From positions 62,001-126,000 of the forward strand of contig NZ_BBXG01000023.1 of assembly GCF_001570605.1 (NCBI RefSeq): 64,000 nucleotides of DNA. Reading direction: 5' to 3'. Position numbers and translations under genes: made by a program. Shown here one piece after another: positions 1 through 64,000 of the stretch. The notes under the pieces were generated by a model that saw only the letters and a program-made list of their open reading frames with translations, did no database searches and was not told the DNA's origin. The stretch's first letter is position 1. The number at the start of each line of letters is the position of its first letter. The stretch is from Herbidospora cretacea. GTDB lineage: Bacteria > Actinomycetota > Actinomycetes > Streptosporangiales > Streptosporangiaceae.

Positions 1-15
1 CCACTGGGAGAACCA

Positions 16-1278
16 ATGGCCCCCCGGTTCCTCGCCGCGGCAGCGGTCCTGGCGCTCGCCGCCGGGCTCACCGCTTGCGGCTCTTCGCCCACCGAGAGCA
101 CCACTCCGGAAGCGCCCGCCGCGACCGCGCTCACCGTCTGGATCATGCGTGACAGCATGTCGGACACCCTGCTCAGCACCTTCGAGCGCGACTTCGAGGC
201 CGCGCGCCAAGGGGTCACCCTCGACATCCAGATCCAGGAGTGGGACGGCATCGGCCAGAAGGTGACCAGCGCCCTGGCCAGCAACGACGCCCCTGACGTG
301 ATCGAGGTGGGCAACACCCAGGTCGCCGAGTACGCCGCCAGCGGCGGCGTGAAGGACCTGACCGACAAGGTGGCCGAGCTCCAGGGCGCCGACTGGCTGC
401 CCGGTCTCGCCGACCCCGGCAAGATCGACGGGCGGCAGTACGGCATCCCCTGGTACGCCGCCAACCGCGTCGTCATCTACAACAAGGACCTGTTCGACAA
501 GGCCGGCGTCGCCCCGCCCACCACGCGGGACGAGTGGATCGACGTGACCACCAAGCTCAACGCCGACGGCAACCAGGGCATCTACCTGCCCGGACAGAAC
601 TGGTACACCCTCGCCGGCTTCATCTGGGACGAGGGCGGCGACCTGGCCGTCAACGAGGGCGGCACCTGGAAGGGCGGCCTCGACAGCCCGCAGGCGCTGG
701 CCGGGATCGACTTCTACAAGAAGCTCCAGGCGCTGGGCGAGGGGCCGAAGGACTCCGACGAGGCCAACCCGCCGCAGGCCGACGTGTTCGCCAAGGGCAA
801 CGTGGCGCAGCTCATCTCGGCTCCGGGCGGCGCGGTGGCGATCGAGAAGGCCAACCCCGAGCTGGCCGGGAAGCTCGGCTTCTTCCCGATCCCCGGCAAG
901 ACCGCCGCCACCCCGGGCGCCGTCTTCACCGGCGGCAGCGACCTGATCGTGCCCGAGGCGTCGAAGAACCCCGATCTCGCGTACGAAGTCATCAAGGCCC
1001 TCGCCGGTGAGAAGTTCCAGACGGACATGGCCAAGGAGATGTCCTACGTCCCGAACCGGGTCTCCCTGGGCGGCGTGCTGACCAGCGAGGGGGCGTCGGC
1101 TATGGCCAAGGGCGCCGCCAACGGCCACGCGACGCCGAACTCGGCGAACTGGGCGGCGGTCGAGGCCAAGAACGTCATCAAGGAGTACATGACCACCTAC
1201 CTGACCGGCACCGACGGCCCGGCCGAGGCGGCCAAGGCCTCCCAGGTCATCGCGGACATCCTCAACACCAAGTCCTAA
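16..1278 (+). CDS. ABC transporter extracellular sugar-binding lipoprotein (DasA/NgcE-like)
   Basis: This is the substrate-binding lipoprotein of a carbohydrate ABC importer. The N-terminus is a lipoprotein signal peptide with a hydrophobic core and lipobox LTAC around residue 21, followed by a Ser/Thr/Pro-rich tether. The body (about residues 35-420) is a family-1 solute-binding fold, with the motifs DAPDVIEVGNT and YGIPWYAANRVVIYNKDLF typical of oligosaccharide binders. ATG at 16 has GGGAG just upstream, but the window begins 15 bases before it, so an earlier start cannot be excluded. Two permeases and a GH20 hexosaminidase follow, which suggests a chitobiose or GlcNAc-oligomer ligand as in Streptomyces DasABC. 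The ligand is inferred. A short hairpin and a 13-bp repeat array follow the stop and may keep this cistron more abundant than the permeases. Confidence 0.9.
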   Translation: MAPRFLAAAAVLALAAGLTACGSSPTESTTPEAPAATALTVWIMRDSMSDTLLSTFERDFEAARQGVTLDIQIQEWDGIGQKVTSALASNDAPDVIEVGNTQVAEYAASGGVKDLTDKVAELQGADWLPGLADPGKIDGRQYGIPWYAANRVVIYNKDLFDKAGVAPPTTRDEWIDVTTKLNADGNQGIYLPGQNWYTLAGFIWDEGGDLAVNEGGTWKGGLDSPQALAGIDFYKKLQALGEGPKDSDEANPPQADVFAKGNVAQLISAPGGAVAIEKANPELAGKLGFFPIPGKTAATPGAVFTGGSDLIVPEASKNPDLAYEVIKALAGEKFQTDMAKEMSYVPNRVSLGGVLTSEGASAMAKGAANGHATPNSANWAAVEAKNVIKEYMTTYLTGTDGPAEAAKASQVIADILNTKS

Positions 1279-1308
1279 CGGGGGGAACGCCCACCCACCC
1301 TTGGGCCT

Positions 1309-1327
1309 GCGGCCCCGGGCGGGCCGC
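1309..1327 (+). terminator. Hairpin after the binding-protein gene (attenuator or mRNA stabiliser)
   Basis: A 7-bp stem (GCGGCCC / GGGCCGC) with a 5-base loop lies 31 bases after the binding-protein stop. There is no T tract. In binding-protein operons such hairpins often stabilise the 5' cistron or partly terminate transcription before the permeases; that role is inferred. Confidence 0.4.
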
Positions 1328-1351
1328 TCCTCGGCCCCTCCGGCGAACAAA

Positions 1352-1530
1352 CCCAGCTCGCAGGCCCAGCTCGAGTCCCAGCTCGAGTCCCAGCGCAAAA
1401 GCCCCGCGCAAAGGTCCCGCGCAAAGGTCCCGCGCAAAGGTCCGGCGCAAAGGGCCCAGCGCAAAGGCCCAGCGCAAAGGCCCAGCGCAAAGGCCCAGCG
1501 CAAAGGCCCAGCGCAAAGGCCCAGCGCAAG
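1352..1530. repeat. Tandem 12/13-bp direct repeats between binding protein and permease
   Basis: Three units beginning CCCAGCTCG lead into eleven units beginning GCGCAAA. The GCGCAAA units start at 1393, 1406, 1419, 1432, 1445, 1459, 1472, 1485, 1498, 1511 and 1524; all steps are 13 bp except one of 14. Early units read GCGCAAAGGTCCC and later ones GCGCAAAGGCCCA. The array sits in the 329-base gap between two genes of one operon. Readable frames through it are low-complexity and are not thought to be coding. Thirteen is not a multiple of three, so copy-number change would shift any reading frame, which also argues for non-coding function. Confidence 0.9.
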
Positions 1531-1607
1531 CGGGCGAGCTGGGTCCCGGCCGCCCGGCTCACCACACAAGGACCTCGTCCAGCACGTACAGAACAGAAAG
1601 GACACCT

Positions 1608-2564
1608 GTGGTCACGCAGGCTCCCGAGCGGCCCGTCCCCGTGGCGGCCCCACCTCCGCCGAGGAGGAGACCCGGCGCGGGGGCGCTGTGGCCCTACCTG
1701 CTGGTGGTCCCGACCGTCGCCGGCACCGCCTACCTGCTGTTCTATCCCCTCATCCGGAGCGTGGTCATCTCGTTCCAGCACTTCAGGACCGGTGAGCTGA
1801 TCCGCGGGGGAGCGGCGTTCGTCGGGCTGGAGAACTACCACGACGCGCTCGGCTCGGCGGAGTTCTGGGCGGTCGTCAGGAGGACCCTCGTCTGGACGGC
1901 GGTCAACGTCGTCCTGATCATGATCCTGTCGACGCTGGTCGCGCTGATGGTCGCGCGGCTGGGGAAGAGGCTGCGGCTGGCGGTGCTCGGCGGGCTGGTG
2001 CTGACCTGGGCCACGCCGGTGCTGGCGGCGACCACGATCTTCCAGTGGCTGTTCCAGTCGAAGCTCGGAGTGGTCAACTGGCTGCTGACCAGCGTCGGTC
2101 TCAGCCGGTTCGACGGCTACACGTGGTTCGCCGACGGGACGGCCACGTTCGCCATCATGGTGCTGCTCGTCGTCTGGCAGTCGGTGCCGTTCGCGGCGCT
2201 CACGCTCTACGCCGGTCTGACCACCATCCCGCAGGAGCTGTTCGAGGCGGCCCGGATCGACGGCGCGACCGGGCGGCAGGTGTTCCGAGACGTCACCTTC
2301 CCGATGCTGCGGCCCCTGTTCGGGCTCATCACGTCGCTGGAGATCATCTGGGTGTTCAAGTGTTTCGCCCAGATCTGGGCGATCAGCCAGGGCGGGCCGG
2401 ACGGCGCGACCACGACCCTTCCCGTGTACGCCTACCAGGTCGCCCAGTCGCTGCACAAATACGACCTCGGCTCGGCCATCTCGACCCTGACGGTGCTGAT
2501 CCTGCTGGTCGTGCTGATCCCGCACCTGCGCCGCATGTACCGGCACGAGGGCGAGGGCCGGTGA
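1608..2564 (+). CDS. Carbohydrate ABC transporter permease (first subunit)
   Basis: Inner-membrane permease of the MalF/LacF type, 318 residues. After a Pro/Arg-rich cytoplasmic start there are about six transmembrane segments, beginning LWPYLLVVPTVAGTAYLLFY. The EAA-type loop is EAARIDGATGRQVFRDVTFPML (about residues 208-229), which docks the ATPase. GTG 1608 is chosen because AGAAAGGA lies 6-8 bases upstream. Its stop overlaps the start of the second permease in a GTGA, so the two are translationally coupled and form the heterodimeric channel. No ATPase gene is present nearby; a shared MsiK-type ATPase elsewhere in the genome is the likely partner. Confidence 0.93.
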   Translation: MVTQAPERPVPVAAPPPPRRRPGAGALWPYLLVVPTVAGTAYLLFYPLIRSVVISFQHFRTGELIRGGAAFVGLENYHDALGSAEFWAVVRRTLVWTAVNVVLIMILSTLVALMVARLGKRLRLAVLGGLVLTWATPVLAATTIFQWLFQSKLGVVNWLLTSVGLSRFDGYTWFADGTATFAIMVLLVVWQSVPFAALTLYAGLTTIPQELFEAARIDGATGRQVFRDVTFPMLRPLFGLITSLEIIWVFKCFAQIWAISQGGPDGATTTLPVYAYQVAQSLHKYDLGSAISTLTVLILLVVLIPHLRRMYRHEGEGR

Positions 2565-3379
2565 GACGGATCCCCCTCACGCTGGCCGCCCTCAGCGTCA
2601 TCGCCTTCTCGGTCTTCCCCGTCTACTGGATGGTCGTCACGGCCTTCAAGCCGACCCGCGACATCCAGGCGGACACGCCCCAGTTCCTCCCGCTCCATCC
2701 CACCCTCGACCACTTCGAGACCGCGATCGCCAGCGAGGGGTTCGGGCTGTTCTGGCGCAACTCGCTGCTGGTCTCACTCGGCGCGGTCCTGCTCAGCCTG
2801 GTGGTCGCGCTGCTGGCGGCGTTCGCGGTGGCGCGGATGCGGTGGCGGGGGCGCAAGGCGTTCATCCTCATGGTCTTCATCGCGCAGATGGCGCCGTGGG
2901 AGGCGCTGCTCATCCCGATGTTCATCATCGCCCGCGACACCGGCATGCTCGACAAGCTCTCCATGCTGACGCTCATCTACTTCATCAGCACGCTCCCCTT
3001 CACGATCGTCACCCTGCGGGGGTTCCTGGCGGCGATCCCGGAGGAACTGGAGGAGGCCGCGCAGATGGACGGCGCCAGCAGGGCCGCGGCCTTCCGGAAG
3101 GTCGTGCTCCCGCTGCTCGCGCCGGGGCTGATGTCCACGTCGCTGTTCGGGTTCATCACCGCGTGGAACGAGTTCGCGTTCGCCAACGCGCTGATCATCA
3201 AGAACCAGGACGACCGCACGCTCCCCGTCTGGCTCTCGTCCTTCTCCAACGTCTTCGGCACCGACTGGGGCGCCACCATGGCCGCCGCCACGCTCTTCAT
3301 GCTGCCGGTGCTGCTGATCTTCCTGATCCTCCAGCGCCGGGTGACCTCCGGGATCATCGCCGGCGCCGTCAAGGGCTGA
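2561..3379 (+). CDS. Carbohydrate ABC transporter permease (second subunit)
   Basis: Second permease subunit of the same importer, 272 residues, MalG type. It has six predicted membrane spans and the EAA loop EEAAQMDGASRAAAFRKVVL near residues 164-183. The open frame continues upstream inside the first permease gene, but GTG 2561 is preferred because it overlaps the preceding stop (GTGA) and the protein then begins directly at the first membrane helix as in homologues. It is followed after 15 bases by the hexosaminidase gene. Confidence 0.93.
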   Translation: MRRIPLTLAALSVIAFSVFPVYWMVVTAFKPTRDIQADTPQFLPLHPTLDHFETAIASEGFGLFWRNSLLVSLGAVLLSLVVALLAAFAVARMRWRGRKAFILMVFIAQMAPWEALLIPMFIIARDTGMLDKLSMLTLIYFISTLPFTIVTLRGFLAAIPEELEEAAQMDGASRAAAFRKVVLPLLAPGLMSTSLFGFITAWNEFAFANALIIKNQDDRTLPVWLSSFSNVFGTDWGATMAAATLFMLPVLLIFLILQRRVTSGIIAGAVKG

Positions 3380-3394
3380 GAAAGGAACTCCAAC

Positions 3395-4666
3395 GTGATC
3401 ATTCCGCGGCCACGCGACCTGGCCGTCCTCGGGGGCTCGATCGCATTCTCCGAGGATCTCGTCCGGCTGACGCCCGACCCCGGCCTGCCGGGTGAGGGCT
3501 ACCGCCTCACCCTCAAGGAGGGCCGGATAGAGCTCTCGGCGGGCGGTCCCGCCGGTGCGTACTACGGCCGCCAGACGCTGCGTCAGCTCGGTGAGCGGCT
3601 CCCGGAGGGGGTGATCGAGGACGCGCCCCGGTTCGGGTGGCGCGGGGTGATGCTCGACGTGGCGCGGCACTTCATGCCCAAGGCGTTCGTCCTGCGGCTG
3701 ATCGACCTGATCGCCGAGCTGAAGCTGAACGTGCTGCACCTGCACCTCACCGACGACCAGGGCTGGCGGCTGGAGATCCGCCGTTACCCGCGTCTCACCG
3801 AGGTCTCGGGCGACCACTACACCCACGAGGACATCCGGGAGATCGTCGCCTACGCGGCCGAACGGTTCGTCCGGGTCGTCCCGGAGATCGGCATGCCGGG
3901 CCACGTGCAGGCGGCGCTGGCGGCCTACCCGGAGCTGGGCAACGACCCGTCGGCGACCTACGAGGTCTGGACGGACTGGGGCGTCAGCGAGCACACCCTC
4001 AATTTGGAAGAGGAGACCATCGCCTTCTTCCGCCACGTCCTCGACGAGGTCTGCGACCTGTTCCCGGGCGAGTACGTCCACGTCGGCGGCGACGAGTGCC
4101 TCAACCACGAGTGGGAGCGGACCCCGCGCGCCCAGGAGCGCCTGCGGGAACTCGGCCTGCCGGGCGCGCACGCCGCCCGCGCCTGGATCACCGGGCGGAT
4201 GGCCGACCACCTGGCGGCGAAGGGCCGCAAGCTCGTCTACTGGTACGAGAAGCCCGACGGTCCGCCCGGCGCCACCACCATGACGTGGCTCGACGAGGAG
4301 AGCGGCACGCTGGCCGCCCTCGAAGGGCGCGACGTCGTGCTCGCCCCGCACTTGCGCACCTATCTGGACTATCCCCCCGAGCAGGAGGCCGGTCCGTTCT
4401 TCCCCGACCGGGTCCTGTCGCTGTCGAACACCTACCACTTCGTCCCGCCGAACGCGCCGGGGATCATCGGCGTCCAGGCCCAGCTCTGGACCGAGTACAT
4501 GCCGACCCCGGCCGACGTCGAACGCCAGGCCTTCCCCCGGCTGCTGGCGTTCGCCGAGGTCGCGTGGGGTTCGGCGGGCGACTACTCCGACTTCCTGCGC
4601 CGTCTCGACCCCCATCTGACCCGCCTGGCCGCACAGGGCGTCTCGGTGGGTCCGCTCATCCCATAG
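3395..4666 (+). CDS. Beta-N-acetylhexosaminidase, GH20 (DasD-like)
   Basis: Family 20 glycoside hydrolase, 423 residues, removing terminal beta-linked GlcNAc or GalNAc by substrate-assisted catalysis. A small non-catalytic N-terminal domain (about 1-75) precedes the TIM barrel. The signature YVHVGGDEC carries the Asp233-Glu234 catalytic pair, and HLHLTDDQGWRLEI (about 115-128) is the conserved early barrel strand. No signal peptide is visible, so it probably acts in the cytoplasm on sugars imported by the adjacent ABC transporter. GTG 3395 has GAAAGGA upstream and lies 15 bases after the permease stop. The arrangement recalls dasABC with dasD in Streptomyces. Confidence 0.9.
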   Translation: MIIPRPRDLAVLGGSIAFSEDLVRLTPDPGLPGEGYRLTLKEGRIELSAGGPAGAYYGRQTLRQLGERLPEGVIEDAPRFGWRGVMLDVARHFMPKAFVLRLIDLIAELKLNVLHLHLTDDQGWRLEIRRYPRLTEVSGDHYTHEDIREIVAYAAERFVRVVPEIGMPGHVQAALAAYPELGNDPSATYEVWTDWGVSEHTLNLEEETIAFFRHVLDEVCDLFPGEYVHVGGDECLNHEWERTPRAQERLRELGLPGAHAARAWITGRMADHLAAKGRKLVYWYEKPDGPPGATTMTWLDEESGTLAALEGRDVVLAPHLRTYLDYPPEQEAGPFFPDRVLSLSNTYHFVPPNAPGIIGVQAQLWTEYMPTPADVERQAFPRLLAFAEVAWGSAGDYSDFLRRLDPHLTRLAAQGVSVGPLIP

Positions 4667-4679
4667 AGAAAGGAACGAT

Positions 4680-6083
4680 GTGTCCAGCAAGAAGTGGTTA
4701 GCCGGCGGGCTCGTGTCCGCCCTCGCCGTCATCGGACTGGTGGCGCTGCCGGCCGAGGCCGCGACCGCCCTCAAGGTGCAATACAGGACCAGCGCGTCCG
4801 GGGCCCAGGCCGACCAGGTCGAACCCTGGCTGAACCTGGTCAACACCGGCACCAACGCCGTCCCGCTGAACACCGTCAGGATCCGCTACTACTTCAAGGC
4901 CGACTCGGCGTCGCAGCAGTACCGCTTCGCCTGCTCGTGGGCGGTCGTCGGCTGCTCGACGGTCACCGGGACGTTCGGCGCGATCTCTCCCGGCACGGCC
5001 ACCGCCGACCGCTACCTGGAGATCGGCTTCACGAGCGGCTCGCTCGCCCCGGGCGCCTCGACCGGCGACCTGCAGCTGCGGTTCTACCGGGCCGACTGGC
5101 AGCGCATCACGCAGAGCGACGACTACTCGTTCGGCGCGCAGGCCTCGTACGCCGACTGGAACAAGATCACCGTCTACCAGTCGGGCGCGCTGCTCTGGGG
5201 CAACGCCCCGGCGGGCGGCAACCCCAGCCCGTCGCCGTCGCCCTCTCCCAGCACGTCACCTCCGCCCGGCGGCAACAACGGCGTCGTGTTCGACGACTTC
5301 AGCTACTCCTCGCACACCGACCCGAACATCGCCGCGCACAACTGGACGATCCGCACCAACCAGGGCGGCCCCGGCATCCCGGGCGCGACGTGGCCGGCGT
5401 CCAACGTCACCTTCCCGACCGTGAGCGGCGCCAACAAGGCACTCCAGCTCAAGTCGGTCACCGACGGCACCTCCTCGGGCACCCAGCAGTCGGAGGTCCT
5501 CCACCAGCGCAAGTTCCTGGAGGGCACCTACGCCGCCCGGGTCTTCTTCACCGACGCCCCCACGACGGGCCCCGACGGCGACCACATCGTGCAGACCTTC
5601 TTCACGATCACCCCGCTCAACCAGGACCTCGACCCCAACTACAGCGAGCAGGACTTCGAGTACCTGCCGAACGGCGGCTGGGGCGAACCCGCCAACATCA
5701 TGTACGCCACCTCGTGGGAGACCTACCGCAACGAGCCCTGGCTCGCGGTCAACACCCACACCGAGAACCGCATCAGCTACGCGGGCTGGCACGACCTGGT
5801 TCTCCAGGTCTCCGGCGGTGAGATCAAGTACTACATCGACGGCAATCTGTTCGCCACCCACGGCGGCGACTACTACCCCGAGACCGTGCAGTCGGTGAAC
5901 TTCAACCTGTGGTTCATCAGCGGCGGCCTCGTCGGCAGCAGCACCCAGCGCCAGTGGATCCAGCAGATCGACTGGTTCTACCACGCGAAGAACGAGGTGG
6001 TCGCGCCCGCCACCGTGATCCAGCGAGTCAACACCTACCGTTCCGGCGGTACGAGCTGGGTCGACACCGTGCCCATGAGTTAA
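4680..6083 (+). CDS. Secreted CBM3 plus GH16-like glycan-active protein
   Basis: Extracellular two-module protein of 467 residues. The signal peptide ends near AEA-ATA (residues 26-30). Residues 30-175 form a CBM3-type cellulose/chitin-binding module (LKVQYRTS, LNLVNTGTNAVPLNTVRIRYYF). A Pro-Ser linker spans about 181-197. Residues 200-445 form a concanavalin-A-like sandwich containing E323-Q-D325-F-E327, the ExDxE pattern of GH16 active sites, followed by WYDGNLF-like sheet motifs and a short tail. GTG 4680 is used because the overlapping ATG at 4678 is in another frame; GAGAAAGGA provides the ribosome site. It probably binds or trims insoluble polysaccharide outside the cell. The exact substrate is unknown, and an inactive lectin-like role is possible. 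Confidence 0.8.
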   Translation: MSSKKWLAGGLVSALAVIGLVALPAEAATALKVQYRTSASGAQADQVEPWLNLVNTGTNAVPLNTVRIRYYFKADSASQQYRFACSWAVVGCSTVTGTFGAISPGTATADRYLEIGFTSGSLAPGASTGDLQLRFYRADWQRITQSDDYSFGAQASYADWNKITVYQSGALLWGNAPAGGNPSPSPSPSPSTSPPPGGNNGVVFDDFSYSSHTDPNIAAHNWTIRTNQGGPGIPGATWPASNVTFPTVSGANKALQLKSVTDGTSSGTQQSEVLHQRKFLEGTYAARVFFTDAPTTGPDGDHIVQTFFTITPLNQDLDPNYSEQDFEYLPNGGWGEPANIMYATSWETYRNEPWLAVNTHTENRISYAGWHDLVLQVSGGEIKYYIDGNLFATHGGDYYPETVQSVNFNLWFISGGLVGSSTQRQWIQQIDWFYHAKNEVVAPATVIQRVNTYRSGGTSWVDTVPMS

Positions 6084-6095
6084 AGACGTGAACGG

Positions 6096-6126
6096 CGGCT
6101 CGCGCGCATTCGGGGCGCGCGAGCCG
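6096..6126. terminator. Bidirectional terminator hairpin
   Basis: A perfect 12-bp stem (CGGCTCGCGCGC / GCGCGCGAGCCG) with a 7-base loop and a following TTT lies between convergent genes, 13 bases after the stop of the CBM3 protein. It ends the sugar-uptake operon and can serve the leftward gene as well. Confidence 0.85.
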
Positions 6127-6128
6127 TT

Positions 6129-6812
6129 TCACCCGGTGCCCGGCACGTTCTTCAGCGCCTCACGGCGCGACAGCCCGCTGAGCCGCTGGTGCTCGACGTA
6201 GCGCACGACCTCGCGGGGGTCGGTCTTCGCGTACTCCCGTAACGCCCAGCCGATGGCCTTGCGGGCGAAGAAGTCGGTGTCCGACAGGCTGGGCTCGATG
6301 CAGGCGTAGAGCAGCGCGCTGTCGGTGCGTTCCTGGAAGGTGTTCTGCGACAGGATCGCGGTGCGGCGCTTCCACAGGTTCTGGTCGTGGGCCCAGTCGA
6401 GCATCGTCGGGCGCATCGTCTCGGGGAACTGGCGCAGCAGCCCGCCCACGCGGTGGACGGCGAGTTCGTCGACCAGGTCCCACCAGGCGCCGGTGACGAT
6501 CATCTCCTCGTACATGGGCAGGGTGTAGAGGGTCTGCCACGTGCGGTAGAGCCGGAAGCCCGCCAGGTCGATCGCCGCGTAGCGCTCCTCGCGATATTTG
6601 GCCTCGCGCCACAGTTCCAGGACGGTGCGCCGCCACACCGGGGCCGACTCCAGGCGGTGTTCGGCGAAGACCTTCTTCAGCGCCAGCCGCCGGGGCCCCG
6701 ACTGCACGCCGAGGAACGGCATCTCGGACTTCATGTAAGCCCGCATCACCGGCGCCTTTTCCGGGTCGGCGAGTTCGCCGAGGGCGGCCCGGACCGCGTC
6801 GACGAGGCTCAT
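6129..6812 (-). CDS. AlkD-like DNA alkylation repair protein
   Basis: Predicted HEAT-repeat DNA glycosylase of the AlkD family, 227 residues, excising alkylated bases. The sequence shows the family pattern of paired helices, with motifs MKSEMPFLGV near residues 24-33, WWDLVDELA, LWKRRTAILSQ and FFARKAIGWALREYAK close to the C-terminus. The open frame extends further upstream, but ATG at 6812 overlaps the stop of the TetR gene (ATGA), which supports coupled translation. The two form a leftward pair, so the regulator may control this repair gene as well as itself. Confidence 0.85.
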   Translation of the reverse strand: MSLVDAVRAALGELADPEKAPVMRAYMKSEMPFLGVQSGPRRLALKKVFAEHRLESAPVWRRTVLELWREAKYREERYAAIDLAGFRLYRTWQTLYTLPMYEEMIVTGAWWDLVDELAVHRVGGLLRQFPETMRPTMLDWAHDQNLWKRRTAILSQNTFQERTDSALLYACIEPSLSDTDFFARKAIGWALREYAKTDPREVVRYVEHQRLSGLSRREALKNVPGTG

Positions 6813-7462
6813 CCCGGCTGGCTGGTCCGGGCTCCGGTCGCCAGGCCGTCGAACAGGACCGTGATGTAGTGGTCGGCGAGGGCGGTGGTGTTGAGCCGCC
6901 CGCCCGGACGGAACCAGCGCACCGCCACCCAGATCGAGTCGCGGATCATCCGGTAGGTCAGCTTGGGGTCGACGTCGGCCCGCAGCGCGCCGCCGGCCTG
7001 GCCCTTCTTGATCTGCTCCAGCCACATGCGCTCGATCTCGTCCTCGGCCTTGACGAGGTAGTCGAAGCGGTGGTGCTCGAGCGAGCGCAGGTAGTTCCAG
7101 TCGTTCTGCATGACGGTGATGGCCGCCCGATGGGGTTCGAGCGTGGCGAACCCGATGCGGATCATCTGGGTCAGCACCTCGGTCGGGCTCCTGCCCGAGT
7201 CGAGGATCACCCGGTAGCGCGCGGTCAGGTCGTCGAGGAACGTGCGCAGGACCTCGTCGACGATCGACTCCTTGGAGTCGAAGTGGTGGTAGAGGCTGCC
7301 GGACAGGATGCCGGCCTCGTCGGCGATGTTGCGGACGGTGGTGGCCTGGAAGCCCTTGCGCGCGAACAGTTCCGCCGCCAGCTTGACCAGGTGGTCGCGG
7401 CGCTCCGAGGCGGGTCCCACGTGGGTTCTGCGCGCCGTCGCGGTGTTCTTGCGCTGGTTCAC
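6809..7462 (-). CDS. TetR/AcrR-family regulator, KstR2-like
   Basis: One-component repressor, 217 residues. The N-terminal helix-turn-helix (about residues 20-65) has the run TTVRNIADEAGILSGSLYHHF, and the ligand domain has IRDSIWVAVRWFRPGG near the C-terminus. Both stretches closely match what I know of mycobacterial KstR2, which controls cholesterol C/D-ring catabolism. No such catabolic genes are nearby. GTG 7462 is chosen because it gives the usual 20-residue lead to the HTH; the frame runs upstream into the divergent gene without a good start. No KstR2-type CAAG-CTTG operator is visible in the 64-base intergenic space. Confidence 0.88.
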   Translation of the reverse strand: MNQRKNTATARRTHVGPASERRDHLVKLAAELFARKGFQATTVRNIADEAGILSGSLYHHFDSKESIVDEVLRTFLDDLTARYRVILDSGRSPTEVLTQMIRIGFATLEPHRAAITVMQNDWNYLRSLEHHRFDYLVKAEDEIERMWLEQIKKGQAGGALRADVDPKLTYRMIRDSIWVAVRWFRPGGRLNTTALADHYITVLFDGLATGARTSQPG

Positions 7463-7526
7463 CCACCCATTATGGGCCGTTGCGCCGTTCGGGCCATTCA
7501 CAGTGTCGAATCGGCGATGATCGAGG

Positions 7527-8828
7527 ATGGCGAAAATCAAATTCCCGTTCACGTTGGGCGTCGCCTCGGGGGAGCCCGCGCCCGACGGCGTCATGCTCTG
7601 GACCCGCCTCGCGCCCGACCCGCTGAACGGCGGCGGCATGCCCGCGAGCTCCTTCGACGTGCGGTGGGAGGTCGCCGAGGACGAGGCGTTCGGCAGGCTC
7701 ACGGCGTCGGGGACGGCCAGGGCCCAGCCCGCCGGGGCGCACAGCGTCCACGTGAAGGTGGCGGGCTTACGCCCGTCCTCCGTCTACTTCTACCGCTTCC
7801 GCGTGGACGGCCACACCTCCCGCGTCGGCCGTACGAAAACCGCGCCGGCGGCGGGATCGACGGCGCCGGTGCGGATCGCGGTGGCGAGCTGCCAGCGCTA
7901 CGAACACGGATATTTCACCGCCCTCAAGCACCTGGCGGCGGAGCAGCCCGACGTCGTCCTGCATCTCGGCGACTACATCTACGAATACGGCAAACCGGCC
8001 GCCCCCGCCCCGGGCCGCTACGTCCGCCCCCTCAAGGACTCCACCGCCGCGTGCACCACCCTCAACGCCTACCGCGAGCGCTACGCCCTCTACCGCCTCG
8101 ACCCCGATCTCCAGGCCGCCCACGCCGCCGCCCCCTGGCTGACCATCCCCGACGACCACGAGGTCGTGAACAACTACCAGGGCAAGACGGGTGACGCGAA
8201 GCGCCGCCGGGCCGCCTACCAGGCGAACTACGAACACCTGCCCTACCGTGTCAAGCCGGGCGGCGACGCGATGCAGTTCTACCGCTGGCGGCCGTTCGGC
8301 AAGGTCGCCGACCTGCTGCTGGCCGACGTGCGCCAGTACCGGACCCCCGGCGACATGCTCGGCCCGGCCCAGACGACCTGGCTGCTCGACCGTCTCACCA
8401 CCTCGGCGGCCCGCTGGACCGTCCTGGCCCAGCCGCTCTTCTTCGCCCCCCGCAACCCGCCGAGCGCGGACGCCTGGGACGCCTTCCCGGCCAGCCGTGC
8501 CAAGATCCTCCAGGCCGCTCCCGACGATCTGGTGGTGCTGAGCGGCGACGTGCACAACGCCTGGGCGGGCGAACTTGACAGGGGCGTGGAGTTCGTCGCG
8601 ACCGCGGTGTCGAGCGCCCCGCCCGCCGTGCGCGACGACGCGCTGGAGCGCAACCCGCACCTCCGCTTCTTCGACGGCCACCGCGGCTACCTGGTCGCCC
8701 ACGCCTCGATGGAGGAGTTCACCGTCGACTACCGCACCGTCGCCTACGTCGACCGCCCCGGCGCCCCCGTGTCCACGGCAGCCTCCTTCCGTGCCGTCGG
8801 TAACAAGCTCGTACGAATCGACTTGTGA
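7527..8828 (+). CDS. PhoD-like alkaline phosphatase / phosphodiesterase without signal peptide
   Basis: Metallophosphoesterase of the PhoD family, 433 residues. An N-terminal Fn3-like PhoD_N domain (FTLGVASGEP, MLWTRLAP) covers about 1-100. The catalytic domain follows, with metal-binding motifs LHLGDYIYEYG, IPDDHEVVNNY and VLSGDVHNAWAGE. Family members are usually exported by the Tat pathway, yet here the frame begins at PFTLGVASGEP with no twin-arginine leader, and the only upstream in-frame start is closed by a TGA. ATG 7527 therefore looks correct and the protein may be cytoplasmic, or an export signal has been lost. It is divergent from the TetR gene. Confidence 0.87.
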   Translation: MAKIKFPFTLGVASGEPAPDGVMLWTRLAPDPLNGGGMPASSFDVRWEVAEDEAFGRLTASGTARAQPAGAHSVHVKVAGLRPSSVYFYRFRVDGHTSRVGRTKTAPAAGSTAPVRIAVASCQRYEHGYFTALKHLAAEQPDVVLHLGDYIYEYGKPAAPAPGRYVRPLKDSTAACTTLNAYRERYALYRLDPDLQAAHAAAPWLTIPDDHEVVNNYQGKTGDAKRRRAAYQANYEHLPYRVKPGGDAMQFYRWRPFGKVADLLLADVRQYRTPGDMLGPAQTTWLLDRLTTSAARWTVLAQPLFFAPRNPPSADAWDAFPASRAKILQAAPDDLVVLSGDVHNAWAGELDRGVEFVATAVSSAPPAVRDDALERNPHLRFFDGHRGYLVAHASMEEFTVDYRTVAYVDRPGAPVSTAASFRAVGNKLVRIDL

Positions 8829-8851
8829 AATTGCAGGTAAGACCTCTAGCG

Positions 8852-8870
8852 AATAGGAAACTTTCCTATT
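8852..8870. promoter_or_regulatory. Perfect 19-bp palindrome, probable ROK-type operator
   Basis: AATAGGAAACTTTCCTATT: two perfect 9-bp arms around a single C. AGGAAA/TTTCCT arms are typical of actinobacterial ROK-family (NagC/CsnR-like) operators as I recall them. It directly precedes a GlcNAc-releasing GH3 gene and overlaps the likely -10 element TAGATT at 8870-8875. Confidence 0.7.
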
Positions 8871-8901
8871 AGATTTCGGGCATGCCCAAGTGCGGTGCCG
8901 C

Positions 8902-10389
8902 ATGACGCGAAGCACGGAGCTGCTGCGTCTGGCTGATTCGGTCATCCTCCCCGGCTTCGTCGGGACCTCGCCCCCCGACTGGCTGCGCAGGCGTCTCGCC
9001 GACGGCCTCGCCGGGGTGGTCTTGTTCTCCCGGAACGTCGACACGCCGGACCAGCTGGCGGCCCTGACGGCCGCCCTGCGCGCGGACAACCCCGCGCTGC
9101 TGGTCGGCATCGACGAGGAGGCGGGCGACGTCACCCGGCTGGAGGCCCGGACGGGCAGCTCCCGCCCCGGCAACTACGCCCTCGGCGTGGTCGACGACGT
9201 GCATCTCACCGAGGAGGTGGCCAGGGACGTCGGACACGACCTGGCCGCCGCCGGCGTGACGATCAACTTCGCCCCCGCCGCCGACGTCAACTCCAACCCC
9301 GACAACCCGGTGATCGGGCTGCGCTCCTTCGGCGCCGACCCGGGCCTGGTGGCCCGCCACACGGCGGCCTGGATCAGAGGGTTGCAGTCGGCGGGCGTGG
9401 CGGCCTGCGCCAAGCACTTCCCCGGCCACGGGGACACCGCCGTCGACTCCCATCACGGCCTCCCGGTCGTCGCGGTCAGCCGCGAGGAGCTCCACGAGGT
9501 CGAGCTGTGGCCCTTCCGCGCCGCCATCCAGGAGGGCGTCCGGGCGATCATGACGGGCCACCTGGTCGTCCCGGCCTACGACGAGGGGATGCCGGCCACC
9601 CTGAGCCCCCGCATCCTCACCGACCTGCTCCGGGGCGAACTCGGCTTCGACGGCGTGGTGATCACCGACGCCATCGAGATGGCCGCCGTCTCGGCCTCCT
9701 ACGGCATCGGCGGCGCCAGCGCCCGCGCCATCGCCGCCGGGGCCGACTCGGTCTGCGTGGGCGGCGAGCACGCCGACGAGGCGACCTTCGACCACATCCG
9801 CGAGGCGATCGCCGACGCGGTGGCGAGCGGCCTGCTGCCCGAGGCCCGGCTGCACGAGGCGTGCGCCCGGGTGGCCAAGCTGGCCGCCTGGCGGCTGGAG
9901 CCGGCCGCGCGGATCCTGAACGGCGGCCCGGTCGGCCTGGCCGCGGCCCGCCGCGCGATCAGGGTCCAGCACCACGACGGCGCCCGCCTGCCGCTCAGCA
10001 CCGCCCCGCACGTCGTCGAGCTGGCCCCGGAGACCAACCTGGCCATCGACAAGGGCCAGCCCTGGGGCGTCGCCGACCCGCTGGGAGCGCTCCTCCCGGG
10101 CACCACGGTCACCCGCCTCGGCGAGGCCGAACTGGCCGACGGCATCCCCGCCGACCTGCTCGACCGGGCCGCCGACCGCCCGCTGGTCGTGGTCGTGCGC
10201 GACGCCCACCGCCACGCCTGGCAGATGGACGCCCTCGGCCACATGCTGGCCGCCCGCCCCGACGGCGTGGTGGTCGAGATGGGCCTGCCCGGACGGACCG
10301 ACCTGGGCGCCGTGCACATCGCGACACACGGGGCGTCGCGGGTCTGCGGCCAGGCGGCGGCCGAGACCTTGACCGGTCGTTTGCCCTGA
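8902..10389 (+). CDS. nagZ: GH3 beta-N-acetylglucosaminidase, NagZ-like
   Basis: Family 3 hydrolase, 495 residues, likely releasing GlcNAc from cell-wall fragments or chitooligosaccharides. The barrel domain carries the NagZ signature KHFPGHGDTAVDSHHGLP (171-188), with the Asp-His acid/base dyad on the flexible loop, and the nucleophile Asp256 in GVVITDAIEM. A C-terminal domain of about 160 residues follows, longer than minimal Gram-negative NagZ. ATG 8902 is preferred on homology; GTG 8890 is an alternative. No Shine-Dalgarno is visible. A seven-codon frame from ATG 8882 (MPKCGAA) ends in a TGA overlapping ATG 8902, so translation may be coupled. No signal peptide is seen. Confidence 0.88.
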   Translation: MTRSTELLRLADSVILPGFVGTSPPDWLRRRLADGLAGVVLFSRNVDTPDQLAALTAALRADNPALLVGIDEEAGDVTRLEARTGSSRPGNYALGVVDDVHLTEEVARDVGHDLAAAGVTINFAPAADVNSNPDNPVIGLRSFGADPGLVARHTAAWIRGLQSAGVAACAKHFPGHGDTAVDSHHGLPVVAVSREELHEVELWPFRAAIQEGVRAIMTGHLVVPAYDEGMPATLSPRILTDLLRGELGFDGVVITDAIEMAAVSASYGIGGASARAIAAGADSVCVGGEHADEATFDHIREAIADAVASGLLPEARLHEACARVAKLAAWRLEPAARILNGGPVGLAAARRAIRVQHHDGARLPLSTAPHVVELAPETNLAIDKGQPWGVADPLGALLPGTTVTRLGEAELADGIPADLLDRAADRPLVVVVRDAHRHAWQMDALGHMLAARPDGVVVEMGLPGRTDLGAVHIATHGASRVCGQAAAETLTGRLP

Positions 10390-10402
10390 AATCCCCATAA
10401 GC

Positions 10403-10435
10403 AACGGCCTCGCGGGCGCAGCCGCGGGGCCGTTT
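10403..10435 (+). terminator. Terminator after nagZ
   Basis: A stem of AACGGCC-T-CGCGG pairing with CCGCG-G-GGCCGTT around a 6-base loop lies 13 bases after the stop and ends in TTT. Confidence 0.85.
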
Positions 10436-10507
10436 CCATGTCCAGACCAAAATTCTGATCACAGAGTGCTATCAAACAACTACGCAGAGCTATATGCTCG
10501 GCAGTGC

Positions 10508-10525
10508 TTTGACCGGCCAGTCAAA
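10508..10525. promoter_or_regulatory. 18-bp inverted repeat before the small secreted-protein genes
   Basis: TTTGAC-CGGCCA-GTCAAA forms perfect 6-bp arms, 35 bases before the GTG of the first small gene. It contains TTGACC, which could be a -35 element, so a bound factor would compete with polymerase. Function is inferred. Confidence 0.45.
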
Positions 10526-10559
10526 CAGACCGTCAAGGAAAGCGCGAGAAGGAGCCGTA

Positions 10560-10817
10560 GTGATCAAGAAGATCTGCGTGACCAGTGCGATGCTCGCCGC
10601 CGCCGCCGGTGCGAGCCTCATCGCCACCCCGGCGCAGGCCGACACGTGGTCCGACAACTGGAGCGCCAACATCGGTTCGGCGCAGTCGGGCAACAACTTC
10701 GGCTGGGTCGCCGCGCGCAACGCCGGCTCCGGCCGTTCGACCAACGTCAACACGATCAACGGCATCTCCGCTACCGCCACCGGCGGCAGCGTGACCGTGG
10801 TCTACATCTTCAAGTAA
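10560..10817 (+). CDS. Small secreted protein, first of a tandem pair
   Basis: 85-residue exported protein of no family I recognise. Residues 1-28 are a signal peptide with Lys-Lys start, hydrophobic core and AQA cleavage site. The mature part of about 57 residues begins DTWSDNW and is rich in Gly, Ser, Asn and Thr (GSAQSGNNFG, NVNTINGISATATGG), has no Cys, and ends in an aromatic/hydrophobic tail. GTG 10560 has AGAAGGAG upstream. It shares layout and about a third to half of its mature residues with the next gene, so the two arose by duplication. The Gly/Asn pattern loosely recalls chaplins, but the chaplin cysteines and core are absent. Confidence 0.82.
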   Translation: MIKKICVTSAMLAAAAGASLIATPAQADTWSDNWSANIGSAQSGNNFGWVAARNAGSGRSTNVNTINGISATATGGSVTVVYIFK

Positions 10818-10862
10818 ACCGCGGTCGCGTCCCCAGCACTCACCCCACCCGAAGGAGAGAAC

Positions 10863-11123
10863 ATGTTCAAGAAGCTCGCCGTGACCGGTGCCGTCATCGC
10901 CGCCTGCGGCGCGAGCCTGATGGCCGCCGCCCCCGCCCACGCCGACACCTGGATCAGCAACGGCAGTGTGAACCGCGGGTCCGCCCAGTCGGGCAACGTG
11001 TTCGGCAACGTGGCCGCCACCAACATCGGCAGCGGTTCGTCCACCAACTCGAACACCATCAACGGTGTCTCGGTCACCGCCCGCAACAGCGTCGCGGGCC
11101 TCGCCTACCGCTTCGACGACTAG
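10863..11123 (+). CDS. Small secreted protein, second of a tandem pair
   Basis: 86-residue paralogue of the preceding protein. The signal peptide ends at AHA, then DTWISNGSVNRGSAQSGNVFGNVAA. The shared core GSAQSGN-F-G--AA-N-GSG-STN-NTING-S-TA is nearly colinear with the upstream protein. ATG 10863 is preceded by GAAGGAGA. It lies 45 bases downstream of its partner and before a strong terminator, so both are likely on one transcript. A surface, aggregating or matrix role is possible but unproven. Confidence 0.82.
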   Translation: MFKKLAVTGAVIAACGASLMAAAPAHADTWISNGSVNRGSAQSGNVFGNVAATNIGSGSSTNSNTINGVSVTARNSVAGLAYRFDD

Positions 11124-11133
11124 TCGTCGACTC

Positions 11134-11174
11134 CGGCGCGCGCCGGGCTCTCCTTCCGGGCCCGGCGCGCGCCG
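11134..11174 (+). terminator. Strong hairpin terminator after the secreted-protein pair
   Basis: A perfect 15-bp stem (CGGCGCGCGCCGGGC / GCCCGGCGCGCGCCG) with an 11-base loop begins 11 bases after the stop. There is no T tract, as is common in actinomycetes. Confidence 0.85.
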
Positions 11175-11237
11175 TCGCGCGTTGCGGCCATGATGGGTGC
11201 TTGTACGTCATGCCGCACATGCAAGGGGAAAAGTTCG

Positions 11238-12050
11238 ATGAAGGCCGCGTATGTCACCTGGGACGGTCCCGATCCGGAACGCGAGGTCGTGCTGACCGCA
11301 TGGCTCGCCGAGGGCATCGAGGGCGCTCCCGTCCGCTGGGACGACCCCGAGGCCGACTGGTCGTCCTTCGACGCGGCGGTGGTCCGGTCACCGTGGGACT
11401 ACGTGGGCCGCCGTGACGAGTTCATCGACTGGGCCTGGCAGGCCGAACAGCACACCCGGCTGCTGAACCCGGCGTCCGTGCTGGCGTGGAACACCGACAA
11501 GACCTATCTGAAGCACCTGGGCGTGCCGACCGTGCCGACCCACTGGAGCTCGCTCGCGCTGCCCGACTGGCCCGAATACGTCGTCAAGCCGACCATCTCC
11601 GCCGGGGCCCGCGACACGATCCGCACCGCCTCCGTGGAGGAGGCCACGGCGTTCGCCGCCTCCCTTGAGGAGCAGGGCCGCCCGGTCATGGTCCAGCCCT
11701 ACGTCGAGAGCGTCGAGCACGAGGGCGAGATGTCGCTCCACTACTTCAACGGCCAGTTCAGCCACGCCGTCCGGCGCACTCCGCTGCTCGTCGCGGGCGT
11801 CGGCGACCTCAACGACGCCGGGGCCAAGGCCACCCTGCGCGACCCCGACGACGACCAGTTCGACCTGTCCGAGGAGATCCTGGGCAAGGTGGCCGAACCG
11901 CTCCTCTACGCGCGGGTCGACCTCGTCCGGATGCCCGGCGGCGAGCCGGTGCTCATCGAGCTGGAGCTCACCGAGCCCTACCTGTATCTCGACGCCGAGC
12001 TGGAGGCCCCGGCGTTCTTCGCGCGGGCGCTGAAGGAGATGCTCGCCTAA
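11238..12050 (+). CDS. ATP-grasp domain protein
   Basis: 270-residue ATP-grasp carboxylate-amine ligase-like protein. The N-terminal part (MKAAYVTWDG, VRSPWDYVGRRDEFIDW) precedes the ATP-grasp fold, with YVVKPTISAGARDTIR as the nucleotide-binding strand and VLIELELTEPYLYLDAE as the C-terminal metal-binding strand. I know this style from standalone ligases related to the cycloserine enzyme DcsG and glutathione-synthetase-like proteins. Substrates cannot be read from sequence. ATG 11238 has AAGGGGA upstream and a longer frame adds only an unlikely Cys-rich leader. Its stop overlaps the convergent SDR gene by 4 bases. Confidence 0.8.
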   Translation: MKAAYVTWDGPDPEREVVLTAWLAEGIEGAPVRWDDPEADWSSFDAAVVRSPWDYVGRRDEFIDWAWQAEQHTRLLNPASVLAWNTDKTYLKHLGVPTVPTHWSSLALPDWPEYVVKPTISAGARDTIRTASVEEATAFAASLEEQGRPVMVQPYVESVEHEGEMSLHYFNGQFSHAVRRTPLLVAGVGDLNDAGAKATLRDPDDDQFDLSEEILGKVAEPLLYARVDLVRMPGGEPVLIELELTEPYLYLDAELEAPAFFARALKEMLA

Positions 12051-12808
12051 CCGTGCGCGGTGATGCCGCCGTCCACCGGGATGACGGTTCCGGTGAGGTA
12101 GGAACCCGCTCGTGACGCCAGGAAGAGGGCCGTCCCGGCCATGTCGTCGGGGCGGCCGATCCGGCCCAGCGGGACGCTGTCGGCGACCATCTGCCTGGCC
12201 TGCGGGTCGTCGAGGACGAACGACATCATCTTCGAGTCGAACGGGCCCGGGGCGATGGCGTTGACGGTGATCGACTCCTTGGCCAGGCGGTCGGCCAGGT
12301 GCCGGGTCAGCATGTGGACCGCCGACTTGGTGGCCGAGTAGGCGTAGCTCTCCATCGCCGGGGTCCTGATGCCGTCGACCGATCCGATGTTGATGACCCG
12401 GGCCGGGTCGTCGGGGGTCGCCGACTTCCGCAGCAGCGGCAGGAAGCGCTGCGTCAGGGCGAAGACGCCCTTGACGTTGATGTTCCAGAGCTTGTCGAAG
12501 GCCGACTCGGGATAGTCGTCGAGGGGCGCGCCCCAGGCCGCGCCGGCGTTGTTGACCAGCACGTCGAGCGAGTCGTGGCGGGCGGCGACCAGGTCGTGCA
12601 CGGCCTCGATCCCCTCCCGGGTCGACAGGTCGGCCTGGACCGAGCCGCAGCCCAGCGCCGAGGCGGTCTCCTCCAGCTGGTCCTTCTTGCGGGCGGTGAC
12701 GTAGACGGTCGCGCCGCCGTCCACGAACCCCTGGGCGATCATCCGCCCGATCCCGCGGGACCCGCCGGTCACCACGACGGTCTTGCCTTCGACGGAGAAG
12801 AGAGTCAT
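12047..12808 (-). CDS. Short-chain dehydrogenase/reductase
   Basis: Classical SDR oxidoreductase, 253 residues. Visible motifs are TGGSRGIGRMIA for the dinucleotide site (residues 14-25), NNAGAAWG, the catalytic Ser in NIGSVDG, YAYSATK with catalytic Tyr-x3-Lys, and the C-terminal LTGTVIPVDGG. It reduces or oxidises an unidentified alcohol or ketone with NAD(P)H, and resembles 3-ketoacyl-ACP-reductase-like enzymes. A perfect palindrome lies 13 bases upstream of its start, implying control by a TetR-type repressor encoded elsewhere. Confidence 0.9.
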   Translation of the reverse strand: MTLFSVEGKTVVVTGGSRGIGRMIAQGFVDGGATVYVTARKKDQLEETASALGCGSVQADLSTREGIEAVHDLVAARHDSLDVLVNNAGAAWGAPLDDYPESAFDKLWNINVKGVFALTQRFLPLLRKSATPDDPARVINIGSVDGIRTPAMESYAYSATKSAVHMLTRHLADRLAKESITVNAIAPGPFDSKMMSFVLDDPQARQMVADSVPLGRIGRPDDMAGTALFLASRAGSYLTGTVIPVDGGITAHG

Positions 12809-12820
12809 GCGCCTGAGGGT

Positions 12821-12834
12821 ACCGACCGGTCGGT
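12821..12834. promoter_or_regulatory. Perfect 14-bp palindrome, TetR-type operator
   Basis: ACCGACCGGTCGGT is a perfect palindrome just upstream of the leftward SDR gene. The ACCGACCGGTCGGT form is common for TetR-family operators in actinomycetes. No TetR gene is adjacent. Confidence 0.6.
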
Positions 12835-12886
12835 CTGTTCGGAACAGGCGCGACCGCGCGAGGGCCGTCGTGCTAGCGTTCGAGGC

Positions 12887-12937
12887 ATGCAGCGCGCCTA
12901 CATGACGACGACGCCGGACTCCGTCCCGGCGCGCTGA
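12887..12937 (+). CDS. Threonine attenuator leader peptide
   Basis: A 16-residue leader, MQRAYMTTTPDSVPAR, with three consecutive ACG Thr codons, 82 bases before the threonyl-tRNA synthetase gene. The codons sit inside a hairpin (CAGCGCGCC 12890-12898 pairs with GGCGCGCTG 12928-12936), and a terminator-like hairpin follows. The combination is the classic layout for ribosome-mediated attenuation: low charged tRNA-Thr stalls the ribosome on MTTT and prevents termination. ATG 12902 inside the peptide is an alternative start. The regulatory role is inferred from this arrangement. Confidence 0.75.
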   Translation: MQRAYMTTTPDSVPAR

Positions 12938-12951
12938 CCACTGCCTTACTT

Positions 12952-12981
12952 CGAAGCCCGGGGCGCACGCCCCGGGCTTCG
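12952..12981 (+). terminator. Attenuator hairpin upstream of the ThrRS gene
   Basis: A perfect 13-bp stem (CGAAGCCCGGGGC / GCCCCGGGCTTCG) with loop GCAC, followed 15 bases later by CCCCCTTTT. It lies between the Thr-rich leader peptide and the synthetase gene, where an intrinsic terminator of an attenuator is expected. Confidence 0.75.
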
Positions 12982-13018
12982 GTGCTGTGCGCCCCCTTTT
13001 CACCTGGGGAGACGCATC

Positions 13019-14224
13019 GTGTACGACCACCGCAAGCTCGGCCGTGAACTCGACCTGTTCGACGGCGATCCGCTGATGGGCGCGGGGCTGCCCTTCTGGC
13101 TGCCCGGCGGCGCGGCCGTCCGGATGGCGCTGGAGGACTACGTCCGCGACGTCGAGAGACGCAGCGGTTACCAGCACGTCTACTCGCCGATCATGGGCAA
13201 GCGCGAGCTCTACGAGATCTCCGGGCACTGGGACCACTACCACGACGACATGTACCCGCCCATGTCGATCGGCGGGGAGCAGGTCGTGCTGCGGCCCAGC
13301 CTGTGCCCGCACCACGCGCTGATCTACCGGTCACGGGGGCGCAGCTACCGCGAGCTGCCGCTGCGGCTGGCCGAGCTCGGCGGGATGTACCGGTCGGAGC
13401 TGTCGGGAGTGCTCGGCGGGCTGAGCCGGGTGCGGGCCATCCAGCTCAACGACGCCCACATCTTCTGCACCGCCGGCCAGGCCGTCGACGAGGCCCGCGC
13501 CGCCCTGGAGCTGATCGGCGCGGCCCACGCCGCCATGGGGATCAGGCCGGTCCGCCACCGGCTGTCGCTGCCGGGGTCCTCCGGGAAGTACGTGGCGGAT
13601 CCCGGGCTGTGGGAGCGGGCGGGGGAGATGCTGCGGGAGGTCCTCGACGGGATCCCCTACGAGGAGGCCGAGGGGGAGGCCGCGTTCTACGGGCCGAAGA
13701 TCGACGTGCAGATCGCCGACAACCTCGGGCGGGAGTCGACCCTGTCGACCGTCCAGATCGACCTCTACCAGCCCGCGCGGTTCGGCCTTGAGTACACCGG
13801 GCCCGACGGGGCCAGGCACCGGCCCGTCATGGTCCACCGGAGCATCGTCGGGAGCGTGGAGCGGGCCGTGGCGCACCTGATCGAGGTGCACGGGGGCGCG
13901 TTCCCGGCCTGGCTGGCGCCGGTGCAGGTGGCGGTGCTGCCGCTGGGGGAGGACGCGGTGGCCTTCGCCGACGCGGTGATCCGGCGCTGCGTGGACCTCG
14001 GGCTGCGGGCCGTGGTGGCGGGACCGGAGAAGGGCAGCCTGGGAGCGCGGATCCGGGAGGCGCGGCTGGTGCCGTACCAGCTGGTGGTGGGCTCCCGCGA
14101 GGCGGCGGCCGGCTCGGTGTCGATCCGGCTGCGGGACGGGCGCAGACTCGGCCCCCTGGGGCTGCCCGAGGCGCTGGGGAAGATCGCGGAGATCACCTCG
14201 CGACGGGAGGGCGAGCTGTGGTGA
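13019..14224 (+). CDS. thrS: Compact threonyl-tRNA synthetase (no TGS or editing domain)
   Basis: 401-residue class II synthetase covering only the catalytic core (about 1-295) and anticodon-binding domain (about 300-395). A standard ThrRS is about 640-680 residues and carries N-terminal TGS and editing domains, both absent here. The zinc ligands are kept: Cys96 (LCPHH), His147 (NDAHIFC) and His273 (VMVHRS). Motif 2 Arg125 is present. However, the E. coli Gln381 position is Leu143 (QLND instead of TQDD) and the usual WQ pair near E. coli 478-479 reads ST. GTG 13019 has GGGGAG upstream. It is probably a second, attenuator-controlled ThrRS, for stress or for resistance to a ThrRS inhibitor; altered amino-acid specificity cannot be ruled out. 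Confidence 0.82.
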   Translation: MYDHRKLGRELDLFDGDPLMGAGLPFWLPGGAAVRMALEDYVRDVERRSGYQHVYSPIMGKRELYEISGHWDHYHDDMYPPMSIGGEQVVLRPSLCPHHALIYRSRGRSYRELPLRLAELGGMYRSELSGVLGGLSRVRAIQLNDAHIFCTAGQAVDEARAALELIGAAHAAMGIRPVRHRLSLPGSSGKYVADPGLWERAGEMLREVLDGIPYEEAEGEAAFYGPKIDVQIADNLGRESTLSTVQIDLYQPARFGLEYTGPDGARHRPVMVHRSIVGSVERAVAHLIEVHGGAFPAWLAPVQVAVLPLGEDAVAFADAVIRRCVDLGLRAVVAGPEKGSLGARIREARLVPYQLVVGSREAAAGSVSIRLRDGRRLGPLGLPEALGKIAEITSRREGELW

Positions 14225-14267
14225 CTAAGCTTTCGCTGTCCGCCCATTACTACCGAGGGAACCCGCG

Positions 14268-15485
14268 ATGAGCGACGTGCGCGCCGAGTATGAGGAGCTG
14301 AAGGCAAGGGGACTGAAGCTCGATCTGACCCGGGGCAAGCCCGCCTCCGACCAGCTCGACCTCTCCACCCCGATGCTCTCCCTGCCCGGAACGTCCTTCC
14401 GCGCCGCCGACGGCACCGACACCCGCAACTACGGCGGCCTCAACGGGCTGGCCGAACTGCGGGCGCTGTTCAGCGGTTTCCTGCAGGTCCCGGCGTCGCA
14501 GATCATCGTCGGGGGCAACTCCAGCCTGGCGCTCATGCACGACGCGATCGTCCACAGCCTGCTGGGCGTGCCCCTCGGCGCCATCCGTGGGTGGGCCCGC
14601 GAGGAGCGGGTGGCCTTCCTGGCGCCCGTGCCCGGCTACGACCGCCACTTCGCGCTGTGCGAGCGGTTCGGCATCGAGCTCATCCCCGTCCCGATGACCC
14701 CGGCCGGCCCGGACATGGACGAGGTCGAGCGCCTCGTCGCCGCCGACCCGGCGATCAAGGGCATCTGGTGCGTGCCGAAGTACTCCAACCCCGACGGCAC
14801 GACCTACTCGGCCGAGACCGTCGCGCGGCTGGCCGCCATGCCCGCCGCCGCGCCCGACTTCCGGATCTTCTGGGACAACGCCTACGCCGTCCACCACCTT
14901 TTCGACCAGGAGGCGGAGCTGGCCGACGTGCTCGCGCTGGCCACCGAGGCGGGCAACGCCGACCGGGTGTTCGTGTTCGGGTCGACGTCCAAGGTGACGC
15001 TGGCCGGGGCCGGGGTGTCGTTCTTCGGCGGGTCGCCCGAGACGATCGCCTGGTTCCTCGGCTACATGGGCAAGGGCACGATCGGCGCCGACAAGGTCAA
15101 CCAGCTCCGCCACGTCGAGTTCCTGCGCGACGAGAACGGGCTGCGGGCCCACATGCGCGCCCACGCCGACCTGATCCGGCCCAAGTTCGAGGCCGTCGAC
15201 CGGATCCTGTCCAAGGAGCTGTCGGGGCTGGCGACGTGGTCGTCGCCGCTGGGCGGCTACTTCATCTCGCTGACCGTGCCCGAGGGGTGCGCGAAGGAGG
15301 TCGTCCGCCGCGCCGCCGAAGCGGGCATCGCGCTGACGCCCGCCGGCGCCACCCACCCCTACGGGCAGGACCCGACCGACTCGGTCATCCGCATCGCGCC
15401 CACGTTCCCCGGCATGGCGGAGCTGGAGGCGGCGATCAGCGGCCTGGCCGTCTGCGTGCGGCTCGTGGCGGCCGAGCGCGCCTAA
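14268..15485 (+). CDS. Fold-type I aminotransferase (aspartate aminotransferase, Rv3722c-like)
   Basis: PLP-dependent aminotransferase of 405 residues. It belongs to the actinobacterial branch that includes the aspartate aminotransferase Rv3722c rather than the classical AspC type. Visible features are LDLTRGKPASDQLDLS near residues 18-33, NYGGLNGLAELR, the PLP-contact motif KYSNPDGTTY (171-180), D204-N-A-Y206, and the Schiff-base Lys242 in FGSTSKVTLAGAG. It would exchange amino groups between aspartate/oxaloacetate and glutamate/2-oxoglutarate. ATG 14268 follows GAGGGAACCCGCG. It lies 43 bases after the ThrRS stop. Aspartate is the carbon source for threonine, which gives a possible link. 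Confidence 0.85.
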   Translation: MSDVRAEYEELKARGLKLDLTRGKPASDQLDLSTPMLSLPGTSFRAADGTDTRNYGGLNGLAELRALFSGFLQVPASQIIVGGNSSLALMHDAIVHSLLGVPLGAIRGWAREERVAFLAPVPGYDRHFALCERFGIELIPVPMTPAGPDMDEVERLVAADPAIKGIWCVPKYSNPDGTTYSAETVARLAAMPAAAPDFRIFWDNAYAVHHLFDQEAELADVLALATEAGNADRVFVFGSTSKVTLAGAGVSFFGGSPETIAWFLGYMGKGTIGADKVNQLRHVEFLRDENGLRAHMRAHADLIRPKFEAVDRILSKELSGLATWSSPLGGYFISLTVPEGCAKEVVRRAAEAGIALTPAGATHPYGQDPTDSVIRIAPTFPGMAELEAAISGLAVCVRLVAAERA

Positions 15486-15522
15486 CCCCGGGTGACGGCT
15501 CGATGACTGATAGACATCGAGC

Positions 15523-16890
15523 ATGGCGTTGCACTCCGGACATGCGCACAAACACCCGGCGTCGCGATCGGTCAACCCGGTCACGGCGCTGGGTCTCGAC
15601 CTGACCGCCCCCACCCACCGGCTCTTCGACACGCCGGTGCCCGCCGAGGCGGCCTGGCAGTTCGTCCACGACGAGCTGATGCTCGACGGGAACGCCCGGC
15701 TCAACCTGGCCACGTTCGTGACGACGTGGATGGAGCCGCAGGCGGCCCGCCTGATGGCCGAGTGCGCCGACAAGAACATGATCGACAAGGACGAATACCC
15801 GCAGACGGCCGAGTTCGAGCGCCGCTGCGTCTGCATCCTGGCCGACCTGTGGAACGCCCCCGCGCCCTCCGACGTGATCGGGACCTCGACGACCGGGTCG
15901 AGCGAGGCCTGCATGCTGGCCGGGATGGCCCTCAAGCGGCGCTGGACCGGCTCCGGAAGGCCCAACCTGGTCATGGGGGCCAACGTCCAGGTCTGCTGGG
16001 AGAAGTTCTGCAACTACTGGGAGGTCGAGCCCCGGCTGGTCCCCATGTCGGGAGAGCGCTACCACCTGACCGCCGAGGAGGCGGTCAAGTACTGCGACGA
16101 GAACACCATCGGCGTGGTGGCGGTCCTGGGGTCGACGTTCGACGGTTCCTACGAGCCGGTCGCTGACATCTGCGCGGCGCTCGACGCCCTGCAGGACGCG
16201 AAGGGGTGGGACATCCCGGTGCACGTCGACGGTGCCTCCGGGGCGATGGTCGCGCCCTTCCTCGACCATGACCTCGTCTGGGACTTCCGGCTGCCCCGGG
16301 TGGCGTCCATCAACACCTCCGGGCACAAGTACGGGCTGGTCTACCCCGGGGTGGGATGGGTGCTGTGGCGGCACAAGGCGCTGCTGCCGGAGGAGCTCGT
16401 CTTCCGGGTGAACTACCTCGGCGGGGAGATGCCCACCTTCGCGCTGAACTTCTCCCGGCCCGGGGCCGAGGTGGTGGCGCAGTACTACAACTTCCTGCGG
16501 CTGGGGCGGCGGGGGTACCAGGAGGTGCAGGGGATCTCCCGGGCGGTGGCGACGCATCTGTCGCGGCGGATCGCCGAACTGGGGGTGTTCCGGCTGATCT
16601 CCCGTGGCGACGAGCTGCCGGTCTTCGCCTTCACCACCGCTGATTCCGTGACCGCGTTCGACGTGTTCGACGTGTCGCGGCGGCTGCGGGAGCGGGGGTG
16701 GCTGGTGCCGGCGTACACATTCCCGAAGGATCGGGAGGATCTGGCGGTGCTGCGGATCGTGGTGCGGAACGGGTTCACTCATGACCTGGCGGATCTGCTG
16801 CTGGCTGATCTGGAGCGGGTGCTGCCGGAACTCCAGCAGCAGCCGCATCCGATGCACCGGGACGTGAAGGCGATGGGCTTCCACCACTGA
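15523..16890 (+). CDS. gadB: Glutamate decarboxylase
   Basis: PLP-dependent group II decarboxylase, 455 residues, converting glutamate to GABA plus CO2 and consuming a proton. Family motifs are clear: LNLATFVTTWMEPQA, DKDEYPQTAEFE, GTSTTGSSEACMLAGMA, PVHVDGASGAMVAPFL and the Schiff-base Lys269 in INTSGHKYGL. The length matches bacterial GadA/GadB. The start ATG has only a weak ribosome site. No glutamate/GABA antiporter is next door. It may share a transcript with the aminotransferase 37 bases upstream, which produces or uses glutamate. Confidence 0.93.
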   Translation: MALHSGHAHKHPASRSVNPVTALGLDLTAPTHRLFDTPVPAEAAWQFVHDELMLDGNARLNLATFVTTWMEPQAARLMAECADKNMIDKDEYPQTAEFERRCVCILADLWNAPAPSDVIGTSTTGSSEACMLAGMALKRRWTGSGRPNLVMGANVQVCWEKFCNYWEVEPRLVPMSGERYHLTAEEAVKYCDENTIGVVAVLGSTFDGSYEPVADICAALDALQDAKGWDIPVHVDGASGAMVAPFLDHDLVWDFRLPRVASINTSGHKYGLVYPGVGWVLWRHKALLPEELVFRVNYLGGEMPTFALNFSRPGAEVVAQYYNFLRLGRRGYQEVQGISRAVATHLSRRIAELGVFRLISRGDELPVFAFTTADSVTAFDVFDVSRRLRERGWLVPAYTFPKDREDLAVLRIVVRNGFTHDLADLLLADLERVLPELQQQPHPMHRDVKAMGFHH

Positions 16891-16970
16891 CGAGGCGACG
16901 AGCAGGCCCGCGTCGCCGTGGCCGGGGGACCGTCGCGGAGCTTCACGACGGTCATGTTCGCGGCGGTCGA

Positions 16971-18512
16971 TCACCGCGAGAAGTGTTCACGGACGCGACC
17001 CACTTCGATCTGGAAGTCCTGCGAAGGCGGAAAGGAGAAGACGAACTCCCGCAGGCGATCGGCGCCTGATCCCCGTTCATCGTCTTCCGTGATGTCGCCG
17101 CAACACGCGTCCCTCATGGCGAGATACAACCGGGTGGGTCCTTCTCCGCCGTACCCCCAGGTGAACGGGGGAGGGAGAATCGCATCCCGAGGGACCGGGA
17201 GCAGGTCGTACGTGCCGTCCGGGAGACGTACGTAGACGGGTCGGCCACCGGCTCCCCCGGGATCCCGGGGGGAAACGATCACTGCCTCGTCCGGGAAGGC
17301 CGGATCGGGGCGCTGACATGGCCATTCGACGACGTAGTGGGCCACGCTTCGGCCGCCCGGACTGGTCACCGTCCACTCGGCCACCTTCCTTCCCCACGGG
17401 TCGACGCCTGCCCGGAACTCGCCGGGTCCGGGGAAGTGCCGGGCCCGTTCGCGGAGAGGGGCCAGCACCTCGGTGAAATCGGGGTCGGGGCCGGTCTGCC
17501 AGGTTACGGTCTGCAAATAATCGGAGTCCGCGGCGCCGATCACCCGGATGACGTCGCTGAGCACGTGGTCCCGGCGCCGGGAACGCCTGGCCTTGTCCGC
17601 TGGCGTTTCGGCCCACCACGATATGTGGCCGTACGCGAACCTCAAGGCGGCGACGAAGTCGTCGTCCTGCCGGAACACGTCGATGATGTCGAGTATGTCC
17701 GCGCAGATGGTCGCGCGTCGGGCCGGTGGGACGCCGGGCAGTTCGCCGCACTCCACGACCAGTGCGCGGTCGGTCTCCGGCAGCCGGGGGCAGGTCTCCT
17801 GGAGGACTCCCTGGGATTTCCGGCGCGCGGCCGAACAGGAGTAGGCCGATTCGATCGCCAGCGCCGCTCTGGCGATCACGCCAAGCGCCATGAGCACCAC
17901 GTCGGCGACCGGGCCCGGCGGTGAGTTCCGCAGCACGGATCCCAGGGTCTTCAGATGCCGCACCGAGTCGCGGAGGTGATACGGATCCACGAGGACGGCG
18001 ACCGGCGCGCCGGTGGCGATGTATTCCCTGACGGGATCCTTCTTGTAGGTCGATGCGACGAAGTGCTCCAGCTCCAGGCCGGTGTGCAGCCTGAACTCGT
18101 CGAGGGAGAGGTCTCGCCACTGCGGATCGGAGAACGCCGGGTGCTGGGACGCCTCCTTCTCGAGCTGATCGAGGCCACCGGCCAGTTGCCCGATCCGGGT
18201 GATCAGCGCGGCCCCTTTTCTCGCATCCTGGTCCAGGGTGAAGGTCACCCGCACCAGGGGATGCGTGGCGCGACGTGAACCGTCCTGCGGATAGTGGAGG
18301 TAGAACTCGAAGTCCTCCCCTCTGGGGAGATGGATGCGCGCTATCTCGGAGACGCAGGTCTCGATGATGCCCTGAGGTGTGATCGGCCGGTCCTGCAACT
18401 GCCCGGCGACGACGATCGTCCGCCCGCCGTCGTGCCAGATGCGTAAGTGGCATCCGATGTCCGGCCCGATCGTGTCGAGGAAGACCACGTCGTTGAAGTC
18501 AGGCGCCTTCAC
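16971..18512 (-). CDS. Unrecognised 513-residue partner of the NACHT protein
   Basis: No family recognised. It is soluble, with no signal peptide or membrane helix. Visible segments: an N-terminal beta-rich part (GRTIVVAGQLQDRP, FEFYLHYPQDG) to about residue 95, a helical middle with ALGVIARAALAIESAYSCSAAR, and a C-terminal part with PVYVRLPDGTYDLLPVPRDAILPPPF that looks like a compact beta domain. GTG 18512 overlaps the end of the NACHT gene by 14 bases, so the two are co-translated. Codon use looks less GC-extreme than the flanking housekeeping genes (by eye, not computed), which suggests horizontal gain. It may be the effector or regulatory partner of the NTPase; this is inference from linkage only. 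Confidence 0.75.
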   Translation of the reverse strand: MKAPDFNDVVFLDTIGPDIGCHLRIWHDGGRTIVVAGQLQDRPITPQGIIETCVSEIARIHLPRGEDFEFYLHYPQDGSRRATHPLVRVTFTLDQDARKGAALITRIGQLAGGLDQLEKEASQHPAFSDPQWRDLSLDEFRLHTGLELEHFVASTYKKDPVREYIATGAPVAVLVDPYHLRDSVRHLKTLGSVLRNSPPGPVADVVLMALGVIARAALAIESAYSCSAARRKSQGVLQETCPRLPETDRALVVECGELPGVPPARRATICADILDIIDVFRQDDDFVAALRFAYGHISWWAETPADKARRSRRRDHVLSDVIRVIGAADSDYLQTVTWQTGPDPDFTEVLAPLRERARHFPGPGEFRAGVDPWGRKVAEWTVTSPGGRSVAHYVVEWPCQRPDPAFPDEAVIVSPRDPGGAGGRPVYVRLPDGTYDLLPVPRDAILPPPFTWGYGGEGPTRLYLAMRDACCGDITEDDERGSGADRLREFVFSFPPSQDFQIEVGRVREHFSR

Positions 18513-21012
18513 GGGACTCGCTCTCTCGGACGAAAAGCACGGAGAGACCGGGGGCGAGCGCCTCTCTCACGGCGCGGACCTCGGTCAGCGCCAGGGCGGA
18601 GTACAGATGAGCCCCGTTCTCGGACGCATCGGAGAAAGCCGGCTGATCGGCGCACTCGATTTCCGTGAGCAACGCCAGAGTCGTCATCCGGGCGCACCAC
18701 CGCAGAGTTCTGCGCGTCTGCCAGTCCGCGTTCCGGTGGATCTCCCGATCTGTGGCGGCCCGCACCGAAGCATCCATCGCCAGGGCGAGCCAACCCAGCG
18801 GGCTGAGGTGGCCTCGCCGGCCCTCGACCGACCTGATGCCGGAGCGGACGGCTTCGACCAGCTGGTTTCCGCGGTCGAGATCCAGTGAGCTCAGGCGCAG
18901 GTCACAGGTGGTGATTCGGGTGCACGCTCTTTCCGCTGCGGCCAGATCCTCCTCGGTGACGCCCAGTTCTGCCGCCGCCTGCGCGGCCAGAGACTCGTCA
19001 TGGCTGCCGGTGAGGTGGACCGCGAGAGAGGCCAGCCGGCCCGGCGGGAGATCGAGATCCAGGCGGCCGAGGAGCCTGGGGTCGAGCCTCCACGGCGGTC
19101 GCTCCGCGAGCACGTCATGCAGGGCGTGCCACATTCTCGTCCGGTGCGAACCGGGCCGGAGGATCACCTGGCACACATCGCGTTCGAGCTGCCGGCGGAG
19201 CCCCTGCTCCGCCGAGGTGCCCGGGGCCACGTTGGCAGTGGTGACTTCTCCGTCTCGCTGCCACATGTGGACTGGCTGATCACTGGTGAGGAGGTCTCTG
19301 GCCCATGTCGCCTCCGAGGTGGTCGGCAGGCGGAACCGGAATCGATGACCGTAGGACTTCTCGGCCCACGCGGCCAGATCGTCCAGTTCGGACGAGCGGA
19401 TTCCCGACGCCGGGCCGCCGGGCCGTTCTGGAGAGCCGTCCGGCCAGTGGTCCAGAGGCTGGCGGCTGAACGACCGGTAGTCGTCGTTCGAGAGCGGACG
19501 CACCATGATCTGGCGCCTGGCGTCGAGGCTGACGACGCGGTCCAGATCGGCCGGCCAAGTCTCTTCGCGCAGGTGAACGGCGTCCCCCTCGTTCGATTCC
19601 GCGTGGCTGAGCAGTGGCTGCCGCCACCATGGGTCGGAAGGATCCGCCTCGGACACACCGGCCGTGTGCAGATGGCGAGCAGCGAAATGGTCCTGGAGCG
19701 CGGAAAGGGCGAACGAGACGTGCGGAACGGCGCCGACGTGCCGGACCTGGAGCACTCCGGCTCTGACCAGGGCTGCGGTGCGCCTGTCCTCGGCCATCGG
19801 AATGTGCAGGGTGTGCCGGCGCGTGGCTGTCACGGCGATCTCGGCCAGGAAGTCCATGGTTTCCGCGTCGAGGCGAAAGAGCCGGGCCGACAGTTCATCC
19901 CAGTATTCGGAGGCCGACGGAAGCCTGGACCGGCTCTGCCGGTATGTATCCGCGAAGGCCACCAGGTGATTCAGCATGGCCGGGTTTCCCACGCAGGCCC
20001 ATAATCCCGGAAGACGGCGAACATGGTTCAGGAACTCGGCTGAGAACGCCTCTTCGACGCCGAGTGCGGTGGCGCATCGCCGCAGGAACCCTTCGACGTG
20101 TTCCGTCGTCAGCGGCTTCGTGGTCAGCCGGAGCACGGTGCCCGGGGGGACGAAGGCGGGGGCGTCCTCGAATCCGTCCGGGCGGCGATATGTGGTCACG
20201 AACGACTGCCGCGAGTACAGGGACATCTGTCTCCGCAGCCACGTGTGCACCGTGGTCTGGTCGTCCTCGCCGACATGTTCGAGCCCGTCGACCATGATGA
20301 GGGCGTGCCTTGTGCTGAGCCGTTTCTCGAACCACCGCGGCGGGACCGCGACCGGTAGCCCTCGGACCGCCGTGCTCAGCAGCGAGGCCAGGGAGGTCTC
20401 CGGATCCCGCGTTATCTCCGCGACGCTCTGTGGATTCAGTTCGAGCAGCAGGGGGAAGCGCCGCCGCGGGGTTTTCTCGTCCGCCGCCTGGACCATGACC
20501 CGGCTCAGTGCGGTGCTCTTCCCTGATCCGGGCGCTCCCGTCAGCAGGATCCGGACCGGTTCGGGTCCATGAATGAGGTCGGGAAGCGAGACGATCTCAC
20601 CGTCGCCGATCTCCGGGGCGCAGAACAATCCGTTCGTCGGCGACGTTCCCGGCTTCAGGTCGACGTCGAGTTCGCTGACGGGAATGGTCGCTCGTCCCGC
20701 GACCACCGCGTAGCGCCGCATTTCCGCGATGTTCTCGCGGTAATAGCGCCCGTAGCCCGCCTCTGACCGGTTCCATCGAGGTCCGGCGGCTGCTTCCGGT
20801 GTGCCGCCGCTTTGACGTTGGGACATCACCTCGTAGGCACTCAGCCCAAGGCCTGCCACGGCGATGACCGCGGCCACGACGCTGCCTACCTGGTCGGCCA
20901 CCTCGAGGTCCGCCGCAACGAAATAGGTGGAAAGGGCCGCCACGGCGATCACGGTCAATACCACACCGGCGCGCTTGGCGATTCGTGACGGCATGAGGTT
21001 ATTATTCGGCAC
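18499..21012 (-). CDS. Membrane-anchored NACHT-type NTPase with degenerate FGE/C-lectin-like region
   Basis: 837-residue STAND-class NTPase. Two transmembrane helices lie near residues 15-34 and 43-62. The Walker A motif GAPGSGKST is at about 159-167 and a NACHT-style Walker B, LIMVDGLEHV, at about 238-247. A helical winged-helix-like segment follows to about 450. Residues about 499-640 contain RQIMVRPLSNDDYRSF and FRLPTTSEATWARD, which resemble formylglycine-generating-enzyme/sulfatase-modifying modules (C-lectin fold) without obvious catalytic Cys. The C-terminal 200 residues are helical. GTG 21012 is the likely start; ATG 20994 is an alternative. NACHT proteins of this architecture are known in bacterial conflict and signalling systems. 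Here the ligand and output are unknown. Confidence 0.8.
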   Translation of the reverse strand: MPNNNLMPSRIAKRAGVVLTVIAVAALSTYFVAADLEVADQVGSVVAAVIAVAGLGLSAYEVMSQRQSGGTPEAAAGPRWNRSEAGYGRYYRENIAEMRRYAVVAGRATIPVSELDVDLKPGTSPTNGLFCAPEIGDGEIVSLPDLIHGPEPVRILLTGAPGSGKSTALSRVMVQAADEKTPRRRFPLLLELNPQSVAEITRDPETSLASLLSTAVRGLPVAVPPRWFEKRLSTRHALIMVDGLEHVGEDDQTTVHTWLRRQMSLYSRQSFVTTYRRPDGFEDAPAFVPPGTVLRLTTKPLTTEHVEGFLRRCATALGVEEAFSAEFLNHVRRLPGLWACVGNPAMLNHLVAFADTYRQSRSRLPSASEYWDELSARLFRLDAETMDFLAEIAVTATRRHTLHIPMAEDRRTAALVRAGVLQVRHVGAVPHVSFALSALQDHFAARHLHTAGVSEADPSDPWWRQPLLSHAESNEGDAVHLREETWPADLDRVVSLDARRQIMVRPLSNDDYRSFSRQPLDHWPDGSPERPGGPASGIRSSELDDLAAWAEKSYGHRFRFRLPTTSEATWARDLLTSDQPVHMWQRDGEVTTANVAPGTSAEQGLRRQLERDVCQVILRPGSHRTRMWHALHDVLAERPPWRLDPRLLGRLDLDLPPGRLASLAVHLTGSHDESLAAQAAAELGVTEEDLAAAERACTRITTCDLRLSSLDLDRGNQLVEAVRSGIRSVEGRRGHLSPLGWLALAMDASVRAATDREIHRNADWQTRRTLRWCARMTTLALLTEIECADQPAFSDASENGAHLYSALALTEVRAVREALAPGLSVLFVRESESREGA

Positions 21013-21095
21013 TCCGTGATCACCGGGTAGCTCTCCATTCGGCCCGTGACCGGCCCTCCGCCAACGCGCCGAACAGAGGGACGCAACGAAGTTGA

Positions 21096-21116
21096 TCTAT
21101 CACCTAGAGTGATCGA
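21096..21116. promoter_or_regulatory. Inverted repeat over a probable leaderless promoter
   Basis: TCTATCAC-CTAGA-GTGATCGA gives 8-bp arms with one mismatch. The repeat contains TAGAGT at 21105-21110, a TANNNT -10 element placed 8 bases before ATG 21119. There is no Shine-Dalgarno, so a leaderless transcript is likely and a factor bound here would block it. Confidence 0.5.
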
Positions 21117-21118
21117 CT

Positions 21119-22567
21119 ATGGTTTTGGACGTCACCGGCCACGAGCCGGACTCTTTCACGTTGCCAGGTCTGGCCGCCGGTTCGTGGCGTGCCTTCGAAG
21201 CGCCGGTCCGCCCCGTCGACGTGGCGTCGTTCCGCTCCGGTGTCACGCGGTTGCTGGTGGCCAGCGACGGTTCGACCACCCAGTTGCTGGAGGCGTCCTT
21301 CACCGGTCCGCTGTCCATCAAGGTGCTGCGGCAGACGGTCACGCCCTCGGTGCACTCGACGTTGAAGGACCCCGCCCAGCTGCTCGGGCTGCCCGCCGGA
21401 GCCCCGGTCGTGAGCCGCTACTCGGCGCTGCTGGACAGCCGGGGCACGCCCGTGACGCTCAACCACGTCGTGGCCGTCCCCGACCCCGACTCTCCGATGG
21501 GCCGGATCGTCACCGACCCCTCCTACGGCATCGGCACGGCGCTGGCCTCCCAGCGCATCGAGCACCGCCGCCAGCTGATCTCCTGCGGGCTGGCCGACTG
21601 GCCCGGCGCGCTCGACCCCGCCTCGGCGGTGGTCAAGACGTATCTGATCTGGCGGGGTGAACGCCCGCTGATGTACATCCGGGAGCTGTTCAACCCCGAC
21701 CACGTGTCCGCCTGGACGTACGAGCAGCCCCCGCCGGTCGCGACACCGGACGCGACCCGGGTCCATGACTACCGTCTTGGCTCCTCCGACGACGAGAAAC
21801 AGCGGCTGCTGGCCCAGACCGACCTCCTCCGCCCGGCCGCGGCCGCCCTGTTCGAACGGCTGCCCCTCCCCGAGGGCGCGCGGGCGCTCGACGTCGGCTG
21901 CGGCCCGCTCGGCGTCCTCGACCTGATGTCCGAAGCGGTGGGGCCGGATGGGTGGGCCACCGGCCTCGACACCGACGAGCGCATGATCGGCTGGGCACGC
22001 GAGTCGGTGGCCGGCCTCGGTCTCGCCAACGTCGGCCTGGTCCACGGCGGGCTGCCCTCCCCGCAGGTGCCCGACGAGGGTGTCGACCTCACGCACTGCC
22101 GGCTGCTCCTCATCAACAACCTGCGGCCGGAGGAACTGGTGCGCGCGATGGCGGCGGCGACCCGGCCGGGTGGCTGGGTCGCCGCCCAGGAGTTCGACTG
22201 GGCGTCGTGGCAGTGCGACCCGCCCCACCCCGCCTGGGACCGGCTCAAAGCCCTGATCGCCGAGGTGTTCGGCGGCGACGTCCATGTCGGCGCGCGCCTG
22301 CCCACGCTGCTCAGGCAGGCCGGGGTTACCCAGGTCCGGGTGGCCGCGCACGCCTACTACTGGCGACCCGGCGACCGTTACCAGACCCTGCTGCCGCACT
22401 TCGCGGGCCTCTTCCACGACCGCATGGTCGCCAACGGCGCCTGCCCCGACACCCTGCACGCCCTGACCGGAGCCCTGCGGGAGCACCTCGCCCACGAGGA
22501 CACCGTGGTGCGCGAGGCCCTCTTCGTCCAGGCCTGGGGGCGGAAGGGCGCCACGACGCGACCCTGA
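21119..22567 (+). CDS. Chorismate-lyase-like (DUF98) domain fused to SAM methyltransferase
   Basis: 482-residue two-domain protein. Residues about 30-200 match the Rv2949c/DUF98 chorismate pyruvate-lyase pattern: LLVASDGSTTQLLEAS, IKVLRQTV, RIEHRRQLISCGLADWPG and VVKTYLIWRGERPLMYIRELF. This family makes 4-hydroxybenzoate from chorismate. Residues about 225-475 are a class I SAM methyltransferase with motif I LDVGCGPLG (257-265) and the acidic post-I GLDTD. The fusion suggests that a 4-hydroxybenzoate-type product, or a molecule built from it, is methylated; substrate order is inferred. UTRA sensor domains share the UbiC fold, so an effector-binding rather than catalytic N-domain is an alternative. 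No other biosynthetic genes are adjacent. Confidence 0.75.
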   Translation: MVLDVTGHEPDSFTLPGLAAGSWRAFEAPVRPVDVASFRSGVTRLLVASDGSTTQLLEASFTGPLSIKVLRQTVTPSVHSTLKDPAQLLGLPAGAPVVSRYSALLDSRGTPVTLNHVVAVPDPDSPMGRIVTDPSYGIGTALASQRIEHRRQLISCGLADWPGALDPASAVVKTYLIWRGERPLMYIRELFNPDHVSAWTYEQPPPVATPDATRVHDYRLGSSDDEKQRLLAQTDLLRPAAAALFERLPLPEGARALDVGCGPLGVLDLMSEAVGPDGWATGLDTDERMIGWARESVAGLGLANVGLVHGGLPSPQVPDEGVDLTHCRLLLINNLRPEELVRAMAAATRPGGWVAAQEFDWASWQCDPPHPAWDRLKALIAEVFGGDVHVGARLPTLLRQAGVTQVRVAAHAYYWRPGDRYQTLLPHFAGLFHDRMVANGACPDTLHALTGALREHLAHEDTVVREALFVQAWGRKGATTRP

Positions 22568-22657
22568 CGCATTCTTCGCCATTGGCGGTTTCGATTCGCG
22601 CTGCAATTGACGGGCCGCTCGTTAAGGTGGCGCTAATCGAAAGAGGGGGTGCCGGAT

Positions 22658-23110
22658 ATGGGGCGGAAAGTCGTGACGGTATTTGCCTGCGTGATGGGCC
22701 TGTCGGCCTGTAGCGCTGCGGATTCTTCCGTTCGGATGCCGATGGAGCGCCCGAATTCAACGGTTTCGTGTACGTCTTTCTTCTGCCATATCGGCACCGA
22801 TCCCGCCATTGTCGTCCACGACCTGGAACCGGCCAATCTGGGGTCGCTGAAAGCGCGCCTTTCCTGGCTGGAGAAGGAAGCGTGTCTGGTCGCGGTCGCC
22901 GACGGCAGGACCGTCGTCCCCGTCTGGCCCAGGAACACCACGCCCGTGCGCGCATCGGACGGCAGGCGCGGGGTGAACGCCCCGGGCCGGGGCGAGATCC
23001 TCGAAGGCGACACCTTCGAGCAGGGCGGGTCGTGGATCGCGGGGGCCGAGGTCGGGCAGACCTGCGGCGGTCACGACGAGTTCTTCGCCGTCGACAGTTT
23101 CGAGTCGTAG
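22658..23110 (+). CDS. Hypothetical lipoprotein
   Basis: 150-residue predicted surface lipoprotein of unknown function. The signal peptide MGRKVVTVFACVMGLSAC has lipobox LSAC. Two further Cys pairs (SCTSFFC and the late QTCGG) could form disulfides. The mature domain includes VVHDLEPANLGSLKARLSWLEKEACLVAVADGRTVVPVWP, which looks like a small beta-rich fold. ATG 22658 is preferred to GTG 22649 because AAGAGGGGG is correctly spaced. Its 3' end overlaps the convergent HxlR gene by 40 bases. Confidence 0.7.
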   Translation: MGRKVVTVFACVMGLSACSAADSSVRMPMERPNSTVSCTSFFCHIGTDPAIVVHDLEPANLGSLKARLSWLEKEACLVAVADGRTVVPVWPRNTTPVRASDGRRGVNAPGRGEILEGDTFEQGGSWIAGAEVGQTCGGHDEFFAVDSFES

Positions 23111-23439
23111 GAGCCGCGCGCGGCCTGCACCTCGGCGATGTGCGTGTCGGCCCAGGCCGTGATGGCGTCGACGACGTCTTCGAGGCTGTGGCCCAGTGGG
23201 GTGAGCTCGTAGTCGACCCGGGGCGGCACCACCGCGTGGACCGTGCGGGTGACCAGGCCGTCGCGTTCGAGGCCGCGCAGCGTCTGGGTCAGCATCTTCG
23301 GGGTCACCCCCTCCATCTTCCGGGCCAGCTCGGTGAAGCGGAGCGGGCCGCCGCGCAGGTGGGTGACGATCAGCATGCTCCACGCGTCGCCGATCCGGTC
23401 GAGGAGCTGGCGGCTCGCGCAGTCTCTCAGGCTGTCCAC
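23071..23439 (-). CDS. HxlR-family transcriptional regulator
   Basis: Winged-helix regulator of about 122 residues. The HxlR pattern is plain: CASRQLLDRIGDAWSMLIVTHLRGGPLRFTELARK, then GVTPKMLTQTLRGLERDGLVTR and YELTPLG. The early Cys (DCASRQ) is the position used for redox sensing in the QorR/HypR branch. GTG 23439 has GGAGG 11 bases upstream; a TTG at 23475 would add 12 residues. It is divergent from a QorB-like quinone reductase, matching the known qorR-qor2 arrangement, so it probably represses that gene and itself and responds to disulfide or quinone stress. Confidence 0.85.
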   Translation of the reverse strand: MDSLRDCASRQLLDRIGDAWSMLIVTHLRGGPLRFTELARKMEGVTPKMLTQTLRGLERDGLVTRTVHAVVPPRVDYELTPLGHSLEDVVDAITAWADTHIAEVQAARGSYDSKLSTAKNSS

Positions 23440-23551
23440 CTGCTCACTATCCTCCAGGTGCGTACCGCACTTCAAGGTGCCCGGTATCTCTTGGGAAGTA
23501 TGTTCTGACCTGGTCTGTTCCCTCGTTCACGTGCACAACGAGAGGAACATC

Positions 23552-24382
23552 ATGACTTACGTCGTCACCGGCGCCACCGGGCCCTTCGGGCGGCTCGCCA
23601 TCCAGAGCCTGCTGCGCCGGGGGGTGCCCGCCGGCCAGATCCGGGGGCTCGGGCGGCAGCTCGACAAGGCGGCCGACCTGGGCGTGGAGATCCGCCACGT
23701 CGAATACGAGGACCCGGAGTCGCTCCGCCACGCCTTCGAGGGGGCGTCGAGGGTGCTGTTCGTGTCCGGCTCCGAGGTGGGGCGGCGGGCGGAGCAGCAC
23801 GCCAACGTGGTGGCCGCCCTGGTGGAGGCGGGGGTGGAGCTGGTGGCGTACACGAGCATCCTCAACGCGCCCGCCTCCGCGATGGCCCTGGCCGAGGAGC
23901 ACCGGGCCACCGAGAAGGTGCTGACCGAGTCGGGGCTGCGGACGGTGTTCCTGCGGAACGGGTGGTACTACGAGGTGTACACCGCCCAGCTGGCCACCTA
24001 CCTCGAACACGGCGTCGCGGGGGCGGCGGGGGACGGGCTGATCAGCGCGGCGGCGCGGGCCGACTACGCGGAGGCGGCGGCGGTGGCGCTGACCGGGGAG
24101 GCCGAGCAGGACGTGTACGAACTCGCGGCCGAGGTCTTCACGCTGGCGACCCTGGCCGAGGAGGTCGCGAAGGCCTCGGGGCAGCCGGTGGAGTATGTGC
24201 CGCTCACCCCTGAGCGGTACCGGGAGGTCCTCATCGCGAACGGGCTGCCCGAGGGGATCGCCGACTTCGTGGTCGACATCGACCGGGGGATCGCGGCCGG
24301 GAGCCTGGAGACCACGAGCGAGGATTTGGCCAAGCTGCTCGGCCGTCCGCCGGTCACGCTGCGGGAGGCGCTGGCTCAGTAG
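23552..24382 (+). CDS. NmrA/QorB-like NAD(P)H:quinone oxidoreductase
   Basis: 276-residue atypical SDR. VTGATGPFGRLAIQSLL (residues 4-20) is the Rossmann glycine motif of the NmrA group, YTSILNAP replaces the classical catalytic tyrosine region, and FLRNGWYYEVY matches QorB/YtfG proteins, which reduce quinones with NADPH. ATG 23552 has AGAGGAAC upstream. It is divergent from the HxlR regulator and ends 7 bases inside the convergent mannosyltransferase gene. Confidence 0.87.
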   Translation: MTYVVTGATGPFGRLAIQSLLRRGVPAGQIRGLGRQLDKAADLGVEIRHVEYEDPESLRHAFEGASRVLFVSGSEVGRRAEQHANVVAALVEAGVELVAYTSILNAPASAMALAEEHRATEKVLTESGLRTVFLRNGWYYEVYTAQLATYLEHGVAGAAGDGLISAAARADYAEAAAVALTGEAEQDVYELAAEVFTLATLAEEVAKASGQPVEYVPLTPERYREVLIANGLPEGIADFVVDIDRGIAAGSLETTSEDLAKLLGRPPVTLREALAQ

Positions 24383-25683
24383 GCCCAGGCCGGGCTGGTG
24401 CGGGCGGAGGTCCGCACCAGCCATCCGGCGCCGACGCCCAGCGCGGCGGTCAGGTAGGCGGCGATGCCCAGGTCGGTGACGTAGGCGACCGCCCCGGCGG
24501 CGGCCACGCCGAGCCACTCCCAGCGCCCGTCGAGGGCGACCAGGGCGACCAGCAGCAGGGCATACCAGGAGTAGCCGGGCGTGAGCAGCAGGAACGCCGC
24601 GCCGGTGACGGTCAGCCCGCCCTGCCAGGGCCGCGCGGGGTCGCCGTTCCAGATCGTGTACGCCCCCACCGCCGCCGTCGCCAGCGCGACCACCGGCAGC
24701 GCCCAGGCGTCCGGCACCAGCAGCCGGACCAGCCCGTAACGGTCGCCGGACCCGCCGGAGTAGCCCTCCTCGGTCGCGTATCCGCCCAGGTAGCCGAAGA
24801 CGGACGCCTCCGAGGCCAGCACGTAGGGCAGGTAGGCGACGACCACCGCCGCCAGGGCCGGCAGGAGGACCGGCATGGCGTCACGCGGACGTCGTACACC
24901 CGACAGTGCCCCGGGAAGCAGGACGGCGGGGAAGAACTTCGCGGCGACGGCCGCCCCCAGCAACGCGCCTCCGGCGGCGCGCCGCCGGACCAGCACGGCG
25001 AGGGCGGCCACCGCCAGGAACACGCTCAGCACGTCGGCGTGGGCGTTGTTGACCGCCTCGACGGGGACCGCCGGGCACCACGCCCACAGGCACGCCCGCC
25101 GCGCCCCCGTCACCCGGACCAGCAGCGCCGTCGTCCCCAGCGCCAGCAGCAGACCGGCCACCTGGAGGGGCTTGTGGCGGGAGCCGGGGGGCGACAGCGC
25201 GTGGACCGCGAGGAAGTAGGCCTCGGAGACCGGCGGGTAGATGGTGTGCACCCACGGCCGGTTGATGCGGGTGCAGCCGCCGCCCCACAGCCACGACAGG
25301 TAGGCGGTGTCGCAGATCGGCCCGTCGGTGAACAGCCAGTCGTCGCGGAGCGCGGCCAGCTCGGAGGAGACCGGCGGATGGTCGTAGGGGGAGATCCCGG
25401 CCGCCTGCACCCGGCCGTCCCAGGCGTACCGGTAGGAGTCGGTGCTGGTCCGCGGCACCTCCAGCAGTCCCGTCGCCCCCACCACGAGCCCGCCCGCCAC
25501 CACCAGCGCGGCGGCCCGGTGGGCGGGCACCCGCCCGAGCGACCACGCCGCCGCGGCGAACAGCGCCCAGCAGACCGCGTACCACCCGATCAGCCCGGCG
25601 GGGTCGGCGAGCTGGCCCGCCCGGGTGACGGCGACGGCCAGCGCGGCGGCCAGGGCGGTCAGCAGGGCGACGGTGAGTCTCAC
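24376..25683 (-). CDS. GT87-type membrane mannosyltransferase (DUF2029)
   Basis: 435-residue polytopic glycosyltransferase with about ten membrane helices. The extracytoplasmic loop DSYRYAWDGRVQAAGISPYDHPP near residues 80-102 carries the acidic/WDG motif of polyprenyl-phosphate-mannose-dependent GT-C enzymes. GINRPWVHTIYPP-like and AAKFFPAVLLPG segments are also typical. It probably adds mannose from a lipid carrier to a cell-envelope glycan or glycolipid. GTG 25683 gives a normal N-terminal helix; the frame extends upstream into the divergent promoter. The TGA overlaps the convergent reductase gene. Confidence 0.82.
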   Translation of the reverse strand: MRLTVALLTALAAALAVAVTRAGQLADPAGLIGWYAVCWALFAAAAWSLGRVPAHRAAALVVAGGLVVGATGLLEVPRTSTDSYRYAWDGRVQAAGISPYDHPPVSSELAALRDDWLFTDGPICDTAYLSWLWGGGCTRINRPWVHTIYPPVSEAYFLAVHALSPPGSRHKPLQVAGLLLALGTTALLVRVTGARRACLWAWCPAVPVEAVNNAHADVLSVFLAVAALAVLVRRRAAGGALLGAAVAAKFFPAVLLPGALSGVRRPRDAMPVLLPALAAVVVAYLPYVLASEASVFGYLGGYATEEGYSGGSGDRYGLVRLLVPDAWALPVVALATAAVGAYTIWNGDPARPWQGGLTVTGAAFLLLTPGYSWYALLLVALVALDGRWEWLGVAAAGAVAYVTDLGIAAYLTAALGVGAGWLVRTSARTSPAWAY

Positions 25684-25786
25684 CGGGTCAGGGTGCCAGC
25701 GCCCCGGCGCGCCGGACGTGCCGCCGGGCCGGGCGCCCGCGTTTCGTGAGCCGTTTTTAGGCTCCGGCGCGATTCCATGGGGAGCT

Positions 25787-26893
25787 ATGAGACCCACGCT
25801 TCCGCAGTTCAGAGGCCGGTTGCACGACCCGCGCACCGCCGTGGCGATCGGCAGGTGGCTCGGGACGGCCGTGCTCGTCTGCTTCCTGACGGGACTGATC
25901 AGTCACTTCCTCCAGCACCCTCCCGGCTGGATGGCCGGCCTGCTGCCCACCCGCCCCACGTGGGGCTACCGGCTGACCCAAGGGCTGCACGTCGCCTCGG
26001 GCCTGGCCGCGATCGTGCTCGTCATGGCCAAGCTGTGGACCGTCTACCCGAGGCTGTTCGCCTGGCCGCCGTTCCGCTCGCCCGCCCACCTCGTCGAGCG
26101 GCTGACCATCGCGCTGCTCGTCGCCGCGACGGTGTTCGAGCTGTTCACCGGGCTGATCAACATCCTCCAGTGGTATCCCTGGCCGTTCTCCTTCACCTCC
26201 ACCCACTACGCCGTCGCCTGGATCGTCGCCGGTTCCCTGCTGCTCCACCTCGCCGTGAAGGCGCCGCTGATCAGGGACAACTGGCGGAGCAGGCCGGGCG
26301 TCGACACGGCCGACCGCAGGGCGCTGCTGACCGGGGTCGGCGCGGCCGTGGGCGCGGTCACGCTGACGACCGTCGGGCAGGCGGTCACCCCGCTGCGGGC
26401 CTTCGACCTGCTCGCGCCGCGCAACCCCGACGTCGAGACCCAGGGCCTGCCCATCAACCGGACGGCCGCCGCCGCCCAGGTCACCTACGCCTCGTCCGAC
26501 GGCTGGGCGCTGGAGGTCACCGGCCCCAAGCCCTACCGGATCACGCTGGCGGAACTGAACGCCCTCCCGCAGATGGAGGTGCGGCTCCCGATCGCCTGCG
26601 TCGAAGGCTGGAGCGCCAACGCGTGGTGGACCGGGGTGCCCATCCGTGACCTGCTCGACCGCGCCGGGGTGCCGCGCGGCACGTCGCTGCGGGTGGAGTC
26701 GCTGGAGGTCTGGGGCTACTACCGGACGATGGAGATGCCCGCCCAGTACGCCGACGACCTGACCACCCTGCTCGCGCTGCGCCTCAACGGCGAGGTGCTC
26801 TCGCTCGACCACGGCTATCCGGCGCGGATCATCGCGCCGAACCGACCGGGCGTGCTGCAGACCAAGTGGGTCTCCCGGATCGAGGCGCTGTGA
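25787..26893 (+). CDS. Membrane-anchored sulfite-oxidase-like molybdopterin protein
   Basis: 368-residue fusion of an N-terminal membrane module and a molybdopterin domain. Helices at about 23-42, 65-82, 105-124 and 140-158 contain several His (His40, His68, His140, His154) that could ligate b-type heme. A fifth hydrophobic stretch at about 180-200 leads into the sulfite-oxidase fold, with the molybdenum-ligating Cys271 in PIACVEGWS and DHGYPARIIAPNRPG near the C-terminus. Electrons could pass from the Mo site directly to the membrane cytochrome, or the reverse as in MsrPQ. ATG 25787 has GGGGAG upstream. The next gene overlaps in a GTGA. Confidence 0.85.
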   Translation: MRPTLPQFRGRLHDPRTAVAIGRWLGTAVLVCFLTGLISHFLQHPPGWMAGLLPTRPTWGYRLTQGLHVASGLAAIVLVMAKLWTVYPRLFAWPPFRSPAHLVERLTIALLVAATVFELFTGLINILQWYPWPFSFTSTHYAVAWIVAGSLLLHLAVKAPLIRDNWRSRPGVDTADRRALLTGVGAAVGAVTLTTVGQAVTPLRAFDLLAPRNPDVETQGLPINRTAAAAQVTYASSDGWALEVTGPKPYRITLAELNALPQMEVRLPIACVEGWSANAWWTGVPIRDLLDRAGVPRGTSLRVESLEVWGYYRTMEMPAQYADDLTTLLALRLNGEVLSLDHGYPARIIAPNRPGVLQTKWVSRIEAL

Positions 26894-27270
26894 GGGCGCT
26901 GCGGCTGGCCCTCGGCGCGGCCGGGGTGGCCGGCATCGTGACCGGGCTGTTCTTCCTGCTGCCGCAGCCCGGCCTGTGGGGCGTGGTGGTCTGGTTCGCC
27001 GGGGCCATCGCCCTGCACGACGCGCTGATCGGCCCGCTCGTGCTGGCCGTCGGCCTGGTGGTGGCCCGGCTGCCCGACCGGGCCGTCGTGCGGGGGGCGC
27101 TGATCACGATGGGCGGGCTGGTGCTCATCACGGTGCCGGCGCTGCTGCGCCCCGGCCCGTCGCCGAACCCGACGGTCCTGGTCCAGCCCTACGGCCGCAA
27201 CCTGCTGATCTGCCTGGCGGTCGTGGCCGTCGTCGCGGTCGTGCTGGTGGTGCTGCGCCGCCGGCGCTGA
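26890..27270 (+). CDS. Small integral membrane protein coupled to the molybdoenzyme
   Basis: 126-residue protein with four predicted helices (about 5-22, 30-55, 70-88, 100-122) and an Arg-rich C-terminus. I recognise no family. GTG 26890 overlaps the stop of the sulfite-oxidase-like gene, so production is coupled and it may be an accessory membrane subunit. Its last 82 bases overlap the 3' end of the convergent transferase gene. Confidence 0.72.
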   Translation: MRALRLALGAAGVAGIVTGLFFLLPQPGLWGVVVWFAGAIALHDALIGPLVLAVGLVVARLPDRAVVRGALITMGGLVLITVPALLRPGPSPNPTVLVQPYGRNLLICLAVVAVVAVVLVVLRRRR

Positions 27271-27899
27271 GCGAGCCGGGCGTGGAGGCCGCCGAACACG
27301 CCCCACGGGGCCAGGGCGGCCACCGCCTCGGCGTCGCCGGCGGTGTCGACGTCGCGCAGGCCCGGCAGGACGCCGACCGTCAGCCCCTTGTCGCGCAGCC
27401 GGGCGAGCTGGGCCGCCCCGGTCTCCGGCGCCGACATGGGCACCCCGAGCAGCAGCGCCGGGTCGGGTTCGGCCAGGCCGAGGGCCCAGAAGCCGCCGTC
27501 GTCGGCGGGGCCGAACCAGGCGTCGTGCCCGCCGAAGTCCAGACCGGGGCCGAGCAGGTCGGGCGTGACCTGAGGGGTGTCCATCCCGATGAGCAGCGCG
27601 GGCCCGTCGCAGGCCGCGAACGCGGCGGCCAGGCGCTCGTCGAGGCCGCCCTCGCCCTGCGCGCGGACCTCGAACCCGGCGGGCAGCCACTCCCCGGGAG
27701 ACCCGGCCAGCACCAGGACGTGCCGGTCGGCGGGGGTGCGCAGCGCCGCGGCGAGGGTGTCGGCCAGCGCCGCCTCGGCGAGGGCGGCAGCCTCGACCGG
27801 GGTGAACGGCGGGGTCAGCCGGGTCTTCACCCGTCCCGGCACCGGCTCCTTGGCGATCACGAGAAGCGTCGTCACTCGCCCGGCACCCGCCGCTCTCAC
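27189..27899 (-). CDS. DUF2064 glycosyltransferase-like protein (TIGR04282)
   Basis: 236-residue GT-A-like protein of the DUF2064 / rSAM-selenodomain-associated transferase 1 group. Motifs are LLVIAKEPVPGRVKTRLTPPF near the start, LLIGMDTPQVTPDLL as the metal-binding strand, and DAWFGPADDGGFWALGL. GTG 27899 overlaps the epimerase stop (GTGA); GTG 27875 would give the more usual MTTLLVIAKEP-type start. The last 25-30 residues are a Ser/Thr/Arg-rich tail that lies over the end of the convergent membrane-protein gene. Together with the epimerase and the GT87 protein it hints at a sugar-decoration pathway. Confidence 0.8.
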   Translation of the reverse strand: MRAAGAGRVTTLLVIAKEPVPGRVKTRLTPPFTPVEAAALAEAALADTLAAALRTPADRHVLVLAGSPGEWLPAGFEVRAQGEGGLDERLAAAFAACDGPALLIGMDTPQVTPDLLGPGLDFGGHDAWFGPADDGGFWALGLAEPDPALLLGVPMSAPETGAAQLARLRDKGLTVGVLPGLRDVDTAGDAEAVAALAPWGVFGGLHARLAQRRRRSTTSTTATTATTARQISRLRP

Positions 27900-28960
27900 A
27901 CCGCCATCCCGGCGGACGCCCGCTGCGGCGAGCGGGCGAACTCGGTCATGCCCGCCGCGAACCCGACCCTCGGCGCCCAGCCGAGCTCCCGCCGCAGCCG
28001 CGCCGAGTCGGCCGTGATGTGCCGTACGTCGCCGAGCCGGAACTCGCCCGTCACCACCGGCGCGGGCCCGCCGAACGCGGTGGCCAGCGCCGTCGCCATC
28101 TCTCCCACCGTGCGGGGCTGCCCGCTCCCGGTGTTGTACGCCTTATGGCCGCCCCCGGGCCGGTCGCCGATCGCGTCCAGCGCCCGCAGGTTGGCCGACG
28201 CGACGTCGGAGACGTGCACGAAGTCGCGCCGCTGGCCGCCGTCCTCGAACACCCGGGGCGCCTCGCCCCGCTGGAGGGCTGACCGGAAGAACGACGCGAC
28301 CCCGGCGTAGGGGGTGTCGCGCGGCATGCCCGGCCCGTAGACGTTGTGGTAGCGCAGCGAGATCGCGGCGCCGCCGGTCGCGCGGGCCCACGAGGCGGCC
28401 AGGTGCTCCTGGGCGAGCTTGGTGGTGGCGTAGACGTTGCGCGGGTCGACGGGGGAGTCCTCGCCGACCAGCCCGGGTTCGAGCTCGGCCCCGCACCACG
28501 AGCACCTCGGCTCGAACCGGCCCGCCTCCAGGTCGGCGACGTCGCGCGGCCCGGGCCGGACCACGCCGTGCTGCGGGCAGGAGTAGCGGCCCTCGCCGTA
28601 GACGACCATGGATCCGGCCTGGACGAGCCGGTCGATCCCCGCGCGCGCCATCGCGGCCAACAGCACGGCGGTGCCGTGGTCGTTGCAGGACACGTAGCCG
28701 GGCGCGTCGGCGAAGTCCTTGCCCAGGCCGACCATCGCGGCCTGGTGGCAGACGGCGTCGACCCCCCTGAGCGCCTTCTCCAGTTCCCCGGCGTCCCGGA
28801 CGTCGCCGTGGACGAACTCCGCGTCGGGCAGTGCTGGTTCGCCGGGATGGGCGGCGGGCAGCAGGGCGTCGTACACGACCGGTTCGTGACCGGCCGAGGC
28901 CAGTGCGGCGACGATGTGCGAGCCGATGAACCCGGCTCCTCCTGTGACGAGAACTCGCAT
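27896..28960 (-). CDS. NAD-dependent sugar epimerase/dehydratase
   Basis: Extended SDR of 354 residues acting on a nucleotide sugar. It shows VTGGAGFIGSHIV for NAD binding (residues 5-17), DVRDAGELEKAL, the catalytic YATTK, RYHNVYGPGMP and FVHVSDVASA. A Cys-rich insertion (YSCPQHGVVRPGP to CSWCGAELEPG, about 125-155) with two CxxC-like pairs could bind zinc and is not part of the basic GalE fold. It is translationally coupled to the DUF2064 gene. The specific sugar cannot be assigned. Confidence 0.87.
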   Translation of the reverse strand: MRVLVTGGAGFIGSHIVAALASAGHEPVVYDALLPAAHPGEPALPDAEFVHGDVRDAGELEKALRGVDAVCHQAAMVGLGKDFADAPGYVSCNDHGTAVLLAAMARAGIDRLVQAGSMVVYGEGRYSCPQHGVVRPGPRDVADLEAGRFEPRCSWCGAELEPGLVGEDSPVDPRNVYATTKLAQEHLAASWARATGGAAISLRYHNVYGPGMPRDTPYAGVASFFRSALQRGEAPRVFEDGGQRRDFVHVSDVASANLRALDAIGDRPGGGHKAYNTGSGQPRTVGEMATALATAFGGPAPVVTGEFRLGDVRHITADSARLRRELGWAPRVGFAAGMTEFARSPQRASAGMAV

Positions 28961-29008
28961 GTCAGAGACGCTACGGAAGCGACGGACCCGGGCCGGGTTC
29001 CCGCGCCG

Positions 29009-30262
29009 TCAGGCCACCGCGGTCTGCAGCAGCGCCAGCCCCGCCAGCAGCGCCGGCCCCCGTGACAGTTGCAGGATCAGACCGAGCGGAGCGGGCCCGA
29101 ACAGCCCGACGTCGACCACCGGGGCCGAGTAGTCGAGCGGCGGCCGGGTCGCCACCCGATAGACGACCCCGAGCACCCCGGCCGCCGTGATCGCCGCCAT
29201 CAGCGGGGTGACGCCCGGCACCACCAGCAGCGTCGCGAGCGACCAGACGACCGCCCCCGCGGCGGGGACCACCAGGTGGGCGAGGGCGAGCTCGCGGTCC
29301 GACCCGCCCAGCGCCCGCCGCAGCGCGGGCGACCGGGAGACCACGCGCAGCCCGCCCGCCAGCCGGTCGACCGCGAGGAACCCGGCCACGACGTGGACCG
29401 CGGGGAGCAGCGGCGTCACCGCCGCGCCGTAGGGCGCCGCCAGCAGCGCCGCCCAGACGAGCAGACCGGTCGGGGTGCGCCGGATCCTGGCCAGCTCAGC
29501 CGTGATCAGCGCGGTGAACCGGCCGCCGCGGATGGCCGCCGGCCGGACCCGCCCGAGCGTCCGGGCCCGGCGCTCCAGCACGATCGTCCAGAACATCGTG
29601 ACGTCGAGGGAGAGCGCGGAGGCCTGCGTCGCCGTGGCGAGCTCCGCCCCCGACGTCAGCCGCCCCCGCGTCATCGCCCCCAGCCGCCACCGCGCCAGCC
29701 CCACCGCCGCGAACGCGCACCCCAGCGCGACCGCCGCCGGGACGGCGACCTGAATGCCGGGATCGGCGAGCGCCGCCCCGGCGAGGACCCACGCCAGCAC
29801 GGTCAGCACCCGCTGGACCGGCCGCGTCCCGAAGGACCCCGCCTGGACCAGCACGCACCCGCACGCCACCACCGCCCCAATCGCCGCCCAGGCGGTGAAC
29901 CACGGTACGACCGGGACGGTCAGCCGGGTCACCGCGACGAACGCGAACCCCAGGAACAGGCACCCCGCCGCCCCCGCGGCCACCGCGGCGGCCAGATGCC
30001 TCCGCAGCGCTCTCCCCCGGTCGGCCGGGGTGCTCAGAACCCAGGTCCGGGCGGGCGCGCCGGCGTACAGAGGACCGAACCCGAGGAGCCCTTTGGCCAG
30101 CAGCACCACGCAGAGCCCGGTCAGGGCCGCCGCGACCCCCCGCCCGATCGGCGGCGCGGACCCGCCCGACAGCCCCGACGCCACGACCTGGGCCCCGATC
30201 GCGCCGAGCACGACCAGGTAGACGAGCCGCTCGGCGAGCGCCGCGACCCCGAACCGGGTCAT
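29009..30262 (-). CDS. ABC transporter membrane subunit (ABC-2-like)
   Basis: 417-residue polytopic protein with roughly ten to twelve hydrophobic segments and Arg-rich loops, no enzymatic motif. ATG 30262 overlaps the ATPase stop (ATGA), which identifies it as the membrane partner of that ATPase. It resembles actinobacterial DUF6297-type exporters in my judgement, but this is not certain. Cargo unknown. Confidence 0.75.
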   Translation of the reverse strand: MTRFGVAALAERLVYLVVLGAIGAQVVASGLSGGSAPPIGRGVAAALTGLCVVLLAKGLLGFGPLYAGAPARTWVLSTPADRGRALRRHLAAAVAAGAAGCLFLGFAFVAVTRLTVPVVPWFTAWAAIGAVVACGCVLVQAGSFGTRPVQRVLTVLAWVLAGAALADPGIQVAVPAAVALGCAFAAVGLARWRLGAMTRGRLTSGAELATATQASALSLDVTMFWTIVLERRARTLGRVRPAAIRGGRFTALITAELARIRRTPTGLLVWAALLAAPYGAAVTPLLPAVHVVAGFLAVDRLAGGLRVVSRSPALRRALGGSDRELALAHLVVPAAGAVVWSLATLLVVPGVTPLMAAITAAGVLGVVYRVATRPPLDYSAPVVDVGLFGPAPLGLILQLSRGPALLAGLALLQTAVA

Positions 30263-30867
30263 GCGATCTCGATCGTGCGGTCGGCGACCGCCGCGATCAG
30301 ATCGGGGTCGTGGGAGGTGAACAGGACGGCCACCCCGGCCGCCTTCTCCTTGCCCAGACGGTCGGCCAGCCAGGAGCGCCCGGGGTGGTCGAGCCGCTGC
30401 TCGGGTTCGTCGAGGAGCAGCAGGCGGCGGGGGCGCACCAGGCAGGAGGCCAGGCCGAGGCGGTGGCGCTGGCCGCTCGACAGGGTGACGGGAAGCTGGT
30501 CGGGGGAGAGGCCGAGTTCCCTCATCACGGCCGCCACGACGGCGGCCGGGTCCACGGTCCCGTGGGCGTGGGCGCAGAGGGTGAGATGGTCGACGACCGA
30601 CAGGTCGGGGAAGTAGTCGGCGTCGTCGAGCAGGCACGCCATCGCGGCCCGGACCTCCGGGTCTGACTCGCGCAGGGCTCTGCCGTCGAGTGCGACGAGG
30701 CCGGAGTCGGCTTCCTCCAGGCCGGCGACGCAGGTGAGCAGGGTGGTCTTGCCCGCGCCGTTGGGACCGGCGACGGCGAGGGCCTCGCCGGGGGCCAGCG
30801 TGAAGGTGACGCCGGTCAGCACGGGGTGGCCGGCGTAGGACTTGCACAGGCCGGAGACGGTCAGCAC
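30259..30867 (-). CDS. ABC transporter ATPase
   Basis: Single nucleotide-binding domain of 202 residues. Walker A is GPNGAGKTT (34-42), the signature is TLSSGQRHRLGLA, Walker B is RRLLLLDEPEQRLD and the switch His is in LFTSHDPDL. The length is at the short end for ABC-2 ATPases. It energises the membrane protein encoded immediately downstream; direction is probably export. Confidence 0.92.
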   Translation of the reverse strand: MLTVSGLCKSYAGHPVLTGVTFTLAPGEALAVAGPNGAGKTTLLTCVAGLEEADSGLVALDGRALRESDPEVRAAMACLLDDADYFPDLSVVDHLTLCAHAHGTVDPAAVVAAVMRELGLSPDQLPVTLSSGQRHRLGLASCLVRPRRLLLLDEPEQRLDHPGRSWLADRLGKEKAAGVAVLFTSHDPDLIAAVADRTIEIA

Positions 30868-30892
30868 CCACCCAGTATCGAGGCGGAGAAGG

Positions 30893-30926
30893 GCCGGGCG
30901 CCCTCCCCGGAGGGAGGACGCCCGGC
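30893..30926 (-). terminator. Hairpin terminator of the surface-glycan operon
   Basis: GCCGGGCG pairs with CGCCCGGC around an inner CCTCC/GGAGG element. It lies 18 bases past the stop of the large secreted protein and between two leftward genes. Confidence 0.75.
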
Positions 30927-30943
30927 GATATACGACAAGCGGT

Positions 30944-33900
30944 TCAGCTCACCAGCACCTGGTCGAAGACCGTCGTGTTGAGCTGTCCCGCCTCGTGCGA
31001 ACAGACGAACAACCCGATGGTCGCCGCCCCGGCGATGGTCGCCGTGCCGATGGCCGTCCAGTCCTCGCCGTTCGCCGACCGGTAGGTCGTCACGGTCGAG
31101 CCGACCCGCGACACCCGCAACCACACCGGCGCGGTGGCGGCTCCGCCGCTCACGTCGGAGGTGAAGTTGGCCTGCTGGTGGATGCCGTTCGCCGGGGTGA
31201 GCATCACCGCGGAGTACGGCGACAGCGCCGTGGCGGCCGACTTGATCATCAGGCCCGACTTGGCCCAGTCGTCGGTGTTCTCCTGGCTGATCACCCGGGC
31301 CACGATCGTGCCGTTGGCCGGGAGGGCGCGGTAGACGTAGTGCATCTGGTCCGCCGTCCCCCACACGTCGCCGCCCGCGCCGGAGATCGTGAACGTCCGG
31401 CCGTTGACGCTCGCCGTGCCCGCCAGCGCGGGGCCGCCCACGTCGACGGAGCTCCAGCCGGACGGCAGCCCGGTCGTGTTGGCGGGGGTCACGGTCACGT
31501 CGGAGAACGTCGCCGTCGTCCGCAGGCTCCCGTCGTGGGAGACCGCGAACAGGCCGACCTGCGCGGCGGCGGCCATCGGCACCGTCCGGGCGCCGATCCG
31601 TGTCCAGGTCACCCCGTCGGCGGAGTCGAAACCGGTGAAGGTGTTCCCGGCCCGGACCAGCTTCAGCCAGACCGGTGCGTCCACGTCCGACCCGGCCACG
31701 TCCTGCTCGCCGGTCGTCTGGAGGTGCACGCCGTGGTCGGCGCTGACCAGCAGCCCGGCGTACGGCGAGCCCGCGACGGCGGTCTCCTTGAACATGATCC
31801 CGGCCTTGGTCCACGCCTCGGCCCGGGTCAGCGAGTTCACCTTCGCCACGATCGTGCCGTCGCCGGTGAGCGAGCGGCGGACGAAGTGCATCTGGTCGGT
31901 GGCGCCCCAGACGTCGTCGCCGCCCGCCGTGACGGTGAACAGCCCGCCGAGCTCGCCGGACGAACCGGCCAGGACGGGGTTGCCCACGTCGCCGCCGGTC
32001 CACAGGGCCGGGAGGCCGTTGTCGTCGGCCGACTCGAACGTCACGTGGTCGAAGGTCGCCGTGCCGAGCACGGTGCCGTCGCGGTGGGCGGTCACGAACA
32101 TGCCCGCCGAGACGGTCTCCGGCAACCCGGGCAGGGTGTGCTGGCCGACCAGGGTCCAGGTCGCCCCGTCGACCGACCGGAACGCCTTGATCACGTCGCC
32201 CTCGCGGGTGAGGCGGGCCCACGCGTCCGGGAACGTGAACGGGCCGCCGACCACCGACGACGGGTCGGAGGTCTGGAAGTGCATCCCGTTCTCGGGGGTG
32301 ACGAACAGGTCGGCGTACCCGGCGGTGCCTCTGATCATGAGGCCCGCCTTGGCCCACGGCGCGGTCTCCGACTGCGAGGTGACGCGGGCGGTGATCGAGC
32401 CGTCCCCGGTCAGCGGGCGGTTGAGGAACGAGTGCTCCTCGGTGTCGGCCCACACGTCGGTGCCGCCGCCGTTGACCGTGTACGTCCCGGTCGCGCTGTC
32501 GAAGGTCGCCGAACCCGCCGGGGTCGCGCCGTCGACGTCGGCCCGCGCCCACGGGGCGGGCACCGGGCCGACCGTCGACCCCTGGGTGACCTGGACGTTC
32601 TCGAAGACCGCCTCGCTCAGCGCGGTCATGTCGTGGGCGCTGACCCACAGGCCGATCGTCGCCTGGGCGGGCATCGTCAGCGTGGTGGTGCCGATCGCCG
32701 TCCACACGACGCCGTCCGCGGAGCGGTAGGCGGTGAAGACGTCGCCGGTCCTGGTCAGCTTCATCCAGCCGCCGAGCGACGGGTAGCCGCCGCCGTCGCC
32801 CTGGAAGCCGTACTGGAAGTGCATCCCGTTCGCGGGGGTCAGCGCCACCGCGGCATACGCCGCCATCGGGGTGGCCGACGCCTTGATCATGATCCCGGCC
32901 TTGGCCCACGGGTGGGTGTTCGTCTGGCCGGAGAGCTTGGCGATGATCGTGCCGTCGCCCTGGAGGGGCTGGAAGACGTACCGGAACTCGTCGGTCTGGT
33001 CCCAGACGTCGTTGCCGCCGCCCTTGATCGTGAACGAGCCCGCGTCGTAGTAGGTCGTGCCCGCGACGGTGCGGGGGCCGATGTCGGCGCTGGCCCACGG
33101 GGCCGGGGGCTGGGTCAGCTCCAGGAAGTCGGCCCGGTAGGTGGTGTCCTCGTCGGGCGTGACGATCGTGTGGGTGAGCGCGCCCTCGTCCGACCAGCCC
33201 TGCCAGGCGTACTGCTTGCCGCCGTGGAACTGCGTGGCCGGGGCGCTCAGCACCCGCTCGACGCCCACGACCGCCTGCTCCACCTTCGTCCCGGTGAACG
33301 GCACGCCGTCGACCGTGTACGTCGGCCCGAGCGGGTCGGAGGTGAAGGTCAGCTCGACCAGGTTGGGCTTCACGTCTGCGTATGAGGTGTGCTTCAGCCC
33401 GCCCGCGTCGGTGACCGTCAGCTGCACGCGGTACCACGTCGTGGCCACGTTGTCGGAGACGCGGGGGATGGTGAACGTCCCGCCGCGCACCCCGTCGACC
33501 GGCCCGAGGAACGGGTGCACGTGGTCGGCGTGGTGGAAGATCACCGACCACGAGAACGCCGAGGCCGGCAGGGCGCCGTCCTCGGGGTCGGTGCCGGTGG
33601 CGGCGTAGGTGATCGTGTCGCCCGCGTCGTAGGTGGACCAGGAGACGGGCGCCGTGATCGTGCCGGTCGGCCTGCGGTTGCCGACGGTGACCCGCACCGT
33701 GGCCTGCGTGGACTTCGCGCCGTCGCTGACGGTCAGCGTGACGTCGTAGGTGCCGTTGGTCGTGTACGTGTGGGTCGGGCTCGCCTCGGTCGAGGTCGCG
33801 CCGTCCCGGAAGTCCCACGCGTAGGTCACCTCGTCGCCCTCGTCGGGGTCGCCCGAGCCGAGGGAGGAGAAGTGGACCTCCAGCGGCCCGAGGCCGTCCG

Positions 33901-35035
33901 GCGGCGTCGCCGCGGCCTTGGCGATCGGGGCCCGGTTGCCGCCCGAGGGGGCGATCTTGTAGAGGGCGCCCGGGTAGATGTTGAGCTGGTACAGGTTCCC
34001 GTCGGGGCCGGTCGAGATCTGGACCGGCGTGCCCGCGTTCAGGTCGAAGTCGTTGACCGAGATGACGCTCTTGTACTCGGCGTCCATCTTCAGGTACTTG
34101 ATGAACCCGAGCGTGTAGTCGGCGAAGAAGACCGCGTTCTGATACTCCGCCGGGAAGGTGCTGCCGGTGTAGACCTCCAGCGAGGTCACCGACCCGGCCG
34201 CGGCCGGGGGAGCGGTGTGCGGGTAGGTGTAGACCGGGTTGGCGTAGCCGCATCCGGCGCAGAAGCCCTCGGCGAGGGGCCAGCCGTAGTTGCCGCCCTT
34301 CTCGACGAGGTTGATCTCCTCCCACTCCGAGCCGCCCACGTCGCCGGTGAGGATCTTCCCGGCGTTGGGGCCGTTGGGCACGACGTCCCAGCGGAAGGGG
34401 TTGCGCAGGCCGTAGGCCCAGATGGTCCGTTCGGCCCCCGGCGTGCCGGCGAACGGGTTGTCCGGCGGGATCGAGCCGTCCCGGTTGATGCGCAGGATCT
34501 TGCCGTGCGGGGTGCCGAGGTTCTGCGAGTTGGGGTTGTAGGTGTTCATCCCCAGCGACCAGTAGAGCTTGCCGTCCGGGAGGAACCGCAGCTCACCGCC
34601 GTGGTGGAAGACGTTCGACGGCTGGTTCGACTGGACGAGCACCAGCTCGGAGGCCGGTGCGATGGTGTCGCCGGTGACGGTGAAGCGGCTCAGCCGGTTG
34701 AAGTTGTCGCTGCGGGTGTAGGCGACGTAGATGTGGCCGTTGACCGCGAAGTCGGGGTCGAGTTCGAGCCCGAGCAGCCCGCGCTCGTCGGCGTTGGCCG
34801 TCGGCACGGTGATCATCGGCGCGGTCTGCAGGACGCCGTTCTTGATCAGCCGGATCGCGCCGTTCTTCTCGCCGACGACGATCCGGCCGTCCGGCGTGAA
34901 CCGGAAGGCCGTCGGGGTGTCGAGGCCCTCCGCGAGGAGGGTCTTGTCGAACTCCACCGGCGGCGCGGCGTGCGCCGCCGTGGCGGGGACGAACAGCAGG
35001 GCGGCCAGGAGGAGTAAAGCTGCGAGGGTGCGCAT
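30944..35035 (-). CDS. Secreted glucose/sorbosone dehydrogenase-like protein with PKD and four DUF1349-like repeats
   Basis: 1363-residue exported mosaic. The signal peptide (1-23) ends AHA-A. Residues about 28-365 are a six-bladed propeller of the PQQ-type glucose/sorbosone dehydrogenase family (GLLGLELDPDF, HHGGELRFLPDGKLYWSLG, WAYGLRNPFRWD, GGNYGWPLAEGFC). A PKD domain follows (about 370-455; YAWDFRDGATSTEASPTHTY), then a bridging region to about 635. Four similar modules of about 180 residues fill the rest, each with a W-x-x-x-DVG start, GGG/GAGGDVW, WAKAG(I/L)M and ADGVTWT-like motifs of the DUF1349 concanavalin-like fold. It likely binds and oxidises extracellular sugars. It is the last gene of a four-gene leftward operon with glycosyltransferases. 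Confidence 0.85.
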   Translation of the reverse strand: MRTLAALLLLAALLFVPATAAHAAPPVEFDKTLLAEGLDTPTAFRFTPDGRIVVGEKNGAIRLIKNGVLQTAPMITVPTANADERGLLGLELDPDFAVNGHIYVAYTRSDNFNRLSRFTVTGDTIAPASELVLVQSNQPSNVFHHGGELRFLPDGKLYWSLGMNTYNPNSQNLGTPHGKILRINRDGSIPPDNPFAGTPGAERTIWAYGLRNPFRWDVVPNGPNAGKILTGDVGGSEWEEINLVEKGGNYGWPLAEGFCAGCGYANPVYTYPHTAPPAAAGSVTSLEVYTGSTFPAEYQNAVFFADYTLGFIKYLKMDAEYKSVISVNDFDLNAGTPVQISTGPDGNLYQLNIYPGALYKIAPSGGNRAPIAKAAATPPDGLGPLEVHFSSLGSGDPDEGDEVTYAWDFRDGATSTEASPTHTYTTNGTYDVTLTVSDGAKSTQATVRVTVGNRRPTGTITAPVSWSTYDAGDTITYAATGTDPEDGALPASAFSWSVIFHHADHVHPFLGPVDGVRGGTFTIPRVSDNVATTWYRVQLTVTDAGGLKHTSYADVKPNLVELTFTSDPLGPTYTVDGVPFTGTKVEQAVVGVERVLSAPATQFHGGKQYAWQGWSDEGALTHTIVTPDEDTTYRADFLELTQPPAPWASADIGPRTVAGTTYYDAGSFTIKGGGNDVWDQTDEFRYVFQPLQGDGTIIAKLSGQTNTHPWAKAGIMIKASATPMAAYAAVALTPANGMHFQYGFQGDGGGYPSLGGWMKLTRTGDVFTAYRSADGVVWTAIGTTTLTMPAQATIGLWVSAHDMTALSEAVFENVQVTQGSTVGPVPAPWARADVDGATPAGSATFDSATGTYTVNGGGTDVWADTEEHSFLNRPLTGDGSITARVTSQSETAPWAKAGLMIRGTAGYADLFVTPENGMHFQTSDPSSVVGGPFTFPDAWARLTREGDVIKAFRSVDGATWTLVGQHTLPGLPETVSAGMFVTAHRDGTVLGTATFDHVTFESADDNGLPALWTGGDVGNPVLAGSSGELGGLFTVTAGGDDVWGATDQMHFVRRSLTGDGTIVAKVNSLTRAEAWTKAGIMFKETAVAGSPYAGLLVSADHGVHLQTTGEQDVAGSDVDAPVWLKLVRAGNTFTGFDSADGVTWTRIGARTVPMAAAAQVGLFAVSHDGSLRTTATFSDVTVTPANTTGLPSGWSSVDVGGPALAGTASVNGRTFTISGAGGDVWGTADQMHYVYRALPANGTIVARVISQENTDDWAKSGLMIKSAATALSPYSAVMLTPANGIHQQANFTSDVSGGAATAPVWLRVSRVGSTVTTYRSANGEDWTAIGTATIAGAATIGLFVCSHEAGQLNTTVFDQVLVS

Positions 35036-35043
35036 GGTGGTAC

Positions 35044-36519
35044 CTAGTCGGTGAGGGCAGGCAGGGGGGCCTTGACGGGCTGGCCGGCGGTCTCTTCCTC
35101 GTGCGCCGACGCGTGGTCGACCAGACCGTGCTCGGTGAGCTCCCAGTAGTGGCGGCGCGAGGGGCGCAGGAGCTGGAAGAAGGCCTTGTAGGCCGCGACG
35201 CTCATCAGGCCCCAGTAGAGGGGCACGGTCAGCATCGCCCGGACCGCGCGGTGGAGCCCCCGCTCCATGCAGCCCGTCATCAGGCAGTACATCATCAGGA
35301 AGTTGCCGAGGATCATCGTGAGCACGCCGAGATAGAGCACGACGGCCGGGAAGAGCGCCTCGATGTACTGGGTGCCGGTGAAGACGTAGATCAGCGTCAT
35401 CACCCAGAAGAACGGGTTGACCAGCGTGGTGAACGTGGAGAACCCGAGGGTCAGGTGGAAGGCGATCCAGCGGCGGGTGCCGAGCTCACGCCAGAGCTTG
35501 ACCGGGTGGCGGGTGTGCACCAGCCACGTCTGGATGTAGCCCTTGATCCACCGCGACCGCTGGCGCACCCAGTTGCCCAGGTGGCTGTTGGCCTCCTCCT
35601 CGGTGACCGACACCATCATCCGCACGTCCCAGCCGCGCCGGGCGATGCGGATGCCCAGGTCGGCGTCCTCGGTGACGTTGTAGGAGTCCCAGCCGCCCAG
35701 CGCGCGCAGCGCGTCGGTCCGGAAGTGGTTGGAGGTGCCGCCCAGCGGGATGGCCAGGCGGTGCCGGTCCAGGCCGCGCAGGGACAGGGAGAAGTTGGTG
35801 GCGTACTCGGCCGCGAAGCACTGGGTGAGCCAGTTCGTCCACGGGTTCCAGTACTGCAGTTCGGCCTGCACGCACACCACGCGGTCGGCCAGCAGCCGGA
35901 AGGCCAGCACCGACTTGCGGAGCTGGTCGGGGTCGGGCCGGTCCTCGGCGTCGTAGATGACGCAGAACTCGCCGCGCGCCTTCTCCAGCCCGACGTTGCA
36001 TGCCTTCGGCTTCGTCTTCGGGATGGAGTGGGGGATGATCACGACCTCGAACTGCGGCAGCAGGTCGATGGTCTCCAGGGCGCCCCGGGTGGCGTCGTCG
36101 TCCTCCTCGATCAGCAGCAGGATCTGCAGCTTCTCCGGTGGGTAGTCCATCTGGGACAGCCGCTTGAGCAGGAACGGCAGCACCTCCGCCTCCCGGTGCA
36201 GCGGCACCAGGACCGTGTAGAGGGGCAGCGCGTCGCGGGGGATCGTGTCGATGTCGGAGGGCTCGAACCGGAGCACCGGCGAACCCCACGCCCCGAACAC
36301 CATGGCCAGCTTGAACGCGATCACGGCGACGTAGACGGCGGTCACGATCGCGACGGCGGCCTGGCCGTACCAGACGGGGCCGGGGCCCCAGCCGGTGACG
36401 ACGTGCAGCGCCACGGCCGCGGCCAGCAGGGCGATCACCAGGGTGCCGGTGACCGCCTGGCCCCGGCTGAGCAGCCGGCGCGCGCTCAGTTCGTCGGGGA
36501 TTTCGGCGGTGGTGTTCAT
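35044..36519 (-). CDS. Cellulose-synthase-like membrane glycosyltransferase (GT2)
   Basis: 491-residue processive-type GT2. Two N-terminal helices (about 24-45, 52-75) precede the cytoplasmic GT-A domain. The nucleotide site is VLVPLHREAEVL, the DxD-like motif is YDAEDRPDPDQL, the base is in VTEDADLGIR and the acceptor/product motif is QRSRWIKGY, a Q-x-x-R-W element characteristic of processive synthases. Four or more helices follow. It probably polymerises and extrudes a surface polysaccharide. ATG 36519 overlaps the upstream GT2-PMT gene (ATGA). No c-di-GMP PilZ domain is seen. Confidence 0.87.
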   Translation of the reverse strand: MNTTAEIPDELSARRLLSRGQAVTGTLVIALLAAAVALHVVTGWGPGPVWYGQAAVAIVTAVYVAVIAFKLAMVFGAWGSPVLRFEPSDIDTIPRDALPLYTVLVPLHREAEVLPFLLKRLSQMDYPPEKLQILLLIEEDDDATRGALETIDLLPQFEVVIIPHSIPKTKPKACNVGLEKARGEFCVIYDAEDRPDPDQLRKSVLAFRLLADRVVCVQAELQYWNPWTNWLTQCFAAEYATNFSLSLRGLDRHRLAIPLGGTSNHFRTDALRALGGWDSYNVTEDADLGIRIARRGWDVRMMVSVTEEEANSHLGNWVRQRSRWIKGYIQTWLVHTRHPVKLWRELGTRRWIAFHLTLGFSTFTTLVNPFFWVMTLIYVFTGTQYIEALFPAVVLYLGVLTMILGNFLMMYCLMTGCMERGLHRAVRAMLTVPLYWGLMSVAAYKAFFQLLRPSRRHYWELTEHGLVDHASAHEEETAGQPVKAPLPALTD

Positions 36520-38816
36520 CGCACGGGCTCCGTTCGGATGGCGCGGTAGATCAGTCGGTCGGCGTCCTGGTAGAGGAGCTGGTAGTTCTCGTTGAGGACC
36601 GGGGTGGCGTGCAGCGACTTGTAGACGCCGTCCTCCGAGCCCTCGGAGGAGCGCATGTAGATCCAGCGCACCCTGCTCTCGACGGGGTCGGCCAGCGCCG
36701 GTTCCCACATCCGGAACGAACCCTCGTAGATGATCTCCCCGAGCGGCAGCTGCGACTGGAAGGTGACGAGCTCGTTGCCGAAGTTCTGCATGAGCACCCG
36801 GCCGCCGTCGTAGTTCTCCTTCAGCCACGTCGCCGACCCGACGTCGATCCGGCCGCCGGGGGAGTTGAGATAGGCCACCGGCTCCTCCAGCGTCTTGGTC
36901 CCCGGCACCGCCAGGACCGTGGCCGCCAGCGCCACCGCCACGAGCGGGCGGGCGTTCTTGACGTACGCGGCCAGGAAGCCCAGGAACACCGCCGCGCCCA
37001 GCGCCATGACCATGCCGAACCGCACGTTGTAGAGGTCGCCGTGGATCTCCGCGACGTGCAGCGGGCGCTGCCCGGCGTACAGCGTGAAGATGTAGAACGG
37101 CAGGAACGCCAGCAGCGCGTACGGCGCCAGCGTGGCCGCGTGGATGCGGTGGCGGGCGAAGTAGAGGACCACGCCCAGCGCCGCCAGCCCCAGCGTCACC
37201 CAGCCGATGTCGTCGGCCATCGCGATCACGTAGGTCTGGGCCGAGACGACGATGTCGCCGACCGTCTGGTCGCCCGAGGACACCCAGAGGGACGGCTTGG
37301 CGTACTCGCCGGTCTGCCAGTAGAGCGGATTGCCGAAGATGATCCAGTTCCAGCCGCACCAGGCCGCGATGCCGCTGTAGGCGATCACCGAGAAGAAGAT
37401 CAGGTTCGCCTCGATGTGGGTGTAGCCGCGCCAGCGCCGCAGCGCCGTGTAGCCGACCACGCAGGTCACCGCGAGGCAGAGCACCCATCCCTCGTAGCGG
37501 GTCAGGGTCGCCAGGACCGTCCACATCGAGGAGAGGGCGATCTGGCCGTAGCGGCCGGTCTGGCACCATTCCTGCAGGTGGTAGACCGCGCCGACGATGC
37601 AGGCGAACAGCAGCGACTCGGTCATCGGGGTGGCCTGCAGGTAGAGCGCGTTGGTGTTCAGGGCGAACACCGCGGCCGCCGCGACCCCGGCCCAGCGGGT
37701 GCCGGCCATGCCATGGGCGATCTTGTACAGGTACCGGACGGTGATGACGTACGAGGCCATCGAGACGATGCTGGAGGCCATGCCCGTCGTGTAGAACCAC
37801 TCGATCCACACGAACGGCACGGCCAGGACGTGGGGCAGGGGAAGCCACACGCCGCCGAGCTGGGCGACGCCCGCCGTCGGGCTGTCCACCACGCGCGCCG
37901 CGATGAGGACGTGCGAGACCGCGTCCTTGTAGCTGAGGACGACGCCCTCGTTGAAGTAGTAGACCGCCGCCACGACCGACAGCACGGCGGCGACGCCGGT
38001 CACCACGGCCAGCAACGGGTCGCCGGGGGTGAGCGCGCGGCGGGTGCGGCGCCACTTGAGGCCGTCTCTGACCAGGTCACGGTAGACGCCGGCCAGGCTG
38101 GTGAGCGACCTCAGGATGACCCGCAGCGACGCGCCGGTCTGGTGGCCGTGCTGACGCGGATAGTGGCTGACCGGGTGCTCGACGATGCGCGTGTGGCCCG
38201 CGCCGATCTTGGCGAGCAGCTCCGGCGAGATCGCGGCGGCCTCGCCGGTCAGCGTCAGGTCGTCCAGGAGCTTGCGGTCGAGCAGTTTGTAGGCGCAGTC
38301 GACGTCCCGGCTGTGGGTGCGCAGCAGCACCCGGTTCAGCTGGGTCCAGATCCAGGCGTTGACCGTGCGCATGAACGGGTCGGCGCGGTGCTTGCGGTAG
38401 CCGATCACTCCGTCGGCGCGCTCGTCGCGCTGCACCCGGAGGAAGGTCAGCAGGTCCTCGGCCCTGAACTGGCCGTCGGAGTCGGTGAGCAGGATGCGCC
38501 GCATGTCGGTCCGGTCGAGGGCGGTCGCGATGCCGGTGCGGACCGCTCCGCCGTAACCCTGGTTGACCTGGTGGTGGACGGCGATGACGCGGCCGGGGTA
38601 GAGCTCGGCGAGCTCGTCGAGCACCCGTCCGGTCGCGTCGGGGGAGCCGTCGTTGACGACGACGATCCGGTGCTCCATGCCGGCGAGCGTGGTGAGGAAG
38701 TCCTCGACCGTCGCCCGCAGGTTCTCCTCTTCGTTGTACGCCGGCATGACGACGGTCACGCCTTCGGTGTACAAGCGCGCGGCTCGGGGCGGCGCGCCAG
38801 GCATTTCGAGGGTCAC
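36516..38816 (-). CDS. Fusion of DPM-synthase-like GT2 and multi-spanning GT-C-like domain
   Basis: 766-residue protein. Residues about 18-245 form a polyprenyl-phosphate glycosyltransferase domain (VVMPAYNEEENL, VVNDGSPDATG, LLTDSDGQFRAEDL). From about 275 to 640 there are nine to eleven membrane helices of a PMT/ArnT-like transferase (WFYTTGMASS, FALNTNALYLQATPMTESLLFA, TRYEGWVL), and a soluble C-terminal domain of about 120 residues. One polypeptide could thus make a lipid-linked sugar and then use it outside the membrane. GTG 38816 overlaps the GtrA stop. Actinobacterial Ppm1 combines related activities, but with a different second domain. Confidence 0.85.
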   Translation of the reverse strand: MTLEMPGAPPRAARLYTEGVTVVMPAYNEEENLRATVEDFLTTLAGMEHRIVVVNDGSPDATGRVLDELAELYPGRVIAVHHQVNQGYGGAVRTGIATALDRTDMRRILLTDSDGQFRAEDLLTFLRVQRDERADGVIGYRKHRADPFMRTVNAWIWTQLNRVLLRTHSRDVDCAYKLLDRKLLDDLTLTGEAAAISPELLAKIGAGHTRIVEHPVSHYPRQHGHQTGASLRVILRSLTSLAGVYRDLVRDGLKWRRTRRALTPGDPLLAVVTGVAAVLSVVAAVYYFNEGVVLSYKDAVSHVLIAARVVDSPTAGVAQLGGVWLPLPHVLAVPFVWIEWFYTTGMASSIVSMASYVITVRYLYKIAHGMAGTRWAGVAAAAVFALNTNALYLQATPMTESLLFACIVGAVYHLQEWCQTGRYGQIALSSMWTVLATLTRYEGWVLCLAVTCVVGYTALRRWRGYTHIEANLIFFSVIAYSGIAAWCGWNWIIFGNPLYWQTGEYAKPSLWVSSGDQTVGDIVVSAQTYVIAMADDIGWVTLGLAALGVVLYFARHRIHAATLAPYALLAFLPFYIFTLYAGQRPLHVAEIHGDLYNVRFGMVMALGAAVFLGFLAAYVKNARPLVAVALAATVLAVPGTKTLEEPVAYLNSPGGRIDVGSATWLKENYDGGRVLMQNFGNELVTFQSQLPLGEIIYEGSFRMWEPALADPVESRVRWIYMRSSEGSEDGVYKSLHATPVLNENYQLLYQDADRLIYRAIRTEPVR

Positions 38817-39235
38817 GCGAGGGCCTCGGCTTTCTCTGGGGCCTTCTCACGGGTGGCGAATACGAATTTGTCACAGATGAGATAGGTGACAATCGTGCCG
38901 ATGAGGACACCGGCCGCAGCGGAAATGAGAGTGGGCAGGTATAGGTGTGCGAGGGCGAAAACGCCCGTATTGACAGCGAGTGAGAGCAGTGCGGTGCCGT
39001 TGTAGCTCGACCATCGCCGGACGGTGAGCGGGAAGCGGCGGTCCCCCCAGGTGAACTTCGAGCTCAACACGAAGTTGAGCTGTGCTGACAGGAGAAAACC
39101 GATGGCATCGGCGGCGGTCCAGGGGACGGCGGCCGATGCCATTGCGGTCATCGCGAGGTACTGGACTCCGAAGCAGAAACCACCCACCAGGAGAAATCGC
39201 ACCACACGTAAGTGATAATCCGGAACAATCGCCAC
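38813..39235 (-). CDS. GtrA-family membrane protein
   Basis: 140-residue protein with four helices in the GtrA pattern (RFLLVGGFCFGVQYLAMTAM, LNFVLSSKFTW, and LIGTIVTYLICDKFVF near the end). GtrA proteins are proposed to flip polyprenyl-phosphate-linked sugars. It is the first gene of the operon and is followed by the enzyme that would charge the lipid, overlapping by a GTGA. GTG 39235 has GGGGGACGA before it; the open frame extends upstream without a comparable site. Confidence 0.83.
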   Translation of the reverse strand: MAIVPDYHLRVVRFLLVGGFCFGVQYLAMTAMASAAVPWTAADAIGFLLSAQLNFVLSSKFTWGDRRFPLTVRRWSSYNGTALLSLAVNTGVFALAHLYLPTLISAAAGVLIGTIVTYLICDKFVFATREKAPEKAEALA

Positions 39236-39350
39236 TCGTCCCCCACGGCTTGTGCCTGGTGATCGCGGATTGGTACGTGCCAAGCGTCATGAAGTTTGGT
39301 GACGTACGCGGAATGGCGGCGTTATCGCGGCGTGAACTATAGCTAGCGGC

Positions 39351-39368
39351 AACTTCTACAGAGAAGTT
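39351..39368. repeat. Inverted repeat AACTTCT-ACAG-AGAAGTT
   Basis: Perfect 7-bp arms around a 4-base spacer in the AT-richer region upstream of the GtrA operon. It could be an operator or small hairpin; no assignment possible. Confidence 0.5.
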
Positions 39369-39494
39369 AAGTATGTGAACCTCTGACACGGGCGGATGAC
39401 GCACACCCGATTTGTCCTGCCTCCGTGTGGAACGGTCCCGGCAGGTCAGGCCGATGGTCCGGAAGTCGGCGCAGTCAGGGCCGGACTAACGGTG

Positions 39495-39533
39495 GCGCGT
39501 CCTGGCGGGCGTGGGGGACCCGCCAGGACGCGC
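39495..39533 (-). terminator. Strong terminator hairpin
   Basis: Perfect 15-bp stem (GCGCGTCCTGGCGGG / CCCGCCAGGACGCGC) with a 9-base loop, 64 bases beyond the stop of the leftward 104-residue protein gene. It insulates that gene from the glycan operon promoter. Confidence 0.82.
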
Positions 39534-39597
39534 ACCGCTCCGTGCGTCGCGGCGAGGATGCCGACGACCCCGGCGAGGGATGGGGTCGTAGGCGCCG

Positions 39598-39912
39598 CTA
39601 ATCGCGCGGAGTCATTGGGGCACCGTCGTCTTCGTCGAGCGGTGCTCGGTAGTGGCGCTGGATCAACCGGGCCGCGCCCACCGGGTCGTCGGAGGGATGT
39701 GTCATCTCGCGACCATCCTCATTCCAGACGAAGGACCCGTGCTTGCACCAGACGGTCAGATCGGCCGATACCGACAGAACGGACATGCCATTTGCGTTGC
39801 TCTGGTAGGTGTGGGTGAAGCCCTGACGATGCAGCGCGTACCTCAGGAGTCGCGTCGCCTCACAGGGATCGCGCCAGGGCAGGTAAGGCCTACCCGCACG
39901 GACCGCCAACAC
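39598..39912 (-). CDS. Hypothetical small protein divergent from GntR regulator
   Basis: 104-residue soluble protein, family not recognised. The sequence is well ordered: a helix around PCEATRLLRYALHRQG, a beta segment SVLSVSADLTVWCKHGSFVWNEDGREMTHPSDDP, and a final helix VGAARLIQRHYR. This looks like a small alpha/beta domain rather than random frame. GTG 39912 with GGGGGTGGG upstream is the likely start. It faces the GntR gene across a 134-base region that holds three related TTGGNACAA motifs, so it is likely a GntR target. Confidence 0.68.
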   Translation of the reverse strand: MLAVRAGRPYLPWRDPCEATRLLRYALHRQGFTHTYQSNANGMSVLSVSADLTVWCKHGSFVWNEDGREMTHPSDDPVGAARLIQRHYRAPLDEDDGAPMTPRD

Positions 39913-39934
39913 CGGCCCACCCCCATTGGATGGA

Positions 39935-40028
39935 TTTGTACCAACGTTTGGATAATGCGGCGCTCGCGCCGTGGGGTCAAGTGGTTGTTCCAAGTTAGAC
40001 CGAGATCGTCTAGATTTGTTGGCACAAA
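39935..40028. promoter_or_regulatory. Three TTGGNACAA motifs in the GntR divergent promoter
   Basis: TTGTACCAA (39936-39944), TTGTTCCAA (39985-39993) and TTGGCACAA (40019-40027) are the same 9-mer TTGGNACAA, the first two on the minus strand and the last on the plus. Outer sites extend to 11 bp (TTTGTACCAAC / GTTGGCACAAA). They lie between a GntR gene and its divergent neighbour and are good operator candidates. Confidence 0.6.
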
Positions 40029-40046
40029 AGGGTGGATTGAGGAAAG

Positions 40047-40802
40047 ATGGCACGATCGTCGCTCTACCAGCAGGTGGCCGCCGAACTTCGCCGGGCCATC
40101 TACTCGGGCGAGTTCCGTCCGGGTGATCAGATCCCCACCGAGACCGAGCTCATGGACGGCCACCAGGTCAGCCGGAACACGGTCCGGCTGGCCCTGGGCG
40201 AGCTGGAGAACGAGGGCCTCATCCTCCGCATGCGCCGGCGTGGCACCTTCGTGCGCGAGCGCCGCCCTCTGCTCATGCGTCCTCAGGACGAGCTGTTACC
40301 CCTGGGCGGCGACCTGCCGCGCTTCGACGCGTTCGTGCACGCCGTCACCTCCGAGGGGCGCGTGGCCGAGCAGAACATAGAAGTGCAGATCGTCCAGCCG
40401 CCCCATGACGTCGCCACCCGCCTCGCGATGGTCGAGGACGACGCCCTCACCGTGGTGCGCCGCCGCCTGCGTTACGTGGACGGTCAGCCGTACAACACGA
40501 ACGACTCCTTCTATCCCCTCAGGCTGGTCGCCGACTCCGAGATCGTGCGCCCCGGGAACATCACCCGGGGGGCCAATCGGGTCCTGGAGGAGCTCGGCCA
40601 CCCCCAGGTCCGCTTTGTCGACGATATTTCGGCACGTATGCCGACTCCAGATGAATCGTCGCGCCTGCAGCTCGAACCCGGTACACCAGTTGTCGTGTAT
40701 GTCCGAGTTGGGTACGACCTCGAGGAACTGCCCGTCCGGGTCGCCGTGTCGGTTCTCCCCGCCGACAAGCATCTGATCAGGTACGAGCTGGAACGCCATT
40801 GA
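40047..40802 (+). CDS. GntR/HutC-family transcriptional regulator
   Basis: 251-residue regulator. The N-terminal winged helix (SLYQQVAAELRRAIYSGEFRPGDQIPTETELM, VSRNTVRLALGELENEGLILRMRRRGTFV) is textbook GntR. Residues about 95-245 form a UTRA ligand domain (ALTVVRRRLRYVDGQPYNTNDSFYPL). ATG 40047 has GAGGAAAG upstream. It is probably autoregulatory and controls the divergent small gene through the shared motifs. It is not the DasR regulator of the sugar operon at the window start as far as I can judge. Confidence 0.9.
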   Translation: MARSSLYQQVAAELRRAIYSGEFRPGDQIPTETELMDGHQVSRNTVRLALGELENEGLILRMRRRGTFVRERRPLLMRPQDELLPLGGDLPRFDAFVHAVTSEGRVAEQNIEVQIVQPPHDVATRLAMVEDDALTVVRRRLRYVDGQPYNTNDSFYPLRLVADSEIVRPGNITRGANRVLEELGHPQVRFVDDISARMPTPDESSRLQLEPGTPVVVYVRVGYDLEELPVRVAVSVLPADKHLIRYELERH

Positions 40803-40854
40803 CCGAACTCAGGCCGTCCTTCTAGGACCGCCTCACCTGTGGTCGCGCCGCGAG

Positions 40855-40884
40855 CGCCCCCCGGGCCGCGCCCGGGGTGGCGCC
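40855..40884 (+). terminator. Terminator after the GntR gene
   Basis: CCCCGGGC pairs with GCCCGGGG around CGC, extended by an outer GCGCC/GGCGC with bulges. It is about 50 bases past the GntR stop. Confidence 0.7.
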
Positions 40885-41072
40885 AGCCTGTGCGGGAAAC
40901 GCCGCCACCGCAGGTACCAGGCCTGCCTTCTCGCGCGAGGCCGGTAATCACGGGCAGTTAGCCCTCCCTTTCGTCCAATCAGGTCGCGCTGTAGAGGCGA
41001 CGGATGCCGTGCGCACCTAATTGGTCACTCTCAGTAATCACAGGTAAACCCGCAGCAACGAAGGGATCCCCC

Positions 41073-41669
41073 ATGCGCATCGACACCCTCAACCTCTCCG
41101 CAGAACTTGTGCTTCGGCGGGCGAGCGGCAGCGACCTGTCCGACGTGCTCACTCTTCTCGCGGAGACGGCCCGGTGGCTCAACGGCCTCGGGGTCCGGCA
41201 GTGGCCGACCGGCGGTTTCCCGGCGGCGCGGATCGAACCCCTCATCGACGAAGGAGTCCTCTACGTCCTGACCGACGGTGACGGAACGGCCGCCGTGATG
41301 GCCCTCGACGACCACGCCGACCCGGAGTTCTGGACAGCCTCCGACCGTCCGGAAACCGCTTTCTATGTCCACAAGCTGGCGGTCGCCCGCGGCCGTTCGG
41401 GCCAGGGACTGGGGGAGGTCATGCTCGACTGGGCCGGCCTGCGGGCCGTGGCGGCCGGGCGGCGGCACGTGCGGCTCGACTGCTCCAAGGAGAACGCCCG
41501 CCTCCAGGGCTACTACCTGGGGCAGCGCTTCCGTCACGTCCGCACGGTCGATCTCCCGCACCGCGCGTCGGGGGCGCTGTTCGAGCGTCCGGCGGGTCTG
41601 CGGGGCGGCCGGACGGACGTCAGGGTGCGCGATCTGACGTCGGCGGGCAAGGTGCTGACGTCCCTCTGA
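41073..41669 (+). CDS. GNAT-family N-acetyltransferase
   Basis: 198-residue acetyltransferase. The acetyl-CoA loop appears as VHKLAVARGRSGQGLGEVMLDWA (about 99-121), the R/Q-x-x-G-x-G/A motif, followed by VRLDCSKENARLQGYYLGQRFRHV. Acceptor unknown. ATG 41073 is chosen because it begins the conserved domain; no strong ribosome site is present, and the frame upstream is unremarkable. It is followed after 32 bases by cutC. Confidence 0.85.
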   Translation: MRIDTLNLSAELVLRRASGSDLSDVLTLLAETARWLNGLGVRQWPTGGFPAARIEPLIDEGVLYVLTDGDGTAAVMALDDHADPEFWTASDRPETAFYVHKLAVARGRSGQGLGEVMLDWAGLRAVAAGRRHVRLDCSKENARLQGYYLGQRFRHVRTVDLPHRASGALFERPAGLRGGRTDVRVRDLTSAGKVLTSL

Positions 41670-41701
41670 GAAGGCGCCTCCCGACCCGCTACTGTTCCCC
41701 C

Positions 41702-42379
41702 ATGACCGGACCATTGCTTGAAGTCATCGCGCTCGACGTGCGCGACGCCGTGGCCGCGGAGGAAGGCGGCGCGGATCGCCTGGAGGTCGTGGCCGACATG
41801 TCCGCCGGTGGGCTCACCCCACCGGCGGAGACGGTCGCCGCGATCGCCGAGAAGTGCACGTTGCCGCAGATGGTGATGGTCCGGCTCGACGCCGGTTACA
41901 CCGCGGACGACGAGGAACTGGCCCGGCTGCGCGCCCAGGTGCGCGAGATGGCCGAGGCCGGGGCGGCCGGGTTCGTCTTCGGCTTCCTCACCGGCGAGGG
42001 CGCCGTCGACCTGGTGGCCACCGAGGCGCTGATCCACGCGGCCGCGCCGCTGCCCTGGACGTTCCACCGCGCGGTCGACCACGCGGCCGACGTCCAGGCG
42101 AGCTGGCGGGCGGTGCGGCTGCTGCCCAACCTGGCCACGATCCTGACCTCGGGGTCGCCGCGCGGGGTGGGCGAGGGCCTGCCGGTGCTGCGCACCCGCG
42201 CCGAGGCCGGCGACGCCGCGCTGATCATGGCCGGAGGCGGGCTGTCGTTCGACCACGTGCCGGTGCTGCTCGACTACGGGGTCAAGGCCTTCCACATCGG
42301 CAGCGCGGCCCGCGAGTCGTGGCTGTCGGCCGTCGACCCCCGGCGGGTGGCCCGCTGGCGGGCGCTACTCGACGCCTGA
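41702..42379 (+). CDS. cutC: CutC-family protein
   Basis: 225-residue TIM-barrel protein of the CutC family, described as copper homeostasis factors although the biochemical function is unsettled. Conserved segments are GADRLEVVADMSAGGLTP, the barrel strand FVFGFLTGEGAVD, PWTFHRAVDHAAD, ILTSGSPRGVGEG and IMAGGGLSFDHV. Length is normal. It overlaps the convergent MerR gene by 15 bases. Confidence 0.9.
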   Translation: MTGPLLEVIALDVRDAVAAEEGGADRLEVVADMSAGGLTPPAETVAAIAEKCTLPQMVMVRLDAGYTADDEELARLRAQVREMAEAGAAGFVFGFLTGEGAVDLVATEALIHAAAPLPWTFHRAVDHAADVQASWRAVRLLPNLATILTSGSPRGVGEGLPVLRTRAEAGDAALIMAGGGLSFDHVPVLLDYGVKAFHIGSAARESWLSAVDPRRVARWRALLDA

Positions 42380-42742
42380 GTCGAGGCCCAGCCGCCGCAG
42401 GCGGGCGCGGAGCTCGTCGCGCTCGCGGCGCAGGGCGGCGATCTCCAGTTCCAGTTCGATGATCCGGCGGATCGCCGCCAGGGTCATGCCCTCGCCCATC
42501 ATGACGACGACCTGCCGGATCTGGCCGATGTCGTGGCGGCTGTAGCGGCGCTGGCCGCCGGCCGAGCGCTGGGGCGAGACGACCTGCTGCTGGTCGATGC
42601 GGCGCAGGAACGCCTGCTGCACCTCCAGCATCGAGGACACCTGGCCCATGCTGAACATGGGGGCGAACTCGTCGTCCATCGCCGACAGGCCGGCCGGGAA
42701 GCCTCCCGCGAACTCCTCGCCCGACGGCACGGTGCCGCTCAT
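42365..42742 (-). CDS. MerR-family regulator paired with Hsp20
   Basis: 125-residue MerR-type regulator. The HTH is MFSMGQVSSMLEVQQAFLRRIDQQQ with wing GGQRRYSRHDI, followed by a C-terminal coiled-coil (LELEIAALRRERDELRARLRRL) for dimerisation and no ligand domain, much like HspR. It lies 17 bases downstream of the Hsp20 gene in the same operon, so a heat-shock feedback role is likely. ATG 42742 is used; an internal Met is possible. Confidence 0.87.
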   Translation of the reverse strand: MSGTVPSGEEFAGGFPAGLSAMDDEFAPMFSMGQVSSMLEVQQAFLRRIDQQQVVSPQRSAGGQRRYSRHDIGQIRQVVVMMGEGMTLAAIRRIIELELEIAALRRERDELRARLRRLGLDSGVE

Positions 42743-42759
42743 CCGCCCCCCTGCTGTCT

Positions 42760-43200
42760 TCAGTTCCGGATGGCCTTGCTGCCGTCGCCGCTGGTGTGGA
42801 TGGCGATCTTACGGGGCTTGGCCTTCTCCAGAACCGGGATGCGCACGGCCAGGACGCCGTTGTCGTAGGCGGCCTCGATGGCCTCCGCGTCGAGGTGCTC
42901 GGAGAGGTAGACCCGCCGGGTGAAGGTGCCCATCACGCGCTCCCGCACGAACGCGCGCTCACCTTCGCCGAACTCCTCCGCGCGGCTGGCCGAGACGGTC
43001 AGCACTCCCCGGTCGACGGTGACCTCGACCGAGCCCGGGTCGATGCCGGGAAGGTCGAAGCGCAGGACGACGTCGTCGGCGCGGCGGATGCCGTCCATCG
43101 GCATGATCGCGGTCGGGTCGTCCTTCGTGAACTGCCGGGTCAGCTGAGTGAACTGCCGCTCGAACTCCTGCACGAACGGGTCGATCGACGTCAGCAACAT
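42760..43200 (-). CDS. Hsp20/alpha-crystallin small heat-shock protein
   Basis: 146-residue ATP-independent holdase. The alpha-crystallin domain spans about 45-135, with DLPGIDPGSVEVTVDRGVLTVSA and the terminal LAVRIPVLEKAKPRKI containing the I-x-V-like anchor. ATG 43200 is followed by the domain after a short helical N-arm. It heads the Hsp20-MerR pair and has a candidate operator 68 bases upstream. Confidence 0.92.
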   Translation of the reverse strand: MLLTSIDPFVQEFERQFTQLTRQFTKDDPTAIMPMDGIRRADDVVLRFDLPGIDPGSVEVTVDRGVLTVSASRAEEFGEGERAFVRERVMGTFTRRVYLSEHLDAEAIEAAYDNGVLAVRIPVLEKAKPRKIAIHTSGDGSKAIRN

Positions 43201-43267
43201 CGTGCATCACCTCCGAAGATCCGGGAGCCGGTGCGGCGCCCGTCAACCTGTCTCCTGTCGAAGAGAT

Positions 43268-43291
43268 AACCTGCAACTCAATTTATAGGTT
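43268..43291. promoter_or_regulatory. Candidate MerR-type operator of the Hsp20 operon
   Basis: AACCTGCA-ACTCAATT-TATAGGTT: 8-bp arms matching at six of eight positions around an 8-base core. It contains TTGAGT on the minus strand, as in HspR half-sites. It overlaps the end of the upstream lyase-like gene. Confidence 0.5.
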
Positions 43292-44416
43292 TCCTGCGGA
43301 CGGGTTGTCAACTCCCAGCGCGAAATCCGCTCGGCGCAGCGCGGCGACCAGCGTCTTCACCGTGGCGGGCTCGTCGAGGACGCCCCCCTCCTGGCGCTTC
43401 GCCCGCCAGGCGTCGACCCGGGCCCGGTATTGGGCGTAGGTCGCCAGATGGAAGGCGTAGACGACGGCGTAGCGGCTGACCAGGTGGGAGGGGTGCATGT
43501 CCCAGCCCTGGTAGAAGCCGTGGGCCAGCGAGTGGCGGACCGTCTCGGCGTGCCGCCGCCACAGGGCCACCACGTCTTCCTTGGACGCCGAGGCGGGCGC
43601 GGCGGCCAGCGACCCGTCGGAGAGCTCGATCCCCTCCGGGAGCAGCACCGTCTGCATGACGTGGCGGGCGTGGTCGCAGGCCGGGTGGTCGAGGCGCTGC
43701 TCGTGGGGCGGCAGGCCGCAGGCGGCGGTGTAGTCGAAGACGCCGAAGTGGGCCGCTTTCAGCCGTCCGCGCAGGCCCGCCACCAGGTCGGGGGAGCGCT
43801 GGAGGAACAGCACGGTCTGCGGCGCCTCGACCTGCATCTCGAAGCTCAGCGGCGGCAGGCCCAGGTCGCGCTCCAGCTCGGCCAGCGAGCGGGCGAACAT
43901 CCCGAGGTAGGACTCCATCAAGACCTTCGGAAAGGTGATCACGAAGCCCTCGGGGAGGCCGCCCCTGCGCTCGATGATTGTCGAGAGGAAGCCGTGCAGG
44001 GTCCGGAGCGACCGGGCGGGGTCGCCGTCGGCGAACGACTTGACCCGCAGGCCCCAGCGGCGGGGCAGCGCCGGCATGGCCGCGACCGCCTCGGCCGCCC
44101 TCACCATGTCGGCGTCCTCGTCGGCGCCCGTGTAGCCGTCTTCGAAGTCGACCCGCAGATCCTGGACGGGCTCACGGGCCAGCGTCCCGGCCACCCGGTC
44201 GTAGACGTCGCCGCCGAAGAGCTCGGCGAACTCCTCCCTGGTGACCAGGTCGAGCAGCCCGGCCGCCTCGGCGCCCCAGTCGGCGACCGTGGTGGAGGTC
44301 AGAAGATTGGCCGGGACATAGACGGTGTGGATCGGCTGCCAGGCGATCTCCCGCGCCGGGAAACGGGCCTGCTGGATCCGGTGGACGCTCTCGAAACCCG
44401 CGACGTTGATCTCCAC
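43283..44416 (-). CDS. HpcH/HpaI aldolase / citrate-lyase-like protein
   Basis: 377-residue protein with a malate-synthase/CitE-like barrel. Motifs include DLRVDFEDGYTGADEDADMVRAAEA near 90-110, a strand with the acidic metal site, LSFEMQVEAPQTVLFLQ, and HFGVFDYTAACGLPPHEQRLDHPACDHARHV. Likely C-C bond cleavage or formation on a CoA thioester or keto acid. Substrate not assignable. It lies 10 bases from the FprA gene and is probably co-transcribed with it. Confidence 0.8.
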   Translation of the reverse strand: MEINVAGFESVHRIQQARFPAREIAWQPIHTVYVPANLLTSTTVADWGAEAAGLLDLVTREEFAELFGGDVYDRVAGTLAREPVQDLRVDFEDGYTGADEDADMVRAAEAVAAMPALPRRWGLRVKSFADGDPARSLRTLHGFLSTIIERRGGLPEGFVITFPKVLMESYLGMFARSLAELERDLGLPPLSFEMQVEAPQTVLFLQRSPDLVAGLRGRLKAAHFGVFDYTAACGLPPHEQRLDHPACDHARHVMQTVLLPEGIELSDGSLAAAPASASKEDVVALWRRHAETVRHSLAHGFYQGWDMHPSHLVSRYAVVYAFHLATYAQYRARVDAWRAKRQEGGVLDEPATVKTLVAALRRADFALGVDNPSAGNL

Positions 44417-44425
44417 GAACCGACC

Positions 44426-45721
44426 CTAACCCCGGCCGATCGCCTCCAGCATGGCCGCCCGGCCCACCAGCTTGACCCGCTCGCCCCGGTCGAGGGTGCG
44501 GGCCAGTTTCTCCTCGGCCTGCTCGATCGCCAGCCAGTCGGGATAGGTCACCGGCCGCACGCCCCGCTCCAGCAGCAGGTCGTCGAGGCGCCTGCCCTTC
44601 GGCGACCCGGTCACGGTCGCCAGGAGCGTGCGGACGGTCTCGGCCGCGTCGGACTTGTTGGTGCCGATCACCCCGGTCGGGCCGCGCTTCAGCCACCCGG
44701 CCACGAACTCGCGGTCGCGGACCTTCCCGGCCACGTTGGGCACGGTCATGGTCTCCTCGGAGAACGGCACGCCGGGCAGGGCCACGCTCTGGTAGCCGAC
44801 CGAGCGGAGCACCATGTCGGCCGGGATCGTCTCGAACTCGCCCGTCCCCACGACGCGCCCGCCGTCGAGGCGGGTGCGCTCCAGACGCACACCCTCGACG
44901 TGGGAGACCCCCATGATCTCCACGGGACGCAGCCAGAAGCGGACCTCCAGCCGGCGCGGCCGGTTCTCCGGCGCCCGCGCCGACCACGACTGGAGCACGT
45001 CGAGGTTGCCCCTGGTCTGCCGGGTCAGCTCGGTCAGGTCTTCGCAGGCCACCTCGTGCGGGAAGGTCAGGATGTCCGCGTTGAGCAGGTCGCCGAGCTC
45101 GCGCAGCTCCTTGAGGGTGAACTTGGCGTGCTGGGCGCCCCGGCGGCCGACCATGTGGACCCGCTTGACCTTCGAGGCGGCCAGCGTGGTCAGCACGTCG
45201 TGGGGCACGTCGGTCGAGCGCAGCTCGTCGGCGGTCTTGGCCAGGATCCGGACCACGTCGACCGCGACGTTGCCGACCCCGATCACCACGACGTCCTCGG
45301 CGTCGAGGGTGAACGCGGGGGCGTCGGGATGGCCGCAGTACCAGTTCACGAAGTCGGTGGCCGCCACGCTCCCGGGAAGATCCTCACCCGGCACGCCCAG
45401 CTTCCGGTCGACCATCGCGCCGGTGCAGTAGACCACCGCGTCGTAGCAGGTCAGCAGGTCGTCGGCGGAGAAGTCGAGACCGAGCTCGACCCCGCCGAGG
45501 AACCGCACCCCCGGTGCCTCCAGGACCCGGCGCAGGTAGGAGGCGATCGACTTGATCGAGGTGTGGTCGGGCGCGACCCCGTAGCGGACCAGGCCGTAGG
45601 GCGTGGGCAGGCGCTCCAGGACGTCGACCTCCACGGGACCGGGAGCCTGCTTGGTCAGAGCTTCCGCCGTGTAGATCCCGGCCGGGCCGGAGCCCACCAC
45701 AGCCACGCGCAACGCCACCAC
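44426..45721 (-). CDS. fprA: Ferredoxin/flavodoxin-NADP+ reductase, FprA type
   Basis: 431-residue adrenodoxin-reductase-like flavoprotein passing electrons between NADPH and ferredoxin. VAVVGSGPAGIYTAEAL (6-22) binds the FAD ADP moiety, RYGVAPDHTSIKSI and VYCTGAMVDR are family landmarks, VIGVGNVAVDVVRIL is the NADP dinucleotide motif, and GWLKRGPTGVIGTNKSDA closes the FAD site. Length agrees with mycobacterial FprA, without the N-terminal ferredoxin domain of FprB. GTG start. Confidence 0.92.
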   Translation of the reverse strand: MVALRVAVVGSGPAGIYTAEALTKQAPGPVEVDVLERLPTPYGLVRYGVAPDHTSIKSIASYLRRVLEAPGVRFLGGVELGLDFSADDLLTCYDAVVYCTGAMVDRKLGVPGEDLPGSVAATDFVNWYCGHPDAPAFTLDAEDVVVIGVGNVAVDVVRILAKTADELRSTDVPHDVLTTLAASKVKRVHMVGRRGAQHAKFTLKELRELGDLLNADILTFPHEVACEDLTELTRQTRGNLDVLQSWSARAPENRPRRLEVRFWLRPVEIMGVSHVEGVRLERTRLDGGRVVGTGEFETIPADMVLRSVGYQSVALPGVPFSEETMTVPNVAGKVRDREFVAGWLKRGPTGVIGTNKSDAAETVRTLLATVTGSPKGRRLDDLLLERGVRPVTYPDWLAIEQAEEKLARTLDRGERVKLVGRAAMLEAIGRG

Positions 45722-45915
45722 ACGCCTCCTCCGGACTCCGTCCGCTCCTTGGATTCTTTACCCATCCGGGGCCCGGTAGCCAGTGCGATATTGGGGGTTG
45801 CGCCACATCTGTTCCGCGATCACAGTTGGACCTCGTGGGCGGAGCGGGGAAACGACGACGGCGCACCGGCGAAAATGCGGGTGCTGACCGCACGGGAGAT
45901 GAAACCCTCCCGGAC

Positions 45916-46338
45916 ATGAGATTCCACCGCGACGAGATCGGCGCCCGGCGCTACGAGGCCTTCGGCCGCGTGATGGCGGCCTTCGCGACCGAGCCCGAGA
46001 TGATGGAGACCTGCCGCGACCTGGGCTGGTGGCCCGGGACCGACGGCTGGGAGATCGAGTGGCGCGAGGGCCCCTACGCCACCGAGGTCGCCGACCTGCT
46101 CATCGAGCGGGTCCGCGAGCCAGGCTTCCCCGGCCCGCTGGTCGGCCCGCTGGCCCCCGTCACCCCCCTCTGCGCCCGTCTCGACGTGATGGGCGTCAGC
46201 TTCGACCTGCGGGCCATCGACCCGCTCGGGCTGGAGCGCATGCGGACCCGGCCGGGGGTGTGGCGCCTGTCGGAGGCGCTCGACCCGGCACGCCGCGCGG
46301 GGTCGCGCCAGCCGTGGGAGGAACTCCTGGGCGGGTGA
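45916..46338 (+). CDS. Hypothetical protein
   Basis: 140-residue soluble protein, not recognised. It has a helical start (RFHRDEIGARRYEAFGRVMAAFA), a Trp-rich middle (GWWPGTDGWEIEWREGPYA) and GVSFDLRAIDPLGLERMRT. The composition is consistent with a folded protein. ATG 45916 is the first plausible start; no strong ribosome site. Confidence 0.6.
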   Translation: MRFHRDEIGARRYEAFGRVMAAFATEPEMMETCRDLGWWPGTDGWEIEWREGPYATEVADLLIERVREPGFPGPLVGPLAPVTPLCARLDVMGVSFDLRAIDPLGLERMRTRPGVWRLSEALDPARRAGSRQPWEELLGG

Positions 46339-46397
46339 TCATCTTTGTCCGCTTATAGACTGAAAGTGCTGTAGGCGGACATCGCTCGGGGGAATCG

Positions 46398-47054
46398 ATG
46401 GTCTGGGCTTTCAGTAGTCGCAAGCACAGCCCGCTAGGACCGGAACAGGAGTTCATCGCACTCGACCGGCGCGACCGGCGCAGCCAGTGGTATCTGCTGG
46501 TGGCGCTGATCGGCGGCCTCGTGGTGGGCTTCGTGGGCGCGGGCCTGTCGAGCAGCGCGCCCTTCTGGCTCATGGCCGTCTACGATCCCTACCTGATCAT
46601 GGTGCTGGCCGTGATCGTCGGTGCCGGCGCGGCCGGATTCGGCTGGTCGCTGCTGAACAGCTCCATGGCCGCGTTCGGAGCCCTGGTCGGCCAGATCACC
46701 GCCGACTCGGCGATCCACCACGAGGTTCCCCTGGGCGGGCTCGGCTCCGCGCCCGGCGGCCTGGTCGTGGGCCTGGCCGTCATCGCCCTGCTCGGCCCGC
46801 TGGGCTACGGCGCGACGCGGTGCGACCGCCTCGGCGGGGTCTGCTACGGCCTCACCGCGGGCGTGCTGCTCTCGATGACCGCCGAGGAACTGATGGCCAT
46901 GACGGAGGAGTGGCCCTACGCGCTCAGCGCCTCGGCGCTGCTGTGGGCGGGGTTCCTGCTGCTGTTCCGCCGCCGCATCGGCGACCGGATCTTCGGCGCC
47001 GTGGTCGGACTCGCCTACAGCGTCGGGTACGGGTTGGTGCTGCAGGCTCTGTAA
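46398..47054 (+). CDS. Hypothetical integral membrane protein
   Basis: 218-residue protein with about seven hydrophobic segments, beginning at about residue 32 after a charged cytoplasmic N-terminus (KHSPLGPEQEFIALDRRDRR). A loop ADSAIHHEVPLGG and the acidic MTAEELMAMTEEW are unusual between helices. No family recognised. ATG 46398 follows CGGGGGAATCG. It is 47 bases before proS. Confidence 0.68.
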   Translation: MVWAFSSRKHSPLGPEQEFIALDRRDRRSQWYLLVALIGGLVVGFVGAGLSSSAPFWLMAVYDPYLIMVLAVIVGAGAAGFGWSLLNSSMAAFGALVGQITADSAIHHEVPLGGLGSAPGGLVVGLAVIALLGPLGYGATRCDRLGGVCYGLTAGVLLSMTAEELMAMTEEWPYALSASALLWAGFLLLFRRRIGDRIFGAVVGLAYSVGYGLVLQAL

Positions 47055-47101
47055 TTCTCGGTAGCCTTTGACGACTACACCAGCCCAACCAAGGAGTGGC
47101 C

Positions 47102-48841
47102 GTGCTTCTGCGGATGTCGACCCTGTTCCTGCGCACCCTGCGTGAGGATCCGGCGGACGCCGAAGTCCCGAGCCACAAGCTCCTGGTCAGAGCCGGTTAC
47201 GTCCGCCGCGTCGCGCCCGGCATCTACTCCTGGCTGCCCCTGGGCAAGATCGTCCTGGAGAACGTCGCCAAGGTCGTCCGCGAGGAGATGAACGCCATGG
47301 GCGGCCAGGAGGTGCTCTTCCCCGCCCTGCTGCCCCGCGACTTCTACGAGGCCACCGGCCGCTGGACCGAATACGGCGACACGCTGTTCCGGCTGAAGGA
47401 CCGCAAGGGCAACGACTACCTCCTCGGGCCCACCCACGAGGAGATGTTCACCGACATGGTGAAGGGCGAATACTCCTCCTACAAGGACTATCCGGTCACG
47501 CTCTACCAGATCCAGACCAAATACCGCGACGAGGCCCGTCCCCGCGCCGGCATCCTGCGCGGCCGCGAGTTCGTGATGAAGGACTCCTACTCCTTCGACC
47601 TCGACGACGAGGGCCTCAAGCGCAGCTACGAGAACCACCGCGCCGCCTACATCCGCATCTTCGAGCGGCTCGGCATCGACGTGAAGATCTGCTTCGCCAC
47701 CTCCGGCGCCATGGGCGGCTCGGCCTCCGAGGAGTTCCTCGCCCCCGCCCCCACCGGCGAGGACACCTTCGTCGCCTGCCGCACCTGCGGCTACGCCGCC
47801 AACGCCGAGGCCGTGACGACCCCGGCCCCCGCCGCGTTCACCGGCGAGCGCGAGGCACTCAAGGTCCTCGACACCCCCGACACCCCCACGATCGACACGC
47901 TCGTCTCCTACATGAACGAGCACCACGGCCTCGACATCACCGCCGCCGACACCCTCAAGAACGTGGTCGTCAAGGTCGTCACGCCCGGCGCGAAGGAGGC
48001 CGAGACCCTGGTCATCGGCGTGCCCGGCGACCGCGAGGTCGACTTCAAGCGCCTGGAGGCCGCGCTGGCCCCCGGGGAGCCGGCCATCTTCGAGGCGGGC
48101 GACTTCGCCCGGCACCCCGGCCTCGTCCGCGGCTACATCGGCCCGCAGGTCCTCAAGGAGCTCGGCATCCGCTACCTCGTCGACCCCCGCGTCGTCGACG
48201 GCAGCGAGTGGGTCACCGGCGCCAACGAGCCCGGCAGGCACGCCGCCCACGTCGTCGCGGGCCGCGACTTCGTCGCCGACGGCACGATCGAGGCCGCCGA
48301 GATCCGGGCCGGCGACTCCTGCCCGGTCTGCGGCAGCGACCTGTCGATCGACCGCGGCATCGAGATCGGCCACATCTTCCAGCTCGGCCGCAAATACGCC
48401 GACGCCGCCGGCCTCGACGCCCTCGGCCCCGACGGCAAGCCGATCCGGATCACCATGGGCTCCTACGGCGTAGGGGTCTCCCGTGCCGTGGCCGTCATGG
48501 CCGAGCAGCGCCACGACGCCCTGGGCCTGGCCTGGCCCCGCGAGGTGGCCCCCGCCGACGTGCACATCGTCGGCACCGGCAAGGAGAACCAGATCGAGAT
48601 CGCCACCCAGATCGCCGAGGAACTGGAGGCCAAGGGCCTGCGCGTCCTCCTCGACGACCGCGCCCAGGTCTCCCCGGGCGTCAAGTTCAAGGACAGCGAA
48701 CTCCTCGGCCTCCCCACCGTCCTGATCATCGGCCGCGGCCTGGCCAACGGCGTCGTAGAACTCCGCGACCGAGCATCGGGCGACCGCGCCGAGATCCCCC
48801 TGTCCGAAGCGGTGGAGAAGGTTTTGGAGGCCTGCGCCTGA
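47102..48841 (+). CDS. proS: Prolyl-tRNA synthetase
   Basis: 579-residue bacterial-type class II synthetase. Motif 1 region [25 protein letters not shown], motif 2 [28 protein letters not shown], an INS/YbaK editing insertion (about 225-385), motif 3 [17 protein letters not shown] and the anticodon domain from about 485. The editing module clears alanyl-tRNA-Pro. GTG 47102 has AAGGAG five bases upstream; GTG 47096 is in frame but overlaps that site. Confidence 0.95.
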
Positions 48842-48891
48842 GCGGTTCAGAGGGCCAGACACGCCAGTCGTTGAGGTGACCAGGTGACGGC

Positions 48892-48978
48892 GTGGCCGCG
48901 TCCGCGCCTGGACTGAGGAGCGCAGGAGAGCGAAGCGAACCGGAGCGACGAGGGAAGGCGCGGACTGAAGGCGGCCAC
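48892..48978. repeat. Long imperfect cruciform, REP-like element
   Basis: GTGGCCGC-GTCCGCGCC at 48892-48908 pairs with GGCGCGGAC-TGAAG-GCGGCCAC at 48957-48978, 17 bp of stem with a 5-base bulge. The 48-base loop is purine-rich with GAGCG-type short repeats. It follows proS by about 50 bases. It may serve as terminator or be a dispersed intergenic element; copy number was not assessable. Confidence 0.65.
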
Positions 48979-49015
48979 GCCCGCCGCGCCGGAGGCGCGG
49001 CAGTTAGACACAGAG

Positions 49016-49055
49016 GGGCGGTTCGTCACCACGGGGGGAGTGTGACGAACCGCCC
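49016..49055. terminator. Terminator hairpin between proS and DUF4236 gene
   Basis: Perfect 14-bp stem (GGGCGGTTCGTCAC / GTGACGAACCGCCC) with a 12-base loop, 42 bases past the stop of the leftward small gene and able to act in both directions. Confidence 0.8.
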
Positions 49056-49096
49056 GCTCCAGCCCCCTCCCGCGAGAGGAGGGGGAGCTATCCGCC

Positions 49097-49282
49097 CTAG
49101 CGGCGCTTCAGTGAGCGACGCCAGGAGAAGCCACCTGGCAAATCGACGCTGACCTGCTTTCCACCGTCGGCGCGCTTGGTGTACCGCACGCCGCCCTTGC
49201 CGACGCTGTGGCCGACTCCACCGCGCGAGAAGTTGATCCGGAACGGACCGATCTTGATCGTTTTACGGAAGCCCCAACTCAT
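49097..49282 (-). CDS. DUF4236 small protein
   Basis: 61-residue basic protein. MSWGFRKTIKIGPFRINFSRGGVGHSVGKGGVRYTKR is the DUF4236 signature (RxRxSxxxxPxxRxNxSxxGxxxSxGxxGxxxT). Function unknown; the domain occurs alone or at the N-terminus of larger proteins. It has a clear ATG and its own downstream hairpin. Confidence 0.82.
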   Translation of the reverse strand: MSWGFRKTIKIGPFRINFSRGGVGHSVGKGGVRYTKRADGGKQVSVDLPGGFSWRRSLKRR

Positions 49283-49358
49283 GACGATCTGAACTACCCG
49301 AAAAATCGGGAATAAACGGGAGTCGTCAGCCTCGCGAGGTCGTCAGGACGGCGGAGGT

Positions 49359-49886
49359 TCAGCTGTCCGCCGGGGCCGGAAGCACCGACGGCGCCGACGA
49401 TGACGAGAGCTCCGGCGGGACGGGCTCCCCGGACGCGGGAGGCGCAGCCGGGGGCACGGAGGCCGCCGGGCTGGCAGGCGTCTTCACCTGGCCGGGCAGG
49501 CCGGGGAAGGCGACGATCTCGGGCTGCCAGCCGAAGCCGCGTACCGCGCACTCCTGGGTCGCCAGCACGGCCAGCCGCCGCAGCCCCGGGTCGGTGTCGG
49601 CGCTGAGCTCCACGTAGGCCGCGCAGACCCGCTCCTCGATGTAGGCGGCCAGCCGGGCCGCTTGGGCGGCCGTGTTCACGGCGAAGGGAAGCTGGTAGCT
49701 GCCCGGCTCGGCCGGGGTCTCGCCCCGGCGGCGCATCAGCGCGCGGAGCTGGTCGCGGCGCGCCCGGTGGGCGTCGAACCCCGTCGTCGCCCGGACCCGC
49801 AGGGCGCCGCTGGTCTTGGCCCCGATGACGCCGTAGGCGTAGACGGCGGCGTGCTCGGCGGCCAGCGCCTTCGCCAGCGCGGTCAC
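49359..49886 (-). CDS. DUF4439 ferritin-like protein
   Basis: 175-residue protein with a four-helix ferritin-like core (LAKALAAEHAAVYAYGVIGA, FDAHRARRDQLRALMRRRG, AARLAAYIEERVCAAYVELSA, LRRLAVLATQECAVRGFGW) to about residue 130, then a Pro/Ser/Ala tail of about 45 residues. Glu/His residues at helix positions could bind metal. GTG 49886 overlaps the upstream lipoprotein stop (GTGA). The pair adjacent to rimP is a recurrent arrangement in actinobacteria as I recall; function unknown. Confidence 0.8.
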   Translation of the reverse strand: MTALAKALAAEHAAVYAYGVIGAKTSGALRVRATTGFDAHRARRDQLRALMRRRGETPAEPGSYQLPFAVNTAAQAARLAAYIEERVCAAYVELSADTDPGLRRLAVLATQECAVRGFGWQPEIVAFPGLPGQVKTPASPAASVPPAAPPASGEPVPPELSSSSAPSVLPAPADS

Positions 49887-50344
49887 TTGAACCGTCCGAG
49901 AGCCTGGGCGTGGACGGCCTCGCAGGCCCCGATGCTCGCGACGAGCTGGGCCACGACGGGCACGGCGGCGAGCGCCTGGCCGGGCCGGGACGCCGCGGCG
50001 GCCCGCTCGGCCTCCTTGAGCGCTTCCACGGTCACCTCCGGATCGACCACGGGGGTCGGGGTCGCGGCGGGGGAGCCGGGCTTGGGAAGGTGGCGGCGCA
50101 GCGCCGCCAGATGGGCCAGGTGGCGCTGCTGGAACGGCTGCAGCGCGGGCGCCAGCTTCGCGTCGGACAGCGCGGCCTGCTGGTAGAGCGTGACGAGCTT
50201 CTCCTTGCCGGCGATGAGCCCGGCGAGCAGCACCGCCTGCGGATCGGGGGAGGGCGAAGGAGGCGGCGACGCGGACTCCTGGCCCTTCGCGCATCCCGCC
50301 AGCACCAGACCGGCCCCGGCACCCAGCAGGGCACGCCGGGACAT
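49883..50344 (-). CDS. Tat-type lipoprotein with ferritin-like helices
   Basis: 153-residue predicted lipoprotein. MSRRALLGAGAGLVLAGC combines a twin-arginine-like SRRALL with lipobox LAGC. A Ser/Pro linker follows (SPPPSPSPDP), then helices QAVLLAGLIAGKEKLVTLYQQA, LAPALQPFQQRHLAHLAALRRHL and VAQLVASIGACEAVHAQAL. It is the first gene of a leftward pair with the DUF4439 protein. ATG 50344 is used; GTG 50371 would add nine residues. Confidence 0.78.
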   Translation of the reverse strand: MSRRALLGAGAGLVLAGCAKGQESASPPPSPSPDPQAVLLAGLIAGKEKLVTLYQQAALSDAKLAPALQPFQQRHLAHLAALRRHLPKPGSPAATPTPVVDPEVTVEALKEAERAAAASRPGQALAAVPVVAQLVASIGACEAVHAQALGRFK

Positions 50345-50606
50345 GTTCAGACCGGACTCTCCCACAGGCACCCGCCCATGGTAGAGCGCTCCAGACCTCA
50401 CCAGGCCACGCCACACGGGCGGCCCGTGCTCAGAGCGCCGCACGAAGCGGGTCGCGGCGGCACGTCCCGGCCCGGGCCGGGAGCGGGCGGGGCCGGGAGG
50501 GCCGTGTCCGCGTTCACGCGGCGCGGCGAGCGGTCCCGGTCTGTCGATAGGCTGTGGGCACGTTGGGCGAGGTACGCCCCCGATGGCCATTGGTAAGGAG
50601 GTCACC

Positions 50607-51107
50607 ATGGGCGAATCCGCCCGACGCGACCGCCTCGTGGCGCTGCTCGCCCCGGTCGTCGAGGCCGAAGGCCTCGATCTCGAAGACGTGACGGTCACCC
50701 CCGCCGGCAAACGCCGGCTGGTGCGCGTGGTCGTCGACCGTGACGGCGGCATCAGCCTCGACGACGTCTCAGAAGTCAGCCGATCGGTCTCCGAGAGGCT
50801 CGACACCAGCGACGCGCTCGGCAACAGCCCTTACGTGCTGGAGGTCACCTCCCCGGGTGTCGACCGCCCGCTGACCGAGCCGCGCCACTGGCGCCGCGCG
50901 CGAGGCAGGCTGGTGAAGGCGGCGCTGACCGACGGCACCGAGGTCGAGGGCCGGATCACCGAGGCCGACGACGAAGGTGTGCAGATCGAGACCGCCGGCC
51001 GTTTCGCGTACGCGGATCTGGCAAAGGGCAAGGTCCAGGTGGAGTTCCGCCATCTGGACGACGAGGACGAAGATGAAGATGACATCGCAGACGGCGATGA
51101 GGGCTGA
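50607..51107 (+). CDS. rimP: Ribosome maturation factor RimP
   Basis: 166-residue 30S assembly factor. N-domain [35 protein letters not shown] and the junction [29 protein letters not shown] are diagnostic. The C-terminus ends in an Asp/Glu-rich tail ([16 protein letters not shown]). ATG 50607 follows TAAGGAGG with ideal spacing. It starts the translation operon and is followed by nusA after 11 bases. Confidence 0.93.
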
Positions 51108-51118
51108 GGGGAAGCCTT

Positions 51119-52120
51119 GTGGACATTGACATGAGCGTCCTGCGCAGCCTCGAACGGGAGAAGGACATCTCGTTCGACCTGGTCGTGAAGGCCATCGAAG
51201 ACGCGCTGCTGATCGCCTACTTCCGCACGGAGGGGGCGGCCCAGAAGGCCCGCGCCGAGCTCGACCGGGTCTCGGGCCACGTCTCGATCCTGGCCGCCGA
51301 GATCGGCGACGACGGCGAGGTGCTCCGGGAGTACGACGACACCCCGGGCAACTTCAGCCGCATCGCCGCGACCACCGCCAAGCAGGTCATCCTGCAGCAG
51401 CTGCGCGACGCCGAGGACGAGATCAACTTCGGCGAGTTCGCGAGCCGCGAGGGCGAGCTGGTGGCGGGCGTCATCCAGCAGGGCAAGGATCCGCGCGTCG
51501 TGCTGGTCGACCTCGGCAAGATCGAGGCCATCCTGCCGCACAACGAGCAGGTCCCCGGGGAGGACTACGTCCACGGGGAGCGCATCCGCTGCTACGTGGT
51601 CCAGGTCAAGAAGGGCAACAAGGGCCCTTCGGTGACGCTGAGCCGCACCCACCCGAACCTGGTGAAGAAGCTGTTCGCGCTGGAGGTCCCGGAGATCGCC
51701 GACGGGACGGTCGAGATCGCCGCCATCGCCCGCGAGGCCGGCCACCGCACCAAGATCGCGGTCCGCTCCCGCAAGCCCGGCGTCAACGCCAAGGGCGCCT
51801 GCATCGGCCCCATGGGCTCCCGGGTGCGCAACGTGATGACCGAGCTCCACGGCGAGAAGATCGACATCATCGACTGGTCCGAGGAACCGGCCGACTTCGT
51901 CGGGAATGCGCTGTCGCCCGCACGGGTTTCCCGTGTCGAGGTGGTCGACGCCGACGGCCGGGTCGCCCGGGTGACGGTCCCCGACTACCAGCTGTCACTG
52001 GCGATCGGCAAAGAGGGACAGAACGCCCGGCTGGCCGCACGGCTGACCGGGTGGCGCATCGACATCAAGCCGGATACTCATGAGGCACCGGCCGATCCCG
52101 CTGATGCGTCGGCAAGGTAA
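51119..52120 (+). CDS. nusA: Transcription termination/antitermination factor NusA
   Basis: 333-residue RNA-polymerase-binding factor. NusA N-domain (1-130), S1 domain ([31 protein letters not shown]), and two KH domains ([29 protein letters not shown] and [27 protein letters not shown]). The acidic C-terminal repeats of E. coli NusA are absent, as usual in actinobacteria. GTG 51119 has GAGGGGAAG upstream. Confidence 0.95.
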
Positions 52121-52406
52121 GCTGGAATATGGTGGCCAGGCCGCCCCGCTGAGAACGTGCGTGGGCTGCCGGGTTCGCACGGCCAAGTCCGAGCTACTCC
52201 GACTGGTGGTGGCCGGGGATGTGATCATCCCTGACCTGCAGAAACGGCTTCCGGGACGCGGTGCTTCCCTGCACCCCTCCCTGCCCTGCCTGCAGCTCGC
52301 AGATCGTCGCCGGGCGTTCACCCGCGCTTTCCGCGCGGAGGGAACGCTCGATCAGACGCGCTTGCGGGCCTACCTGGAGGACTTGACGACGGAAGGCGAC
52401 GGGTGA
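52080..52406 (+). CDS. ylxR: YlxR/RnpM family RNA-binding protein
   Basis: About 108 residues, DUF448. The hallmark [21 protein letters not shown] and [16 protein letters not shown] are visible. Family members bind RNase P RNA or act as nucleoid-associated regulators. ATG 52080 overlaps nusA by 41 bases; ATG 52104 is an alternative. Neither has a good ribosome site, so coupling to nusA is likely. Confidence 0.87.
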
Positions 52407-52548
52407 ATGGTTACCAACTGTTTTGTAAGAAGCCGAGTTGATGGGCGGAGTCAGATTGCTATGAGCGCCTGATGAGCACGCGGCAATGAGTACGTCCAGG
52501 TAGCGACGGTCCGGCGGCACAGCCTCCCGGGCCGAGTTAGGGAGTGCA

Positions 52549-55764
<3,216 letters not shown>

Positions 55765-55776
55765 GGGCTGATCGAC

Positions 55777-55812
55777 CCGGTCCCCCGCCTCGTTCATGAG
55801 GCGGGGGACCGG
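55777..55812 (+). terminator. Terminator after infB
   Basis: Perfect 15-bp stem (CCGGTCCCCCGCCTC / GAGGCGGGGGACCGG), 6-base loop and TTT, 13 bases after the stop. Read-through or a new promoter must supply ylxP and rbfA. Confidence 0.88.
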
Positions 55813-55870
55813 TTTCCCAAGACCCATCACACGACCTACGCGCCAGGGTCTATTGGCGCCACAACATCAC

Positions 55871-56167
55871 ATGTATGTCGGTGCTCTGACGTTGGACATC
55901 ATCCTCGGCGACGTTCACTCGCTGAAGGAGAAACGGTCCGTTGTCCGTCCCCTCATCGCCGAGCTGCGCCGGCGGTTCCCCGCGGTCGCGGTGGCCGAGA
56001 CCGGTCATCAAGACCTCCACCGTAGAGCCGAGATCGGCGTCGCCGTCGTCTCGGGCACGGCCGGGAACGTCGATGAGGTCCTGAACGCGTGCGAGCGGGC
56101 CGTCGCCTTCCGCCCGGAGATCGAGCTGCTGTCGGCTCGGCACCGTTTGTTCAACGACGAGGAATAG
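55871..56167 (+). CDS. ylxP: YlxP / DUF503 family protein
   Basis: 98-residue protein, [36 protein letters not shown], the DUF503 pattern. It is commonly encoded between infB and rbfA; implicated in ribosome biogenesis but function open. No Shine-Dalgarno is evident before ATG 55871, so a leaderless transcript is possible. Confidence 0.88.
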
Positions 56168-56220
56168 ACCGCCCAGGTCGCAGCGTCAGCCGTACATCTG
56201 GAAGAAGGGGGAGCGCGCCC

Positions 56221-56700
56221 ATGGACGCCGCGCGAGCCAGGAAGCTGGCGGACCGAATCCAGCAGATCGTCGCCGAGATGCTGGAACGGCGGATCAAGGA
56301 TCCGCGACTCGGGTTCGTCACCATCACCGACACCCGGGTCACCAACGACCTGAGTGACGCGACGGTGTTCTACACCGTCTTCGGGTCGGACGCCGAGCGG
56401 AAGGACACCGCCGCGGCGCTGGAGAGCGCCAAGGGCATCATCCGTTCGGAGGTCGGCCGGCAGACCGGGCTACGGCACACGCCCACCCTGACGTTCACCC
56501 ACGACCCGCTGCCCGACAGCGCCCGGCACCTCGACGGCCTGCTCGCCGAGGCCAAGGCGCGGGACGCCGAGATCGCCAAGAAGGCGGAGGGCGCCGCCTA
56601 CGCGGGCGACGCCGACCCGTACAAGAAGGACGACGAGGAGTTCGACGAGGACTCCTTCGAGGACGACACCGACGAGGTGTCCGGGCGAAGCGCGAAGTGA
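56221..56700 (+). CDS. rbfA: Ribosome-binding factor A
   Basis: 159-residue 30S maturation factor with a KH-type fold: [48 protein letters not shown] and [14 protein letters not shown]-terminal acidic extension ([18 protein letters not shown]) lies outside the core. ATG 56221 has GAAGGGGGAG upstream. GTGA overlap with the next gene. Confidence 0.94.
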
Positions 56701-57683
56701 CGCTGCCGCCAGAGGCCGAGTGGGCGCGCGCGGTCGCGCTCATCGGTTCGCACGACTCGATCGCGCTGGCCTGTCACGTCACCCCCGACGGCGACGCGCT
56801 CGGGTCGATGCTCGCCGTCGGGCAGGCCCTGCGGCGGGCCGGCAAGCGCGTGGTCGCCTCCTTCGGCGACCACGTGCTGACCGTTCCCCGGCTGCTGCGC
56901 TTCCTGCCCGGTCAGGACCTGCTCGTCGAGTCCGCGCGCTTCCCGGCCGAGCCCGACCTGATGATCACCTTCGACGCGGCCACGATCGAGCGGCTCGGCC
57001 TGCTCGTCCCGGCGGCCAAGGCGGCGAGGGAGCTGGTGGTGCTCGACCACCACGCGTCCAACACCGGGTTCGGCACCGTCCCGCTGGTCGACGCGTCGGC
57101 GGCGGCCACGGCCGTGCTGGCCGAGGAGTTGATCCGGCGGCTGGGGCTCCAGATCGACCGGGACATCGCGGCCTGCCTGTACACCGCGCTGGTGACCGAC
57201 ACCGGGTCGTTCCGCTACAGCTCGACCACCCCGGCCGTCCACGCCCTGGCCGGACGGCTGCTCGACGCGGGCCTCGATCCCGACGCCATCGCCCGTGAGC
57301 TGTGGGACCGCTCGCCCTTCGGCTACCTGCGGGTGCTGGGCGCGGCCCTGTCGCGGGCCGAGCTCGACCGGTCGGCCGTCGGCGGCGCCGGTCTGGTCTG
57401 GACGACCGTGACCAGGCACGACCGGACTCTCAACGCCCTCCCCTACGACGAGGTCGAAGGGGTCATCGACGTCCTGCGCAAGGTCGACGACGCCGAGGTC
57501 GCCGTGGTCTTCAAGGAAGACGACGACGGCGGCTGGAACGTGTCGACCCGCTCGAAGGGCACGGCCGACGTGGGCCGCGCCTGCACCGCCCTGGGGGGTG
57601 GCGGGCACCCCGGCGCGGCCGGGTTCTCCTCCCGCGAGACCCCCGAAGAGACCGTCGCCCGCCTCACGGAGCTGCTCGCGTGA
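56697..57683 (+). CDS. nrnA: DHH/DHHA1 phosphoesterase, NrnA-like
   Basis: 328-residue bifunctional oligoribonuclease / pAp phosphatase type enzyme. Metal motifs: [13 protein letters not shown] (about 26-38), [21 protein letters not shown] (the DHH triad), [11 protein letters not shown]. The DHHA1 substrate domain ends with [16 protein letters not shown]. It degrades nanoRNA and possibly cyclic-dinucleotide products. Start and stop overlap both neighbours by GTGA. Confidence 0.9.
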
Positions 57684-58564
57684 CCAGACGCCCCCCGCCC
57701 CCGAGCGGGATCATCATCGTCGACAAGCCCTCGGGCTGGACCTCCCACGACGTCGTCGGCAAGATGCGCGGCATCGCCGGCACCCGCAAGGTCGGCCACG
57801 CCGGCACCCTCGACCCGATGGCGACCGGCGTGCTGGTCGTCGGGGTCGAGAAGGCGACCCGCCTGCTGGGCCACCTGGCGCTGACCGAGAAGGTCTACGA
57901 GGCCACGATGCGCCTCGGCGTCTCGACCAACACCGACGACGCCGAGGGTGAGGAGACCGGCCGCGCCTCGGCCGCGCGGGTCACCGCCGACGACGTCCAC
58001 AAGGGCGTCGCGGCCCTGACCGGGCCGATCATGCAGGTCCCGCCGCAGGTCAGCGCGATCAAGGTGAACGGCGAGCGGGCCTACAAGCTGGCCCGTCAGG
58101 GCGAAGAGGTGGAGCTCCAGGCTCGGCCGATCACGGTCCACGCCTTCGAGGTCACCTCGGTCACCCTCGGTGAGTCCGTCGAGGTCACGGCTGTGATCAC
58201 CTGCTCCTCGGGCACGTACATCCGCTCCCTGGCAAGGGACCTCGGCGAGGGCCTGGGCGTCGGCGGTCACCTCACGGCGCTGCGCCGCACCCGCGTCGGG
58301 CCTTATGCGGTCGAGAACGCGAAGACGATCGAGCAGCTCCAGAAGGAGTGCCGCATCCTGCCCATCGCCGACGCCGTCTCGCAGGCCTTCCCGCGCCGCG
58401 ACGTGACCGAGGAGGAGGCCCGCCTGGTCTCCCACGGCGGCCGGCTCAAGGCGGCCGGCCTGGGCGAGGGCCCGATCGGCGTCTTCGCCCCCGGCGGCGA
58501 GCTCCTGGCCCTGGTCGAGGAGAAGGCCGGGGCCGCCAGGCCCCTCGCCGTCTTCGTGGGCTGA
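57680..58564 (+). CDS. truB: tRNA pseudouridine-55 synthase TruB
   Basis: 294-residue synthase making pseudouridine 55 in the T-loop. VDKPSGWTSHDVVGKMR and GHAGTLDPMATGVLVVG with the catalytic Asp, then KVYEATMRLGVSTNTDDAEGE, and a C-terminal PUA-like segment. GTG 57680 overlaps the nrnA stop. The 245-base gap that follows contains no gene. Confidence 0.95.
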   Translation: MTRRPPPPSGIIIVDKPSGWTSHDVVGKMRGIAGTRKVGHAGTLDPMATGVLVVGVEKATRLLGHLALTEKVYEATMRLGVSTNTDDAEGEETGRASAARVTADDVHKGVAALTGPIMQVPPQVSAIKVNGERAYKLARQGEEVELQARPITVHAFEVTSVTLGESVEVTAVITCSSGTYIRSLARDLGEGLGVGGHLTALRRTRVGPYAVENAKTIEQLQKECRILPIADAVSQAFPRRDVTEEEARLVSHGGRLKAAGLGEGPIGVFAPGGELLALVEEKAGAARPLAVFVG

Positions 58565-58809
58565 AAGGCTTTCTTCCGTTACGGCTCCGCCTGCTCCGGC
58601 ACCGCCCGCCGCCTCCAGGACGCGCCGTAACCGGCGCCGACCGGCGGCGTCGGCTCGCCGGGTGACGAGTCCGCAGACCTCGAACCCGCCGGTCGTGGCG
58701 AGGAGGACGGCCCGGCGCCGGGCGGGCGGGCCGTGCCCTCGGCGTCCTGGCGTTCCGGGGGGTGTGGGACGCTTAGGACGACTTAGCTTCTTGCCTGTTG
58801 GGGGTCGAC

Positions 58810-59730
58810 GTGCGTGGCTGGCTCGGACTTGACGACGTGCCCGCGGACTGGGGCCGGTCCGTCGTCACGATCGGGGTGTTCGACGGCGTTCACCGGGGTC
58901 ACCAGACGCTGGTGCGCAAGGCCGTCGAGCTGGCCCGGGAGCTCGGGGTCGCCTCGGTCGCGGTGACCTTCGACCCCCACCCCGACGAGGTGGTGCGGCC
59001 CGGCAGCCACCCCTCGCAGCTCTCGACCCCCCACCGGCGCATCGAGCTGCTCGGCGCCCTCGGCGTCGACGCCGTGCTGATCCTGCCGTTCACGCTGGAG
59101 TTCTCGCGCACCTCTCCCGAGGAGTTCGTGCAGATCGCCCTGGTCGACCGGCTCCACGCCGCCGGGGTCGTGGTGGGGGAGAACTTCCGGTTCGGCCACA
59201 AGGCCGCCGGCAACCTCGCCACCCTGCGGGAACTGGGCGAGAAATACGACTTCGTTGCCGTCGGGGTGCCCCTGGTGAGCAGCCTGGAGGACATCACGTC
59301 CTCGCTGATCCGCCAGCACCTCACCGACGGTGACGTCGCGGCCGCCGCCGACGAGCTGGGCCGCCTCCACCGGGTCGAGGGCGTGGTGGTCCGGGGCCAC
59401 CAGCGCGGCAGGGCCCTGGGGTTCCCGACCGCCAACGTGGAGTCGGCGCCCCACACCGCCATCCCGGCCGACGGCGTCTACGCCGGGTGGCTGGAGTCGC
59501 CGGACGAGCGCTGGCCCGCCGCGATCTCCATCGGCACCAACCCCACCTTCGAGGGCGTCACCCGGACCGTCGAGGCCTACGCCCTCGACCGCGACGATCT
59601 CGACCTCTACGGCCTCCACGTCTCCGTCGACTTCCTCGCCCGGCTGCGCGACACCCTGAAGTTCGACTCCGTCGAGGCCCTGATCGAGCAGATGCGCGCC
59701 GACGTCGACGAGGTTCGACGCCTTCTTTGA
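58810..59730 (+). CDS. ribF: Bifunctional riboflavin kinase / FAD synthetase
   Basis: 306-residue RibF converting riboflavin to FMN and FAD. N-terminal nucleotidyltransferase: VVTIGVFDGVHRGHQTLV, the FDPHPDEVV strand, and VVVGENFRFGHKAAGN. C-terminal kinase: VVRGHQRGRALGFPTANVE and PAAISIGTNPTFEG. GTG 58810 with GGGGG upstream is preferred to TTG 58798. Confidence 0.94.
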   Translation: MRGWLGLDDVPADWGRSVVTIGVFDGVHRGHQTLVRKAVELARELGVASVAVTFDPHPDEVVRPGSHPSQLSTPHRRIELLGALGVDAVLILPFTLEFSRTSPEEFVQIALVDRLHAAGVVVGENFRFGHKAAGNLATLRELGEKYDFVAVGVPLVSSLEDITSSLIRQHLTDGDVAAAADELGRLHRVEGVVVRGHQRGRALGFPTANVESAPHTAIPADGVYAGWLESPDERWPAAISIGTNPTFEGVTRTVEAYALDRDDLDLYGLHVSVDFLARLRDTLKFDSVEALIEQMRADVDEVRRLL

Positions 59731-59931
59731 GGCGGATTCCATGAAGCGCGAGCCACGACCGGCCTCCGCCGGCCGCGTCTTGCTCGCCGTCTCGGCTGGT
59801 TAACGCGCGGTGGTACCTTTGAATGTCGGCTGAGCAATCACCGGCTTCTCGTCACGGCGACTGTAGGCACGCACGGTCGTTCGCGGGATTTTGAACCAGT
59901 TTGCGCGTGCCCAGGGAACAAAGGAGAAGCA

Positions 59932-60201
59932 GTGTCGCTCGACACCGCCACGACCAAGGCCATCGTCGCCGAATACGGCGCCACCGAGGGCGACACCGGG
60001 TCCCCCGAGGTCCAGATCGCGCTGCTCAGCAAGCGCATCAGCGACCTGACGGAGCACCTCAAGACCCACAAGCACGACCACCACAGCCGCCGCGGCCTGC
60101 TGCTGCTCGTCGGCCGCCGTCGCCGCCTGCTCAAGTACCTGCAGGCGAAGGACATCACCCGCTACCGCTCGCTGATCGAGCGGCTGGGCCTGCGCCGATA
60201 G
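59932..60201 (+). CDS. rpsO: 30S ribosomal protein S15
   Basis: 89-residue S15 with full-length family match: [66 protein letters not shown] 59932 follows AAAGGAGAAGCA. The 201-base upstream region probably carries its promoter and a leader. Confidence 0.97.
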
Positions 60202-60208
60202 TGCGCGC

Positions 60209-60240
60209 GAAGGGAGCGGTGAGGTCTCGCCGCTCCCTTC
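60209..60240 (+). terminator. Terminator/processing hairpin after rpsO
   Basis: GAAGGGAGCGG pairs with CCGCTCCCTTC around a 10-base loop, 8 bases past the rpsO stop, between rpsO and pnp as in many bacteria. Confidence 0.82.
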
Positions 60241-60334
60241 CTCGTAACCACAACTGAATATCTCAGCACCACCCGTGAACCCAGTGCCCCGCGTCCATCC
60301 CGCGGAAAAAGAGGGCCGGTCCTCGGTAGTGGCC

Positions 60335-60367
60335 CCCGGTCGACGCGACCGGGCGCTTCGATCGAAG
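60335..60367 (+). promoter_or_regulatory. Structured pnp leader element
   Basis: CCCGGTCG-ACG-CGACCGGG (60335-60353) is a perfect 8-bp hairpin, followed by the palindrome CTTCGATCGAAG (60356-60367). They lie about 80-110 bases before pnp, where PNPase autoregulatory stem-loops are cleaved by RNase III in other bacteria. Confidence 0.5.
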
Positions 60368-60444
60368 ACCGGCGCCGCACCTCCGGGGAGCCGGCGAAAC
60401 ACCAGAAGGACGTGGGGTGACCGACCCGATCAAGGAGGTCCCCC

Positions 60445-62766
60445 GTGGAGGGTGTCCACAGCTCGGAAGCCGTTATCGACAACGGCTCCTTCGGCACGCG
60501 CACGATCCGGTTCGAGACCGGTCGACTCGCGCAGCAGGCCGCCGGATCCGCCGTCGTCTACCTCGACGACGAGACGATGATCCTTTCGGCGACCACCGCC
60601 TCGAAGAACCCCAAGGAGAACCTCGACTTCTTCCCGCTGACGGTCGACGTCGAGGAGCGCATGTACGCCGCGGGCCGCATCCCCGGCTCGTTCTTCCGCC
60701 GAGAGGGCCGTCCGTCCGAGGACGCGGTCCTGACCTGCCGTCTGATCGACCGGCCGCTGCGCCCGTCGTTCGTCAAGGGCCTGCGCAACGAGATCCAGGT
60801 CGTCGCCACCGTCATGGCGCTCCAGCCGGAGCACCTCTACGACGTCGTCGCGATCAACGCCGCCAGCCTCTCGACCCAGCTCGCCGGGCTGCCCTTCTCG
60901 GGCCCCATCGGCGGCGTCCGGGTCGCGCTGATCAGCGGCCAGTGGGTGGCGTTCCCGACCCACACCGAGCTCGAGGGCGCGACCTTCGACATGGTCGTGG
61001 CCGGCCGCGTGCTCGCCGACGGCGACGTCGCGATCATGATGGTCGAGGCCGAGTCGACGCGTGACACGCTGAAGCTGGTCGCCGAGGGCGCGGTCGCGCC
61101 CACCGAGGAGACCATCGCCCAGGGCCTCGACGCGGCCAAGCCGTTCATCAAGGTGCTGTGCGAGGCGCAGGCGCAGGTCGCCCGGGTCGCCGCCAAGGAG
61201 ACCCGCGAGTTCCCGCTCTTCCTCGACTACCAGGACGACGCCCTGGAGGCCGTCGAGGGCGCCGTGCGCTCCGAGCTGGCCGCCGCCCTCACCATCGCGG
61301 GCAAGCAGGAGCGCGAGGCCGAGATCGACCGGGTCAAGGCCCTGGTCGGCGAGAAGCTGCTGGCCGACTTCGAGGGCCGCGAGAAGGAACTGTCGGCCGC
61401 CTACCGCAGCCTGACCAAGAAGCTGATGCGCGAGCGCGTCATCAAGGAGGGCGTCCGCATCGACGGCCGCGGCCCGAAGGACATCCGGCAGCTCAACGCC
61501 GAGGTCCACGTCGTGCCGCGCGTCCACGGCTCGGCCCTGTTCGAGCGCGGCGAGACCCAGATCCTGGGCATCACCACGCTGAACATGCTCCGCATGGAGC
61601 AGATGATCGACACGCTCAACCCCGAGCGCACCAAGCGCTACATGCACAACTACAACTTCCCGCCCTACTCGACCGGTGAGACCGGCCGCGTGGGCTCGCC
61701 GAAGCGCCGCGAGATCGGCCACGGCGCGCTGGCGGAGCGGGCGCTCATCCCGGTTCTCCCGAGCCGCGAGGAGTTCCCCTACGCCATCCGCCAGGTCTCC
61801 GAGGCCCTCGGCTCCAACGGGTCGACCTCGATGGGCTCGGTCTGCGCGTCCACGATGGCGCTGCTCGACGCCGGTGTGCCGCTCAAGGAGATGGTGGCCG
61901 GCATCGCGATGGGCCTGATCGGCGAGGGCGACCAGTTCGTCACCCTGACCGACATCCTGGGCGCCGAAGACGCCATGGGCGACATGGACTTCAAGGTCGC
62001 CGGCACCAAGGACGTCATCACCGCCCTCCAGCTCGACACCAAGCTCGACGGCATCCCCGCCTCGGTCCTGGCCGCCGCGCTGAAGCAGGCGCGCGGCGCT
62101 CGTCTGGCCATCCTCGACGTGATGCAGGAGGCGATCGACTCCCCGGCGGAGATGAACCCGACCGCGCCGCGCATCATCACGATCAAGGTCCCGGTAGACA
62201 AGATCGGCGAGGTCATCGGCCCGAAGGGCAAGATGATCAACCAGATCCAGGACGACACGGGCGCCGAGATCACCATCGAGGACGACGGCACGATCTACAT
62301 CGGCGCCACCGACGGCCCCTCGGCCGAGGCGGCCCGGAGCGCGATCAACGCCATCGCCAACCCGCACATGCCGGAGGTCGGCGAGCGCTACCTGGGCACG
62401 GTCGTCAAGATCGCTGCCTTCGGCGCGTTCATCAGCCTGATGCCCGGCAAGGACGGACTCCTCCACGTCTCCCAGATCCGCAAGCTGCACGGCGGCAAGC
62501 GCATCGAGAACGTGGAAGACGTGATGGGCGTCGGCGAGAAGATCCAGGTGGAGATCGCCGAGATCGACTCGCGCGGCAAGCTCTCCCTGGTCCCGGTCGA
62601 GGTCGTGGAGAAGGAGGCGGCCGACAAGGCCGCCCGCGCCGAGTCCGGTGAGCCCGAGCCGGCGGCCGCCCAGGCCGACTCCGACGACGACTCCCGTGAC
62701 GACGGCGGCGAGCCCCGCCGTCGCCGCACCCGCAGCCGTTCCGGACGGGACGACCGCAACTCGTGA
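60445..62766 (+). CDS. pnp: Polynucleotide phosphorylase
   Basis: 773-residue 3'-5' exoribonuclease and RNA polymerase. Two RNase PH cores (1-215 and about 325-560; [21 protein letters not shown] and [20 protein letters not shown]), a helical linker, a KH domain ([19 protein letters not shown]) and an S1 domain ([28 protein letters not shown]). A basic/acidic tail ends in [16 protein letters not shown]-like sequence. GTG 60445 after AAGGAGGT. Confidence 0.96.
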
Positions 62767-64000
62767 TGACGACGACGCTGTACCCCGGAAAGGACGGTGC
62801 GGGGGTCATCCGCCGCACCGTCCTGCCCGGTGGGCTCCGCGTGGTGACCGAGACCATGCCGACCGTGCGTTCCGTCGCGGTCGGCGCCTGGGTCGGCATC
62901 GGCTCACGTGACGAGGACCCCGAGCACACCGGCGCGACCCACTTCCTCGAACACCTGCTGTTCAAGGGCACGCCCACGCGCGACGCGATGGAGATCTCCG
63001 CGTCGATCGAGGGCATCGGCGGCGAGATCAACGCGTTCACCGCCAAGGAGTACACCTGCTACTACGCGCGGGTCCTCGACGAGGACCTGCCGCTGGCGAT
63101 CGACGTGCTGGCCGACGTGGTCACCTCGTCCCTGATCACCCCCGACGACGTCGAGTCGGAGCGCGGCGTGATCCTGGAGGAGATCGCCATGCACGACGAC
63201 GACCCCTCCGACGTGGTCCACGAGGCGTTCTCCGAGGAGCTCTACGGCGACACCCCGATCGGGCGCCCGATCCTCGGCAACGACGACACGATCAACGCCC
63301 TGACGCGTGACCGCATCCACGAGTACTACCAGCGCTTCTACCTGCCCACCCACACCGTGATCTCGGTCGCGGGCAACGTGTCCCACGAACACGTGGTGGA
63401 GCTGGTCGCCCGCGCCTACGAGCGCGCCGGGGCCCTGGGCGGCGACGCGTCGCCGATCCCGCCCCGCGTGGGCGGCGCCGGTCTTCCGGCCCACCGCGGC
63501 GTCAAGGTGGTCGACCGGCCGACCGAGCAGGCCAACCTCGTGCTGGGCACGACCGGCGTGAGCCGTACCGACGACCGCAGGTTCGCCCTCGGCGTGCTCA
63601 ACGCGGCGCTCGGCGGCGGCATGTCCTCCCGCCTGTTCCAGGAGATCCGGGAGAAGCGCGGCCTGGCCTACAGCGCCTACAGCTACACCTCGCAGTACGC
63701 CGACACCGGCCAGTTCGGGGTGTACGTCGGGTGCCTGCCCGCCAAGGTCGACGACGTCCTCAAGATCTGCCGTGACGAGATCGCCCGGGTGGTCTCCGAG
63801 GGCTTCACCGAGGAGGAGATCGTGCGCGGCAAGGGCCAGATGCGCGGCGGCCTCGTGCTGGGCCTGGAGGACACCGGTTCCCGCATGTCGCGCATCGGCA
63901 AGAGCGAGCTCGTCTACGACCGGCTCATGTCCGTCGACGAGGTCCTGGAGCGCATCGACGCCGTGACCGCCGCCGACATCGCCGAGGTCGCCTCCGACGT
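62766..64000 (+). CDS. M16-family zinc peptidase (partial, runs off window)
   Basis: At least 411 residues of an insulinase-like peptidase. The inverted zinc motif HFLEH with downstream Glu in GVILEEIAMHDD is intact, followed by the second, non-catalytic domain (VVDRPTEQANLVLGTTGV, GGGMSSRLFQEIREKRGLAYS). No stop occurs before the window end. ATG 62766 overlaps the pnp stop; GTG 62763 is in frame one codon earlier. It is the usual neighbour of pnp in actinobacteria and resembles mitochondrial processing-peptidase-like PqqL/YmxG proteins. Confidence 0.93.
   Translation, partial: MTTTLYPGKDGAGVIRRTVLPGGLRVVTETMPTVRSVAVGAWVGIGSRDEDPEHTGATHFLEHLLFKGTPTRDAMEISASIEGIGGEINAFTAKEYTCYYARVLDEDLPLAIDVLADVVTSSLITPDDVESERGVILEEIAMHDDDPSDVVHEAFSEELYGDTPIGRPILGNDDTINALTRDRIHEYYQRFYLPTHTVISVAGNVSHEHVVELVARAYERAGALGGDASPIPPRVGGAGLPAHRGVKVVDRPTEQANLVLGTTGVSRTDDRRFALGVLNAALGGGMSSRLFQEIREKRGLAYSAYSYTSQYADTGQFGVYVGCLPAKVDDVLKICRDEIARVVSEGFTEEEIVRGKGQMRGGLVLGLEDTGSRMSRIGKSELVYDRLMSVDEVLERIDAVTAADIAEVASD

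Follow-up and report, generated by a model that had tools for sequence, protein, structure and literature searches.

The compact threonyl-tRNA synthetase (ThrRS) gene of Herbidospora cretacea stands behind a threonine attenuator that is real and widely conserved, and threonine codons are divided between the two: the leaders use ACG almost exclusively, and the synthetase genes are nearly free of ACG and ACA. We analyzed the 64,000-nucleotide stretch of DNA containing this locus (the window) together with related loci from other genomes. The reading that we consider probable is ribosome-mediated attenuation with sequestration of the SD, acting on an ACG-sparing gene for a reserve enzyme. An attenuator of this kind was already known; new here are the codon split between leader and gene and the SD decoy.

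The relatives came from a scan of named genomes, and the best 80 of 452 relatives were used; the 80-row alignment consists of 79 of these relative loci and the window. The features of the locus are as follows.

12874-12879, + strand: -10 box TAGCGT, which would put the transcript start at or beside the leader ATG, from TANNNT across the 80 rows.
12887-12937, + strand: leader peptide ORF MQRAYMTTTPDSVPAR, 16 codons, a leader of this type being found in 79/80 relatives (best 80 of 452).
12890-12898, + strand: 5' side of the protector stem (region 1a), CAGCGCGCC, pairing with 12928-12936 in the MFE fold.
12905-12913, + strand: regulatory codons ACG ACG ACG, ACGACGACG in 79/80 rows and ACTACGACG in one (best 80 of 452).
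12912-12917, + strand: second protector strand (region 1b), CGCCGG, complementary to CCGGCG at 12926-12931.
12923-12929, + strand: region 2, GTCCCGG, its CCCGG present in 80/80 rows (best 80 of 452).
12952-12981, + strand: P2 hairpin (regions 3 and 4), 13 bp, with the loop GCAC at 12965-12968.
12958-12964, + strand: partner of region 2, CCGGGGC, in the 5' arm of P2.
12960-12968, + strand: putative decoy strand X, GGGGCGCAC, the SD-like loop strand of P2, from X:tail energies with own and swapped partners.
12987-12996, + strand: tail GTGCGCCCCC, able to pair with X or with the SD region, from folds and co-variation.
12997-13000, + strand: TTTT, which follows the tail and not P2, read from the sequence.
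13006-13016, + strand: SD region GGGGAGACGCA, which pairs with the tail and is thereby sequestered in the MFE structure, from the fold and co-variation.
13019-14224, + strand: compact threonyl-tRNA synthetase (thrS2-like), 401 aa, from TIGR00418, PF00587, PF03129 and its codons.

The first-pass annotation had described a 16-codon leader with three ACG codons before a compact ThrRS, and this was confirmed. The leader runs from the ATG at 12887 to the stop codon at 12935-12937, and the motif TTTP..[VL]PAR, followed directly by the stop, occurs at the equivalent place in 79/80 relatives (named genomes, best 80 of 452), so that the leader is not a chance ORF; the exception, L029, had only 102 nt of upstream sequence. 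Judged from these sequences, the same 79/80 (best 80 of 452) present what is expected of a leader-peptide attenuator, a short ORF with regulatory codons before the gene. The closest ThrRS among the matches listed are from Herbidospora, with 88-90% identity in the best segment. Across the 80 rows (best 80 of 452), the ATG and the first ACG are 15 to 54 nt apart, with eight different distances. From the first ACG to CCCGG, the distance is 20 nt in 80/80 rows (best 80 of 452), a spacing that the search pattern itself set, although this pattern dropped only L029. In two loci of the second set, L220 and L257, the spacing is one base shorter.

A covariance model of the element found matches in 63 of the 394 genomes of the class (60 newly read loci plus L089, L091, and L092). 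The match precedes a compact ThrRS in 59 of these genomes and a full-length ThrRS in 2; of the other two, one lies at a contig end (L215) and one has no ThrRS in the stretch (L268). This last match (G546:C11; E value, 8e-5), with ThrRS absent from the fetched stretch, is probably a chance hairpin. The model missed the leader of G712. A loose DNA pattern matched 300 of the 394 genomes and was dropped as unspecific. L093 and L098 have an in-frame stop, with 1 and 5 ACG, respectively, and L097 shows no clear leader, with 1 ACG among its 15 Thr codons.

The transcript is probably leaderless, judging by the promoter region. Of the 80 rows, the window included (best 80 of 452), 69 have TANNNT at -13 and 10 have it at -12, and a -10 box that close to the leader ATG implies an mRNA that probably begins there. 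The S. lividans thrL transcript was mapped as leaderless in the report on that species, drawn on here in part (PMC8079986).

The 132-nt stretch from 12887 to 13018 folds with a z score of -4.3, and none of 200 shuffles was as good. A hairpin enclosing the Thr codons, also proposed earlier, is indeed present as the stem CAGCGCGCC (12890-12898)/GGCGCGCTG (12928-12936). The complementarity of region 1b has equivalents, read by eye, in the distant loci L094, L096, and L105. Region 2 can form 7 bp with the 5' arm of P2 in 68/71 sequences; in the second set, where 50/59 loci were parsed for this pairing, 37 have the full 7 bp, 3 have 6 bp, 9 have 5 bp, and 1 has 4 bp. Changes on both sides of this helix are seen in L094 (GUCCCGG:CCGGGAC), L096 (GAUCCGG:CCGGGUC), L105 (CUCCGG:CCGGAG), and L265 and L266 (UUCCCGG:CCGGGAG). 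The locus can form either the region 2:P2 arm helix or P2 itself, two mutually exclusive helices; the region 2 pairing co-varies, and its spacing from the Thr codons is fixed. In L220 and L257, a shift of frame gives a different peptide past TTTP and leaves the RNA as it is, which makes the RNA the conserved entity. In 9/9 sequences tried, P2 is more stable than the form with region 2 paired to its arm, and the refolding barrier between the two amounts to 7-13 kcal/mol in these nine sequences. No T-box was found in an Rfam search of the whole window at the gathering threshold. The sole match at this threshold is an Actino-pnp RNA (RF01688) at 60315-60373 (+), with 66.6 bits.

The hairpin described earlier as a 13-bp terminator-like structure followed by TTTT exists, at 12952-12981, but the TTTT does not belong to it: it lies 15 nt beyond, directly after GTGCGCCCCC, and this tail is complementary to P2's own loop strand. 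TTTT within 10 nt of P2 was found in 0/87 sequences. A GC-rich hairpin with an immediate U-run, which would define an intrinsic terminator, is therefore absent from 87/87, and we rejected this candidate. What the sequences contain in place of the textbook layout is a helix, conserved and co-varying, that hides the SD of the gene. The tail:SD energy is -17.7 kcal/mol with the own partner versus -15.2 with swapped partners (85 distinct; 0/5,000 permutations, kinship ignored), and its z score against shuffled tails is below -1 in 69/85. For X:tail, the values are -18.0 versus -16.4 kcal/mol (86 distinct pairs; 0/2,000 permutations, kinship ignored), with 0/5,000 permutations for 33 variants, kinship again ignored. 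For L069 and L079, the average common tail gives stronger X:tail pairing than their own tail does. In L048 and its relatives, loop strand, tail, and SD change jointly, from GCGAG/CUCGC/GCGAG to GCAAG/CUUGC/GCAAG. L024, with a misparsed hairpin, was excluded from the X:tail energies, the SD release test, tail:SD, and the U-run count. The co-variation of X:tail and tail:SD argues for control at the SD with a decoy, and we consider SD control of the output more likely than termination, although not proven. The earlier proposal of a ribosome-mediated threonine attenuator therefore holds for the conserved Thr codons, the register, and the mutually exclusive pairings, and fails for textbook intrinsic termination; leader codons and stems are conserved in the relatives.

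We propose that the element would work as follows. The mRNA would begin, probably leaderless, at the leader ATG. A ribosome covers about 12 nt; if any of the three ACG codons occupies its A site, this footprint would leave region 2 free, while at the stop codon it would cover region 2. When the ACG-reading tRNA-Thr is charged, the ribosome would reach the UGA and cover region 2, P2 would form, and the tail would hide the synthetase SD (OFF). Without translation of the leader, the protector stem would retain region 2, with the same OFF outcome. When the ACG-reading tRNA-Thr is uncharged, the ribosome would halt on ACG, and the free region 2 would pair with the nascent 5' arm of P2 and slow the formation of the hairpin. 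The SD-like loop strand of P2 could then bind the tail, so that the SD would remain open (ON).

The step that frees the SD did not show up in equilibrium folding. With the region 2:P2 arm pairing forced, the mean unpaired probability of the SD was 0.34 OFF versus 0.33 ON, and the SD was more open by over 0.1 in ON than in OFF in 2/71 sequences and less open in 3/71; the test covered 71/87 sequences, as 16 had no SD at the expected distance by the rule used. At equilibrium, pairing of region 2 was thus not seen to open the SD. As P2 is also the stabler form, either kinetics would have to drive the final step or P2 serves as a U-less terminator. SD release is for this reason an inferred step of the model.

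In the 80 compact genes (best 80 of 452), threonine is encoded by ACC 791, ACT 26, ACG 1, and ACA 0 times, and in 137 flanking ORFs (coding-like, picked by GC3 and GC2), by ACC 1,732, ACG 889, ACT 44, and ACA 89 times; ACG thus makes up 1/818 in the compact genes (best 80 of 452) versus 889/2,754 in the flanking ORFs. ACG and ACA are both absent from 79/80 compact genes (best 80 of 452), while only 1/135 flanking ORFs with at least five Thr codons has no ACG. The 56 compact genes of a second set, among them the gene of the window itself and one from a previously sampled genome, gave ACC 453, ACT 9, ACG 2, and ACA 1 (ACG 2/465). Within the window, 28 ORFs are coding-like (263 ACG), and of those with at least five Thr codons, thrS2 alone lacks both ACG and ACA. 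For no other amino acid does codon use differ to a similar degree between compact genes and flanking ORFs. The next-largest shifts are AAA for Lys (0.16 versus 0.05) and TGT for Cys (0.19 versus 0.10). The compact genes also encode somewhat little threonine, with 5/401 residues in the window enzyme and means of 2.7% and 2.1% in the two sets versus 3.9% for the cores of leaderless full-length enzymes; the ranges overlap.

The housekeeping thrS does not share the purge: that of the window genome has 10 ACG among 28 Thr codons, and that of ten other genomes has 6-18 ACG (15-50%, counted over open frames). The purge is nevertheless not confined to the compact enzyme. G599, G735, and G712 have no compact ThrRS and instead carry a full-length thrS with a TTT leader, and in these genes ACG amounts to 0/24, 0/21, and 0/22, respectively. 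In seven relatives whose full-length thrS has no detected leader, the counts are 1/29, 5/27, 5/23, 4/34, 4/22, 4/22, and 1/22; the comparison of 0/67 with a leader and 24/179 without gives a Fisher P value of 0.0005, kinship ignored. Two of the leaderless genes, L269 (G455) and L276 (G539), are ACG poor, with 1/29 and 1/22, and their genomes have no compact ThrRS above the family cutoff; they either have a lost or undetected leader or speak against the link between leader and purge. Among distant leader-bearing genes, L094 and L096 have 0/7 and 0/14 ACG, L105 has 1 ACG and 1 ACA among 12 Thr codons, and L093 has 1 ACG and 2 ACA among 13.

One tRNA-Thr each with the anticodons TGT, CGT, and GGT was found in the window genome, where 58/63 tRNA matches were typed. 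We assigned Thr codons to isoacceptors by standard decoding rules. With these rules, leader and gene depend on different isoacceptors: the synthetase gene, nearly without ACG and ACA, requires only tRNA-Thr(GGU) and would be translatable while the ACG-reading isoacceptors are empty. In the threonine synthesis genes of ten genomes, ACG accounts for 69/179 Thr codons in thrC (39%) and 18/91 in the hom domain (20%), with zero ACG in individual hom stretches that have 5 and 9 Thr codons. A general codon bias for threonine starvation is not supported by these figures, and because thrC and hom are unpurged, the tentative scheme given below would have blocked charging as the selecting condition rather than lack of threonine.

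The compact gene starts with GTG at 13019 and has ACC as its only Thr codon (five times). Its family assignment is clear by sequence, with a TIGR00418 match above the cutoff at model positions 172-561 of 565; the product consists of the class II core and the anticodon-binding domain only, and the N-terminal TGS/editing part is absent. It is a second synthetase, as the window genome also has a full-length thrS (G000:C8). In our alignment to E. coli ThrRS, we take the aligned E. coli Leu to be residue number 489. The window enzyme has Gln at this position, as do 80/80 compact enzymes (best 80 of 452) and 54/56 in the second set. Leader-controlled full-length enzymes (n = 3) have Gln in two and Met in one, leaderless full-length enzymes (n = 17) have Leu in 16 and Met in one, and distant leader-bearing compact enzymes (n = 3) have Gln in two and Leu in one. 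A second contact, M411 (human numbering), is Ser in 80/80 compact enzymes (best 80 of 452) and Met in the 3 leader-controlled full-length enzymes. Inhibitor contacts are thus changed at the L489 and M411 positions; the H309 position is His in all enzyme sets. According to the portions compared of one report, mutations of E. coli ThrRS at H309 and L489 raise the Ki of borrelidin 300- to 1,000-fold, and the ThrRS of the borrelidin producer is altered at the L489-equivalent position (PMC4389257).

The altered contact residues suggest a reserve-enzyme role, in which the compact ThrRS would serve when the housekeeping ThrRS is blocked, e.g., by borrelidin-type inhibitors; its predicted insensitivity to such inhibitors is a lead and not a result. 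A fuller scheme would divide the threonine code, with ACG in the leader, read by tRNA-Thr CGU/UGU, as the alarm and a gene of either ThrRS type, purged of ACG and ACA, made from charged Thr-tRNA(GGU). A ThrRS inhibitor would be the selecting condition, the enzyme would be insensitive to it, and the SD would be freed by a decoy strand that mimics it. We put forward this complete scheme tentatively, at slightly below an even chance.

Several other explanations have to be weighed against this. The output could be textbook transcription attenuation, with P2 as a U-less terminator, region 2 pairing as the antiterminator, and the SD helix as secondary. The classical 1:2, 2:3, 3:4 layout fits this, the greater stability of P2 over 2:3 with a barrier of 7-13 kcal/mol (nine sequences) suits a quick decision by RNA polymerase, and equilibrium folding does not free the SD; however, TTTT is missing within 10 nt of P2 in 87/87, the S. 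lividans thrL is likewise without a U-run in the portions of that report compared (PMC8079986), and tail:SD and X:tail co-vary, so we hold it to be rather unlikely. That the absence of ACG from the synthetase gene reflects drift, high-expression bias, or ancestry unrelated to the leader gains from the small number of Thr codons (about 10 per gene), shared ancestry, and the two ACG-poor leaderless full-length genes, but is very improbable given 1/818 versus 889/2,754 with no comparable shift for other amino acids, the single flanking ORF in 135 (at least five Thr codons) without ACG, and a purge that recurs on the other thrS type under a leader. Less credible still is nascent-peptide arrest by the conserved PESVPAR: TTTP..[VL]PAR varies little within the first set (best 80 of 452), but L220 (TTTPEVSRRAD, then stop) and L257 (TTTPDHPRRADS, then stop) lost the peptide by a frame change and retained the RNA, and the leaders of full-length thrS differ too. 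We regard this candidate as disfavored to the point of being hardly tenable.

What the element senses, and for what purpose, can also be read differently. We take thrS2, SCO3778, and the compact gene to be one and the same gene. A WblC/WhiB7-type box, GAAAWY, stands at -46/-45 from the leader ATG in 24/80 rows (best 80 of 452); it does not occur in the window, which has only GGAACA at that place. In S. coelicolor, thrS2 belongs to the WblC regulon, whose activated genes are induced with translation-targeting antibiotics, as stated in the parts of the source used (PMC7157823), and a sigma-E site at SCO3778 under ethanol stress is given in the part consulted of another (PMC10771440). Box and regulon would suit a leader that senses generally slow translation, i.e., antibiotic-stalled ribosomes, and not threonyl-tRNA, but the fixed spacing between the three Thr codons and region 2, together with a ThrRS as the downstream gene in 61/63 element genomes, makes this distinctly improbable. 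The enzyme might instead serve ordinary threonine limitation, with no special role for ThrRS inhibitors. The leader logic alone would detect uncharged tRNA-Thr whatever its cause, and the L489 pattern is a matter of sequence; on the other side stand the unpurged synthesis genes (39% and 20% ACG in thrC and hom) and the activation of thrS2 by WblC within an antibiotic-induced gene set in S. coelicolor, as reported in the portion compared (PMC7157823). We consider this alternative possible, if doubtful. Our preferred reading remains attenuation with SD sequestration before an ACG-sparing gene for a reserve enzyme, with uncharged ACG-reading tRNA-Thr as the predicted signal.

Two ThrRS genes controlled by uncharged tRNA-Thr are also found in B. 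subtilis, where thrS and thrZ are under T-box antitermination; the window locus differs in that it has no T-box or other Rfam match at the gathering threshold. In S. coelicolor, Vecchione and Sello (2010) reportedly described an auxiliary TrpRS that resists indolmycin and is controlled by ribosome-mediated attenuation. The likeness lies in a second synthetase, a leader-peptide attenuator, and an inhibitor-insensitive reserve, the insensitivity of the ThrRS being a prediction only; the ThrRS element differs in that its output is probably at the SD, and a codon split is impossible for TrpRS because tryptophan has one codon. Indolmycin resistance through an auxiliary TrpRS is also reported in the portion used of PMC9437257.

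Synthetase leaders known in Actinobacteria include thrL of S. lividans (PMC8079986) and those of trpS and leuS (PMC1262725), as named in the parts compared. In 2005, a conserved RNA structure for actinobacterial threonine operons had not been seen, according to the part of that study compared (PMC1262725), and thrL of S. lividans was listed in 2021 (PMC8079986). In S. lividans TK24, thrL-thrS (SLIV_19412/SLIV_19410) has the leaderless leader MKRVRPFLETTPGFVPAR before a ThrRS and, like the window, one hairpin and no U-run, making it an equal element type by sequence; it was published as an isolated example whose termination was called "not clear," and the portions compared contain no cross-species comparison, SD helix, codon split, or enzyme type (PMC8079986). 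In Actinobacteria, the LEU elements of leuA and the T-boxes of ileS control the start of translation by hiding the SD, as proposed here, but concern other genes and RNA layouts, and a T-box reads tRNA directly without a ribosome, as described in the part compared of PMC1262725. Neither the codon split nor the SD decoy was found in the open-license literature searched.

The theory of selective tRNA charging by Elf et al. (2003) holds, in the portion drawn on, that the tRNAs of attenuator codons lose their charge first (PMC1183508). If our reading is true, the ThrRS element would carry the other half of this theory to an extreme, pairing a sensor that reads only ACG with a gene almost devoid of this codon, in a pattern that spans more than 100 actinobacterial genomes and includes a different enzyme type, and the locus would offer a clean test case in laboratory Streptomyces. 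It also suggests that many soil bacteria keep a second, inducible ThrRS as a safeguard against naturally occurring inhibitors of the enzyme, paralleling the TrpRS case.
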